Assembly: GCA_905478165.1 (NCBI GenBank)
Contig: CAJQHK010000011.1
Coordinates: 1 to 51,170, forward strand
Length of the DNA: 51,170 nucleotides
Direction: 5' to 3'
From: an uncultured Rickettsiales bacterium
GTDB taxonomy: Bacteria; Pseudomonadota; Alphaproteobacteria; Rickettsiales; UBA1997
A program made the translations under genes and the position numbers. Of the stretch, positions 1 through 51,170 are shown in pieces. A model generated the notes under the pieces. It was not told the origin of the DNA and searched no databases. It worked only from the letters and a program-made list of their open reading frames with translations. Every line of letters starts with the position of its first letter. Position 1 is the first letter of the stretch.

Positions 1-1
1 T

Positions 2-265
2 AAAAAAATTAAACTAAAAGTTAAGGAGGAGGAAAAAATTGAGGTATTTAGTCTAAGACCAGAAGTAAAGGAGGGTGGTAAAAAATTTAAATTTATAAAA
101 AAACCAACAACAGATACCGATAAGCCTAGTAATAAAAAAAGTATTAAATCCAGCGATACGCAAAAAATAAATAAACAATATTTATTTAACAAAAATAATA
201 ACCCAAAACAAAATATTACTGAAGATAGTAATTTAAAGAAAACATTTAAATTTAAGACTAGGTGA
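2..265 (+). CDS. C-terminal end of an unidentified lysine-rich protein (5' truncated)
   Basis: An open frame enters from the left edge and ends at TGA 263-265, giving the last 87 residues of a protein. The sequence is very rich in Lys and Asn with almost no hydrophobic stretches, so it looks like a disordered basic tail and not a folded domain. Two similar K/F-rich segments (KKFKFIKK and KKTFKFKTR) occur. Its stop overlaps the GTG start of the carbonic anhydrase gene (GTGA), suggesting translational coupling. I do not recognise the family; the informative part lies outside the window. Confidence 0.6.
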   Translation, partial: KKIKLKVKEEEKIEVFSLRPEVKEGGKKFKFIKKPTTDTDKPSNKKSIKSSDTQKINKQYLFNKNNNPKQNITEDSNLKKTFKFKTR

Positions 266-804
266 GAAAAATAATTAAATATAACAATATCCTACCTAAA
301 ATTGATGCTTCATCTTTTATTGCCGATAATACTATAATTTCTGGCAATGTAGAGATAGGAAGGAACTCTGGTGTTTGGTATGGAGTCGTAATCAGAGGAG
401 ATGTTGCGGAAATTAAAATTGGTAACTATACCAATATTCAGGATAATAGTGTGGTTCATGTCACAAGAGCCAATCACGCTCAAAATAAAACTGGCCACAA
501 TGGGGGTCCGACTATTATTGGGAGTTACGTCACTATTGGTCACTCCGCCATCATACATGCTTGTACCATTGAGGATTACAGTTTTATTGGTATGGGAGCA
601 ATAATTATGGACTTAGCTAAAGTTGAAAAATACGCTATGGTGGCAGCCGGTGCCGTCGTAACTCCAGGTAAGATAGTTAAATCTGGACAAATTTGGGCTG
701 GAAACCCAGCAAAATATTTTAGAGATTTAACTAAAAAAGAAAGAGATTATATTGAAATTTCAGCTAAAAATTACTGGGATTTAGCTAAGGAATACAGGTC
801 CTAA
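262..804 (+). CDS. Gamma-class carbonic anhydrase / hexapeptide-repeat protein
   Basis: This 180-residue protein has left-handed beta-helix hexapeptide repeats (for example ISGNVEIG, IGNYTNIQDNSVV, IIGSYVTIGHSAIIHACTIED). The three histidines expected for the metal site at a trimer interface are present: VVH near residue 66, then GH and IIH in TIGHSAIIH. Length matches the YrdA/CaiE/gamma-CA group. Such proteins are cytoplasmic trimers; many hydrate CO2, but catalysis is not proven for every member. The start is GTG at 262, overlapping the stop of the preceding gene. The short His/Asn/Gly-rich loop after the first His is a common variable region. The gene ends convergently with addB. Confidence 0.85.
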   Translation: MRKIIKYNNILPKIDASSFIADNTIISGNVEIGRNSGVWYGVVIRGDVAEIKIGNYTNIQDNSVVHVTRANHAQNKTGHNGGPTIIGSYVTIGHSAIIHACTIEDYSFIGMGAIIMDLAKVEKYAMVAAGAVVTPGKIVKSGQIWAGNPAKYFRDLTKKERDYIEISAKNYWDLAKEYRS

Positions 805-882
805 TTTAAGAGGATGTGAAAAAATAACTTGAACATTTCCTAACTCTTAATACTTAACCAAAATAGTTCATTATCCTAAGGA

Positions 883-898
883 ATAACTTTTTAGTTAT
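883..898. terminator. Weak hairpin between convergent genes
   Basis: A 6-bp stem (ATAACT, loop TTTT, AGTTAT) lies between the convergent ends of the carbonic anhydrase gene and addB. It is AT-only and not followed by a clean T-run, so a terminator role is a guess from position. Confidence 0.25.
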
Positions 899-940
899 AT
901 TAGAATTATTAAAAAATTAAATTAGATCATTACAAAAATC

Positions 941-3850
941 CTATACATTAATTCTGGCCAATAAATGATAATCATCTAATTTTGATTGATCATCAGAATT
1001 AATTATGAATTCATTTTGATTATAGCAATAATACTCAATTAAATTAACTAAGCCATTCTCAGTGTCACTTAAAATCTGATCCAAACTCTTGTTGTTATCA
1101 ATAATATCACTATTACCAGAGCTAGAAAGTTTTATATATTGCAAATTCGAGATTTGATCAAAAGAAATATTATCTATTGATCTGTAATCAAAATAATTAC
1201 CAGAATTTATAACCTTTCCCAAAGCTAAGATCACAGATTCCAAAGATAATTGTGGCTCTCTACCTAAAGCAACATCTTTTTTAGTAGGTGGTAATCCAGT
1301 CTTGTAATCAATTACAATAATTTCTCCGGATTTTTTAACAATTATTCTGTCAATTTTAGTTTTAATGAGAATGTCTTTTATTTTTAAATTTACCTCAATT
1401 TCAGAAAAATTTTGCAAAACATCGTTAGAAATTTCCAATTCTTTTTGAAAGAAATAATCAGCAATATCCAAAAATTTTGGCCACCAAATTAATTTATCTT
1501 CTGGGTTTTTAAAATATTCTAAGAATGTATCGTCAGCTATTAATATCAAATCATCGATATTAGAATTTTTCGTAACCACCTTCTCTTTCTTAATATATCT
1601 CTCTAAGACCTTATGTACAAAATTACCAAACTCTATATTTAATAAATCACCTTCAATTTCATTTAATTTTTTTAATTTTAAAATTCTTTTTGAGTAAATA
1701 TAATAAGGATTTCTGAGCCACTTTGAGACATCTGTTACAGAAAAATTGAATTTACGATTAGAAATGTCTATATTTGTATTAATTTTGGGTAGTTCCTCTA
1801 TTTTCTGATTATTGTTAATTAAATTTAACCAATTTTTATATTTTATTCCGGCATCAAGATATTTTTCTAAATTATTAGCCTTGAGAACGGTCTCTAATTT
1901 TAATAAAAATCGAGATTTTTCAGTTGGAGAATTGTCTTTGAGATAAGACCTAGTTAAGAAAACTTTCTTATTTTGCAAATAATTACAAAAATCAAAGGCA
2001 GAAACTGCGATTTTACGTAAATTTGAGGACATACCGAGCTCTTCACGCATTTTTGAGTTAAGCCAATTATCAAAATTATTAAAATTTGGAAAATCTCCCT
2101 CATTAAGATTTGGGATTATTAAGACGTCTGGGTTAACCAATCTAGCCTCAATATTAGAAAAAATATGTAATTTTGGATGATATTTTGCACCCTCTTTTTT
2201 AAATTTTTTACCAGAGACTAACAAATTTAAAATTTTAATATAGTCTCCCATTCCTATCTCAAAGTTTAAATTTAAGGACTTTAACTCGCGGTAAAATTCT
2301 GAAAATTCAGCGAATCCTTCAAAATTTACAATTTGAACATAGTCACTATTATTTGTAGTTAAGTTTTGAGAAATTTTTAAATTATTATCAATAATTTTAA
2401 TTAAATCAATCCTGCTCTTTGAGTTAGGCTTAAAAAATTCTTGAAAAATATTGAGTATTTTATTAAAAAAGAAGGACAGGTTAGGATTATTAACCTTATC
2501 AATAAATTTTAATATCTCCTCCAGATCGTTAAATCTTATATTCTGTCTAAGAATTTTTACTTCAAAACAAGATAAATTCGTACGGTAAAATTGATCATCA
2601 AAACCGCATCTAACCAAAGGGTGCTTAAGAATGGAGATTAAGTTAATAGTAGAAAAATCTTCATTAAAAAATCTAAAAATTAATAACAGAAAATTAACAA
2701 TTTCTGAATTTTGTAAATAGTTATTTGCCGAATCATTGATATTTATGCCCCATTTTTCTAATTTTTTAGATAATATGTTACTAAAGTTACTATCGCTTGA
2801 AATTATTGCCACCTCTTGATTAAGCTCTATTTGCTCCCTGACTATTAAAGATATTAAATCGATTTCCTCATAAATATCTCTAGCCTCTATTCTGGTTAAA
2901 TTTTGAATATTATTTTGATCCAGATTGGAAATTTGCCAATTACCCAACTCTTCCGCTGGTAACATCGCATGATGAAGTAAGTTAACGGAGTTGTTTTGCA
3001 AATAAAATTTAGAAAACTCTAAGTTTTTTATATCTTTTTTATTAAAATTAATTTTTTGTAATAGCTTGCTCAATAAAAACTGCGGATGATATTCTGGAAT
3101 TTTAAAATCTATATTTTGGTCAAGATTTTGTAAAAACACCCTACCCTTTGGCAAATTAAGAATTACCCCTATTAAGTTCGCAGTGGCAACGACACTGCCA
3201 GTCGATCCGGCAATTATGACTTCCCTATCTCTATTTCTATTTAAAAAATCAGAATAAAAATTAATCATCTGATTTTGGTAATTAACTATTGAAGAAATAT
3301 TATTTTTTAATAAAATATTTTTCCACTCGCTGCCAAAATATCGTAAAAAACTTAAAATCTTTCTTTTATGATCCGAGATTTCAGAATCATCAATGTTAGA
3401 TAAATTATCGAGTGATAAATTCTCTTTTTCAACTTCAGACAGAAAGCTCTCCAAATTGATGGCTAAAGAAAAAATATGACTAAGACTGACATCTTTACCA
3501 AAAAGATTAGACTTTCTGTTCCATTTTTCTATTTCCTTTGTTAATAAAATTTTATATTTTAATTTAGAACTTGGTTTAATAAGAAGATTGGCATCGATAG
3601 ATTCCTTAGAAATATAATCTAGCAATAGTTCATCATAATCTATATCACCAATAGCTTTGATTCTAGGCAAAATTATTGCCGACTCCTGAGATTGTTCCAA
3701 AAAATATTTTTTAATTAAACGAACTGATCGACGACTAGGAAGAAGAAGGGTTAATTTTGATAATTCACTCAGCTTGTAATTAGATAAGATAAAATAAGTT
3801 AGGCTTTTTAAAAAATGGTGATTGCCGGGAATATTGTATATTTTCTCCAT
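941..3850 (-). CDS. addB: Double-strand break repair protein AddB (alphaproteobacterial type)
   Basis: This 969-residue protein is the AddB subunit of the AddAB helicase-nuclease, which resects double-strand ends for RecA-dependent recombination. The N-terminal third has the alpha-type signature [15 protein letters not shown] near residue 210, in place of a full helicase core. The C-terminal PD-(D/E)XK (RecB-like) nuclease domain shows TKIDRIIV followed by [15 protein letters not shown], which carry the catalytic Asp and Lys. Length is near the usual 1000. In many relatives addA follows addB directly, but here the next gene downstream is the convergent carbonic anhydrase, so addA must be elsewhere. 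Lys/Asn-rich composition fits the rest of the window. Confidence 0.88.
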
Positions 3851-4014
3851 TTATCTTTTGATTTAATTACCTCTTCACAAAGAAAGTCACAAATAATTAT
3901 AGATATCTAACTAAGGATTTTTGCAATAAATAACGCAGAATATGTGGTAAGAAGTGCCTAGAAAAAAACCTGTAATTTTTTAAATTAATCTTAGGACTCC
4001 ATTACGGCAAATAT

Positions 4015-4770
4015 TTAATGGGTTTTTGTGACTTCGGCTAAATAGGCTGAAACCAAAATACAAAAAATATAGGCCTGCAAAATTGCAACAAATAACTCAA
4101 AACCAGTCATAATTACAGCAAATAAAAGTGGAAATATACCAGCCAAACCAAGCGTTACAACGAATCCAGCAATTACTTTTAAAAGCACATGACCCGCAAC
4201 CATATTTGCAAAAAGCCTCACAGATAAGGTGATTGGTCTAATCAAAAACGAGAAAAATTCAATCATAAAAATTAAAGGTCTCATAAATAGCGGCACTCCA
4301 GAAGGTAAAAACATACGAAAAAATCCTCTAATTCCATTGCGATAAATAGCAAAAATAATAATCACTAAAAAGGCAATCAAAGCTAGAGATAAAGTAACAG
4401 CAACCTGACTAGTCGCAGTGAAGCCGTAAGGAGTCATGCCCATAATATTGCACATCACAATGAACATAAAAAGAGAAAATATTAAAGGAAAAAACTTTTC
4501 CCCCTCATCTCCAATAGCATTTTGAATCATATTTTTAATAAAAAGATAGAAAGACTCTCCTACAATTTGTAATTTATTGGGCAATATACTAAGTTTTCTG
4601 GTAGATATAAACATGAATAAGCAGATAATCAAAGTAGCTATGATCATGTAAAGTGAAGAATTGGTAATACTGAGATCAATATTAAATCCTCCTAAGTTAA
4701 ATTCTAACTCTTTTATTTTTTTAATTTGAAATTGAGCTAGAGGGTCGTCACCATTAGAATTGCTTGACAT
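4015..4770 (-). CDS. atpB: F1Fo ATP synthase subunit a (AtpB)
   Basis: This 251-residue membrane protein is subunit a of the Fo sector, which forms the proton half-channels against the c-ring. The fifth helix region RPITLSVRLFANMVAGH contains the essential arginine (equivalent to E. coli R210). At least five hydrophobic segments are visible. The start is ATG 4768-4770. No atpE, atpF or atpF' follows; the next gene downstream is addB and the upstream neighbour is divergent dnaN, so atpB is solitary here. In Rickettsia and many relatives atpB heads an atpB-E-F'-F cluster, so this position suggests a rearrangement. Confidence 0.95.
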   Translation of the reverse strand: MSSNSNGDDPLAQFQIKKIKELEFNLGGFNIDLSITNSSLYMIIATLIICLFMFISTRKLSILPNKLQIVGESFYLFIKNMIQNAIGDEGEKFFPLIFSLFMFIVMCNIMGMTPYGFTATSQVAVTLSLALIAFLVIIIFAIYRNGIRGFFRMFLPSGVPLFMRPLIFMIEFFSFLIRPITLSVRLFANMVAGHVLLKVIAGFVVTLGLAGIFPLLFAVIMTGFELFVAILQAYIFCILVSAYLAEVTKTH

Positions 4771-4910
4771 TATTATGTGTATTAGTTAAAAATTGGCTTA
4801 ATAAAAAACCTATATATCGTTAGTGATAATGATCTACAAACACTTTATAGGTTAAATGACTATGCTACATTATTATAACATAATAAAATTATCAATAAAA
4901 ATCATAAATA

Positions 4911-6026
4911 ATGAGATTTAATATAAAAAAATCAACTCTCTTATCCTCTTTAGCTTTGGTTAGTAGTGTTACTGAAAGAAAAAATACCATCCCTATTCTT
5001 AAGAACATTAAGTTAGAGGTTATTGACAATAAACTGATCCTTAGTGCAACCGATATGGATATATTATCTGAATCAAAAATTGAAACCTTAGATGCCGAAA
5101 ATGGTAAAACTACAGTTCCAGCGCAATTATTTCACGATATTGTTAAAAAAATTCCAGATAATAAGCAGATCACAGTTAGTTTAGAAGATAAAAAATCTTC
5201 TGTTAAAATAAAATATGATAAATCAAAATTTTTAATACCCTGCCTAGATACCAATGAGTTTCCAATATTGGGTGATGATGAGATGGATGTTGAGTTTGAT
5301 ATGCCTGCAGAAGAATTAGCCAAATTAATTGACAAAACAAAATTTGCAATGGCGACTGACGAAACAAGACACTACATTAATGGCATATTTTTACACTCAG
5401 TTAAAGATAAGGATAAAATTATAGTTACAGCCTCTGCCACAGATGCTCATAGATTAGCCGTCGCCTCAAGTAGCTTGTCGACACTAAAAGAAGAGATATC
5501 TGGAGTAATTATACCAAAAAAGACGGTTCATGAAATTAGAAAAACCATAGAAAATAAAAAAGATATTAAAATTTCAATATCAAGAACTAAAATAAAAGTA
5601 ATTGCTGATGACAGCATATTGATATCAAAAGTTGTAGATGCTGATTTTCCTGACTATAAAAGGATAATACCTCATGATAATGACAAAATAGCGGACATCA
5701 ATAAAAAGGAATTCTTTGAAGCAATTGACAGAGTCTCTACGGTCATAATAAATAAGGATCATAAATCTTTAAAATTATCATTAACTAAAAATAAGTTGAA
5801 ACTGTCAGCCAGTGCTAATGATGGTAGCCTTGCAGATGAAGAAATAGATATGGAATATTCTTCTGAAGATTTAAACATATCATTTAATCCTCAATATTTA
5901 CTAGAAATACTGAGTCACATAAAGGATGATATGATTCAATTAAAACTAAAAAATGACTCAACTCCTGCATTAATAGGATCTAAAAATAGTAATGATATTT
6001 ATGTAATTTTACCAATTAGATTGTAA
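4911..6026 (+). CDS. dnaN: DNA polymerase III beta subunit (sliding clamp)
   Basis: This 371-residue protein is the ring-shaped clamp that tethers DNA polymerase III and binds HdaA, MutS and other partners. Three clamp-fold repeats are visible. Recognisable segments include the N-terminal RKNTIPILKNI, the central ETRHYINGIFL and ATDAHRLAVA, and the C-terminal VILPIRL that ends the family. Length is standard. It is divergent from atpB across about 140 bp and is followed with no gap by recF, a common replication/repair pair. dnaA and gyrB are not adjacent. Confidence 0.97.
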   Translation: MRFNIKKSTLLSSLALVSSVTERKNTIPILKNIKLEVIDNKLILSATDMDILSESKIETLDAENGKTTVPAQLFHDIVKKIPDNKQITVSLEDKKSSVKIKYDKSKFLIPCLDTNEFPILGDDEMDVEFDMPAEELAKLIDKTKFAMATDETRHYINGIFLHSVKDKDKIIVTASATDAHRLAVASSSLSTLKEEISGVIIPKKTVHEIRKTIENKKDIKISISRTKIKVIADDSILISKVVDADFPDYKRIIPHDNDKIADINKKEFFEAIDRVSTVIINKDHKSLKLSLTKNKLKLSASANDGSLADEEIDMEYSSEDLNISFNPQYLLEILSHIKDDMIQLKLKNDSTPALIGSKNSNDIYVILPIRL

Positions 6027-7139
6027 TTGACAAATATAGAGATCGCAAAATTACAACTTTGTAATTTTCGTAATTACAAAAGCAAAACTCTTAATTTTTC
6101 TAGAAAAATTAATGTTTTTTTAGGAAAAAATGGTGCCGGAAAAACAAATATTCTAGAGTCTATCAGTTTACTAAAAAAGGGATCTGGATTGAAAAAAGCT
6201 GATATTTGTGATATGATTTGCAGCAGTTCTGACATTAAAGATACATTTTCTATTTACGCACAGATCAACAATCATCCAGAAATTGATGAGATAGGGACGT
6301 CTTATCGGGAGGAAAAGAGAATATTTCAGATAAATGGCAAAAAAATCTCTTCTTATACAAATGAAATCCCAATTATTCATTTGATTCCACAGATGGATGA
6401 TCTATTTTCGGATAACAAATCAAATCGTAGGAGTTTTTTAGATAAAATTACTGCAAATATTTACCCATCTCACAAAAGCAACCTCAATAATTACGCAAAA
6501 TATCTAAAAGAAAGAATGAGTCTTTTGGAAAAATATCTATTTGCAAAAAAGGATACTAGTCAATATTCCTCCTGGATTGATATAGTTGAAAAGAAGATAT
6601 CAGAAATTGGAATTATTATTGCGGCCAACAGAAATGACATGATTGACTACCTCAATAAAGCAATTTTAATGTCAAAATCAGGGTTTACTAAAAGTAAATT
6701 ACATATTATTGGAGATGTAGAAGAGTTTGCTATGAAAAATACAGCAATCATTACCGAAAACTTCTTTCAAAATAAATTAAAGGAAAATAGGCGTAAGGAT
6801 TTTGAAAGACAGAGGGCTGCTTTTGGTGTACATCGTAGTGATTTTTCAGCAATATTAAATGATAATATGGAAGCTAAATCTTGCTCTACTGGGGAACAAA
6901 AATCTATTCTGATAGCAATTATTTTTGCTGTAATTAGAATTTTTCAAGTTAAAAACCTGGAGGCTCCGATTTTATTATTGGACGAAATTACGTCACACCT
7001 AGATGATAAAAAGAGAAGAGATCTATATGATGAAATCTTTAGTTTGAATGTCCAAACCTTCTTAACTGGCACTGAAAGATATCTTTTTTCAGATTTTACT
7101 GAGGATAATGTAGAATTCATTGATCTTACCTCCCATTAA
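6027..7139 (+). CDS. recF: DNA replication and repair protein RecF
   Basis: RecF is an SMC-like ATPase that helps load RecA at gaps. The 370-residue product has Walker A GKNGAGKTN near residues 34-42, the ABC-type signature SCSTGEQKS near residue 290, and Walker B LLLDEITSHLDD near residue 318. The N-terminal LQLCNFRNYKSKTLNFS is typical of the family. The chosen start is TTG at 6027, placed immediately after the dnaN stop with no spacer. No ATG lies near the conserved N-terminus, so reinitiation from dnaN is the likely mode of translation. Confidence 0.95.
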   Translation: MTNIEIAKLQLCNFRNYKSKTLNFSRKINVFLGKNGAGKTNILESISLLKKGSGLKKADICDMICSSSDIKDTFSIYAQINNHPEIDEIGTSYREEKRIFQINGKKISSYTNEIPIIHLIPQMDDLFSDNKSNRRSFLDKITANIYPSHKSNLNNYAKYLKERMSLLEKYLFAKKDTSQYSSWIDIVEKKISEIGIIIAANRNDMIDYLNKAILMSKSGFTKSKLHIIGDVEEFAMKNTAIITENFFQNKLKENRRKDFERQRAAFGVHRSDFSAILNDNMEAKSCSTGEQKSILIAIIFAVIRIFQVKNLEAPILLLDEITSHLDDKKRRDLYDEIFSLNVQTFLTGTERYLFSDFTEDNVEFIDLTSH

Positions 7140-7575
7140 TCTAAAAAATTAATTATTTAATCTAAGGCTGTCATAAAAACTGTGTAAATGACAATTTTAT
7201 AATTTAAAGGTTTCTTTAAATTTTTATTAATTCATTTAGATATGAATTATTACTTAAATAATAAATAAACTTGAACTCAGAAGGTAAGAATCATCAGACT
7301 TCACTTTGCTAATAATTATTGATCTCCAGTGGAATTGGTATAAGTTAGTTGTCCGCAAAAAAGGTTGACACATCAGTTTTATATATATTTAGGATCTTAA
7401 GGTGCCCCTTTGCATTTAAAAATAAACAATGAGATTTATTGTTGATATCTAATAATAATTAGATCATATTCATGTAATTGAATCAATACTTATTGTAAAA
7501 TATTAGCTTTTTCAAAGGCTATGAAAATATTGTTTAATTTTACTTTGTTAAGTATCTTTACTATATGCTGTTTAC
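7140..7575. other. Intergenic stretch between recF and the efflux cluster
   Basis: This 436-bp stretch holds no ORF I would call. It contains an isolated fragment of the dispersed element's terminal repeat at 7329-7344. It also contains a segment near 7165-7192 (GCTGTCATAAAAACTGTG) that looks like an insertion-sequence end, but I cannot assign it. The promoter of the efflux cluster should lie in the last 100 bp. Confidence 0.4.
7329..7344 (-). repeat. Terminal-repeat fragment of the dispersed intergenic element
   Basis: GTGGAATTGGTATAAG is the reverse complement of the element end at the 3' edge of cusA (CTTATACCAATTCCCAC), with one base missing. No further element sequence flanks it. Confidence 0.45.
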
Positions 7576-8790
7576 ATGAAAATACTTACAATTACAACAT
7601 TGATATTTCTTATTTCTATAAGAGTTAATGCCCAAACATTTGATGAGTTGATAAAAGATATTGATAATCATTCAAAAATTGCATCACTAAAAAACAAGAA
7701 ACAATCAATCTTCAACGAAGGTAGAGCGAAAAGTAGGTGGGAAGAGCCTCAGCTTAAGTTCGAAGCTATGAACTTTCCATCAGAAGATCCAAGATTTGGC
7801 CTATCTGCCATGAGCTCTGTTGGTATCACTCTTTCACAAAAAGTTCCATTGACATCTAAATATTCAAACATCCTTAAATCATATAATTACTTAGTTGACA
7901 GCCAGAAATACAAATTAGAAATTCTTAAGAGGAATATCATTCTAGAAGTTTGGAATCATGCCATTAAAAAAGAAAAAATTATTAAATCTATCAAGATATA
8001 TGAAGAGAATATGGGGTGGATCAAGGACATGATTAAGGTCTCAGGAAGACTATATTCAACTGGAAAAATCTCTCAGCAGGCAATATTAGATTTAAAAATA
8101 AGAAAAACTCAGATTGATTCCAGTATAAAAACGAATGAAATTCTGTTGAAAAAAATAGATAGGAGCTTGTCAAAGTTACTTGATAAACCAAATCAAGATA
8201 TCTCACTTCACCTTAACAGCATGCCTTGGAATATACTTAAAAGCACTGTCACAGAAAAGGAAAAAAAAACGCCTCAAGAATTATTACTTATATCTCTGAC
8301 TAAAGCTGCATCATACAAAAGAAAGGCGGATAAACAAAATAGATTGCCAGAAATTAATGTGGGCTTAAATTATAAATCTAGAAATAATGTCGATAATCAT
8401 GGAGATTTTATTGGAGGCTTTTTATCTGTCCCAATTGGTGTTGGGGCAAGAAGTTATCAATATGAATCATCATCCTATAATTATTCTAAAGCAAAAAATG
8501 ATCTAAGAGATTATCAAAATGAGCTCGTTTCTTTTAAGGAAGAGTTAAAGTTGGAGATTCTAAAATTAGAATCAGAATTAAATATCCTAGTTTCGCAAAC
8601 TATTAAATTTGCTCAAACTGCAAGAAAAATTTCATCTAAAAGTTATTCTGTTGGTAGTTCAGATTATTTAGAGTTGTTAAGAAGCGAATTTCAATTACAA
8701 AATCTATTACTTCAGAAGATTGAAATAGAGTCAAAGATTAAGGAGAACAAGGTTTTATATATTTTTGAGTCTGGTCTAGATATATATTAA
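7576..8790 (+). CDS. Outer-membrane efflux protein (TolC/CusC-like)
   Basis: This 404-residue protein starts with a signal peptide ending near NAQ (residue 19-20). It continues with the coiled-coil pattern of the outer membrane efflux (OEP) family, including DYLELLRSEFQLQNLLLQKIE near the C-terminus. It would form the trimeric exit duct of the metal pump encoded with the next two genes. There is no lipobox, unlike E. coli CusC. Sequence identity to any specific CusC cannot be judged by eye, so I give no symbol. The gene is first in a three-gene run, with its stop 13 bases before the ATG of the adaptor gene. Confidence 0.85.
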   Translation: MKILTITTLIFLISIRVNAQTFDELIKDIDNHSKIASLKNKKQSIFNEGRAKSRWEEPQLKFEAMNFPSEDPRFGLSAMSSVGITLSQKVPLTSKYSNILKSYNYLVDSQKYKLEILKRNIILEVWNHAIKKEKIIKSIKIYEENMGWIKDMIKVSGRLYSTGKISQQAILDLKIRKTQIDSSIKTNEILLKKIDRSLSKLLDKPNQDISLHLNSMPWNILKSTVTEKEKKTPQELLLISLTKAASYKRKADKQNRLPEINVGLNYKSRNNVDNHGDFIGGFLSVPIGVGARSYQYESSSYNYSKAKNDLRDYQNELVSFKEELKLEILKLESELNILVSQTIKFAQTARKISSKSYSVGSSDYLELLRSEFQLQNLLLQKIEIESKIKENKVLYIFESGLDIY

Positions 8791-8803
8791 TTTGAAAAAT
8801 ATT

Positions 8804-10102
8804 ATGAAAAATAAAATAACTACTAAGAAAGCAATAATTGGTATCGTAGCCACTTTTATCATAGTTGTCGGGTTCTTTACAATCAGTCAATTTACATCAT
8901 CTATCGAGTTAGTAACACAAGCAAAAAACTACTATACTTGCTCAATGCATCCACAAATTAGAGAAAGCAACGATGGAAGATGTCCAATATGTACAATGAA
9001 CTTAACTTATGTCGAGGGTGAGGAAGTTCATGAAGGGCGCCATCATATGAATAAGGATAAAATGCAAGAAACAGAAAGTGTTAATCACCCCAATTATCAA
9101 AAATATACTGATGCAAAGGTTAAAAATAAGTCGATGCAAATGGTAAAACTTACATCAAAACAAATAAAAAACTTCCACTCAACTACATTTATAACTCAAA
9201 AACAAATAATATCAAAAACACTCAGACTTCTCGGTAAAGTAACTCAATCAGAAAGAAGGCAATCCAATATTCCAGCTAGAATTAGCGGAAGAATTGAGAA
9301 GGTCTATATCAACTCAACAGGCTCATTTATCTCAAAGAATGATCCTGTAGTTGATATTTATAGCCCCGATCTTATTACAGCTGGAGAGGAGTATTTAATA
9401 TCATACAAAAGTAAGCAAAAAGATTTACTGCATCAGGCCAAAAAGAAATTGAAACTCTGGGGAATTAAAGATTTCCAACTTAAAAAGTGGTTAAGAAGTG
9501 GAAAAATACCAAGAAATATAACTATCTATTCAAATTCTGGGGGAATAGTGACAAAGAAAAATGCTATTGAAGGACGTTATTTTAAGGAAGGGGAGTCTTT
9601 TTATGATTTAGTAAATCTTTCAACTGTTTGGGTTGAAATGGATGTGTATGAACATGATTCTGGTCTTATCAAAATTGGTCAAGAGGCTCATATTGAGTTT
9701 GTTGCACATAAGGGAGAAAAATGGACAGCTAATATAAACTTTATTTCTCCAATATTAAGCGAGAAAACCAGAACATTAAAAATTCGCACAACTCTAAAAA
9801 ATAAAGATGGCAAGCTAAAGCCTGGTATGGTTGGTGAAATACATATTATCGCAGATTCATCCGACGGTGTTCTAGTTGTTCCTAACCCATCTATCATTGA
9901 CACTGGGAAGAGAAAAATAGTTTGGATAAAAAAAGATTCTAATACTTACATGGCAATTGAGATCCGAACGGGAATTGAGGGTAAGGAGTTTACAGAAGTC
10001 AAATCCGGTTTAAATGAAGGGGATATTGTGGTAATAAGTGGAAATTTTCTACTTGATGCCCAAAGCCAATTAAGCGGCAATAATGTAATTCATAGTCACT
10101 GA
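8804..10102 (+). CDS. cusB: Metal efflux membrane-fusion adaptor (CusB-like) with heavy-metal-binding domain
   Basis: This periplasmic adaptor links the inner-membrane RND pump to the outer-membrane duct. An N-terminal membrane anchor (AIIGIVATFIIVVGFF) is followed by a heavy-metal-binding domain of the YTCSMHP...CPICTMNL type, with three cysteines near residues 46, 60 and 63, and then a His/Met-rich linker. The HlyD-like barrel follows (SGRIEKVYINSTGSFISKNDPVVDIYSPDL), with the beta-barrel segment FVAHKGEKWTANINFISP. I chose ATG 8804 over an in-frame TTG at 8792 because the TTG lies one base after the upstream stop. The stop is one base before the cusA ATG. Metal preference (Cu/Ag) is inferred from the binding domain. 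Confidence 0.88.
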   Translation: MKNKITTKKAIIGIVATFIIVVGFFTISQFTSSIELVTQAKNYYTCSMHPQIRESNDGRCPICTMNLTYVEGEEVHEGRHHMNKDKMQETESVNHPNYQKYTDAKVKNKSMQMVKLTSKQIKNFHSTTFITQKQIISKTLRLLGKVTQSERRQSNIPARISGRIEKVYINSTGSFISKNDPVVDIYSPDLITAGEEYLISYKSKQKDLLHQAKKKLKLWGIKDFQLKKWLRSGKIPRNITIYSNSGGIVTKKNAIEGRYFKEGESFYDLVNLSTVWVEMDVYEHDSGLIKIGQEAHIEFVAHKGEKWTANINFISPILSEKTRTLKIRTTLKNKDGKLKPGMVGEIHIIADSSDGVLVVPNPSIIDTGKRKIVWIKKDSNTYMAIEIRTGIEGKEFTEVKSGLNEGDIVVISGNFLLDAQSQLSGNNVIHSH

Positions 10103-10103
10103 T

Positions 10104-13100
10104 ATGTTGGATAAATTTATCAACAACATTATAAAGCACAGAATCTATGTAATAATAGCCTTTGTTTTTATATCTATCTTGGCGGTCTATTCTTTTGCAA
10201 CAGTAAAAATTGATGCAATTCCAGATATTGGAGAAAATCAACAGATTATCTTTACAGATTGGTCGGGCGTTTCTCCAAAAGATATAGAAGAGCAAATTAC
10301 TTACCCACTTTCAAATTTAATGCAAGGAATTCCGGGCATTAAAGAGGTGCGCGGAATGAGTGCGTTTGGTTTTTCCGTTATTTATGTAATATTTAAGGAT
10401 GATATTGATTTTTATTGGTCTCGTACAAGAATTTTAGAAAAACTAACTCAAGCTCAAAACATCCTACCAAAGGGAGTTATTCCAACAATTGGAGCTGATG
10501 CAACTGGTCTTGGCCAAATATTTTGGTATTCAGTTGAAAATAAAAAGGATAATCCAAACCCAAAATCTTTAGCAGATTTACGCTCAATTCAAGATTGGTA
10601 TGTAAAATTTCATTTACAGTCAGTTGACGGAGTTTCAGAGGTGGCTTCAATTGGCGGTTTCGTTAAGGAATATCAAATTGATATTGATCCATTACAGCTT
10701 TTTGCAAGAGATTTGCATTTCTCAAAGTTGATTAAGGCAATTAAAAATTCCAATATTGACGTTGGAGCTGAAGTAATTGAAAAAGGAGAAAGAGAGATAA
10801 TTGTCAGGGGATTAGGATTCTTTAAGTCAATTGAAGATATTAAGAATGTTGTAATAGATGTAAAAAATAATACCCCTATTTATGTAAAAGATGTTGCTAA
10901 TGTTCATCTCGGATCTTCTTTTAGGAGGGGCGTCTTATATAGTGGAGAAAGAGAAATAGTTGGGGGGGTTGTTGCTTCCAGATTTGGAGAAAACTCTAAA
11001 GAGGTAATTGACAAAATTGAAAATAAAATGTTAAAAATCTCTAAAGGATTACCTGAAGGGGTGGAAATAAAATCATTTTACAATAGAAAAGATATTATTC
11101 AAAAAGCAATTTCTACAGTCTACAAATCTATTATTGAGGAAATTATCATTGCTGTTTGTGTGATAATGTTTTTTTTGTTTCACTTTAGATCAAGTATTAT
11201 TATATCTCTTACTTTACCCCTTGGCGTTGGTATTAGTTTTATTCTTATGAAAATCTTTGGAATAGATAGTAATATTATGAGCCTTGCTGGAATTATTGTG
11301 GCTATAGGAACTATGGTAGATATGGGAATTATTATGACAGAAAATATTTATTCTCGTCTTAGTAAAAATCCTAAAGATAGAATTAAATCCATTATTAATT
11401 CTACAAAAGAAATTACCCCAGCAATAGTTACGGCGATTGCGACAACAATTATCACATTCTTACCAATTTTCTTTTTACAAAATGCGGAAGGGAAATTATT
11501 TACCCCCCTCGCCTATGCAAAAACATTTGCTCTTATTGGTTCCGTTTTAGTTGCCATATTCTTAATTCCTGTATTATCTGTTTTTTTTCTTAAGGGGAAA
11601 TTAAAACCAATAGAGGAAAATAAAATTTCTTGCAAAATAATACAGATATATAAGCCAATATTATCTATGATCTTAAATAATCCTAAAAGATTTCTTACTA
11701 TTCCAATCATTATTGTGCTTGTTGGAGGTTTTTCATATAAGCAATTGGGCAATGAATTTATGCCGCAATTAAATGAAGGAGAAATCCTGTATATGCCAAC
11801 TACAGTTCCAGGGATAAGCATTACAAAAGCTAAGGAGTTAGTTTTTCAGTCAAACAAGATAATAGAATCTCATGAAGCGGTTGAGTCTGCAATTGCAAAA
11901 ATTGGAAGGGCGGATACCTCTCTTGATCCAGCACCAATTTCTATGGTGGAAACCATAATTAAACTAAAGAAGAGTGCAAAAACTAAAGATATTTATAAAA
12001 TAATGAGGGAGTTAGATCAAATGGTGCAGATTCCAGGATTTATAAATAGCTGGGGCTTTCCGATTCAAACAAGAATTGCCATGATCTCGACTGGTATAAA
12101 AACTCAAATTGGCATCAAGATATTTGGCGATGATTTGAAAAAGCTAGAGCATATTGCTTCACACATTAGTAAAGAAGTAGAAAAAATAGAAGGAGCTTAC
12201 GGAGTATATGCTGAACAAATTACCAGTAAGCCATATATTGAGTTTGATATAGATAGAGTCAAAGCTTCTAGATATGGAATCAATACAGGGACAATAAATC
12301 AGATTCTACAAACTGCCGTTGGAGGTATGGCAATCTCAAAATTTTATCATGGCAGAGAAAGATACAATATAAGGGTTCGATATAAAAAAGAACTTCGCGA
12401 TTCTATTGAAGAGCTGAAGCGAGTTCTTGTTCCATCTCCTATTGGGTCGCACATACCAATTGGCCAATTAGCTAATATTAGAATCATAAATGACTCTGCT
12501 ACAATTAATTCTGAAGATGGATTTTTAAGATCAACGGTACTTTTAAATGTTCGTGATAGAGACCTAGTTGCATTCGTAAATGAAGCAAAAAAAATTGTAA
12601 GTGAGAATATAGATTTACCAAAAGGCTATTCTATAAAATGGGCTGGCGAATATGAAAATCAAGTTAGGTCATCAAAATATCTCCAAATTTTAGTACCTCT
12701 TTCGATTCTAATTAACTTATTAATCTTATTTTTTAACTTCAAATCACTTAGAAATAGCTTAATTATTTTATCAGCAATTCCAATTTCAATTGCTGGAGGA
12801 ATGATATTGCTATGGTTCTCAGGATTTAATTTATCTGTGGCGGTGTGGGTTGGATTTATTGCCCTTTTTGGAATAGCTGTTGATAATGGGGTTGTTATGA
12901 TGGCATATATTAATGAGGAGATGAAAAAAATAAAACCCAACTCTATATTGGAATTAAAAAGAGTTATTATTGAAGCAGGCTCAAGAAGAATTCGTCCCTT
13001 ATTAATGACGACAGCAACAACAATATTCGCTCTTTTACCCATTATGTGGTCAACTTCGATTGGAAGCGAAATTATCAAACCAATGGCTATACCCGTGCTT

Positions 13101-13208
13101 GGAGGAATGTTGTTTATGTTATTGGGGCTATTTATTGTTCCAGTTTTATTTTTCTTTTTTGAAAAAAATACCATTCCAAAAACTTCTTATACCAATTCCC
13201 ACCTTTAA
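10104..13208 (+). CDS. cusA: Heavy-metal RND efflux pump (CusA/CzcA family)
   Basis: This 1034-residue inner-membrane transporter uses the proton gradient to expel metal. It has the RND architecture: a first helix (YVIIAFVFISILAVYSFA), a large periplasmic loop, a TM2-6 block with GTMVDMGIIMTENIYSRL carrying the relay Asp and Met residues, a second loop, and a TM8-12 block with PLLMTTATTIFALLPIMWS. These motifs place it in the heavy-metal (HAE-... CusA/CzcA) branch and not among drug pumps. Copper/silver preference is inferred from the adaptor. The last residues (YTNSHL and the stop) are encoded by the end of a dispersed repeat element, so the native C-terminus was probably altered. Confidence 0.92.
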   Translation: MLDKFINNIIKHRIYVIIAFVFISILAVYSFATVKIDAIPDIGENQQIIFTDWSGVSPKDIEEQITYPLSNLMQGIPGIKEVRGMSAFGFSVIYVIFKDDIDFYWSRTRILEKLTQAQNILPKGVIPTIGADATGLGQIFWYSVENKKDNPNPKSLADLRSIQDWYVKFHLQSVDGVSEVASIGGFVKEYQIDIDPLQLFARDLHFSKLIKAIKNSNIDVGAEVIEKGEREIIVRGLGFFKSIEDIKNVVIDVKNNTPIYVKDVANVHLGSSFRRGVLYSGEREIVGGVVASRFGENSKEVIDKIENKMLKISKGLPEGVEIKSFYNRKDIIQKAISTVYKSIIEEIIIAVCVIMFFLFHFRSSIIISLTLPLGVGISFILMKIFGIDSNIMSLAGIIVAIGTMVDMGIIMTENIYSRLSKNPKDRIKSIINSTKEITPAIVTAIATTIITFLPIFFLQNAEGKLFTPLAYAKTFALIGSVLVAIFLIPVLSVFFLKGKLKPIEENKISCKIIQIYKPILSMILNNPKRFLTIPIIIVLVGGFSYKQLGNEFMPQLNEGEILYMPTTVPGISITKAKELVFQSNKIIESHEAVESAIAKIGRADTSLDPAPISMVETIIKLKKSAKTKDIYKIMRELDQMVQIPGFINSWGFPIQTRIAMISTGIKTQIGIKIFGDDLKKLEHIASHISKEVEKIEGAYGVYAEQITSKPYIEFDIDRVKASRYGINTGTINQILQTAVGGMAISKFYHGRERYNIRVRYKKELRDSIEELKRVLVPSPIGSHIPIGQLANIRIINDSATINSEDGFLRSTVLLNVRDRDLVAFVNEAKKIVSENIDLPKGYSIKWAGEYENQVRSSKYLQILVPLSILINLLILFFNFKSLRNSLIILSAIPISIAGGMILLWFSGFNLSVAVWVGFIALFGIAVDNGVVMMAYINEEMKKIKPNSILELKRVIIEAGSRRIRPLLMTTATTIFALLPIMWSTSIGSEIIKPMAIPVLGGMLFMLLGLFIVPVLFFFFEKNTIPKTSYTNSHL

Positions 13209-13360
13209 AGCAGTTTTTTTCGAAATATTTTTATTCATAAATTATTAAAAAATGCCCGCCCTATGTTAATAGGGTGTAAGGCTTTTTGATGATTTAAGGA
13301 TAAAAAGATAAAGAAAAAATCTGTCTTAACTTGTGTATTTTAAAGATGGGAATTGGTATT
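13189..13360 (-). repeat. Complete copy (E1) of a dispersed element with terminal inverted repeats
   Basis: About 172 bp bounded by ATACCAATTCCCACCTTTAA on the left and its imperfect reverse complement TTAAAGATGGGAATTGGTAT on the right. The interior contains a CCCTAT-TAAC-ATAGGG hairpin and T-rich tracts. The whole element aligns, inverted, with the copy upstream of gltX; by eye most positions agree. It occupies the convergent gap between cusA and the oligopeptidase gene and overlaps both stop codons. It encodes no transposase, so MITE-like is the best description. Confidence 0.85.
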
Positions 13361-15386
13361 AAACACCTTCAAGATACAATAAAAATGCATAATCGAGCGC
13401 CACTTCCTTTAGAGAATTAAACCTTCCTGTGGCACCACTATGACCAGCTTCCATTTGCGTCTTCATTAAAAGTAAGTTTTTATCCGTCTTTAACTCTCTT
13501 AATTTTGCCACCCATTTTGCTGGCTCAAAATATTGAACCTGAGAATCATGAAGTCCGGTTGTAACCAAAATATTCGGATAATCTTTTGCCTCAATATTGC
13601 TGTAAGGACAGTAAGATTTTATGTAATCATAATATTTTTTTTCATTTGGATTCCCCCACTCATCATATTCAGACGTGGTTAGAGGAATTGAGTCATCCAG
13701 CATGGTAGTTAGTACATCAACAAAAGGCACGGCAGAAATAACGCCATTAAATAAGGATGAGTCCATATTAATAACCGCTCCAATCAACAAGCCTCCAGCG
13801 CTTCCGCCGTATGCATAGAGATGATTTTTGGAAGTGTAGTTATTTGAAATTAAATATTTACCAACATTAATAAAATCTTTGAAAGTATTCTTCTTATTCA
13901 GCATTTTACCATCCTCATACCAAGATCTTCCCATTTCAGAGCCCCCCCTGATGTGTGCAACAGCAAAGATAAATCCTCTATCTAAAAGTGACAAACGGCT
14001 AGAGCTAAAAGAAGGAGGAATGCTATGACCATACGAACCATAACCATAAAGCAATAAAGGAGTTTTGGAGTTTATTTTGGTATTCTTATTATAAACCAAA
14101 GAAACGGGAATATCTTTACCATCGTAAGATTTAACAAAAATTCTTTTTGTTACATAATTTTCTTTTCTAAAATCACCCAAAATTTCCTGCTGTTTTTTTA
14201 ACTCCTCACTTTGATTCTTGATAGTATAATCGTAAATCGAAGATGGAGTTGTCATGGATTGATATCCATATCTTAATATGCCACTTTCATAATCATGATT
14301 AGTTCCAATATATGAGACATAAACTTCTTCCTTAGATGGTAAATAAAAATTTTCTAAAGAATCTCTTTTAAAAATATTAATCTTATTAAGTCCATTTTCT
14401 ACCTCAGAAAGAATTAAATAATCTTTGGAAATATCAACATCTTCTATTAAAATATCAGGGCGATGCGCAATCACTTCGCGCCAATTTTTTTTATTGGTAT
14501 CTTCTAAATCAGACTCCATGATACGAAAGTTTTTTGCCTTATAATTTGTTAAAATGTAGAATTTATCTTTAGCATGAATTGGTAAATATTCTAATTCAAC
14601 CTCTCTTTTGTAAAAAATTTTTGGCTTCGCTAAAGGTTTGTCTGCAGAAATAATTCTAACCTCATTTGAAGTTTTGTGAGAAGAGTGAATGTAAATAAAA
14701 TCCTTCGTTTTTGATTTAGAAACGGAAACATGATAAGTATCGTCTTTCTCAAAATAAACCTCCTGATCTTGCTTTTGCTTTTCACCAATTTTATGCAAAT
14801 AAACGCGATCAGATCTTAAGGTAGTTTTGTTTTTATCGGTGTAAAACAAATAATTATCTTCAGCAAAAACTGCATTTCCAGTTACTTCTGAAATTTTGTT
14901 ATCCAGCAATTTTCCAGTTTTTAAATCCTTAAAAAATATGTCATATATTCTCCTGCCTTTAACATCAACACTGTAAGCCAATATGCTGTGATCACGATTT
15001 AAGGCGTAATTACCAACATTAAAATATTCATAATTTTTTGCCAATTCATTAACATCTAAAAATATCTCCTCCTTAGCTTCTAAATTTTTGTATTTTCGAC
15101 AATAAATTGGATACTGACTACCTTTTTCAAAACGAGTATAATAGTAATAATCATCCTTTTTAGTTGGAAGGCTTTGATCCTCCTCCTTAATTCTGGATTT
15201 CATTTCTTGATACAAATCCTTTTGCAACTTTTCAGTAGAAGCTAACTTTTTTGTAGTGTATTTATTTTCATCCTCTAAATATTTAGTTACATCTGGATTT
15301 TTTTTATCATTTAGCCAATAATAATTATCAATCCTAACATCTTGATGAATCTCTAATTTATGAGGGTTTTTTTTAATTTGAGGCAT
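13359..15386 (-). CDS. ptrB: Oligopeptidase B (prolyl oligopeptidase family S9A)
   Basis: This 675-residue serine peptidase cleaves short peptides, typically after basic residues. An N-terminal beta-propeller covers roughly residues 1-390. The alpha/beta-hydrolase domain has LLLYGYGSYG, AHIRGGSEMGRSWYEDGK and the nucleophile motif YGGSAGG. The Asp sits in GLHDSQV and the His in EAGHSGATGRF. Length matches E. coli PtrB (about 686). No signal peptide is visible, so it is probably cytoplasmic. The TAA stop is formed by the terminal repeat of the adjacent element. A perfect 16-bp inverted repeat lies just upstream of its start. Confidence 0.93.
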   Translation of the reverse strand: MPQIKKNPHKLEIHQDVRIDNYYWLNDKKNPDVTKYLEDENKYTTKKLASTEKLQKDLYQEMKSRIKEEDQSLPTKKDDYYYYTRFEKGSQYPIYCRKYKNLEAKEEIFLDVNELAKNYEYFNVGNYALNRDHSILAYSVDVKGRRIYDIFFKDLKTGKLLDNKISEVTGNAVFAEDNYLFYTDKNKTTLRSDRVYLHKIGEKQKQDQEVYFEKDDTYHVSVSKSKTKDFIYIHSSHKTSNEVRIISADKPLAKPKIFYKREVELEYLPIHAKDKFYILTNYKAKNFRIMESDLEDTNKKNWREVIAHRPDILIEDVDISKDYLILSEVENGLNKINIFKRDSLENFYLPSKEEVYVSYIGTNHDYESGILRYGYQSMTTPSSIYDYTIKNQSEELKKQQEILGDFRKENYVTKRIFVKSYDGKDIPVSLVYNKNTKINSKTPLLLYGYGSYGHSIPPSFSSSRLSLLDRGFIFAVAHIRGGSEMGRSWYEDGKMLNKKNTFKDFINVGKYLISNNYTSKNHLYAYGGSAGGLLIGAVINMDSSLFNGVISAVPFVDVLTTMLDDSIPLTTSEYDEWGNPNEKKYYDYIKSYCPYSNIEAKDYPNILVTTGLHDSQVQYFEPAKWVAKLRELKTDKNLLLMKTQMEAGHSGATGRFNSLKEVALDYAFLLYLEGV

Positions 15387-15406
15387 GTTGATTTCTTTTT
15401 GTTGAG

Positions 15407-15447
15407 TTAAATTTGATAATTGATATTATAGCAATTATCAAATTTAA
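15407..15447. promoter_or_regulatory. Perfect 16-bp inverted repeat upstream of oligopeptidase B
   Basis: TTAAATTTGATAATTG at 15407-15422 is followed after a 9-base loop by its exact reverse complement at 15432-15447. It lies 21 bp upstream of the oligopeptidase start, in the divergent region shared with frmA. The right arm and the next 20 bases recur at 18353-18385, so it may be part of another dispersed repeat and not a dedicated operator. Confidence 0.6.
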
Positions 15448-15618
15448 ACATATATTTAGCAAAAAGATTTTTCTTTTACATTTTTCTAAAAAACTCTTAG
15501 AATATTGGTGGTATTTTGAGTTTTTTAAAGAAAGAATAGAAGGTAAATGCTGTAGTTAAGTTTGATTATTTGTTTTTAAAAATTTTTTAATAATCTGTAT
15601 CCACATCAATCCTTTTAA

Positions 15619-16743
<1,125 letters not shown>

Positions 16744-16747
16744 AGAA

Positions 16748-17587
16748 ATGATAAAATTACTAAAAGAAAATAAAACATTTGGCGGGAAGACTAGTTCTTG
16801 GCAACATCTTTCTAAATCTAATGCTGGATTAATGAAATTTTCCACTTTCATTCCAGAATCAAAAAAAATTGATAGCTGTATTATCTGGCTATCTGGACTG
16901 ACCTGTACGGAAGAAAATTTTATCATAAAATCTGGAGTGCAAAAATATTTAAATGGTACAAATACTATGATAATCTGTCCAGATACCTCTCCCAGGGGGC
17001 TTGATCTGCTCGCAGAACATGATTCTTATGATTTTGGCTCCGGAGCTGGTTTTTATGTTAATTCTCTTACCGAAGGGTATAAGGATCATTATAATATGTT
17101 TGATTATGTATCAATTGATTTACATGAGATAATTTTAAAAGAATTCTCCATTCCATCTGGTAATATATCAATATCAGGACATTCAATGGGAGGACATGGA
17201 GCTCTTATTATTGGACTAACTTTTCCTGAGAAATATCACTCAATTTCTGTATTTGCCCCACTCTCCAACCCTATTAATGTTGAGTGGGGAAGGAATGCTT
17301 TTCGAGGTTACTTAGGGGAAGAAAATGAAGATCTTTGGAAAAAATATGATTCTTGTGAATTAATAAAATCTGGCAAGAAACATCCGCGTAAAATTCTAAT
17401 AGACCAAGGAACTCATGATGAATTTACTCACAATCTTTTAACGGAGAATTTAATACAGGTTTGCAAAAAACATGGTCAGCCTATTGAGATGAATTTTAGA
17501 GAAGATTATGATCATAGTTATTATTTTATATCAAGCTTCATTGAATCTCACATTAATTTTCATATTAATGGCAACTCTTATCTGTAA
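16748..17587 (+). CDS. fghA: S-formylglutathione hydrolase
   Basis: This 279-residue esterase-D family serine hydrolase converts S-formylglutathione to formate and glutathione, the step after FrmA. The substrate-loop region WLSGLTCTEENF and the nucleophile elbow SGHSMGGHGA are present. The acid DQGTHDEF and the histidine region EDYDHSYYFISSF complete the triad. Length is standard. The gene directly follows frmA and is convergent with ung. The T-rich tail just after the stop (17591-17606) could aid termination, but there is no clear stem. Confidence 0.96.
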   Translation: MIKLLKENKTFGGKTSSWQHLSKSNAGLMKFSTFIPESKKIDSCIIWLSGLTCTEENFIIKSGVQKYLNGTNTMIICPDTSPRGLDLLAEHDSYDFGSGAGFYVNSLTEGYKDHYNMFDYVSIDLHEIILKEFSIPSGNISISGHSMGGHGALIIGLTFPEKYHSISVFAPLSNPINVEWGRNAFRGYLGEENEDLWKKYDSCELIKSGKKHPRKILIDQGTHDEFTHNLLTENLIQVCKKHGQPIEMNFREDYDHSYYFISSFIESHINFHINGNSYL

Positions 17588-17605
17588 AGCAATTTTTTTT
17601 GATTT

Positions 17606-18316
17606 TTAGTTGGTAGTATTCAGATGTAAAGTGGGTTGCAAAAACCAGTCAATCGGCTTTATATTGTGATTAATAAGATAATTATTAGCTTTAGAAAAGT
17701 GCTTACAACCTAAAAAACCCCTATAGGCAGAAAGAGGGCTAGGATGTGAAGATTCTAAAACCAAATGTTTGTTTCGATCAACATTCATAGCTTTTTTTTG
17801 TGCATGACTACCCCATAATAGAAAAACTAAATTTTTACATTCATCATTAAGTATATCTACCACCTTATCAGTTAGTATTTCCCACCCCCTACCCTTGTGT
17901 GAGGCTGGTATACAATGCTCAACAGTTAATACGCTATTAAGCATTAGAACGCCATTTTTAGCCCATGATTCAAGAAAACCATGGTTTGATTCCTCTAAAT
18001 TAAGATCAGATTTTAATTCTTTATAGATATTTTTTAAAGAAGGAGGTATTCTAACATTTGGCTTAACTGAGAAACAAAGACCGTGAGCCTGATTTTTACC
18101 ATGATACGGATCTTGACCTATTATAACCACCTTTACCTTATTTAGGGGGGTTAAATTAAAACTTGAGAATATTTCAGACTTATCGGGATAAATAGATTTC
18201 TTACTATCATATTCTTTTGTTAAGAAAGATTCTAGTTTTAGTATGTAGTCTTTTTTAAACTCATCCACTAAGTAAGTCCCCCAAATATTTGAGGGGGATA
18301 AATTACTAATATTCAT
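17606..18316 (-). CDS. ung: Uracil-DNA glycosylase
   Basis: Ung removes uracil from DNA in base-excision repair. This 236-residue family-1 enzyme has the water-activating loop GQDPYHGKNQAHGLCFSV near residue 68 with the catalytic Asp. It also has the Pro/Ser-rich IPPSLKNIYKEL, the active-site LLWGSHAQKK and the C-terminal SSHPSPLSAYRGFLGCKHF. Length is typical. It is separated from the upstream minus-strand gene obgE by 281 bp containing a transposase relic, so it is probably transcribed on its own. Confidence 0.96.
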   Translation of the reverse strand: MNISNLSPSNIWGTYLVDEFKKDYILKLESFLTKEYDSKKSIYPDKSEIFSSFNLTPLNKVKVVIIGQDPYHGKNQAHGLCFSVKPNVRIPPSLKNIYKELKSDLNLEESNHGFLESWAKNGVLMLNSVLTVEHCIPASHKGRGWEILTDKVVDILNDECKNLVFLLWGSHAQKKAMNVDRNKHLVLESSHPSPLSAYRGFLGCKHFSKANNYLINHNIKPIDWFLQPTLHLNTTN

Positions 18317-18352
18317 ATATTAATGGAAAAATGTGTATCCCAAACAAATAAT

Positions 18353-18385
18353 ACCAATTATCAAATTTAAATATACACTTAGCAA
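18353..18385. repeat. Short dispersed repeat shared with 15431-15466
   Basis: ACCAATTATCAAATTTAAAT and the following ATACACTTAGCAAG match GCAATTATCAAATTTAAACA plus TATATTTAGCAA at 15431-15464 with few changes. The last part also resembles ACATATATTTAGCAAA at 50901-50916, just upstream of the IS3 relic. This points to a second class of dispersed repeat. Confidence 0.5.
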
Positions 18386-18403
18386 GTGGGCCAAAATATT
18401 TTC

Positions 18404-18505
18404 AACATTATAACCGTAAGCTACAATTGATAGCCCTATACATCATTGCAGAATTATAGATGAACTTTGGTGTTACTCAATATGATAAAAAATCTTTAGA
18501 AGAAA
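18404..18505 (+). pseudogene. Relic of an IS21-type IstB ATPase (C-terminal fragment)
   Basis: Around 18426 one frame reads IDSPIHHCRII, resembling the conserved IDRLxHHCxII segment near the C-terminus of IstB, the IS21 helper ATPase. Stops and frameshifts follow within 20 codons. The same segment is better preserved at 31.1 kb. Only a short piece remains, and the call rests on that motif and on the similarity between the two relics. Confidence 0.45.
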
Positions 18506-18597
18506 AAATTTACCTAAAAACTCAACGTTGTAAATAACTCTCAACAATCGAACTCATTTTCTTAACCCACTAAAGTAGCAAAACTACTTTGACTCCG

Positions 18598-20041
<1,444 letters not shown>

Positions 20042-20053
20042 AATTAAGTTAAT

Positions 20054-20809
20054 TTAAACGGTTCCAACGTGAATAGCGCAAGTGCCAAAAGATAGATTGT
20101 GATAATCGACATTGTGAAAACCGGCCTCTTCTATCATTTTTTTAAATTCCTCTTGTTTTGGAAATTTTTCAATAGATTCAACCAGATATTGATAAGAATC
20201 TTCATCTTTTGCCACTAATTGACCAATTTTTGGAACAATATTGAAGGAATATAATTCATAGAATTTTCTTAAAATATCATTATTTACCTTTGAAAACTCT
20301 AAACAAATAAATTTTCCACCCGTTTTTAACACTCTTTTTGCCTCATCTAAGCCTTTTCTTATATCGGTAAAGTTTCTAATACCAAAAGCAATAGTATAAA
20401 AATCAACAGAATTGTCTTCATGTGGTAAATCTTGTCCACTAGCAACGGTAAATTGAAATTTATTTAAAAGATTTTTATTAATCATTTTTTCTCGGCAGTA
20501 TTTTATCATTTCAGAATTAATATCTAAAATTTCAATTTCACCTTCGATTTTTTGATTTTGCATTTTTTTAAGAATACGAAGAGAGACATCGCCAGTTCCG
20601 CCAGCAACATCAAGGATTTTATATGGTTTTATAGGTCTAAAATGCAACTCCTTAACCATCTCATCCTTCCAATGACGATGAGCACCAAAACTCATTAAAT
20701 CATTCATTATGTCATATTTGGAGGCTACTGAATTAAAAACATTTTTAACTAGATCTTCCTTTTCAGAAAAATTAATTTTTTTAAAGCCAAAGAAGGTTTC
20801 TTGAGTCAT
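20054..20809 (-). CDS. ubiE: Ubiquinone biosynthesis C-methyltransferase UbiE
   Basis: UbiE methylates the quinone ring during ubiquinone (and, where present, menaquinone) synthesis using SAM. The 251-residue protein has the signatures VASKYDIMNDLMSFGAHRHWKD near residue 28, the SAM-binding ILDVAGGTGDVSLRIL near residue 64, and GIRNFTDIRKGLDEAKRVLKTGG near residue 142. Length is typical. It heads the ubiE-ribH-obgE run; the 12-bp gap to ribH suggests an operon. Its presence fits an aerobic respiratory chain. Confidence 0.96.
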   Translation of the reverse strand: MTQETFFGFKKINFSEKEDLVKNVFNSVASKYDIMNDLMSFGAHRHWKDEMVKELHFRPIKPYKILDVAGGTGDVSLRILKKMQNQKIEGEIEILDINSEMIKYCREKMINKNLLNKFQFTVASGQDLPHEDNSVDFYTIAFGIRNFTDIRKGLDEAKRVLKTGGKFICLEFSKVNNDILRKFYELYSFNIVPKIGQLVAKDEDSYQYLVESIEKFPKQEEFKKMIEEAGFHNVDYHNLSFGTCAIHVGTV

Positions 20810-21059
20810 ATTATTATTAACAATGAAATACCAGTAAAAATTATTTCTAATTTTAATGTAGGTTTTGATATAAAAAGTTATTTTACTTGGAAAGATAGCT
20901 TTATCAAGTGTAAAATTACTAAATAAACTTTAAAAATATAGATCCAAAATAATCTTAAAATATAATCGTCAGATTCCTCGCTATACTAGTTTATATTCGC
21001 ATATAATCTTTAAAAAGAACTGAGGACTTTAAAATTCAATACTCCCTTTAATTTTTCAA

Positions 21060-21269
21060 TAGAAATAAAACTAGTTCTACCCTATATTGTAGCTTATTAG
21101 ATATGATATCTAAGGTCCCAAAAATATCAGCAAAACTATGATCTTTGATAATGGAGATGAGTTTGTTAAACATATCAATTACTGCCTTAAAGGATTTAAA
21201 ACCTATTTACTCAATACTTATAGCCCTTGGCAAAAAGGATTGACAGAAAAGATAAATTCCGTGATTTAG
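21060..21269 (+). pseudogene. Relic of an IS30-family transposase
   Basis: From 21120 to the TAG at 21267-21269 one frame reads PKNISKTMIFDNGDEFVKH, then YCLKGFKTYLL and TYSPWQKGLTEKINSVI. FDNGxEF and YSPWQxGxxExxN are the hallmark DDE-domain segments of IS30 transposases, including the second Asp and the Glu. Upstream, a different frame (around 21070-21110) looks like the preceding RKT-strand region, so at least one frameshift is present. The N-terminal HTH and the end of the protein are gone. It is dead and cannot act. Confidence 0.75.
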
Positions 21270-21342
21270 ATCGCACTTTTAGTATAACGCATTTTTGAAT
21301 CTTATTCAAGGTTTTTTATAATTTTTCTTAAAAATATTTTAT

Positions 21343-21361
21343 GATAATGATTATCAATTTT
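21343..21361. promoter_or_regulatory. Fur box 1 upstream of TonB-dependent receptor
   Basis: GATAATGATTATCAATTTT matches the classical 19-bp Fur consensus at 15 positions. It lies just upstream of the proposed -35 of the receptor promoter. Confidence 0.7.
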
Positions 21362-21365
21362 ATTA

Positions 21366-21394
21366 TTGACTTATTTCTTTGGGATATCTAGATT
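21366..21394 (+). promoter_or_regulatory. Sigma-70-type promoter of the TonB-dependent receptor
   Basis: TTGACT at 21366-21371 is followed, after a 17-bp spacer, by TAGATT at 21389-21394. It sits between the two Fur boxes, about 60 bp upstream of the receptor start. The assignment rests on consensus and context. Confidence 0.55.
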
Positions 21395-21404
21395 ATTAAT
21401 TTAT

Positions 21405-21423
21405 GATAATGAGTATCATTATT
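21405..21423. promoter_or_regulatory. Fur box 2 upstream of TonB-dependent receptor
   Basis: GATAATGAGTATCATTATT is nearly palindromic and matches the Fur consensus at 16 of 19 positions. It overlaps the expected transcription start region, so bound Fur-Fe(II) would block initiation. Confidence 0.78.
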
Positions 21424-21452
21424 AAATTTAACCTCAACCCCTCAATTAAGAG

Positions 21453-23579
21453 ATGAAAAATAAAAAGAATTTATCTATGATTATTGCCCTTATAGCAACC
21501 GTAAATAGCTATGCTAGCAATAATACTTCTAATGAAAAAATGATGGAAAGAGTCATGATTATTGGCAGTAAAGACAATGTTAATAATATAGCTGGTTCTG
21601 CCAATTTTATTGATAAGAAGCAGTTGGATAAACATAGCTACACTGATATTAACGATGTTTTAAAACAAATTCCAGGAGTAAATATTAATGAAGAGGATGG
21701 TTTTGGTAATAGGCCAAATATTGGCTTTAGAGGTGGTAGAAGCGAAAGAAGTTCTGACATTACTTTAATGGAGGATGGCGTCTTAATCTCCCCCGCCCCA
21801 TATTCCGCATCTGCAGCCTATTACTTTCCAAGAATCAACAGAATGCAGTCAATTGAAGTTAGAAAGGGCTCTTCTACTACCGAATTTGGTCCAAAAACAA
21901 CAAGCGGCGCCCTTAATTTAATTTCAAACTCTACTCCAAAAGAATTTAAGTTTGAGGCTTTAGCAGGTTATGGCAGTTTCAATACTCATAAGGAGCAAAT
22001 TAGTCATGGTAATAAATTGGGTAATTTTAGCTATATTATCGACGCTTCTAATGAACAAAGTGATGGTTTTAAAACCATAGATATAGTTGGTGGTAACACA
22101 GGATATTCCATTCAAGATATCATGAGTAAGTTAAAATTTGAAACCGATGATGACGCCAAAACCTACCAATCTATTGAGCTAAAATTAGGATATACCAATG
22201 AAAATTCTGACGAAACTTATCTTGGCTTGACTGATTCTGATTTTAAAAATGATCCGTATAGAAGATACGCAGCCTCTCAGTTAGATAATATGGATGCCGA
22301 ACATCAGCAATATCAACTAAGACATTTTGTTGATTTTAATAATTTTGATTTAACAACAACAATTTACCATAATAATTTTACTCGTAATTGGTACAAATTA
22401 AAAACCAACACAGTTACTGACAATTCTGATGTAAGTGGCTCTAATACCTTAAAGGTTAGAGCTAATAATCGCGATTATTATTCTCAAGGTATTCAATCCG
22501 TCCTTGGTGCTGAACTTAAAACTAACAACTTAGATCATAAATTAAAATTTAGCGTTCGCTTTCATCAAGATCAAGAAGATCGCTTTCAAAGAGACGATAA
22601 ATATAATCTGAATAATGGCGCCATGGTTTTAAATCAATATGGCACTCCAGGCATAGCTGGGAACAGAGAAAAAGATTCTGATGCAACAGCAATTTATGTT
22701 AGTGATGCAATTACTTACAATAAATTCACATTAACTCCAGGATTGCGATATGAAAATATTAAATTAGAAAATACTGACTATAATGATTCATCAAACAATA
22801 ATGTTAATCATTTAAATGTTTTTATCCCATCTCTTGGTTCTCTTTATAAATTTAATGATAATTTCTCAACCTTTGCCTCAATTCATGAAGGATTCAACCC
22901 CCCATCTCCAGGAGCAAAAGATTCTAAAGAAGAGAAAAGCATTAATTATGAAGCTGGGTTTAGATATAATAAAGATAGCTTAAAAACTGAGCTTGTTACC
23001 TTCTTCAATGATTATTCTAATTTAAATGGCGAATGCACCAACTCATCTGGCGGCAATTGTAGTCAGGGAGATCAATATAGTGCTGGCGAAGTTGATGCTA
23101 AAGGTTTTGAATTATCCGCTTCTTACGACATAGCTAGTAATTTTGAAAATTCTGATTTTAAATTACCAATTACAGCAAATTATACATTTACTGATACTGA
23201 ATTTAAAACCAACTTTACTGAAAATGATTTTGAGGAATGGGGAATTGTTAGATCAGGGGATGAATTACCTTATATCGCAAAACACCAATATTTCATCTCA
23301 CTGGGACTTATTAAGCCAAAATGGGAAATTAACCTAAACGCTAAATATGTTGGAAAAATGAGATCAAATGCAGGTAAGGGTGCAATTTCTACTAGTGAAA
23401 AAATTAATCCTCATTTTACTGTTGATGTTGCCACGGAATTTGAAATTAGTAAAAAAAGCAGATTATTTCTAAATGTTGAGAATCTTTTTGATGAGCAATA
23501 TATAGTCTCAAGAAGACCTATCAATGCTAGACCAGGTAAACCATTATCTATCATGAGTGGCCTTAAATACAAATTCTAA
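21453..23579 (+). CDS. TonB-dependent outer-membrane receptor (FecA-like, iron-siderophore uptake)
   Basis: This 708-residue receptor imports an iron complex across the outer membrane using TonB energy. A signal peptide ends near SYA (residue 23). The plug domain follows with IDKKQL, DVLKQIPGVNINEEDGFG, NIGFRGG and MQSIEVRKGSSTTEFGPKTTSGALNLIS. The beta-barrel ends in the typical aromatic residue (LKYKF). The plug pattern resembles ferric-citrate/siderophore receptors. An extracellular loop has a Cys pair (GECTNSSGGNCSQG). Two Fur boxes flank the promoter, supporting iron regulation. No FecIR, TonB, ExbBD or ABC transporter is adjacent. Substrate is unknown. Confidence 0.9.
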   Translation: MKNKKNLSMIIALIATVNSYASNNTSNEKMMERVMIIGSKDNVNNIAGSANFIDKKQLDKHSYTDINDVLKQIPGVNINEEDGFGNRPNIGFRGGRSERSSDITLMEDGVLISPAPYSASAAYYFPRINRMQSIEVRKGSSTTEFGPKTTSGALNLISNSTPKEFKFEALAGYGSFNTHKEQISHGNKLGNFSYIIDASNEQSDGFKTIDIVGGNTGYSIQDIMSKLKFETDDDAKTYQSIELKLGYTNENSDETYLGLTDSDFKNDPYRRYAASQLDNMDAEHQQYQLRHFVDFNNFDLTTTIYHNNFTRNWYKLKTNTVTDNSDVSGSNTLKVRANNRDYYSQGIQSVLGAELKTNNLDHKLKFSVRFHQDQEDRFQRDDKYNLNNGAMVLNQYGTPGIAGNREKDSDATAIYVSDAITYNKFTLTPGLRYENIKLENTDYNDSSNNNVNHLNVFIPSLGSLYKFNDNFSTFASIHEGFNPPSPGAKDSKEEKSINYEAGFRYNKDSLKTELVTFFNDYSNLNGECTNSSGGNCSQGDQYSAGEVDAKGFELSASYDIASNFENSDFKLPITANYTFTDTEFKTNFTENDFEEWGIVRSGDELPYIAKHQYFISLGLIKPKWEINLNAKYVGKMRSNAGKGAISTSEKINPHFTVDVATEFEISKKSRLFLNVENLFDEQYIVSRRPINARPGKPLSIMSGLKYKF

Positions 23580-23752
23580 TAATTTTTAATAGCAGCTCCT
23601 ATTTGTCAATATCTAGGGGCGGGAATTGATGCGTTACTTATTTTTCCACATAATTCCACTTTTATCTTGTAAGTTATGAATTTTATCATAGCATATACTT
23701 TAATAAATAGGTTTTTATTAGGAGCCATTTAAACTATTATAAAATATTTACT

Positions 23753-24097
23753 ATGACTAAACAAAGTGCAAGAAGTAACGAGGCAACTTGGTATATCCCA
23801 AGATTAAAAACCTTAAGAAATATGTATCATTTAAAGCAAAGTGATTTTGATGTCGATAAAAAAACAATCATAACTGCAGAGAAAAATCACGGTGTTAGCG
23901 AGGTTTCAGCTAGGAAAATATTTGAATTTTTAGATAGCAAATCATCTTACTTATTAAATGAATTAGGAGAATTATATGACCTTTCTTTAGATAGAAATCC
24001 TTACAAGATTGAATTCCTTTTGGGTCGCAGAAAAAGAAAAGATACCTCTTTAATAAAAAACTGGGATATTAAAATCAAGCCTAAAGCTAACTCTTAG
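23753..24097 (+). CDS. Small XRE-like helix-turn-helix protein
   Basis: This 114-residue protein has an N-terminal HTH-like region (IPRLKTLRNMYHLKQSDF, then VSEVSARKIFEFLD) at residues 14-62. It follows the XRE/Cro pattern of Arg-x-Leu-x-x-Leu-Arg then Leu-x-Gln. The second half is basic (LLGRRKRKD) with no known domain. It is preceded by 170 bp with no gene and no toxin-like partner lies beside it. It is probably a DNA-binding regulator; target unknown. It could conceivably act on the neighbouring receptor gene, but nothing in the sequence shows that. Confidence 0.65.
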   Translation: MTKQSARSNEATWYIPRLKTLRNMYHLKQSDFDVDKKTIITAEKNHGVSEVSARKIFEFLDSKSSYLLNELGELYDLSLDRNPYKIEFLLGRRKRKDTSLIKNWDIKIKPKANS

Positions 24098-24278
24098 AAC
24101 GAGAATATACCACAAAAAACTAGACCATTATTCCCTATTTCTTGCGGAGTTTAGTTTGTAAAAATATGCGCTATTTTTAGTATATATTTTATCATTCTTA
24201 AACTTCTCAGTTTAATAAAAATCATGAGTGCCAAAAGCAACACCTACCTTCGTTTAAATTACAAATTGCCACAACTTA

Positions 24279-24497
24279 CTACTCCAGTAGTAATTTCTTA
24301 ATATCAGACATATCTTCCTTACTCACTTTGTTCTTTAATTTTTTCAACACCTTATCATCATTTTCTGTATTTTTAGCATCAATTATTAGTATTTTATTAA
24401 AATTTGGAGGCATTAATAAGGCGTTTTCATGGAACTCCTTACCGCATGAAGAGAGTGCTAATAGAACAGCAAGAATGCTAATTATTTTTTTTATCAT
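24279..24497 (-). CDS. Small lipoprotein after lspA, BamF (DUF3035)-like
   Basis: This 72-residue protein has a lipoprotein signal (IISILAVLLALSSC, lipid-acceptor Cys at residue 18) followed by GKEFHENALLMPPNF. The C-G-K start and the xPPNF segment resemble the short alphaproteobacterial BamF/DUF3035 lipoproteins of the outer-membrane assembly machine, and that family commonly follows lspA. The rest (KVLKKLKNKVSKEDMSDIKKLLLE) is a charged helix. It overlaps the end of lspA by 20 bases, so it is translated as part of that operon. It is shorter than most BamF proteins; the family call is tentative, the lipoprotein call firm. Confidence 0.6.
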   Translation of the reverse strand: MIKKIISILAVLLALSSCGKEFHENALLMPPNFNKILIIDAKNTENDDKVLKKLKNKVSKEDMSDIKKLLLE

Positions 24498-24975
24498 CTT
24501 TTTTTATAAATTGGTTTTCAAAAATTAACATAAAGACACCTATAAAAACAATACTGTCAGCCAAATTAAATGCTGGCCAATGATAGCCAAACAGATGGAA
24601 ATCAAGAAAATCAGCAACAGCGCCATTAATTGCTCTGTCGATTAAATTACCTAAAGCGCCACCAATAATTAAAGATAGAGCCAGATCTATATATGATTTC
24701 TTACTTCTAAAGAGCCAGAATAATAAATATGTAATAATTAAAGTGTTAATTAAAAAAATAAAATATTTAGCATTATCAAAACTGCTAAACATTCCAAAAC
24801 TAACGCCATTATTCCAAACTATTACCAAATTAAAAAAATCAGTTACTTCTAGTATATTAAATTGCAAATTATTAGAAATTGTAAAACTTTTTACATAGGA
24901 AAATGCCAAATCTTTAGTTAGTAGATCTAAAAAAACTGCGAAAATAATTATTATGATAAATTTAATTTTAGTCAT
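24478..24975 (-). CDS. lspA: Lipoprotein signal peptidase (signal peptidase II)
   Basis: LspA is the inner-membrane aspartic peptidase that cuts prolipoprotein signal peptides after diacylglyceryl transfer. The 165-residue product has four membrane segments. The conserved catalytic blocks are GGALGNLIDRAINGAVADFLDF and WPAFNLADSIVFIG, with the two active-site Asp residues. Its start overlaps the stop of an upstream lipoprotein gene by one base, and its end overlaps the next lipoprotein gene. The operon thus encodes the peptidase together with three of its probable substrates. Confidence 0.96.
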   Translation of the reverse strand: MTKIKFIIIIIFAVFLDLLTKDLAFSYVKSFTISNNLQFNILEVTDFFNLVIVWNNGVSFGMFSSFDNAKYFIFLINTLIITYLLFWLFRSKKSYIDLALSLIIGGALGNLIDRAINGAVADFLDFHLFGYHWPAFNLADSIVFIGVFMLIFENQFIKKDDKKNN

Positions 24976-25310
24976 TATTCTAACGCATGACGTATTGATT
25001 GATTACCGCCAAAAGATGTAAATGTACCAACATGGATTGAGCAAGAGAAAAAAGCATTTGACCAGGCAGTCTGAAAAACTGGATCATCTTGGTATTGACC
25101 ATCAGCAAAAGTTATGTTGTAAGAAACGGAGTATTGAGGCATGGAAGCTATCGCCGATCTGCAACCAGAATACCAACCAGCCTGATAATTTTCTGGACCA
25201 TCCGGAACTTCCAGATCCAAAGTAATCGGCTCATAAAAGCCACGACAAGAGGGTAGTAAAGATAATGTAAATAACAAGCAAATATAAATCAACAATGAAG
25301 GTAAGGACAT
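24975..25310 (-). CDS. GC-motif lipoprotein A (unknown family)
   Basis: I do not recognise this family. From ATG 25308-25310 the product is 111 residues with a lipoprotein signal ending LSLLPSC (Cys 22). The longer frame to 25364 would overlap the upstream gene and bury the signal, so I reject it. The mature part has GWYSGC (residues 45-50) and a second Cys at 90 in AWSNAFFSC. The same arrangement, G-[WF]-x2-G-C then an aromatic residue a few positions before a second Cys, occurs in two other lipoproteins at 38.6 and 41.4 kb. An AAAGAAG sequence precedes the start. It lies seven bases after the LptM-like gene and overlaps lspA by one base. Confidence 0.75.
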   Translation of the reverse strand: MSLPSLLIYICLLFTLSLLPSCRGFYEPITLDLEVPDGPENYQAGWYSGCRSAIASMPQYSVSYNITFADGQYQDDPVFQTAWSNAFFSCSIHVGTFTSFGGNQSIRHALE

Positions 25311-25317
25311 AGCTTCT

Positions 25318-25449
25318 TTATGTATTGGGATCATTTTTCTTAATCCATTCCACATTTTCTTCATTCGGCAAAAATAACGAACCTTTCTTTCCGCATGAAA
25401 AAATGGCTAAGATAACAGCAAATATAAATAAATAATTGATTCTTTTCAT
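25318..25449 (-). CDS. LptM (YifL)-like small lipoprotein
   Basis: This 43-residue gene has a lipoprotein signal (YLFIFAVILAIFSC, Cys 19) followed by GKKGSLFLPNEE. The CGxKGxLxxP block is the hallmark of LptM/YifL, a small outer-membrane lipoprotein that helps the LptD/E translocon mature by promoting its correct disulfides. The canonical Pro after KG is Ser here. It is first in a run with GC-motif lipoprotein A, lspA and the BamF-like gene. It is too small for many gene finders, but the signal peptide, motif and tight spacing to the next start support it. Confidence 0.72.
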   Translation of the reverse strand: MKRINYLFIFAVILAIFSCGKKGSLFLPNEENVEWIKKNDPNT

Positions 25450-25715
25450 TAATGTTAATATAATTAATTTAATCTATAATAAGAGGTTGACATAATTAAT
25501 TCCGAAATCCATCTTAAAATAAGCAATATATCAAAATATTTTTACCTAACATTTATAAAAAATGAGGATAAATTGTTTAGCTTTTAAGAAGAGTCTTGAC
25601 ATAAGTTAATTATATCACTTAATTTTTTACAACCTTAAGTAAATATCGAGTCACAGCTAGTTCGATACCCTAATTTATAATTATAACCATAAATAAATTA
25701 ATTTTCTATAAAAAT

Positions 25716-26816
25716 ATGACAGATATCATTTTACATAACTTGTTATCATTTATTTTTATTATCTCAATAATAGTATTTGTTCATGAGTTTGGTCATTACT
25801 ATATAGCAAAAATTTGCGGAGTAAAGATTGAGCAATTTTCAATCGGATTTGGTAAAGAAATTTTTGGATTTAACGATAAACACAATACTAGATGGAAATT
25901 TTGTCTAATACCATTTGGTGGCTATGTCAAGATGTTTGGAGACAGAAATCCTGCGTCACTTCCTTCTAATGAAATAAAAACATTTAGCGAAGAGGAAAAA
26001 TCTACTTCATTTTACTTTCAAAACGTATATAAAAGAATAGCTATAGTAATAGCCGGACCTTTAGCTAATTTTATTTTGGCCATTTTTTTATTGACGATAA
26101 TTTTTAAAATTAATGGAATTCAGCAAACATTACCAATAATCTCCAAAATCTCCGTAAACTCTCCGGCCGAAAAATCATCCCTATTACCAAACGACAAAAT
26201 ATTAAAAATAAATAATAAAAATATAAAGTCTTTTGAGATGGTTAAGCAATTTGTGATTATTAACGGCCATAAGGAGTTACTATTTCATATTGAAAGAGAC
26301 GGTAAAGTTATTATGATTAATATTTTGCCAGAAATGAGAGAGAGTAAAGATATTTTTGATAATCAGGTAAAACTACCCTTCGTAGGAATAGAAGCTAATA
26401 AAACTATAAAAAAGAAGTTAAATATTTTAAAATCACTCTCTATATCCGTTCATAGAACTTACGAAATGTCAGCTAATATTTTAACCTCCCTTTCTCAATT
26501 AGTAACTGGTCAAAAAAGCTTAAAAGAACTTGGTGGTCCACTAAAAATTGCACAATATTCTGGAAAATCAATAAATATGGGTCTTATAATGACCCTTTAC
26601 TTCATTGCTATAATATCAATTAACCTTGGGGTTATAAATTTATTACCAATACCGACGCTTGATGGTGGACACTTATTTTTCTACATAATTGAGGTTTTAA
26701 AAGGAAAACCTGTGTCAGAAAAAATTCAAAATTATAGCTTTAAATTTGGTATTACATTTATTATAATGTTGATGAGTTTTACAATCCTTAATGATATTGT
26801 ATCATTTTTTTTATAA
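25716..26816 (+). CDS. rseP: Site-2 intramembrane metalloprotease RseP
   Basis: RseP (M50 family) cleaves membrane-embedded substrates such as anti-sigma factors and leftover signal peptides. The 366-residue protein has the zinc motif VHEFGH at residues 22-27 and AGPLANFILAIFLLT. A single PDZ-like domain is visible (SPAEKSSLLPNDKILKIN). The second metal-ligand motif is LLPIPTLDGGHLFFY. E. coli RseP has two PDZ domains and about 450 residues, so this is the shorter form common in alphaproteobacteria. dxr and bamA, frequent neighbours, are absent; gapR follows 12 bp later. Confidence 0.94.
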   Translation: MTDIILHNLLSFIFIISIIVFVHEFGHYYIAKICGVKIEQFSIGFGKEIFGFNDKHNTRWKFCLIPFGGYVKMFGDRNPASLPSNEIKTFSEEEKSTSFYFQNVYKRIAIVIAGPLANFILAIFLLTIIFKINGIQQTLPIISKISVNSPAEKSSLLPNDKILKINNKNIKSFEMVKQFVIINGHKELLFHIERDGKVIMINILPEMRESKDIFDNQVKLPFVGIEANKTIKKKLNILKSLSISVHRTYEMSANILTSLSQLVTGQKSLKELGGPLKIAQYSGKSINMGLIMTLYFIAIISINLGVINLLPIPTLDGGHLFFYIIEVLKGKPVSEKIQNYSFKFGITFIIMLMSFTILNDIVSFFL

Positions 26817-26828
26817 ATTAATATAGAC

Positions 26829-27098
26829 ATGACAAATTTAGCAAATGATGGAAAAATTGACAGCGACGCAGCTGGAAAATTAAAAGCTCTTATCGTTGAA
26901 ATTGAAAGATTAGAGGATCAAAAAAAGAAAATAGCAGATGGCATTAAAGAACTTCTTGATGAAGCAAAGTCATTTGGTTTTGACATTAAGGTAATTCGTC
27001 AAATCCTTAAAATAAGAAAAACTGATGATGAACAATTGCAGGAGCAGGAATATTTAATTGAGGTTTACAAGGACGCTCTTGGTATGTCCACAAAATAA
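26829..27098 (+). CDS. gapR: GapR-family DNA-binding protein (DUF2312)
   Basis: This 89-residue protein matches the alphaproteobacterial GapR family throughout: LKALIVEIERLEDQKKKIAD, IKELLDEAKSFGFDIKVIRQ and the C-terminal YKDALGM. In Caulobacter, GapR is a nucleoid-associated protein that binds overtwisted AT-rich DNA ahead of polymerases and supports topoisomerase action. Two long helices, the first strongly coiled-coil, can be read from the sequence. It is probably cotranscribed with rseP. A repeat element separates it from gltX. Confidence 0.93.
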   Translation: MTNLANDGKIDSDAAGKLKALIVEIERLEDQKKKIADGIKELLDEAKSFGFDIKVIRQILKIRKTDDEQLQEQEYLIEVYKDALGMSTK

Positions 27099-27166
27099 TT
27101 CCCAACTATAATTGCAACTAGGTTTAGGAGTGAAAATAGTATAAAGGAAAAAAATATAATAAGTAT

Positions 27167-27340
27167 AGCACCGATTCCCACCTTTGAAACATGCGAGTTA
27201 AAACAGATTTTTTTCTTATCTTTTTATCCCTAAATCATCAAAAAGACCTACAACTTATTAACATGGGGCGGAAATTTTTTAATAATTTATGAATAAAAAT
27301 ATTTCAAAAAAAACTGCTTTAAAGACCAAAATTGGTACTA
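27167..27340 (+). repeat. Complete copy (E2) of the dispersed element; provides the gltX start
   Basis: About 174 bp running from GCACCGATTCCCACCTTTGA (after a flanking TA) to CTTTAAAGACCAAAATTGGT with AC and a TA at the end. It aligns along its full length with the reverse complement of copy E1 at 13.2 kb. Both copies contain ATGAATAAAAATATTTC near the right end; here that ATG (27289) is the gltX start. The TA flanks on both sides would fit a TA-targeting (IS630/mariner-like) origin, which is inference. Confidence 0.85.
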
Positions 27341-28671
27341 TTTGTAGATTTGCACCATCTCCAACAGGATTTTTGCACGTAGGTAATATCAGGGCCGCAA
27401 TCGTAAATTATCTTTTTGCAATAAAAAATAATGGTTCATTTCTTTTGAGATTTGACGACACCGATTTAAAAAGAACTAAGCAGGAATATAAGGAGATAAT
27501 ATTGGAGGATTTAAAATGGCTAGATATCAACCATGAATCACCAATTAGTCAAAATCATCGTCTCGACATATATAAAAAATATCAAGATAAATTACTTCTG
27601 GAAGGTAAGTTATATGAATGTTTTGAAAGTGACGAGGAGCTAAAATTCCAAAGAAAAATTCAAGTCGCATCTGGCCTTAGGCCCATTTATAACAGATCTG
27701 CCTTAAATTTAACAAGCGAACAAAAAGAAAATTATATAAGTCGAGGTTTAAAACCTTATTATCGCTTTTTAATTGACGAAGAGATCGTGGAATGGAATGA
27801 TGGCATTAAAGGAAATATTAAATTTTCTGGTCGACACTTTTCTGACCCAGTATTAATTCGAGCAGATGGCAGTCCTACATATACATTTTGTTCAGTCGTT
27901 GATGACATAGAATTTGGAATCACAAACATAATTCGCGGAGAAGATCATATCACCAATACAGCCGTACAAATAAAAATATTTGAAGCATTTGGTGCTAAAT
28001 TGCCAAATTTTGCTCACTTAGCTTTAATTAAAGCTAATGATGGTAAAATTTCTAAAAGAATTGGAGGTTTTGATATCAAAAATTTAAGAGAAGGAAATCT
28101 AGAGCCTATGACGATTATAAATTTACTAGCTCAAATGGGAACCTCTAATGACATACAAACTTACCGCAATATTGAAGATTTAGCGGAAAATTTTGACTTA
28201 ACAAAGTTTAGTAAATCAGCTACAAAATATAATTTTGATGAGGTCTTAACTTTAAATGAAAAGGTTTTACAAAACTCTACTTTTAACTATATCTCGAAAA
28301 GATTAGAAAATTTAGATTGTAATTTTAAAATTACCGAGGATTTTTGGTTAAAAATTAGAGCAAATATTAGCAACTTGTCTGAGATAGAATGTTGGTGGAA
28401 AATATGTAAAACAAAGATTAGATATAAAAATATTCGAGAAGACCATTTGTTTCTTAAAGAATCCTCCCAACTATTACCGCAAGATCTAAATTCAGACAAT
28501 TCTTGGAATGACTGGATTCAAAGTATTAAGAAATCTAGTGACCGAAAAGGTAAAGATCTTTTTATGCCCCTCAGAAAAGCCATTACTGGTGTCGAACATG
28601 GTCCTGAGTTAAAATGCATAATAACCCTCATAGATAGAGATGAGATTATAAATAGACTATGCTCTCTTTAG
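27289..28671 (+). CDS. gltX: Glutamyl-tRNA synthetase with element-derived N-terminus
   Basis: This 460-residue class I synthetase charges tRNA with glutamate (and, in many alphaproteobacteria, also mischarges tRNA-Gln for amidation). The HIGH-type motif is RFAPSPTGFLHVGNIR, and the KMSKS loop is KISKRIG. The tRNA-acceptor region SPTYTFCSVVDDIEFGITNIIRGEDHITNT is typical. Most GltX proteins begin only three to six residues before RFAPSPTG. Here an extra 17 or so residues (MNKNISKKTALKTKIGT) come from a dispersed repeat element, and no other ATG, GTG or TTG lies in frame before RFAPSPTG. Alphaproteobacteria often carry two GltX paralogues; only one is seen here. Confidence 0.95.
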   Translation: MNKNISKKTALKTKIGTICRFAPSPTGFLHVGNIRAAIVNYLFAIKNNGSFLLRFDDTDLKRTKQEYKEIILEDLKWLDINHESPISQNHRLDIYKKYQDKLLLEGKLYECFESDEELKFQRKIQVASGLRPIYNRSALNLTSEQKENYISRGLKPYYRFLIDEEIVEWNDGIKGNIKFSGRHFSDPVLIRADGSPTYTFCSVVDDIEFGITNIIRGEDHITNTAVQIKIFEAFGAKLPNFAHLALIKANDGKISKRIGGFDIKNLREGNLEPMTIINLLAQMGTSNDIQTYRNIEDLAENFDLTKFSKSATKYNFDEVLTLNEKVLQNSTFNYISKRLENLDCNFKITEDFWLKIRANISNLSEIECWWKICKTKIRYKNIREDHLFLKESSQLLPQDLNSDNSWNDWIQSIKKSSDRKGKDLFMPLRKAITGVEHGPELKCIITLIDRDEIINRLCSL

Positions 28672-28973
28672 TTAAAATAAAAAACAATCTAAGTAAAAAT
28701 ACATTATTGCTAATAGGTGTTTTTTTATTATGTTCCTACTTTTCTTATTATACGATATATGGTAATGGTGGAATATTTCATTACTTTAAAGCAAAAGAAG
28801 ATATTATAGAGAGAAAAAATATAAAGAAAAAGTTAGAGAGTGAGTTAAGTAAGCAAAAACGCAAAATAAAATCGATTAAAACAGATAATCTAGATTTAGA
28901 TTTACTAGATGAACAAACCCGAAAAAAACTTGGTTATGCAAAAAGTGACGAATACATTCTTTACGAAGAATAA
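28659..28973 (+). CDS. ftsB: Cell-division protein FtsB/DivIC-like (septum formation initiator)
   Basis: This 104-residue bitopic protein has one membrane helix (NTLLLIGVFLLCSYFSYYTIYG) near residues 13-34. A periplasmic coiled coil follows (ERKNIKKKLESELSKQKRKIKSIKTDNLDLDLLDEQTRKKLGYAK), ending in the LGYxxxDEYI signature of the septum initiator family. It would join FtsL and FtsQ in activating septal wall synthesis. Its start overlaps the 3' end of gltX by 13 bp. The usual neighbours eno or the pdh genes are not adjacent. Confidence 0.88.
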   Translation: MLSLVKIKNNLSKNTLLLIGVFLLCSYFSYYTIYGNGGIFHYFKAKEDIIERKNIKKKLESELSKQKRKIKSIKTDNLDLDLLDEQTRKKLGYAKSDEYILYEE

Positions 28974-29031
28974 AACAACACTTCTAAAGAGCACAGAGTT
29001 CTTATATTTTTACTATAAATTACAATCCTAG

Positions 29032-30849
29032 ATGAGATTTGAAGAAACATTTCCAGACATATTAAAATCTCAAATCAAAATATCGGAAATTATTGCTAAA
29101 AAAATATCTATCAAGCATCAATCATCTGGTAAATTTATAGCCTGCTGCCCCTTTCATAAAGAAAAAACCCCCTCATTTCATATTGATGATCAAAAGGAAT
29201 TTTACCATTGTTTTGGTTGCGGGGTTCATGGCAACATTTTTAACTTCGTTATGGAGATGGAAAATTTACCATTCTTTGAAGCGGTAACTAAAATTGCAAA
29301 TGATTACAATATTTCCATTCCCTATTTACAAACTAAAGAAATAAAACCAGAGGAAAAAAAAGTAAAAGATCGATCATTTGAAATACAAAAGGTAATTTGT
29401 CAATTTTTTGAAAATAATCTTTACGACCAAAATGATGAACAGGCTTTGAAATACCTACATTCTAGATCTCTTAGTAGAAAAATTATTAAAAAATTTCAAC
29501 TTGGATTTGCTTCAAAAGACTCAAATAAATTACTAGAATTTTTAAATAAAAGTGGTTTTTTGGAGATGGAGATACTGGAATCCGGCGTATTTAGCAGGGG
29601 TCAAAATAATATTTATTGTCGCTTTAAAAATAGAGTAATATTTCCAATATCAAATAATAAAAACCAAATAATTGCCTATGGAGGAAGGGTTTTGGATGAT
29701 TCGATGCCAAAATATCTAAATTCTCCCGAAACAAAGTTATTTCAAAAACGCAATAATTTATATAATTTTTCTAGGGCAAAAAAAGAAATTTATGGTAAAA
29801 AATACGCTATTTTAGTGGAGGGTTATATGGATGTTATATCATTAGATAACTATCAAATTGAAAATGTTGTCGCTCCATTAGGAACCTCTGTAACTATAGA
29901 TCAGCTAAACATATTACTCCGCATTACTGATCAGATTATTATCTGTTTAGATGGTGATGATGCCGGAATTAGAGGTGCCAAAAGGATTATAGATCTAACT
30001 TTACCCATAATAAATGCCAATAATAATATTAAATTTGCATTTTTACCAAATAAGATGGATCCAGATGATTTTATTAAGATTAACGGTAAGGAGGAGATGT
30101 TAAATTTGTTAGAAAGCTCTAAAAATTTATCAGAAATATTATTTCAATTTGAAACTGAAGAATTGTCAATTAATATTTTGGATCGAGATGTTTCTCCAGA
30201 AAAGAAGACAATTTTAGAAAGTAACTTAAGAAAAAAAACTGAGTTAATTAAGGATGCCAACACTAAAAGAAATTTTAACCAATATTACAGTAATTTATTA
30301 TTTTCGATTGGAAGGAGAGGTAAATCTTATAATCAAAATGAGAGCATTAAGAAAAATTATATCAATTTTAATAATAATATTAATCAAGACTTAATTTTAG
30401 GTTTAAATATTTTAAATTTAACTATCAAATTTCCGGAACTACTGCAATATCAAGATAAGGATTTAACCATGTTAAATATAAATTTTGAAAATGATGTTTT
30501 AGAAATTTTAAGAGAAGAAATATTCGACAAAATTGCAGAAAAAAGTTTTTCTATAGAAGATTTTCAACAATTCATTAAAACAAATGTAAGTGAAAATTTA
30601 GCAATGATAGAGCAAAAAATATTTACCAAAAATAACATTAAAGATCAGGATATAGCCATTATTCATATTAAAATTCATTATTTCAAAATTTTATACAAAA
30701 AAATTGAACTAGAAAAAAAAGAATGTTTATTCATAAGTGATCCAGAATTAGATGGTGATGGATTTTCTAAAACTCAAGAAATAATCAATAATTACAAAAC
30801 TGATTTGGAAAGAAAAATATTAGATCTAGAAAAGAAATTTAATATATAG
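29032..30849 (+). CDS. dnaG: DNA primase
   Basis: DnaG makes RNA primers for replication. The 605-residue product has the N-terminal CHC2 zinc finger (CCPFHKEKTPSFHIDDQKEF then HCFGCGVHGN). The RNA-polymerase core has ISNNKNQIIAYGGRVLDDSMPKYLNS, and the TOPRIM domain has AILVEGYMDVISLD and IICLDGDDAGIRGA. The C-terminal helicase-binding part is divergent. Length is normal. rpoD, which commonly follows dnaG, is absent; instead a 609-bp stretch with a transposase relic leads to mraZ. Confidence 0.96.
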   Translation: MRFEETFPDILKSQIKISEIIAKKISIKHQSSGKFIACCPFHKEKTPSFHIDDQKEFYHCFGCGVHGNIFNFVMEMENLPFFEAVTKIANDYNISIPYLQTKEIKPEEKKVKDRSFEIQKVICQFFENNLYDQNDEQALKYLHSRSLSRKIIKKFQLGFASKDSNKLLEFLNKSGFLEMEILESGVFSRGQNNIYCRFKNRVIFPISNNKNQIIAYGGRVLDDSMPKYLNSPETKLFQKRNNLYNFSRAKKEIYGKKYAILVEGYMDVISLDNYQIENVVAPLGTSVTIDQLNILLRITDQIIICLDGDDAGIRGAKRIIDLTLPIINANNNIKFAFLPNKMDPDDFIKINGKEEMLNLLESSKNLSEILFQFETEELSINILDRDVSPEKKTILESNLRKKTELIKDANTKRNFNQYYSNLLFSIGRRGKSYNQNESIKKNYINFNNNINQDLILGLNILNLTIKFPELLQYQDKDLTMLNINFENDVLEILREEIFDKIAEKSFSIEDFQQFIKTNVSENLAMIEQKIFTKNNIKDQDIAIIHIKIHYFKILYKKIELEKKECLFISDPELDGDGFSKTQEIINNYKTDLERKILDLEKKFNI

Positions 30850-31062
30850 AATAGATCGATTTGGTTTTTCTTTAATGATGAGGTGAGTAAATTCAAAATA
30901 TTACCTATTTCTTCAAAAGTTGATTCAGGGCAGAACCAATTTATGTTTTTTAAAATTAACAATTATTATTTAAAATAGTTAAATATTTACTCTCAACAAT
31001 ATATTAAAAAACACAATGGAAAGGACGTACCCTTTCTTTATTATATAATTGCTCTTTAACAT

Positions 31063-31158
31063 GATCAATTTCGTAATGTTTATGAAAAATCGTGACTATG
31101 GCCGCAATTGATAGACTTAAACATCATTGCAGTATTATTCAATGCGACGAAGAGAGTT
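31063..31158 (+). pseudogene. Relic of IS21-type IstB ATPase (C-terminal fragment)
   Basis: After one frameshift the reading is DQFRNVYE, then KIVTMAAIDRLKHHCSIIQ and CDEESFGRK. IstB proteins end with a very similar VTAAIxDRLxHHCxII and a following ESYR-like segment. Only about 35 codons remain, and the rest of the IS is lost apart from a possible end at 31210-31231. A more decayed fragment of the same region lies at 18.4 kb. Confidence 0.6.
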
Positions 31159-31209
31159 TTGGAAGAAAAATAATCTATTAAAAGATTAGGGGGAGCAAAA
31201 TTCATTAAA

Positions 31210-31231
31210 CGACCCTAATAAAAACCGGACA
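31210..31231 (-). repeat. Possible IS21-type terminal inverted repeat
   Basis: The reverse complement begins TGTCCGGTTTTTATTAGGGT, which has the TG start and composition of IS21-family ends. It lies 50-150 bp past the istB relic, where the right end of such an element would be. No partner end was found, so this is inferential. Confidence 0.35.
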
Positions 31232-31290
31232 TTGTAATCGACACGAAGACGTTAAGGAAATTGAGGCTTGACAGTAATCTGAGACCAACT

Positions 31291-31340
31291 CCAATTATCA
31301 CTTCTTTAAATCATTTTTTTTAAAATATTTTTCTTCAAAA
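31291..31340 (+). repeat. Fragment (E7) of the dispersed element
   Basis: CCAATTATCACTTCTTTAAA followed by T-rich sequence and AAAATATTTTTCTTCA parallels the cusA-side end of copy E1 (ACCAATTCCCACCTTTAAAG, then a T-run and AAATATTTTTATTCA). The remainder of the element is missing. Confidence 0.45.
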
Positions 31341-31379
31341 CATGTAGAGTGATTATCAATTACTTTAACAATAAAATTC

Positions 31380-31408
31380 TTGACTTTTTGATAATAATAC
31401 CCCAAAAT
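31380..31408 (+). promoter_or_regulatory. Probable mraZ promoter
   Basis: TTGACT at 31380-31385, a 17-bp spacer and CAAAAT at 31403-31408 form a plausible sigma-70 promoter about 50 bp upstream of mraZ. It overlaps the start of the CCA repeat array. Confidence 0.5.
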
Positions 31409-31445
31409 ATTCCATATAACACCATCAAATCCCATAAAATTCCAA
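31401..31445 (-). promoter_or_regulatory. Five-fold 10-bp-period array, putative MraZ operator
   Basis: CCA occurs at 31402, 31412, 31422, 31432 and 31442, exactly every 10 bp, directly before mraZ. Read on the minus strand these are TGG repeats. MraZ is known to bind direct TGGGN-type repeats with about a 10-bp period in its own promoter. Spacing, position and core bases all fit autoregulation. Confidence 0.65.
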
Positions 31446-31458
31446 AATATATTGGCAT

Positions 31459-31920
31459 ATGGCTTTATTTTTATCAACATTTATTAATAAAATTGACAAA
31501 AAAGGTCGCATTTCTGTGCCTGCTCAATTTAGACCATATTTGTCAGATGAAAATTTTTCTGGGGTTATATTGTATGAATCCTTTATTAACCCTTGTATTG
31601 AGGGTTGTAATATCGAAAGAATTAAAAAATTAAGTGATGCAATTGACAATCTCGACCCTTTTAGCGAAGATCGCGACTCATTTGCCACAGCAATTCTTGC
31701 TGGATCAGCGCAAATTACTATTGATCAAGATGGTAGAATAATTTTACCAGACAATTTAATCTCCATTGCCGAACTGAAAGATAAGGCAGTTTTTGTTGGC
31801 AAAGGTAAGACTTTTGAAATTTGGCAACCAGAAAAATTCTCTGATTACGCCTCTTATGCCAAAAACAAAGCTAAAGAAAAGAGAAATACTCTAAGGTTAA
31901 ACAATAATAGTGATGCATAA
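31459..31920 (+). CDS. mraZ: Transcriptional regulator MraZ
   Basis: MraZ is the DNA-binding regulator at the head of the division and cell-wall (dcw) cluster; it forms ring-shaped oligomers and usually represses its own operon. The 153-residue protein has two SpoVT/AbrB-like halves. The first has KIDKKGRISVPAQFRPYL near residue 8 and the second ITIDQDGRIILPDNLI near residue 87. The C-terminal EKRNTLRLNNN is typical of the tail. It overlaps rsmH by 8 bp (ATGCATAA). A repeat array fitting its own operator lies just upstream. No clear Shine-Dalgarno sequence precedes the ATG. Confidence 0.95.
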   Translation: MALFLSTFINKIDKKGRISVPAQFRPYLSDENFSGVILYESFINPCIEGCNIERIKKLSDAIDNLDPFSEDRDSFATAILAGSAQITIDQDGRIILPDNLISIAELKDKAVFVGKGKTFEIWQPEKFSDYASYAKNKAKEKRNTLRLNNNSDA

Positions 31921-32833
31921 ATCAGTTTTAATTGACCAAATTACAGAATATCTAAAACCTGATGATGGAAAAATCTATATTGACGGCACCTTTGGAGCTG
32001 GAGGGTATAGTCGTAATCTCTTAGAAGCTACAAATTGTAATATTTTATCATTTGATCGCGACAAAAATGTTATTCAGTTTGCCGATGAGATGAAAGGTAA
32101 ATTTAATGACCGGTTTAACTTTATTTCTAGTGAATTTTCTAATATTAAGGAGTGTCTAGACGGTCAAAAATTTGATGCTTTAATTTTAGACTTAGGAATT
32201 TCCTCTATGCAGATAGATCAGCCCGAAAGAGGTTTTTCTTTTCAAAAAGACTCTAAGCTTGATATGAGAATGAATCAGGAGCAGGAATTATCAGCCTTTG
32301 AAGTAGTTAATAATACTGAAGAAGTAGAGCTGGCAAATATTATCTATAATTATGGTGACGAAAGAAAATCACGCATAATTGCTAAAAAAATTGTAGAAAA
32401 TAGAAAAATTAAAAAAATTGAAACAACTCTAGAATTAGCAGGGATTATTAAAAAAGCTATCGGTTTCAGGGGTTTTTCAAAAATTGACTCTGCTACCAAA
32501 ACTTTTCAAGCAATTAGAATTTTTGTTAATGATGAATTAGGTCAGTTAGAAAAAATCTTAGAAGATAGCAAAGACATCTTAAAGAAAGATGGGAAGTTAA
32601 TAGTTGTCTCTTTTCACTCTCTAGAAGACAGGATAGTTAAAAATTTTATTAAAAAAAACAGTGACTATCAGAATAGAGGAAAATCTAGATATTCACCAGA
32701 TTCATTGGTTATCAATGATCAAGAATATCCTTTTTCTTGTAAAAAATTAAAAGCAATAAAACCAACAGAGGAAGAAATTAAAGAAAATATTAGAGCAAGA
32801 TCTGCAAGAATGAGAATCGCCATCAGAAACTAA
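31913..32833 (+). CDS. rsmH: 16S rRNA m4C1402 methyltransferase RsmH
   Basis: RsmH methylates N4 of C1402 in 16S rRNA using SAM. The product, about 306 residues, has YIDGTFGAGGYSRNLLEA near the N-terminus, LILDLGISSMQIDQPERGFSF, DMRMNQ near the middle, and VVSFHSLEDRIVKNFIKK near the C-terminus. I chose ATG 31913; an in-frame GTG at 31910 would add one residue. The start lies within the end of mraZ, so translation is coupled. This is the conserved mraZ-rsmH-ftsL order. Confidence 0.96.
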   Translation: MHKSVLIDQITEYLKPDDGKIYIDGTFGAGGYSRNLLEATNCNILSFDRDKNVIQFADEMKGKFNDRFNFISSEFSNIKECLDGQKFDALILDLGISSMQIDQPERGFSFQKDSKLDMRMNQEQELSAFEVVNNTEEVELANIIYNYGDERKSRIIAKKIVENRKIKKIETTLELAGIIKKAIGFRGFSKIDSATKTFQAIRIFVNDELGQLEKILEDSKDILKKDGKLIVVSFHSLEDRIVKNFIKKNSDYQNRGKSRYSPDSLVINDQEYPFSCKKLKAIKPTEEEIKENIRARSARMRIAIRN

Positions 32834-32937
32834 CGCCAAATTCTACTTTAATATTATTTTAGGAGTCGCGCAAGTTCTTCTGACGTAGTTCTTGAGTATA
32901 AAAAATAAGAGTTAATACAATATCAACTAAATTAATT

Positions 32938-33273
32938 ATGACTTTATCTTTGAAATTTAATGAATTATATAAAATTTATATTTTTAATTTTTTATTATTT
33001 CTAACTATTTTAGCAGTAATATGTTCAATGTTTTTTGTGCAATTCAAAACTAATAACTTACAAACTAGATTATACAATATTAATGAAAAAATAGATTACT
33101 TAAAAGATGAAGTTAAAATTCTTAAAATTGAGTGGGTTTATTTAACTAGACCAGAAAGATTAAGAATTCTATCTGACAAATACCTTGAAAATAAAGATAT
33201 AAATTTATCTCAAATTAAGACTATAGACGATATTAGAATTTATGATAAAAATAAAATTTTAGCTGCAAAATAA
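32938..33273 (+). CDS. ftsL: Cell-division protein FtsL-like
   Basis: This 111-residue bitopic protein occupies the ftsL position after rsmH. It has a short cytoplasmic N-terminus, one membrane helix (IFNFLLFLTILAVICSMFFV) near residues 15-34, and a coiled coil (RLYNINEKIDYLKDEVKILKIEW). The RPERLRILSDKYL segment is typical of FtsL-like proteins. With FtsB (28.7 kb) it would form the FtsQLB activator. The 104-bp gap to rsmH is longer than usual, and ftsI and the mur genes that normally follow are missing. Confidence 0.85.
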   Translation: MTLSLKFNELYKIYIFNFLLFLTILAVICSMFFVQFKTNNLQTRLYNINEKIDYLKDEVKILKIEWVYLTRPERLRILSDKYLENKDINLSQIKTIDDIRIYDKNKILAAK

Positions 33274-33366
33274 AACAAAACCATTCTCATACTCGACTCA
33301 ACCTCGAATTTAAACAAATCATATAATTCTTAAGACGCAAGAATCTTTTAAATTTTACACTTGGCG

Positions 33367-33480
33367 CAATACCAATTTTTACTTATAAACTATATAAGTT
33401 AAAGAATATTTCTTCTTTATCTTTTTCTCCCAAATCATCAAAAATCCTTACACTCTATTAACGGAATCGCTATAATAACA
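33367..33480 (+). repeat. Partial copy (E3) of the dispersed element
   Basis: From AATACCAATTTTTACTTATA through TTCTTTATCTTTTTCTCCCA to CCTTACACTCTATTAACGG this copies the left two-thirds of E1/E2. The right third with the internal ATG has diverged, and no right terminal repeat is visible. It lies between ftsL and the stop of the methyltransferase gene. Confidence 0.75.
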
Positions 33481-33495
33481 AAATCCACCTTAAAA

Positions 33496-34557
33496 TTAAC
33501 AATTACCGTAAGCTATCATAACCTTAAATAAATTACCCATCTGATCTTCATCAATTAATCTACCAATATCTGAATTCATCATTGCGACCTCTTTTTTTGT
33601 CTTAACTGATTGTAATAATATCTTGCGCCTAAGGTCTAGACCATTAGATAGTAGAAACTCTCTTTGAGTCATGAAATTAACATTTAACTCATTATTTATG
33701 GAGATTTTAGCTAATTTATAAAAATTTACATGGGAAGTAATATCTGATTTACCAATATCGTTTAAAATATTACTGAATTTATGACTTTTAACTGACTGCA
33801 AGGTATCTTTAAAGAAATTCATATAATAGCCATAATCAATATTTATAGCGATTCCACCCCTCTTACAAACCTCTGTTGATAATCTATCCATAAAATTCTC
33901 GGCTGCCAAACTTCGCTCAACAATAGCTCCATTTTTAACATTCTCTCGAGATTCTTCTGCAATTAATGTCTCAACATCTATTTCGGTCTTAATTTTATCA
34001 AATTTTAGTTGCTTTCCATCTAAAATTACTACCTTTTGATGCCAAATGTTATCCTTTAGCACAAATTGATCAATAGCGAAACAATCAAACAATTCGTTTG
34101 AAATAAAAAAAATAGGATCATTTTTGCAGTTCTGACTAAACTTATCAAAATTAGGCCACCATTTTACAGAAAAATCTTGTAATTTATTTTGCTGAATATT
34201 TTTTAATTTTTGATTAATTTCAATAATATTGATATTAACATTTTGATAAAATGACGGAACTTTTTTGGATATTCTTAAAAAATCATACATTAAAGTGCCG
34301 TGACCAGCACCCATCTCAACCAAATTAATTTTTTGATTTGAATATTTTTTTTGCCAAAAATCAATTAAAAAGAAAGCTATGATCTCCCCAAATATCTGAG
34401 AAATTTCAGGAGAAGTAGTGAAGTCTGAAACTTTACCAATAGGATTTCTATTAATATAGTAACCAAACTTTGAATGAAAAAGAGAAAGATTAATAAAATC
34501 TTCAATGGTTACATAACCATTTTTAAAGATCTTATCTTTTATAATTTTTTCTAACAT
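33496..34557 (-). CDS. SAM-dependent methyltransferase, NDUFAF7/MidA family
   Basis: This 353-residue protein matches the COG1565 family. It has the N-terminal GYVTIEDFINLSLFHSKFGYY, the proximal FTTSPEISQIFGE, and the SAM-binding NLVEMGAGHGTLMYDFLRI near residue 82. FISNELFDCFAIDQFV and GIAINIDYGYY are further family blocks. In mitochondria the homologue NDUFAF7 dimethylates an arginine of a complex I subunit during assembly; bacterial substrates are not established. In many alphaproteobacteria it sits with lgt and pgeF, but here it stands alone, 66 bp downstream of a sulfate-binding protein gene. Confidence 0.85.
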   Translation of the reverse strand: MLEKIIKDKIFKNGYVTIEDFINLSLFHSKFGYYINRNPIGKVSDFTTSPEISQIFGEIIAFFLIDFWQKKYSNQKINLVEMGAGHGTLMYDFLRISKKVPSFYQNVNINIIEINQKLKNIQQNKLQDFSVKWWPNFDKFSQNCKNDPIFFISNELFDCFAIDQFVLKDNIWHQKVVILDGKQLKFDKIKTEIDVETLIAEESRENVKNGAIVERSLAAENFMDRLSTEVCKRGGIAINIDYGYYMNFFKDTLQSVKSHKFSNILNDIGKSDITSHVNFYKLAKISINNELNVNFMTQREFLLSNGLDLRRKILLQSVKTKKEVAMMNSDIGRLIDEDQMGNLFKVMIAYGNC

Positions 34558-34623
34558 TGAGGATGTAACAAGAGCTCTGCAGCTGCATAATATTTATGTT
34601 GTTTTTTAGTCAATTTCTTTGAA

Positions 34624-35640
34624 TTACGATTTAGTATCCGTTACTATCTCATGATAAATCTGATCGAATAAAGCTCCAGAATTAAAATGCTCCTTCTGAA
34701 ATTTTTCCCAGCCACCTAATTGACTAATAGAGTGTAATTTAATTTTTTTAAATTTTTTGCGATATTTATTTAAAATCTTTTTATTTACTGGTCTGTAGTG
34801 ATTTTCGACAAAAATTTCCGCCGCTTTATCGCTATAAAGATATTGTAAATACTCAGTCGCCAACTCTCTATTACCTTTTTTATCCACCCTTTTATCAACT
34901 ATGGCAATTGGAGGTTCAGATAAAATACTTATAGAAGGATAAATAATATCGAATTTATCTGCACCCATTTTTTCAATAGCCAAATAAGCTTCACTTTCAG
35001 GAGAGATAACTACATCCCCAATATCTCTGGCCACAAAAGTTGTAGTGGCAGCGCGCGAACTAATATCTAAGATAGGAACATTTGCAAAAACCCCCTTAAT
35101 GAAATTTCTAATTTGCTTTTTTTTATTATATTTTGTTATAGCGTAACTGTAAATTGCCATATAATTCCACCTTGCACCACCAGAGCTTTTTGGATTTGGC
35201 GTAACAACCTCAATACCATCTCTTACTAAATCATCCCAATCTTGAATATTTTTTGGATTACCTTTTCTAACCAAAAAAACTACAGTCGATAAATAGGGTG
35301 AACTATTATCAGGAAATTCACTTTGCCAATCTTTATCAATCAAACCTTTCTTGTTAACAATAACGTCAATATCATAAGATAGAGCAAAAGTTACAACATC
35401 AGCCTTAAGTCCATCCATAACACTTCTAGCTTGTTTTCCTGATCCACCAAAAGAACTATAAATTTTAACCTCTTTTCCTGTTTTTTTTAACCAATGCTTC
35501 TTAAATAACTTGTTGTAATCATGATATAATTCACGAGTAGTATCAAAAGAGACATTAAAAATAGTATTTTTATCCTTAATAGCATAAGCCACATTGGATG
35601 ACATAAATATTGATAATATTAAGGATATTCTTATTAACAT
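34624..35640 (-). CDS. sbp: Periplasmic sulfate/thiosulfate-binding protein
   Basis: This 338-residue protein has a signal peptide ending near AYA (residue 20). It has the Sbp/CysP signatures NVSFDTTRELYHDYN, SFGGSGKQARSVMDGLKADVVTFALSYDID and TPNPKSSGGARWNYMAIY, which line the sulfate pocket. LYSDKAAEIFVENHYRP is the conserved C-terminal block. It should deliver sulfate or thiosulfate to a CysTWA ABC transporter, but no permease or ATPase gene is adjacent. A related oxyanion is possible as ligand. Confidence 0.9.
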   Translation of the reverse strand: MLIRISLILSIFMSSNVAYAIKDKNTIFNVSFDTTRELYHDYNKLFKKHWLKKTGKEVKIYSSFGGSGKQARSVMDGLKADVVTFALSYDIDVIVNKKGLIDKDWQSEFPDNSSPYLSTVVFLVRKGNPKNIQDWDDLVRDGIEVVTPNPKSSGGARWNYMAIYSYAITKYNKKKQIRNFIKGVFANVPILDISSRAATTTFVARDIGDVVISPESEAYLAIEKMGADKFDIIYPSISILSEPPIAIVDKRVDKKGNRELATEYLQYLYSDKAAEIFVENHYRPVNKKILNKYRKKFKKIKLHSISQLGGWEKFQKEHFNSGALFDQIYHEIVTDTKS

Positions 35641-35735
35641 AAATTTAAGTTAAATATTTTTAAATTTTCTACAAAGATTTCTCTCTGTCACGATAAATAC
35701 CAGTAAAATTTACAAACAAATCTGGATATATAGCA

Positions 35736-35843
35736 ATTCACTAAATAGTTGATGATTATATCAATAATATTATCGTTTTAGAATTTTTTAAAAGAATCAA
35801 AGGCAACTATATTAAAAGTAAATCTACTAACTATTTAGCGAAA
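35736..35843. repeat. Imperfect inverted repeat pair upstream of sbp
   Basis: ATTCACTAAATAGTTGATG at 35736-35754 is matched by its imperfect reverse complement TACTAACTATTTAGCGAAA at 35825-35843, with about 70 bp of AT-rich sequence between. It lies between the lptB stop and the sbp start. It could be a small inverted-repeat element or a long hairpin; it is unrelated to the E1/E2 ends. Confidence 0.4.
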
Positions 35844-35856
35844 TACTGACGGTGTT

Positions 35857-36576
35857 TTATAAAAAATTATCTCCGAGATATACACGCTTCACCTCTTCAT
35901 TATTCACAATATCATCTTTTGTTCCAGATGTTAAAATATCACCATCATAAACAATATAAGCCTTATCAACAATTCTTAAAGTTTCCTGAACATTGTGATC
36001 TGTAATTAAAACGCCTATATTCTTACTTTTTAATGTACTAATCATATTCATAATGTCTTTTACTGCAATTGGATCAACACCAGCAAAAGGCTCGTCTAAT
36101 AAAATAAAATCTGGATTTGTAGTTAGAGATCTAGCAATTTCAACCCTCCTTCTCTCACCACCAGATAATGATAAAGCATGAGATTTTCTAATATGAGTTA
36201 TAGAAAACTCTTCTAATAACCCTTCCAATCTTTTTTCTCTAATTTTTTTGTCTGGCTCGTTAATTTCTAAGATTGACATGATATTGTCTTCTACATTCAT
36301 CTTCCTAAAAATTGACGATTCTTGAGGCAAGTAACCAATTCCAAGCCTTGATCTTTCATGCATAGCCATCTTAGTAATGTCTATGTCATCCAAAAAAATA
36401 TTACCACTATCAACGGCAATTAAACCAACTATAACGTAAAAACAGGTAGTTTTTCCTGCCCCGTTTGGACCAAGCAAACCAACTACCTCACCCTGCTTTA
36501 CCTCTAGAGAGATATTTTTTATAACAGATTTTTTGCCATAATTTTTTGCAATATCTTTAATCGTTAAAATTTTCAT
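35857..36576 (-). CDS. lptB: Lipopolysaccharide export ATPase LptB
   Basis: LptB is the ABC ATPase that powers LPS extraction from the inner membrane with LptFG and LptC. The 239-residue protein has Walker [16 protein letters not shown] near residue 33 and the Q-loop region [18 protein letters not shown]. The ABC signature [17 protein letters not shown] is followed by Walker [17 protein letters not shown] and the H-loop DHNVQETL. These blocks are diagnostic of LptB. ATG 36574-36576 is preferred over the preceding in-frame TTG. It overlaps the 3' end of lptA and belongs to an mgtE-lptA-lptB run. Confidence 0.95.
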
Positions 36577-37069
36577 CAATACCCTGTTTTAAATTATTTA
36601 AATCTTCATTAATGATAATTACCGGCCTATCTTTCTGAGACAATAAAGAGCCTTTTTCTGTTGTAATGTCGTAAATAAACTCGCTACCTTTGGCAATTTT
36701 TGTACCCTCGTTCACAATGACATTGTCATATATTTTAAAAATATTCTTTTTTACATCATAGGTTCCGTAATCTCCCGTCGCAATAAATGTTTGGTTAAAA
36801 ATTTTTACTTTACCGCTGGCCTCGATCAGTTCAATATGAAAATCATTACTTATTTCTTTACTCTTCTTAGTAAAAACCAACATTTTTTTTGCTAAAAAAC
36901 TAATATCCTCCCTCACCAGAATGACATTATTTTTAAATTCAATAAAGTTCTTATCCTTAACGATCTTTACTATATCAGACTTAATGTTAGACTTGACTCC
37001 AGCGACCTCTGCAAATACGCCGCTCGTAAATAAAATTATGGATAAAGCAAATAGTCGTCTGATATTCAT
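36557..37069 (-). CDS. lptA: LPS transport periplasmic protein LptA (OstA-like)
   Basis: LptA forms the periplasmic bridge that carries LPS from LptC to LptD. The 170-residue protein has a signal peptide ending near VFA (residue 20). The OstA-like beta-jellyroll strands follow: [53 protein letters not shown] and [26 protein letters not shown]. It starts directly after the mgtE stop and overlaps lptB. lptC, often just upstream, is absent here. Confidence 0.88.
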
Positions 37070-38431
37070 CTAGGATATAATGGAAATAAAACCTAAAAAT
37101 ACAAAAAAAGCAGTTGCATCTATTAATGTTGTCAAAAAAACGCCAGAAGAAATTGCGGGATCAAACTTTAGTCTGCTTAATATAATAGGAATCGCTGCTC
37201 CGAGTAAACAAGATACCAAGATAGATATAAAAATAGATATAAAAATAGATAATGATAAAATATAATTATGTTGCCACACATAACAAACGCTAGCAGCAAC
37301 AAAAGCCAAGAAAAAACCATTTAAAGACCCTACTACCGACTCTTTGCACACAACCTTCCAATAACCAATACTTCTAATCTCTAAAGTAGCGATAGCTCTT
37401 ACCATAATTGCCAAAGTCTGATTTCCTGCAGCGCCAGAAATTGATGCAACTATAGGAAGTAAAACCGCTATTACTACCATCTTTTCAATTTCATCAGCAA
37501 AAAGAGCTATGATTACAGCTGAAAAACTGGTAAAAATTAAACTAATGAAAAGCCAAGGTATTCTAGATTTAGCGGTGATGTAGTTAGATGAATGAAGGTT
37601 GGTGTCATTTACACCAGCTAATAACAAGATATCTTCCTCATCCTCTTCCTCTACTATATCTATCACGTCACTTGCATATATCAATCCCACCAACCTATTG
37701 TCACTATCGGTTATAACTAAATATTGTAAAGAATATTTAGTAAAATATCGAGCAGCCTCCTCTTGATTAGCGTTAACATTAATCGATTGTAACTCATTAT
37801 GATTAGAGATTAGATCCTTAAGAATAACATTCTTCTTATGTTTTATGATTTTACTAACAGGAATCTCAGCTATAGGTATGTCACTATCATTAATTAAAAT
37901 AATATTATAAAATTCGTCACATAAATCATCTTTTTCTTGTAAAAATCTTGTTGCGTCGCCGATAGTCCAACTATCATTTATGGCAATAAAATTCTGATTC
38001 ATAACCCTCCCAATACTACCTTCTGGATAATTTAATGTTTTTTGAATGTTAGCAGATAACTCATTCGGTAAATTATCAATTACTTCATCAATTTCCTCTC
38101 TATCTAAATCTCCTATTATCTTTACGATATCATCTAGATCCAAATTCTTTATGCCTCTAGCGATATATTTTGACCCCAGTAAATCCAGAACCTCTTCCTT
38201 AATGTGATCTTCGAGGTAAATAAGAAATTTTAACTCCACATTACAAACTGCTGCGATTATCCTAATCCTAAATTCAGAATCTATGTTTGAAATTAATTCC
38301 GCCTGATCAACAGGATGTAACCCCAAGAATAATGACTCTGTCTCGGAATTTTTACCATGTTTGATAAAAAATAGGATTTTTTCCCTCTTGCTAGCCTTAT
38401 CCGATTCATTTAAACCAATTATATCTGACAT
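37070..38431 (-). CDS. mgtE: Magnesium transporter MgtE
   Basis: MgtE is a Mg2+-gated channel for magnesium uptake. The 453-residue product has the cytosolic N domain (LFLGLHPVDQAELISNID...LPNELSANIQKTLNYPEGSIGRVMN). Two CBS domains follow, ending VGLIYASDVIDIVEEEDEED, and then five membrane helices with SGAAGNQTLAIMVRA, the pore motif. I chose ATG 38429-38431 over an upstream in-frame TTG at 38470. The gene ends one base before lptA. Pairing of mgtE with the lpt genes is not a conserved arrangement that I know of. Confidence 0.94.
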   Translation of the reverse strand: MSDIIGLNESDKASKREKILFFIKHGKNSETESLFLGLHPVDQAELISNIDSEFRIRIIAAVCNVELKFLIYLEDHIKEEVLDLLGSKYIARGIKNLDLDDIVKIIGDLDREEIDEVIDNLPNELSANIQKTLNYPEGSIGRVMNQNFIAINDSWTIGDATRFLQEKDDLCDEFYNIILINDSDIPIAEIPVSKIIKHKKNVILKDLISNHNELQSINVNANQEEAARYFTKYSLQYLVITDSDNRLVGLIYASDVIDIVEEEDEEDILLLAGVNDTNLHSSNYITAKSRIPWLFISLIFTSFSAVIIALFADEIEKMVVIAVLLPIVASISGAAGNQTLAIMVRAIATLEIRSIGYWKVVCKESVVGSLNGFFLAFVAASVCYVWQHNYILSLSIFISIFISILVSCLLGAAIPIILSRLKFDPAISSGVFLTTLIDATAFFVFLGFISIIS

Positions 38432-38598
38432 AATTTTAAAATTATCAAAAATTAAAACACTTCCACACAAGAACCCATTAAAAATACTTAGGTTGATTTT
38501 TTAAGAATTTCTATACCGCCTATCTAAGCTAAGATTGAATATTTTGTCAAACAGATTATACTCCTAAACTTGTTTAGTGAAATGCTACGACAAAATCA

Positions 38599-39114
38599 CT
38601 ACCAATGACTCCATCTCGTATCGCCAAAACCATCCAATCTATATAAATCTGTAACACTGTGGTTACCCAACATAAATCTGGCCCTACTACCCGGTAAAGT
38701 GGGGTTAAAACCTACCATTCTTAAAGAACCTAATGCATAATGTCGACAATATTGATGCCCACGCCAAAATATAGTATTGTAGTCACTAACATTCTTGTTA
38801 ACTTCTAAATCATTATTCCAATCTATTGGCATTTCTTTTTTATACCTTCTGCTTAACTTCGACTTGTTAAGAGGTTGTGCTAATAGATCAGCATCCCTAC
38901 TCCAACGATAAAAGGTCATAAAAAATACCCCTCCAAAATTCGTTGCCAAACCAGATTCACAACCATGCATCCACCCAAGTCTAAAGCCATAACTTGCTTC
39001 CTCAGGGGCCTTTGGAGCTTGATTGAATATTTTGCCCATAGGTTTGTACCAATATGCGCCACAAGAGGAAAATAAAGTTAATATTAATATTAACGCAACA
39101 CTCTTCAAAATCAT
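38599..39114 (-). CDS. GC-motif lipoprotein B (unknown family)
   Basis: From ATG 39112-39114 the product is 171 residues with a lipoprotein signal (VALILILTLFSSC, Cys 18). An alternative ATG at 39127-39129 would add five residues. Starting at 39243 would overlap grxC and bury the signal. The mature protein has YGFRLGWMHGCESG (GC at 51-52), a variable middle, then YNTIFWRGHQYCRH with a second Cys at 123, and a C-terminal RARFMLGNHSV region. It shares the two-cysteine plan with lipoproteins A and C and is the longest of the three. The two cysteines could form a periplasmic disulfide. It lies just downstream of grxC. Function unknown. Confidence 0.75.
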   Translation of the reverse strand: MILKSVALILILTLFSSCGAYWYKPMGKIFNQAPKAPEEASYGFRLGWMHGCESGLATNFGGVFFMTFYRWSRDADLLAQPLNKSKLSRRYKKEMPIDWNNDLEVNKNVSDYNTIFWRGHQYCRHYALGSLRMVGFNPTLPGSRARFMLGNHSVTDLYRLDGFGDTRWSHW

Positions 39115-39151
39115 AACATAACTTGACATAAATATTGTACTAAGGATGTCA

Positions 39152-39385
39152 TTACTCAGAATTTTTAAAATATTCGTACAAATCATCACTACCACCAATA
39201 TGCTTGTCATCGATAAAGATCTGTGGTACAGTTTTTCTACCACCAGACCTAGTTAACATCTCTTCCATTAATTGAGCAGAATCAATCTTGATTTCCTTGT
39301 AGGGGATATCTCTGTCATTAAGCATTTTTTTTGCCCTAACGCAATAAGGACATATCTTGCTGGTGTAAATTTCTACATTTTTCAT
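39152..39385 (-). CDS. grxC: Glutaredoxin (GrxC-type)
   Basis: This 77-residue cytoplasmic dithiol glutaredoxin reduces disulfides using glutathione. It has the active site KICPYCVRAKKML near residue 10, the cis-proline TVPQIFIDDKHIGGSDDL, and full length for the GrxC group. It fits with the glutathione-dependent formaldehyde pathway also present in this window. It precedes lipoprotein B by a short gap and is probably cotranscribed with it. Confidence 0.95.
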   Translation of the reverse strand: MKNVEIYTSKICPYCVRAKKMLNDRDIPYKEIKIDSAQLMEEMLTRSGGRKTVPQIFIDDKHIGGSDDLYEYFKNSE

Positions 39386-39705
39386 TTAGTCTAAAATATT
39401 GGGTTTATATCAAAAAACTTGGATTCAATAATTATACTAACTACCTTAAATAACTATTGCTATAAAATATTTTTTAACGACCGCCTTATAATACCAACAA
39501 ATAAGTAGTCTTGAGATAAAGAAAGAAAAAGATGCAGATGTAGATTGCAATTCAATATTAAACAACTTCTTCTTTGATGATTAGCATCAAATTCATTAGT
39601 CTAAAACTATATGTTTTGTTCAAATTAGAGGTTTAATTTAGCAGCACGCAGATTTGTCTCCAACTAGTTATTTACATAAAATTTTTAATGTCCTAGCCGC
39701 AATAT
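39386..39705. other. Intergenic stretch between grxC and the U32 gene
   Basis: This 320-bp stretch holds no ORF I would call. TAATACCAACAAATAAG at 39488-39504 vaguely resembles the terminal repeat of the dispersed element. The rest may be decayed IS sequence, but nothing can be assigned. Confidence 0.35.
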
Positions 39706-41322
39706 TTATAACATTTCACCTATTTTCTTTTTTTTAATTAATTCTCTAGCAGATTTATACTTATCGTCATTCCAAAAAATTAAACAACCATTACAACCTT
39801 TGCCGCAACAACCATCCATACCAATCTTAGCAACTTTTGCAATGGTTTTGGATGAATCTGCATCATTTTGCTTATTATCTAGATATTTATCCTTCTGTTT
39901 TTGATAAATATGCTGATTCTTATCGTTAATTTCTAATTTTTGAGCTGCCTTGTGTAAGGATTTTCTACTTTTTTCGACAAGATTAAGGTTTTTATTTTTT
40001 CTAATTAATGTCAATTCTGGTAGCAGCCTCTTAAGATCGACAACATCTTCTTCGTGAAATATGGCAGAACTCAACCTAACACCTTCATTTTTCTGACTCT
40101 GATTAACGACATCAGTAATAACTCCAGTTTTAGCATTCTTAAACTCATAAATTCGAAGTAAAATAACTTCTGAACGATAAGGGCTCATAAATTCCAAAAC
40201 ATCGCCAGCAACAAGATGATTTTTAATATCGATAATTATGTCATCATCTTCCCAACATCTTACCCTAGCAATATATTCATGAACAGAGGATGATTTTGTG
40301 CTATTATAATCATGAGCTAGATTGGTTAATCTACCATCGTGAAAGGCCAAACTATAACCGCGATTAGAGATAGCATCCAATTCAGGCATGTATTTTTGAT
40401 AATCCCAATTTGTAGGATTTTTATAATAATCATCAATTGCCAAGCGATAAATTCTAGCAACTGATCCAGCGTAAAACTCACTTTTATTTCTACCCTCAAC
40501 TTTTAAAGAATCGATGCCAATTTCTAAATATTGATCTAATTTTGGCATTAAACAAAGATCTTTAGCGTTAAGAATATAAGATCCGTGCATGTCCTCCTCA
40601 AAAGGCATCAACTCACCTGGGCGAATCTCCTCTTCTAAGAAAAAATTAAATAAATCTTTATTTTGATCATTAATTTCAATAGTTTCTTCGCTATTATCTT
40701 TGAGTTTTATCTTTAATTTATAACTCCAGCGACAACTATGTGCACAACTCCCTTGATTTGCACCCCTTTCTGACATAAAGTTAGAAAGCAAGCATCTGCC
40801 AGAATAAGTCATACACATTGATCCGTGAACAAAAGTTTCTATCTTGATATCTGGACAATCTTTTCTGATTTGTTTTAATTCATCAAAACTAACTTCTCTT
40901 GCCAAAACAACCAAAGATGCACCCTGCTCTTCCCAAAAATCAACTGACAAAGAAGAGCAAATATTTGCTTGAGTTGAGATGTGAAGTTCTAAACCAGGTG
41001 CGCGTTTTTTTACATAATTAAAAATACCTGGATCAGCAACTATTAGTCCATCCGGCTTTAATTTATCAACAGTTTCGATATATTGTGGTAATTTTTCAAT
41101 ATCCTTATTATGAGAAAATAAATTTAATGTGAGGTAAACTTTCTTACCATGATCATGAGCGTATTTTATGCCCTCAACAAGATCTTCAAGAGAGAATGAA
41201 CTTTTAGTACGAAGTGACATATCCGGAGTGCCACAATATACAGCATCAGCACCATAAAGAATTGCAGTCTTCATGCGATCTAGAGAGCCCGCCGGTATTA
41301 ATAATTCAGATTTTTTTTTCAT
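39706..41322 (-). CDS. U32-family protein, TrhP (YegQ)-like tRNA hydroxylation protein
   Basis: U32 proteins of the YegQ/TrhP group take part in 5-hydroxyuridine formation in tRNA; they are annotated as collagenase-like peptidases. The 538-residue product has ELLIPAGSLDRMKTAILYGADAVYCG at the N-terminus, LTLNLFSHN, and the Cys-containing signature SGRCLLSNFMSERGANQGSCAHSCRW. DSLKVEGRNKSEFYAGSVARIYR is also present. The C-terminus carries an extra Cys-rich block (DGCCGKGCNGCLIFWNDDKY). I chose ATG 41320-41322, directly before KKKSELLIPAG; the frame is open further upstream but that would overlap the adjacent lipoprotein gene. Confidence 0.88.
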   Translation of the reverse strand: MKKKSELLIPAGSLDRMKTAILYGADAVYCGTPDMSLRTKSSFSLEDLVEGIKYAHDHGKKVYLTLNLFSHNKDIEKLPQYIETVDKLKPDGLIVADPGIFNYVKKRAPGLELHISTQANICSSLSVDFWEEQGASLVVLAREVSFDELKQIRKDCPDIKIETFVHGSMCMTYSGRCLLSNFMSERGANQGSCAHSCRWSYKLKIKLKDNSEETIEINDQNKDLFNFFLEEEIRPGELMPFEEDMHGSYILNAKDLCLMPKLDQYLEIGIDSLKVEGRNKSEFYAGSVARIYRLAIDDYYKNPTNWDYQKYMPELDAISNRGYSLAFHDGRLTNLAHDYNSTKSSSVHEYIARVRCWEDDDIIIDIKNHLVAGDVLEFMSPYRSEVILLRIYEFKNAKTGVITDVVNQSQKNEGVRLSSAIFHEEDVVDLKRLLPELTLIRKNKNLNLVEKSRKSLHKAAQKLEINDKNQHIYQKQKDKYLDNKQNDADSSKTIAKVAKIGMDGCCGKGCNGCLIFWNDDKYKSARELIKKKKIGEML

Positions 41323-41346
41323 TATAAAAGAGGATTTAATGATAAT

Positions 41347-41366
41347 AAAGGTGGAAATTGGTATTA
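41347..41366 (-). repeat. Terminal-repeat fragment of the dispersed element at a lipoprotein stop codon
   Basis: Read on the minus strand this is TAATACCAATTTCCACCTTT, matching the element's end. Its first three bases are the TAA stop of GC-motif lipoprotein C. No further element sequence follows before the U32 gene. Confidence 0.6.
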
Positions 41367-41684
41367 TATCACATCCCAATCCTGTATATAAGTACATTGC
41401 TCATAACCATCGTAATATCCCGAGGCAAATTGCTCATTATTTATTAAGTCTTCAGTATTTAATCTAGTACCAATTACTTCTGCCAGCATACCTTTAGAAA
41501 CAACTCTTGTTCCATGTTGACAGCCATGCTCAAATCCTCGACCATAATCTGTATCTGTCGAAGGTAAATTTTTCATACCCCAGAATGGACGCGATAATGT
41601 CCAATCATTCCAGCCCTTTGGCAAGGTACATGAAGAACAGAAAATAAAAATTATACTGATGAAAGCTAAGTTTTTATAAACCAT
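41364..41684 (-). CDS. GC-motif lipoprotein C (unknown family)
   Basis: From ATG 41682-41684 the product is 106 residues with a lipoprotein signal (AFISIIFIFCSSC, Cys 19). The start overlaps the 3' end of asd by 11 bases, so the two are coupled. The longer frame to 41732 would bury the signal. The mature part has DYGRGFEHGCQHG (GC at 54-55) and FASGYYDGYEQC with the second Cys at 97, the same plan as lipoproteins A and B. The stop codon falls in a terminal-repeat fragment of the dispersed element. Function unknown. Confidence 0.75.
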   Translation of the reverse strand: MVYKNLAFISIIFIFCSSCTLPKGWNDWTLSRPFWGMKNLPSTDTDYGRGFEHGCQHGTRVVSKGMLAEVIGTRLNTEDLINNEQFASGYYDGYEQCTYIQDWDVI

Positions 41685-42687
41685 GCTTTTGAACCAGTAA
41701 TTCAGCAATTTGAACTGCATTGAGTGCTGCACCCTTTCTAAGATTATCTGCGCAAACCCAAATATTTAGGCCATGTTCAACAGTATCATCTTTCCTAATC
41801 CTAGAGACATAAACCGGATCCTGAGCAGCTGTTTCGATAGGAGTAGCATAAGTATTTTCCTCAGGCCTATCTACTAACAAAACACCTTCAGCATTTTCTA
41901 AGGCATCCCTTGCCTGCTCTACTGAAATTTTATTTTTAAATTCAATGGCAATTGCTTCACCATGAGAAACAAAGGTCGGAACTCTTACGCAAGTTGCATT
42001 AATTTCGATATCATCACCCATAATTTTTTTAGTCTCAACTTTCATTTTCCACTCCTCCTTAGTTGCGCCATCTGACATAAATATGTCAATATGAGGTATT
42101 ACATTAAAAGCAATTCTTTTTGGAAAATTTTTAGGCGCAACATTTTGATTCTGATAAACCTTTTTAGTTGAGTCAAATAACTCGTCCATAGCGTCCTTAC
42201 CAGCACCAGAAGTTGATTGGTAGGTTGAAACTACAATTCTTTTAATTTGAGCAATATCATGAAGAGGTTTTAAAGCGACAACCATCTGAATTGTTGAGCA
42301 ATTTGGATTAGCGATAATGTTAGATTTTTTATAATCACCTAAAGAGTCGGGATTGACTTCCGGAACTATTAACGGAACGTCATCATGAACTCTAAAAAAA
42401 GAGCTATTATCAATAACAACGCAACCAGCCTTTGCTGCAATTGGAGCATATTTTGAAGAAGCAGCGCCACCTGGAGAAAAAAGAGCAATTTTAGTGCCGG
42501 TAAAATCATACTTATCAAGATTTTCGACTATTAGAGTTTTGTCACCGTAAGTAACTTTTTTACCAACAGACCTCTCTGAAGCTAAAGCCACAACTTCATC
42601 TGCCGGAAAATTCCTTTCCGATAAGATTGATATAATTTCTCGTCCAACATTACCTGTTGCGCCAACAATTGCTATTTTTCTTGTCAT
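41674..42687 (-). CDS. asd: Aspartate-semialdehyde dehydrogenase
   Basis: Asd reduces aspartyl phosphate to the semialdehyde, the branch point to lysine, meso-diaminopimelate, threonine and methionine. The 337-residue enzyme has the NADP-binding IAIVGATGNVGREIISIL, the SPGGAASSKYAP loop, the catalytic cysteine in ANPNCSTIQM, STYQSTSGAGKDAMDEL, and CVRVPTFVSHGEA. Length is standard. A cell with a peptidoglycan precursor need (see mraZ-rsmH-ftsL) would require it for diaminopimelate. It overlaps lipoprotein C. Confidence 0.96.
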   Translation of the reverse strand: MTRKIAIVGATGNVGREIISILSERNFPADEVVALASERSVGKKVTYGDKTLIVENLDKYDFTGTKIALFSPGGAASSKYAPIAAKAGCVVIDNSSFFRVHDDVPLIVPEVNPDSLGDYKKSNIIANPNCSTIQMVVALKPLHDIAQIKRIVVSTYQSTSGAGKDAMDELFDSTKKVYQNQNVAPKNFPKRIAFNVIPHIDIFMSDGATKEEWKMKVETKKIMGDDIEINATCVRVPTFVSHGEAIAIEFKNKISVEQARDALENAEGVLLVDRPEENTYATPIETAAQDPVYVSRIRKDDTVEHGLNIWVCADNLRKGAALNAVQIAELLVQKHGL

Positions 42688-42771
42688 AATTTATTCATAA
42701 GTTTCTACAATTTTCAAAAAAATTATAATCAATATTGTGTTTAATTGCAATGATAAACTGAAAATCTTATT

Positions 42772-42896
42772 GGTATTACATCATTTTCCATCTATAATAC
42801 TGAGTAAATAATGACATGATCTAGCTTTATCTTTTAATCCCCTAATTACCAAAAAGACTTGCACCCTATTAACATGGTGCGGTTGTTTTTTGAAAA
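42772..42896 (+). repeat. Variant copy (E4) of the dispersed element
   Basis: This copy shares TCTAGCTTTATCTTTTAATC, ACCAAAAAGACTTGCACCCT and ATTAACATGGTGCGG with E1/E2 but has its own left part (TGACATGATC), also found in E5. The hairpin arms are GCACC and GGTGC, different bases from E1 (CCCTAT/ATAGGG) but still pairing. A TTGTTTTTT run follows, so it could act as a plus-strand terminator. It lies between asd and hdaA, both minus. Confidence 0.7.
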
Positions 42897-42920
42897 TATT
42901 AATCTTAAAATATTTTGGCA

Positions 42921-43580
42921 TTAGACATTTAAAATTTTCTTTAAGAAGGGAATAGTTATTTTTCTACCCCCTGCAAAACAACTCTCTTCGACTAAATTAG
43001 CAACTCTAAAAATATCGTCAAAATCTCTTTTTATATTAGATGATATATAATCTATAATTTTTGAATTAATCTTTAATTGTCGTTTAGAAAAATACTTAGT
43101 TAATAAAATCTTTACCAAATCATCATCAGGATTTTCAATCTCTAACTGATGTATGTTTTTAATTCTAGACTTAACATCTTCTAATCTCCAATTGAGATCG
43201 GCCAGCTTTTTTGAACTAGAAAATAATAGAAAAGCCTCTTTTTCTTTGATTATGTTAATTAAGTGAAATAAAAATTCCTGACCTACCACCTTACAGACAT
43301 CATCTAAGTAATAAAACATACCCCGGTCAATGATATTATTTAATTCTGAGACCAAAATATTAGAAACATCTTTAGCATTAAAATTAAGTCGCCAAAGGTT
43401 GATAAAGGAAGTTTTTCCAGAATTTTTAGCACCTATCAGACAAGTAATATTTGGTAAAGCGTTATTTTTAAAGCGATATTGATCAAGAAAATGAAAAATT
43501 TTTAAATTTGAATGGCATATTGTTAGATCATCGTCAATATTTTGACCATTAATATCAAAATTAAATGATAGTTGAGTCAT
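42921..43580 (-). CDS. hdaA: DnaA-related regulatory inactivation protein HdaA
   Basis: HdaA, with the sliding clamp, stimulates ATP hydrolysis by DnaA and prevents re-initiation. The 219-residue protein begins MTQLSFNF, close to the QLSLPL-type clamp-binding motif expected at the N-terminus. A reduced AAA+ module follows, with LIGAKNSGKTSFINLW near residue 48 and MFYYLDDVCKV as Walker B. The DnaA-like lid includes SRIKNIHQLEIENPDDDLVKILLTKYF. The DNA-binding domain of DnaA is absent, as in Hda. Its start overlaps the fabD stop by one base. Confidence 0.85.
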   Translation of the reverse strand: MTQLSFNFDINGQNIDDDLTICHSNLKIFHFLDQYRFKNNALPNITCLIGAKNSGKTSFINLWRLNFNAKDVSNILVSELNNIIDRGMFYYLDDVCKVVGQEFLFHLINIIKEKEAFLLFSSSKKLADLNWRLEDVKSRIKNIHQLEIENPDDDLVKILLTKYFSKRQLKINSKIIDYISSNIKRDFDDIFRVANLVEESCFAGGRKITIPFLKKILNV

Positions 43581-44527
43581 TATGCTACTAATTCTTCTAT
43601 ATCTTTAATATTTTGAATCGATTTAGTATTAATGTTTTTACAAGTTCTAGAAGTTAAACCTGTTAATACTTTTCCAGACCCAATCTCAACAATATTTTCA
43701 ATTCCATGATTTTCCATCAACAATATCGTCTCTCTCCACCTAACCTGACCAGTAATCTGTCTTACTAAAGATTTTTTTATATGATCTGAATCCTCAGAAA
43801 AATTAGCATCAACATTGTTAATGAATCTAATCTCCGGCGTCTTTACCATGATATCCGGCAATATCTCTTCCATATCTTTTTTAGCATTAAACATTAACTG
43901 AGAATGAAAAGCTCCGCTCACTGGTAATTTAATAGCCCTTCTAATACCCTTTTCTTTAGCAATCTTAATTGCGTTATCAATGGCTAAAATAGACCCACTA
44001 ATAATAATTTGACCAACAGAATTATCATTAGCAATCTGACAAACTTCAGACCCAGAAGCAGCTTCTAAAGTTATTTCCTTAACTACATCATAGTCGGTAT
44101 TTAAAATTGCCGCCATGGAACCTTCGGTCTTTTCTCCACATTTTGCCATAGAAGATCCTCTAATTCTTAATAACTTCGCAGCATCTTCTATCGAAATTGC
44201 CCTTGCGGCAGCTAAGGCCGAATATTCACCTAAAGAATGCCCAGCAACAATAGAGCATAAATTTGCAATGTCCTTTTCGAAATTCTTTTTTATTACCTCG
44301 ATAATAGCTAATGATACAGCCATCAAGGCTGGCTGGGTATTTTGAGTTTTACGTAACTCCTCATCTGGTCCATTAAAAATAATATCAGACAATTTAAAAC
44401 TTAATATGTCATCAACAATTTGAAAAACCTCTTTAGCAGAACTAAAATTTTCATATAAATCCTTACCCATCCCAACGATTTGCGATCCTTGCCCCGGAAA
44501 AACAAAGGCTGTATTATTTTTAATCAT
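43580..44527 (-). CDS. fabD: Malonyl-CoA:ACP transacylase FabD
   Basis: FabD transfers malonyl from CoA to acyl carrier protein to start each round of fatty-acid elongation. The 315-residue enzyme has FVFPGQGSQIVGMGKDLY at the N-terminus, the nucleophile motif VAGHSLGEYSALAAA near residue 92, and LPVSGAFHSQLM with the catalytic His. GSGKVLTGL is the C-terminal block. Length is standard. fabG, acpP and fabF, often next, are not adjacent. It lies between the NtrC-like gene and hdaA with tight spacing. Confidence 0.96.
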   Translation of the reverse strand: MIKNNTAFVFPGQGSQIVGMGKDLYENFSSAKEVFQIVDDILSFKLSDIIFNGPDEELRKTQNTQPALMAVSLAIIEVIKKNFEKDIANLCSIVAGHSLGEYSALAAARAISIEDAAKLLRIRGSSMAKCGEKTEGSMAAILNTDYDVVKEITLEAASGSEVCQIANDNSVGQIIISGSILAIDNAIKIAKEKGIRRAIKLPVSGAFHSQLMFNAKKDMEEILPDIMVKTPEIRFINNVDANFSEDSDHIKKSLVRQITGQVRWRETILLMENHGIENIVEIGSGKVLTGLTSRTCKNINTKSIQNIKDIEELVA

Positions 44528-44528
44528 T

Positions 44529-45923
44529 TTATTTTTTATGTTTAATATTTAAATATTTTGCCACGTCTTCAGATTTATATTTAAATTCCTTGAGAAATCT
44601 TTGAATTATCTCTTTTTGAATTTGTAATAATGTTTTATGATACCCTTCGTTGGTAAATAAATCAATAAATCTATTAGAATCTTTTAATGATGGCGCTCGC
44701 GCCTTATTGTCGTTAGCTCTAACGAGGTCAGGAAAATGCTCCACATCCAAATAATTACCATCACATAAAATTACAGCCTTAAGAATGACATTCCTAAGTT
44801 CTTTAATATTTTTTTTCCACCTATGATTAACCAGAACTTCCATAGCTTCCTCAGTAATTCCGCTTACCTCTTTATTTTCATTAATATTAAAAGTGTTACA
44901 AAAGCTATTAGCCAATAATTTGATATCAGCAACACCTCTTTGCTGTAAATTAGGTAACTCTATGAGAATTGCACTTAACCTCTTAAGTAAATCAAAATTA
45001 TTGGACTTATCCCCTAATAATTGAACTAAACTTTTAGAACTTGATGCTGCAATACGAGTATCAGATGTATACAAATCTATTGAATTGTATATTTCTACCT
45101 CGCCATATTGGATAAAATTTAATAATTTAGATTGCACGTCACGAGGCAAGTATTCAATGTTTTCTATATATAAAGTACCTTTATTTGCTATTCTGATTTT
45201 ACCATGCACCCTCTTTACATTTCCGTTTCGATCCTTTACATCATATCCAAATAAAATTTTATTAGCATTTTCTGGCATCATGTTTTTGCAATTAAAAATA
45301 GCAAATGGGTATCGTAATCTAGTCGAAGAATCATGCATTATTTTTGCAATTAACTCTCGACCAGAACCATCTTCGCCAGAAATAAAGACGGGAATCATAG
45401 AGTTTGCGGCCCTCCTTAGTAGTGCAATAACATTTTCCATTATTTTTGACTCAGTTACAATATCAGATATTGTAACTGAATCTTTAGTTCTTAGGTTTAT
45501 TTCAGATCCTCGATACCTTAAATTCTTCTTCTTAATAGCACTTAAAATGGAATTCGATAATTTATTGAAGATTTCCTTATCCCCCTTTATAATAAAATCA
45601 TAAGCCCCTAGGGATATAGTTTTAATAGCCAAGGATTTATCGGTACTTCCAGTAATAATAATAACCTGAGTACCACCTCTCTTGTCTTTAATTTGTTGCA
45701 ACACTTCGATACCACTTATATCCTTCATAAATAGGTTTAGCAATATTACGTCTATGTCTCTGTAAGAATGGCCGGCAATTTTTTTATCTTTTAAAAAGCA
45801 ATCGACAATATCTTGGCCTTTAGTAATTCTTACGGCTTCGTTACCCATTCTAGTTACGTAACTACTAAAGATATTAGATTCTACTGGACTATCATCAACA
45901 ATCGCTACTATATTTTTAATCAT
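44529..45923 (-). CDS. Degenerate NtrC-family response regulator (receiver + AAA+ + Fis-type HTH)
   Basis: This 464-residue protein has the NtrC/NtrX layout, but its key residues have changed. The receiver (1-125) keeps DD at 10-11, T91 and K113, but the phospho-acceptor position in VILLNLFM is N63 instead of Asp. In the AAA+ domain Walker A is GEDGSGRE (183-190, Lys replaced by Arg) and Walker B is TLYIENI (Asp-Glu replaced by Glu-Asn). The GAFTGA loop after LFGY is absent. Sensor-2-like WKKNIKELRN remains. The C-terminal HTH stops at VAKYLNIKHKK, shorter than usual. It probably does not hydrolyse ATP or activate sigma-54; it may be a structural or sigma-70 regulator. It lies just upstream of fabD. 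Confidence 0.8.
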   Translation of the reverse strand: MIKNIVAIVDDSPVESNIFSSYVTRMGNEAVRITKGQDIVDCFLKDKKIAGHSYRDIDVILLNLFMKDISGIEVLQQIKDKRGGTQVIIITGSTDKSLAIKTISLGAYDFIIKGDKEIFNKLSNSILSAIKKKNLRYRGSEINLRTKDSVTISDIVTESKIMENVIALLRRAANSMIPVFISGEDGSGRELIAKIMHDSSTRLRYPFAIFNCKNMMPENANKILFGYDVKDRNGNVKRVHGKIRIANKGTLYIENIEYLPRDVQSKLLNFIQYGEVEIYNSIDLYTSDTRIAASSSKSLVQLLGDKSNNFDLLKRLSAILIELPNLQQRGVADIKLLANSFCNTFNINENKEVSGITEEAMEVLVNHRWKKNIKELRNVILKAVILCDGNYLDVEHFPDLVRANDNKARAPSLKDSNRFIDLFTNEGYHKTLLQIQKEIIQRFLKEFKYKSEDVAKYLNIKHKK

Positions 45924-46089
45924 ATTAATATTATTAAAGTTTTCATAGATTCCTTAGGCACCTAAAATGAATAACTTCTAAACTAGTCAAAATTTTTTTC
46001 TTTTCAATTTTGCTTTTAATCCTATTCGCAGTAAACTACTTCAAGATTAGAGATAAAGCAATAAAAGAAAAAGAATGTAGACAAGCTGT

Positions 46090-47343
46090 TCATTTTAAGT
46101 TCCTTAATATGGCGTCAGTTATCACAAACAACTCAGCTTTACTTATGGTCAATGAAGGCATAATATATATCAATCCAGAAAATGGCTTAAGCCAGACACC
46201 ATATTTTACAAATTTCTCCCTTAAAGTAAAGATCTCTTGCCAATTAAAATTAGTTTCAACGACGCCAATGGCACCCTTAACCCTAATATCCACAACATTT
46301 GGCAGAGCTGTTAATTTTGATAATTCTTTTTTTAAAGTAGATTCAATATTTTTTACCTTTAAGCGATAGTCAGACAATTGAAAAAGCTCCATAGACGCGT
46401 TAGCAGCCGCGCAAGAGATGGGGTTTGCCATGAAAGTTGGGCCATGCATTAGGGCCATATTTAAATCAGATTTATGAAGAAATTTATTATAAATATCATC
46501 TGTACAAACCGTTGCAGCTAAAGTAATATGACCGCCTGTTAAAGCCTTACTTAGGCAGATAATATCAGGCACTATATTGGCTTCATTGACAGCAAATATT
46601 TCTCCAGTTCGATAAAATCCAGTTGCACACTCATCAGCAATGAAAATTATATCATATTTCTTGGTAATGTGGTAAATTTTTTGTAGAATGTCTGCATTAT
46701 GAAATTTCATTCCACCAGCACACTGAACTAAGGGTTCGATAATTAAACCAGCAATTTTGTGATGATTCTTTTGTAAAAAATCATCAAAATAATTTAAATC
46801 ATTGTCATTCTCTGGTAATTTTAAACAAAAATTCTTCTGTAAGTATTTAGAAAATTTTTTATGCATACCACACTCCAAATCCGATAAAGACATAGCTCCA
46901 GCAGTATCTCCATGATATCCGTTTTGAAAAGAAATAAATTTATTTTTATTGCTATCCTGAGAATTAAGAAAAAATTGTACGGACATCTTCATAGCAACTT
47001 CAATTGCGACAGATCCAGAATCCGAAAAAAACACTTTATTTAAAGATTTAGGAGTAATCTGAGCTAGATTATGAGCTAATTTGTAAGAATGTTCGTGAGC
47101 AAATCCAGCAAACATAATATGAGATAATTTTTCAGCTTGCTTTTGAATAGCTTCGACAATTTTTGGATGATTGTAGCCATGAGCCAAACTCCACCAAGAA
47201 GAAATGCCATCTATTATTTCCCTACCATCTTTTAATTTAATGGTAACCCCAGATGCGGACTCAACCTCTAATTGTTCAGGATTCATACCCATCTGAGTAT
47301 ATGGTAGCCAAACATGATTTTTTCCTAAATCAAACCAATTCAT
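46090..47343 (-). CDS. bioA: Adenosylmethionine-8-amino-7-oxononanoate aminotransferase (BioA)
   Basis: BioA is the PLP enzyme that converts KAPA to DAPA in biotin synthesis, using SAM as amino donor. The 417-residue protein has WLPYTQMG at the start, DGISSWWSLAHGYNHP, FSDSGSVAIEVAMKM and FQNGYHGDTAGAMSL. IADECATGFYRTGEIFA and the PLP lysine in SKALTGGHITLAATVC follow. Length and motifs separate it from other class III aminotransferases. No other bio gene is near, so the pathway is dispersed or incomplete. A variant repeat element lies between its start and the next gene. Confidence 0.94.
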   Translation of the reverse strand: MNWFDLGKNHVWLPYTQMGMNPEQLEVESASGVTIKLKDGREIIDGISSWWSLAHGYNHPKIVEAIQKQAEKLSHIMFAGFAHEHSYKLAHNLAQITPKSLNKVFFSDSGSVAIEVAMKMSVQFFLNSQDSNKNKFISFQNGYHGDTAGAMSLSDLECGMHKKFSKYLQKNFCLKLPENDNDLNYFDDFLQKNHHKIAGLIIEPLVQCAGGMKFHNADILQKIYHITKKYDIIFIADECATGFYRTGEIFAVNEANIVPDIICLSKALTGGHITLAATVCTDDIYNKFLHKSDLNMALMHGPTFMANPISCAAANASMELFQLSDYRLKVKNIESTLKKELSKLTALPNVVDIRVKGAIGVVETNFNWQEIFTLREKFVKYGVWLKPFSGLIYIMPSLTISKAELFVITDAILRNLK

Positions 47344-47381
47344 TCGATATTACCTTTTAAAGATTTTAAATTACAATTTGT

Positions 47382-47490
47382 AATAATACTATTTCCCCTT
47401 TATAGTACTAGATAAGTGGTAATATGATCTAGCATCATCTTTTAAACTTCTAATTACCAAAAGGTCTTGTACCATATTAACAATGGGCAA
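47382..47490 (+). repeat. Variant copy (E5) of the dispersed element
   Basis: TAATACTATTTCCCCTTTAT, then AATATGATCTAGCATCATCT, TAATTACCAAAAGGTCTTGT and ACCATATTAACAATGGGC align with E4 along its length and with E1/E2 over the second half. It ends within about 10 bp of the start codon of the 1117-residue oxidoreductase gene. Confidence 0.7.
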
Positions 47491-47499
47491 TAGTATAAT

Positions 47500-50400
47500 A
47501 TGAAGATGAAAATTAATTACAATCTATCTTTTAAAGATCTTTATCAAATAGATGGTTTAAAGAAAATTGATAAATTATTCTTAGAATCACTACAAAAGGC
47601 AGATAATACTATTTATCAAAAATTATTAAAATCTCGTCAGAATCCAGACAAAATAGATAGTGAAAGTGAGTTAATTATCCTCTTATCTCCTTTTTTAGAA
47701 AAATTCTTAACTGAGTTATTTTACTTAAAAAATAAAATTTTAAACCTATCGAATTACAAAAAAACACTCTCAAATCTATTCCTATGTAAAAAGTTGTTTC
47801 TTCAAAAAAGAGTAATTAGAAAATTTACAAATGAAGAAATAGAGAATTTTGACATAGAGCATATCACAAAAAAAATTCAAAATAGAATTAACAACATATC
47901 AGAATTAAATATTGCTAATGACGTTATGAATCTTCTTGAAAAGGAGATAGAGAATCAAAAAATTCTTGATCTATACGCTAAATATTCAGCTTGGGCGGTA
48001 TTAAGTAAAGAAGGGAGGTTGCAACATAAGGATTCTGTATTATTTAACCTTCCAGAAAAAATTGAATCCCAAAATTTAGTTCATCTTCAGGAAGATGGCG
48101 GTGAATTTTCGCTAGATAAAAAATATCTCCGAGATAGAGATGGATTCTCATTAACAGATCAAGGACCTTCAATTGCAAAAACCTTAAATGAAGCAAAATA
48201 TTGCATCTATTGTCACAAAAGAAACAAGGATTCCTGCTCAAAAGGGTTAAAAAACAAGGATGATACCTTCAAAAAATCAGAACATAATATTGAACTTTCA
48301 GGCTGTCCATTAGAGCAAAAAATATCAGAGATGATTTTGCTTTATAATGAAAATCTAATATTATCTAGTCTTGCAACCGTAATGATCGACAACCCTCTTT
48401 TACCTGCAACGGGTCATAGAATTTGCAATGATTGTATGAAATCTTGCATTTATCAAAATCAGACTCCAGTTAATATACCAGAAATTGAAACTGGAGTTTT
48501 AAAAGAAGTTTTAAATTTAGATTATGGTTTTGAAATCTATAGTCTTTTATCAAGGTGGAATCCGTTAAATTTTAGAAGATTTCTGCCAAAGAACACAACT
48601 AATAATAAGATTCTTATAGTTGGATCAGGTCCAGCAGGTTTTAATTTAGCCTATCATCTATTGCAAGAAGGTCACTATATAACATCAATTGACGGCTTAA
48701 AAATTGAACCTCTAAATCCAGAAATTTCTGGCATTGATTTTGATAAAAATCCAGTAGATTTTAAAGCAGTTAAAGACGTAGAATCTGAGTTATTTTCTGA
48801 TTTGTCAAGTAGATCCCCCAAAGGCTTTGGCGGTGTAATGGAGTATGGCATTACCGTCCGCTGGAATAAAAATCTTTTAAATATCGTCAGAATTATCCTA
48901 GAAAGAAACAGGAATTTTAGATTATATGGCGGTGTAAGATTTGGTAGTCAAATTAACAAGGAAATCGCTTTTGACGATTTAGGATTTGATCATATTGCCC
49001 TTTGTGCAGGAGCTGGTAGCCCAAATATCATATCAATAAAAAATAATCTGAGTAAGGGGGTAAGAAAGGCTTCAGATTTTTTAATGAATTTACAATTAAG
49101 CGGAGCCTTTGGAAAAAATTCACTCTCCAACCTGCAGATTCGCCTACCAGCAATCATAATTGGTGGCGGATTGACTGCTATTGACAGCGCTACTGAAATT
49201 CTATCTTACTACATAGTGCAAATAGAAAAATTCGCCAAAAGATATGATGAGAATCTTAATTTCCTACTAAATGAAGAGGAAAAAATCATAACTAATGAAT
49301 ATTTGCAACATTTTAAAGAATTAAAGAGAGAAAGAAATTTAGCAAAATTAGAGAATAGGACAACAAATCTTAATAAATTATTAGACCAGTGGGGAGGTGT
49401 CAAAATTCTATATCGAAAATCACTACAAGAAAGTCCTTCATATCGCTTAAATCATGAAGAAGTTAGAAAAGCATTTGAAGAGGGAATAAAATTTATACCA
49501 AATATCCTACCTAAAGAAGCTATATTGGACCAGTTCAACTCTGTCAAATCCTTAAAAACCGAAGATGGTAGATTTTTTACCGCCAAAACAATTCTAATTG
49601 CAGCTGGTATTAAGCCCAACATCATATTATCAAAAGAAGATCCAGACTTTAAGTTAGATAATGATCATTTTCAATTAATTAACCAAGATGGTTATAATCA
49701 ATCAAAATCTGGCAGCCCAAAGACAAAAAAGATTAATATTTTAACCTATATTAACAAAAATAAATCTGTCAGTTTTTTTGGAGATATGCATCCGGATTTT
49801 TCAGGAAATGTAGTAAAAGCTATGGCTTCAGCTAAAAAAGGTTACCCAATTATTAATAAAATCTTACCTAAAAATAATAATGACATTAATTTTAAAAATT
49901 TTAGTCAAAATTTAACCAACTTGTTGCAAGCTAAAATTAAAGAAATTAATCGATTAACAGATGACATTATTGAAATTGTTATCAAAGCCCCACTTGCTGC
50001 TAAAAATTTTAAGGCTGGACAATTTTATCGTCTACAAAATTATCATTATCTCGCCCCACAACAAAATGATATTTCATTAGATATGGAACCTTTGGCAGTA
50101 ACCGCATGTCAAGTAAGTGGCGACGAAATATCGGTGATAATTATTGAAAACGGGGTTTCGTCAAAAATATCTCATAAATTAAAAAAAGATGAGGAAGTTA
50201 TTCTCATGGGACCAACAGGAAGTCCTGCAAATATTCCAAAAAATAAAAAAATTCTATTAATTGGCGGCACTATTGGTAATGCCGCTCTACTGTCGATTGC
50301 CACAGCTCTAAAAGCTGCAAATTGTCAAATTTTGTATTTTGCTGGCTACAAAAAGGCAACAGATTGCTATAAGATAAAGGAGATTGAAAAAGTAACAGAT

Positions 50401-50853
50401 CAAATCATTTGGAGTTTTGAAAAATTAGAAAATTTTAAGCCAAACAGACTGGGAGATAGGGTTTTCGAAGGTAATATTATCGAAGCGATGGAAAAATACG
50501 GTAATAACGCAATAATAAAATTATCAGAGATTGATCATATTATGGCCATAGGTAGTAATAAAATGATGGAGGCTGTAAAAATTGCTAAAGATACTAAATT
50601 TAAAAATATCATTCAAGATAATGTAGATTTCTTATCTCGCACCAACTCTCCAATGCAGTGTATGATGAAGCAAATTTGCGCTCAATGCCTTCAAAAACAA
50701 ATAAACCCTAAAACTGGTGAAGAATATTTTATATATTCCTGTTTTAAGCAAGACCAGGATATTGACCAAATTTGCCTTGATCATCTTTCAGACCGACTCT
50801 CACAAAATTCACTACAAGAAAAGGTCATTAATGATTATTTCTCAGAAAAATAA
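47500..50853 (+). CDS. Large multidomain flavin/iron-sulfur NAD(P) oxidoreductase (GltD-like + PyrK-like fusion)
   Basis: This 1117-residue protein joins several electron-transfer modules. Residues 1-220 are helical and unrecognised. Cys clusters follow (YCIYCHKRNKDSCSKG, SGCPLEQKI, ICNDCMKSCIYQ), as expected for the [4Fe-4S] domain of GltD/PreT-like proteins. A two-Rossmann FAD/NAD(P) module has ILIVGSGPAGFNLAYHLL near 372 and IIGGGLTAIDSATEIL near 550. The C-terminal third is a ferredoxin-reductase/PyrK-like module (LMGPTGSPANIPKNKKILLI) ending in a Cys set (CMMKQICAQC, then YSCF) typical of the PyrK [2Fe-2S] site. It probably passes electrons from NAD(P)H to an unknown acceptor. ATG 47506 is an alternative start. 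It stands alone. Confidence 0.75.
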   Translation: MKMKINYNLSFKDLYQIDGLKKIDKLFLESLQKADNTIYQKLLKSRQNPDKIDSESELIILLSPFLEKFLTELFYLKNKILNLSNYKKTLSNLFLCKKLFLQKRVIRKFTNEEIENFDIEHITKKIQNRINNISELNIANDVMNLLEKEIENQKILDLYAKYSAWAVLSKEGRLQHKDSVLFNLPEKIESQNLVHLQEDGGEFSLDKKYLRDRDGFSLTDQGPSIAKTLNEAKYCIYCHKRNKDSCSKGLKNKDDTFKKSEHNIELSGCPLEQKISEMILLYNENLILSSLATVMIDNPLLPATGHRICNDCMKSCIYQNQTPVNIPEIETGVLKEVLNLDYGFEIYSLLSRWNPLNFRRFLPKNTTNNKILIVGSGPAGFNLAYHLLQEGHYITSIDGLKIEPLNPEISGIDFDKNPVDFKAVKDVESELFSDLSSRSPKGFGGVMEYGITVRWNKNLLNIVRIILERNRNFRLYGGVRFGSQINKEIAFDDLGFDHIALCAGAGSPNIISIKNNLSKGVRKASDFLMNLQLSGAFGKNSLSNLQIRLPAIIIGGGLTAIDSATEILSYYIVQIEKFAKRYDENLNFLLNEEEKIITNEYLQHFKELKRERNLAKLENRTTNLNKLLDQWGGVKILYRKSLQESPSYRLNHEEVRKAFEEGIKFIPNILPKEAILDQFNSVKSLKTEDGRFFTAKTILIAAGIKPNIILSKEDPDFKLDNDHFQLINQDGYNQSKSGSPKTKKINILTYINKNKSVSFFGDMHPDFSGNVVKAMASAKKGYPIINKILPKNNNDINFKNFSQNLTNLLQAKIKEINRLTDDIIEIVIKAPLAAKNFKAGQFYRLQNYHYLAPQQNDISLDMEPLAVTACQVSGDEISVIIIENGVSSKISHKLKKDEEVILMGPTGSPANIPKNKKILLIGGTIGNAALLSIATALKAANCQILYFAGYKKATDCYKIKEIEKVTDQIIWSFEKLENFKPNRLGDRVFEGNIIEAMEKYGNNAIIKLSEIDHIMAIGSNKMMEAVKIAKDTKFKNIIQDNVDFLSRTNSPMQCMMKQICAQCLQKQINPKTGEEYFIYSCFKQDQDIDQICLDHLSDRLSQNSLQEKVINDYFSEK

Positions 50854-50930
50854 GTGGGCTTGTTTCGTGCGCCATGATTGCTGCATTCACACTTTACCCG
50901 ACATATATTTAGCAAATATAAATCAAAATT

Positions 50931-51068
50931 ATGCCCAGCAAGAAACGAAATAATTATTCTGCAGAATTTAGATTTTCTTCTATAAAATTAGTAATTGAAT
51001 CAAAGCAGTCAATATCTGACACAGCCAGAGATTGAGGGATTAATATTTGGCATAGATAAATAAGCAAG
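50931..51068 (+). pseudogene. Relic of an IS3-family OrfA (transposase N-terminal HTH)
   Basis: From ATG 50931 the frame reads MPSKKRNNYSAEFRFSSIKL, then VIESKQSISDTARD, a TGA at 51033-51035, and GINIWHR, a second stop and ISK. Helix-turn-helix OrfA proteins of IS3/IS911 begin with a basic stretch, then YSAEFKxxAVKLV, then a Ser-x-x-x-x-A-R-x-L-G-I and W-x-x-W. Both stops fall where Leu and Trp would be expected. Only the first 45 codons or so remain before the repeat element begins. Confidence 0.7.
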
Positions 51069-51078
51069 CAATCAAATA

Positions 51079-51170
51079 CTAATACCAATTCCCATCTTTA
51101 AAATACACAAGTTAAGACAGATTTTTTCTAAAATATTCTTCAAAAATCTAAATTCAGCAGATGAATATCT
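51079..51170 (+). repeat. Left end (E6) of the dispersed element, cut by the window edge
   Basis: TAATACCAATTCCCATCTTT, then AAAATACACAAGTTAAGACAG and ATTTTTTC match the outer left 50 bp of E1 almost exactly. After 51128 the sequence (TAAAATATTCTTCAAAAATC) looks like the other end of the element (as in fragment E7), so this may be a deleted or hybrid copy. Confidence 0.7.

Follow-up and report, generated by a model that had tools for sequence, protein, structure and literature searches.

Reading frames carried by MITEs are known to form in-frame fusions with host genes, and the Rickettsia palindromic elements (RPEs) do so unusually often, according to the accessible part of a review (PMC10969869). 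In the part available to us of the paper by Delihas, MITE reading frames fused to host ORFs are reported for ERIC/RU-1, YAPL/RU-2, RU-3 and Correia elements, the ERIC fusions including several conserved protein genes, and the predicted signal peptide of YPO1552 is described as partly MITE-derived (PMC2229807). The RPEs, whose distribution is treated in an article that we likewise saw in part (PMC2635572), resemble the element considered here in being palindromic repeats of ~150 bp, many of which form in-frame fusions with conserved genes unrelated to one another (PMC10969869, PMC2229807). As far as the accessible text of these sources goes, the word “start” is absent from PMC2229807 and “start codon” from PMC10969869. 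Among the titles and abstracts listed in our literature searches, a scope outside which subscription papers fall (the original RPE papers included), we recognised none in which a MITE or insertion sequence provides the start codon of a bacterial gene.

Here we describe a MITE family in the genome of an uncultured Rickettsiales bacterium, and mainly one copy of it in a contig stretch of 51,170 nucleotides (hereafter, the window). From comparison of orthologous genes, we consider it probable (roughly 0.86) that insertion of this element has supplied the start codon and the N-terminus of gltX, the glutamate--tRNA ligase gene, and that this has recurred in other conserved genes. RPE fusions lie within ORFs, whereas the present element replaces the start codon, a distinction of position. 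Many Rickettsiales records are among the GltX relatives of this genome. No ORF of at least 60 aa spans a copy among those with a blastn score of at least 50 (the largest overlap is 101 nt), and the window has 0 Rfam matches at the gathering threshold. In contrast to the MITE fusions in the accessible part of the Delihas paper, a single family here provides the start codon of four conserved genes or more for which orthologues free of the element could be compared. In-frame MITE fusions are thus the known part, and the recurrent donation of start codons to conserved genes is, within the literature covered, a new variant.

The repeat family

The repeat is a palindromic MITE with a 169-bp consensus (computed from 20 copies, among them the gltX copy, E2), found as dozens of copies and fragments in a 1.2-Mb genome of 31 contigs. 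It is a MITE by its size, ends, target duplication and copy number, and it encodes no transposase. In blastn searches of its own genome, E2 yields 47 matches and the consensus 55, while a 73-nt profile of the right end yields 97 at E ≤ 0.5; because the element is palindromic, all these counts contain mirror matches or mirror halves, and weak matches as well. Because only the best-scoring candidates are counted, old copies number at least as many as this census shows. Searched at ≤3 mismatches, a 30-nt stretch of the element gives 20 matches and 0 when read backwards, so the repeat is not due to chance, and an 18-nt core of the ends has 65 matches at ≤2 mismatches against 0 backwards.

The termini are inverted repeats (TACCAATTCCCAYCTTTAAA), and the entire consensus folds back on itself (z −8.25 as DNA and −9.37 as RNA, relative to shuffles). 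Identical TTA/TTA or TAA/TAA flanks surround 9 of the 15 copies that could be aligned end to end; the other 6 differ. Insertion sequences of the IS5 family (IS1031 group) have a 3-bp TNA target, and their MITEs are alike in showing 3-bp TTA/TAA duplications and terminal inverted repeats. Unlike for that group, a parent transposon with the present ends was not found: the genome has 4 PF01609 matches, and the stretches read around them contain no matching pair of ends. Membership, which the TNA duplication alone fits, is a lead only.

The ATG of the right end (ATG#1) is retained in most of 32 aligned right ends, and the consensus frame that it opens (ATG AAT AAA AAT ATT TCG AAA AAA ACT GCT TTA AAG GTG GGA ATT GGT A) is open to the tip. 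Besides E2, the window holds a copy close to the consensus:

13190–13358, minus strand: MITE copy E1, flanked by two convergent genes; identity to the consensus 98%.

E1 (13190–13364, minus strand) and E2 (27163–27337) pair over 175 nt at 85% identity, and the right-end sequence ATGAATAAAAATATTTC is common to both. These figures bear out a sequence-only reading of the window, which had E2 running into the coding sequence of gltX and sharing its right end with the non-coding copy.

The element at the 5′ end of gltX

The features of the locus are as follows, G002 being a relative of the same genus.

26829–27098, plus strand: GapR-like gene upstream of gltX, within the region that has its homologue in the DNA preceding G002 gltX.
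27167–27340, plus strand: MITE copy E2, situated in the 5′ end of gltX; identity to the genome consensus ~86%.
27258–27286, plus strand: weak promoter-like TTAACA-17-AATAAT inside the element; such sites are no commoner than in shuffles.
27289–27291, plus strand: element ATG#1, the putative gltX start; no other start in frame precedes the catalytic domain.
27289–27336, plus strand: element-derived GltX codons 1–16 (MNKNISKKTALKTKIG); codon 17 (27337–27339) straddles the element tip.
27338–27340, plus strand: CTA at the right junction, with TTA at the same place in G002; a presumed, imperfect TNA target duplication.
27289–28671, plus strand: gltX, glutamate--tRNA ligase, 460 aa, above the TIGR00464 cut-off.

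The element ATG at 27289 is the only ATG, GTG or TTG in frame before RFAPSPTG, as the sequence-only reading had it; within the first 80 codons, further ones come only after that motif (codons 28, 52 and 71, counted from 0). The extension in front of RFAPSPTG, which that reading attributed to the element, is indeed element-derived, but its limit has to be moved: the native part begins at ICRFAPSPTG, and only residues 1–16 come wholly from the element. In all, 17 residues stand in place of the MTV of the same-genus relative, a net gain of 14. Protein alignment places the insertion point between codons 3 and 4, and the TTA found there in G002 fits a TNA target, although the triplets that flank E2 (GTA and CTA) are not identical. 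E2 is a single copy, 14% diverged from the consensus, and its fold is lost (z 0.18).

The GltX orthologue of G002 is 75% identical and has neither element nor extension; it starts with MTVICRFAPSPTG (MTVIC), 38 nt past the stop of the upstream gene. Upstream of gltX, the two genomes are homologous over 1198 nt at 73%, a homology that ends 202 nt before the start here versus 53 nt in G002; on our side its limit coincides with the end of the GapR-like gene and is ~80 nt away from the element. A relic of the native start in the left flank of E2 is not supported, since this flank has no significant match to the native start region of G002 (775 of 1000 shuffles score as high). The right-end profile has no match in G002 at E ≤ 0.001, and blastn gives one weak match there (E 7e-4). 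From the other same-genus genome, G001 (63% complete), no GltX orthologue was recovered.

A wider comparison comprised 110 GltX loci (our own, 29 relatives and 80 further ones obtained with an alignment query where a scan of contigs with a single protein had given none, some species perhaps recurring among these 80), of which 104 have the motif and the 6 without it were set aside. The nearest start lies 1–9 codons before the motif in all 103 other loci, and 19 codons before it here. The best-scoring named relatives are Rickettsiales and Alphaproteobacteria metagenome records at ~55–57% identity. Together with the element-free orthologue in G002, these loci support the earlier suggestion that a mobile repeat was captured as start and N-terminal extension of gltX, and the same 17-residue extension was found in no relative so compared.

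The protein matches TIGR00464 as a whole (368.8 bits, with a cut-off of 289.95) and also PF00749. Against G002, dN is 0.163 and dS 1.317 over 446 codons (dN/dS ~0.12), and neutral drift of 14%, the distance of E2 from its consensus, would be expected to leave ~12 stops in the gene, with 0 of 2000 simulations stop-free; no stop is seen over 460 codons. Judged from these substitutions, gltX is under purifying selection and, by inference, functional. Because the genome contains another gltX, whose start is ordinary, the essentiality of the element-started copy is assumed from the enzyme class. In a structure predicted from 26 sequences (mean pLDDT 89.5), residues 1–14 fall below 50 and the remainder is mostly confident, from which the N-terminal tail is probably a tolerated, disordered, lysine-rich addition.

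Initiation and folding of the element

A Shine-Dalgarno core between −18 and −5 is present in 1 of the 35 window ORFs of 120 codons or more, compared with 4.7% in shuffles, an approximate count because the starts used are the longest-ATG ones. Translation in this genome probably begins at AU-rich starts with little structure and, with Shine-Dalgarno cores so few, an AU-rich ATG such as that of the element would plausibly be enough. The idea that the element also brought transcription signals is not supported: the TTAACA-17-AATAAT box (10 of 12 positions matched) is no more than promoter-like, and there are 3 such sites around the element versus a mean of 3.3 in shuffles. A leaderless message is likewise unsupported, because the box predicts a transcription start that lies beyond the ATG. 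As a sign of coding selection in E2, the conserved ATG-AAG segment was rejected, since non-coding copies show it equally conserved.

When folded as RNA, copies above 90% identity (13 in number) have z between −1.95 and −10.2, and the four gene-start copies so examined (gltX, ispE, trpE and the glycosyltransferase gene) have z between −1.22 and 0.34. Four of 8 other copies under 90% identity are also above −1.22, and decay of the hairpin as a condition of capture is only suggestive.

Other genes probably started by the element

The same repeat family appears, from the reading frames that leave its copies, to have done likewise to several other conserved genes of the genome. From the 97 right-end matches we took 61, setting aside mirror halves (with one exception) and the weakest or shortest matches, and followed the sequence outward from all of these but C31:30896. 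In five genes (gltX, ispE, aas, trpE and a glycosyltransferase gene), the only ATG, GTG or TTG codons before the conserved domain are those of the element. ATG#1, for which the sequence-only reading had proposed a genome-wide search, is used by gltX and by ispE, the latter with an extra TTG in the element. For aas, which encodes an acyltransferase/acyl-ACP synthetase, and for trpE, the start is a second one, ATG#2, at 13 nt from the tip. Possible starts of the glycosyltransferase gene are an ATG, a TTG and ATG#2, all within a copy read as shortened. The case of yidD is ambiguous, with ATG#1 in frame and a second ATG at the tip.

Orthologues were compared for gltX, ispE, aas and trpE with the one same-genus genome that has these genes, G002. 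Those of ispE and aas are 72% and 69% identical, both element-free, with MMKITAKSFAKINL in G002 versus MNKSILKKTSLKRRSAIIARSFAKINL here for ispE, and MKFFLQLFFKIK versus MGIGIRQLFKLFFKVK for aas. Upstream homology of ispE extends over 1277 aligned columns (80.5%) and ends 125 nt before the new start versus 49 nt in G002; that of aas covers 865 columns (78%) and ends 86 nt before the start versus 11 nt. The trpE orthologue, also element-free, is 81% identical and begins MKEKIINNL versus MKINIIKKL here, with the element ATG at the native position. The element end of trpE was detected by the profile (E 3e-9), so the origin of its ATG, from the element or from native sequence, is less certain than in gltX, ispE and aas. 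No upstream homology with G002 was found in the 350 nt of its own upstream sequence compared.

In a stricter set of 47 right ends, 25 match the search for ATG#1 and 17 are open past the tip, one of each being ATG#2 of trpE; in the 16 remaining open ends, a run of more than 60 codons occurs in three, those of gltX, ispE and yidD. Seven of 33 left ends have frames open for 42–76 codons past the tip, none of them counted as a gene start. The copies at captured starts are diverged (86–88% identity for gltX, ispE and aas, with trpE and the glycosyltransferase gene detected as profile matches only), and the open frames entered from copies above 90% identity never exceed 62 codons. A trpF ORF and an MbnB-like ORF that touch the element have other starts and were not counted.

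Alternative explanations

One could suppose that the element is nothing but 5′ untranslated sequence, with gltX starting at the non-standard ATT at 27340 (the Ile of ICRFAPSPTG) and keeping a nearly native N-terminus. ATT starts do occur in rare bacterial genes such as infC, and such a start would leave the protein only 3 residues shorter at its N-terminus than the native one of G002. The supposition is nevertheless improbable, for an ATG with an open frame stands in frame 17 codons upstream, and ispE, aas and trpE, which likewise have only element starts, would call for several non-standard starts. Still less probable is that gltX is inactivated, or that assembly of this 31-contig genome went wrong at a repeat and produced a false junction. 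Some contigs do end in or near this family (51083–51128 in the window, C26:12249–12272), and there is the second gltX with its ordinary start; yet E2, single and 14% diverged, is not a collapsed repeat, homology to G002 reaches within ~80 nt of it with the orthologous gene on its other side, and a dN/dS of ~0.12 with 460 stop-free codons speaks against inactivation.

That the extension is ancestral and was lost in other lineages is barely credible: we found nothing in favour of it, the extension matches many other element copies in the genome, and none of the 103 other motif-bearing GltX has its nearest start more than 9 codons off.

A proposed course of events

We favour capture of the start from the element, and infer that it went as follows. 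A MITE-type element would have transposed into a TNA site at codons 3–4 of an ancestral gltX (M-T-V/I-C-R-F-A-P), leaving the native start on its far side. Its right end would have supplied an AU-rich stretch, an ATG and a frame open to the tip, and the insertion was presumably in frame. Ribosomes would now initiate at 27289, in a genome seemingly not reliant on Shine-Dalgarno signals, and GltX would have gained its 17 lysine-rich, probably disordered residues instead of MTV with the enzyme core untouched. Independent repeats of these events may account for ispE (same ATG) and for aas and trpE (second ATG). The simplest reading of the pattern is one of survivorship, where insertions into the early codons of needed genes would persist only with an in-frame element start.

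More tentatively, and with doubts that outweigh our confidence, the family could be a portable translation-start module, with outward starts at both ends (ATG#1 plus an ATG/GTG#2 at the right end, ATG#2 at the left) and one common frame open to the tip. If this were true, any early-codon insertion in the right phase would rebuild a working N-terminus, lysine-tagged with ATG#1; insertion into essential genes would be survivable, new N-termini would spread through the proteome, and the start would act once decay of the palindrome had freed the ATG.

The orthologue comparisons show how needed genes can survive the entry of a non-autonomous mobile element into their first codons, something that one family probably brought about repeatedly. 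This offers a concrete route to new protein N-termini in reduced genomes and, given how rare Shine-Dalgarno signals are here, a natural experiment on the minimal requirements of a start codon. It is also a warning to annotators, since a native-looking start is absent when sought in the element-started genes.

Element copies at gene ends and in related genomes

The stop codons of both neighbours of E1 are associated with this copy. An RND transporter gene (ACR_tran, plus strand) terminates within the element, at 13208; the stop of a prolyl oligopeptidase gene (minus strand) occupies the flanking triplet, 13359–13361. Elsewhere in the genome, the last codons and the stop of a Fur-family gene (L088:963–1403, C8 near 41778) are supplied by another copy. 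Further fragments lie in the window at 17566–17608, 33370–33462, 42828–42915 and 51083–51128, the last at the contig end.

In a genome of another genus of the same family (G010, L180:1516–2256), a related element has its ATG#1 frame open into a nucleotidyltransferase gene, which was rejected as a capture for having its own ATG two bases after the element. Same-genus G001 has stretches whose terminal 30 nt are nearly those of the present element and whose interior is different, some at contig ends (L175, L177, L179, L181, L182, L184). Miniature versions of 55–56 bp, with little beyond the two inverted ends, also occur in the genome (C17:57369–57424, C19:9106–9160 and C4:116578–116632; L117, L118 and L116).
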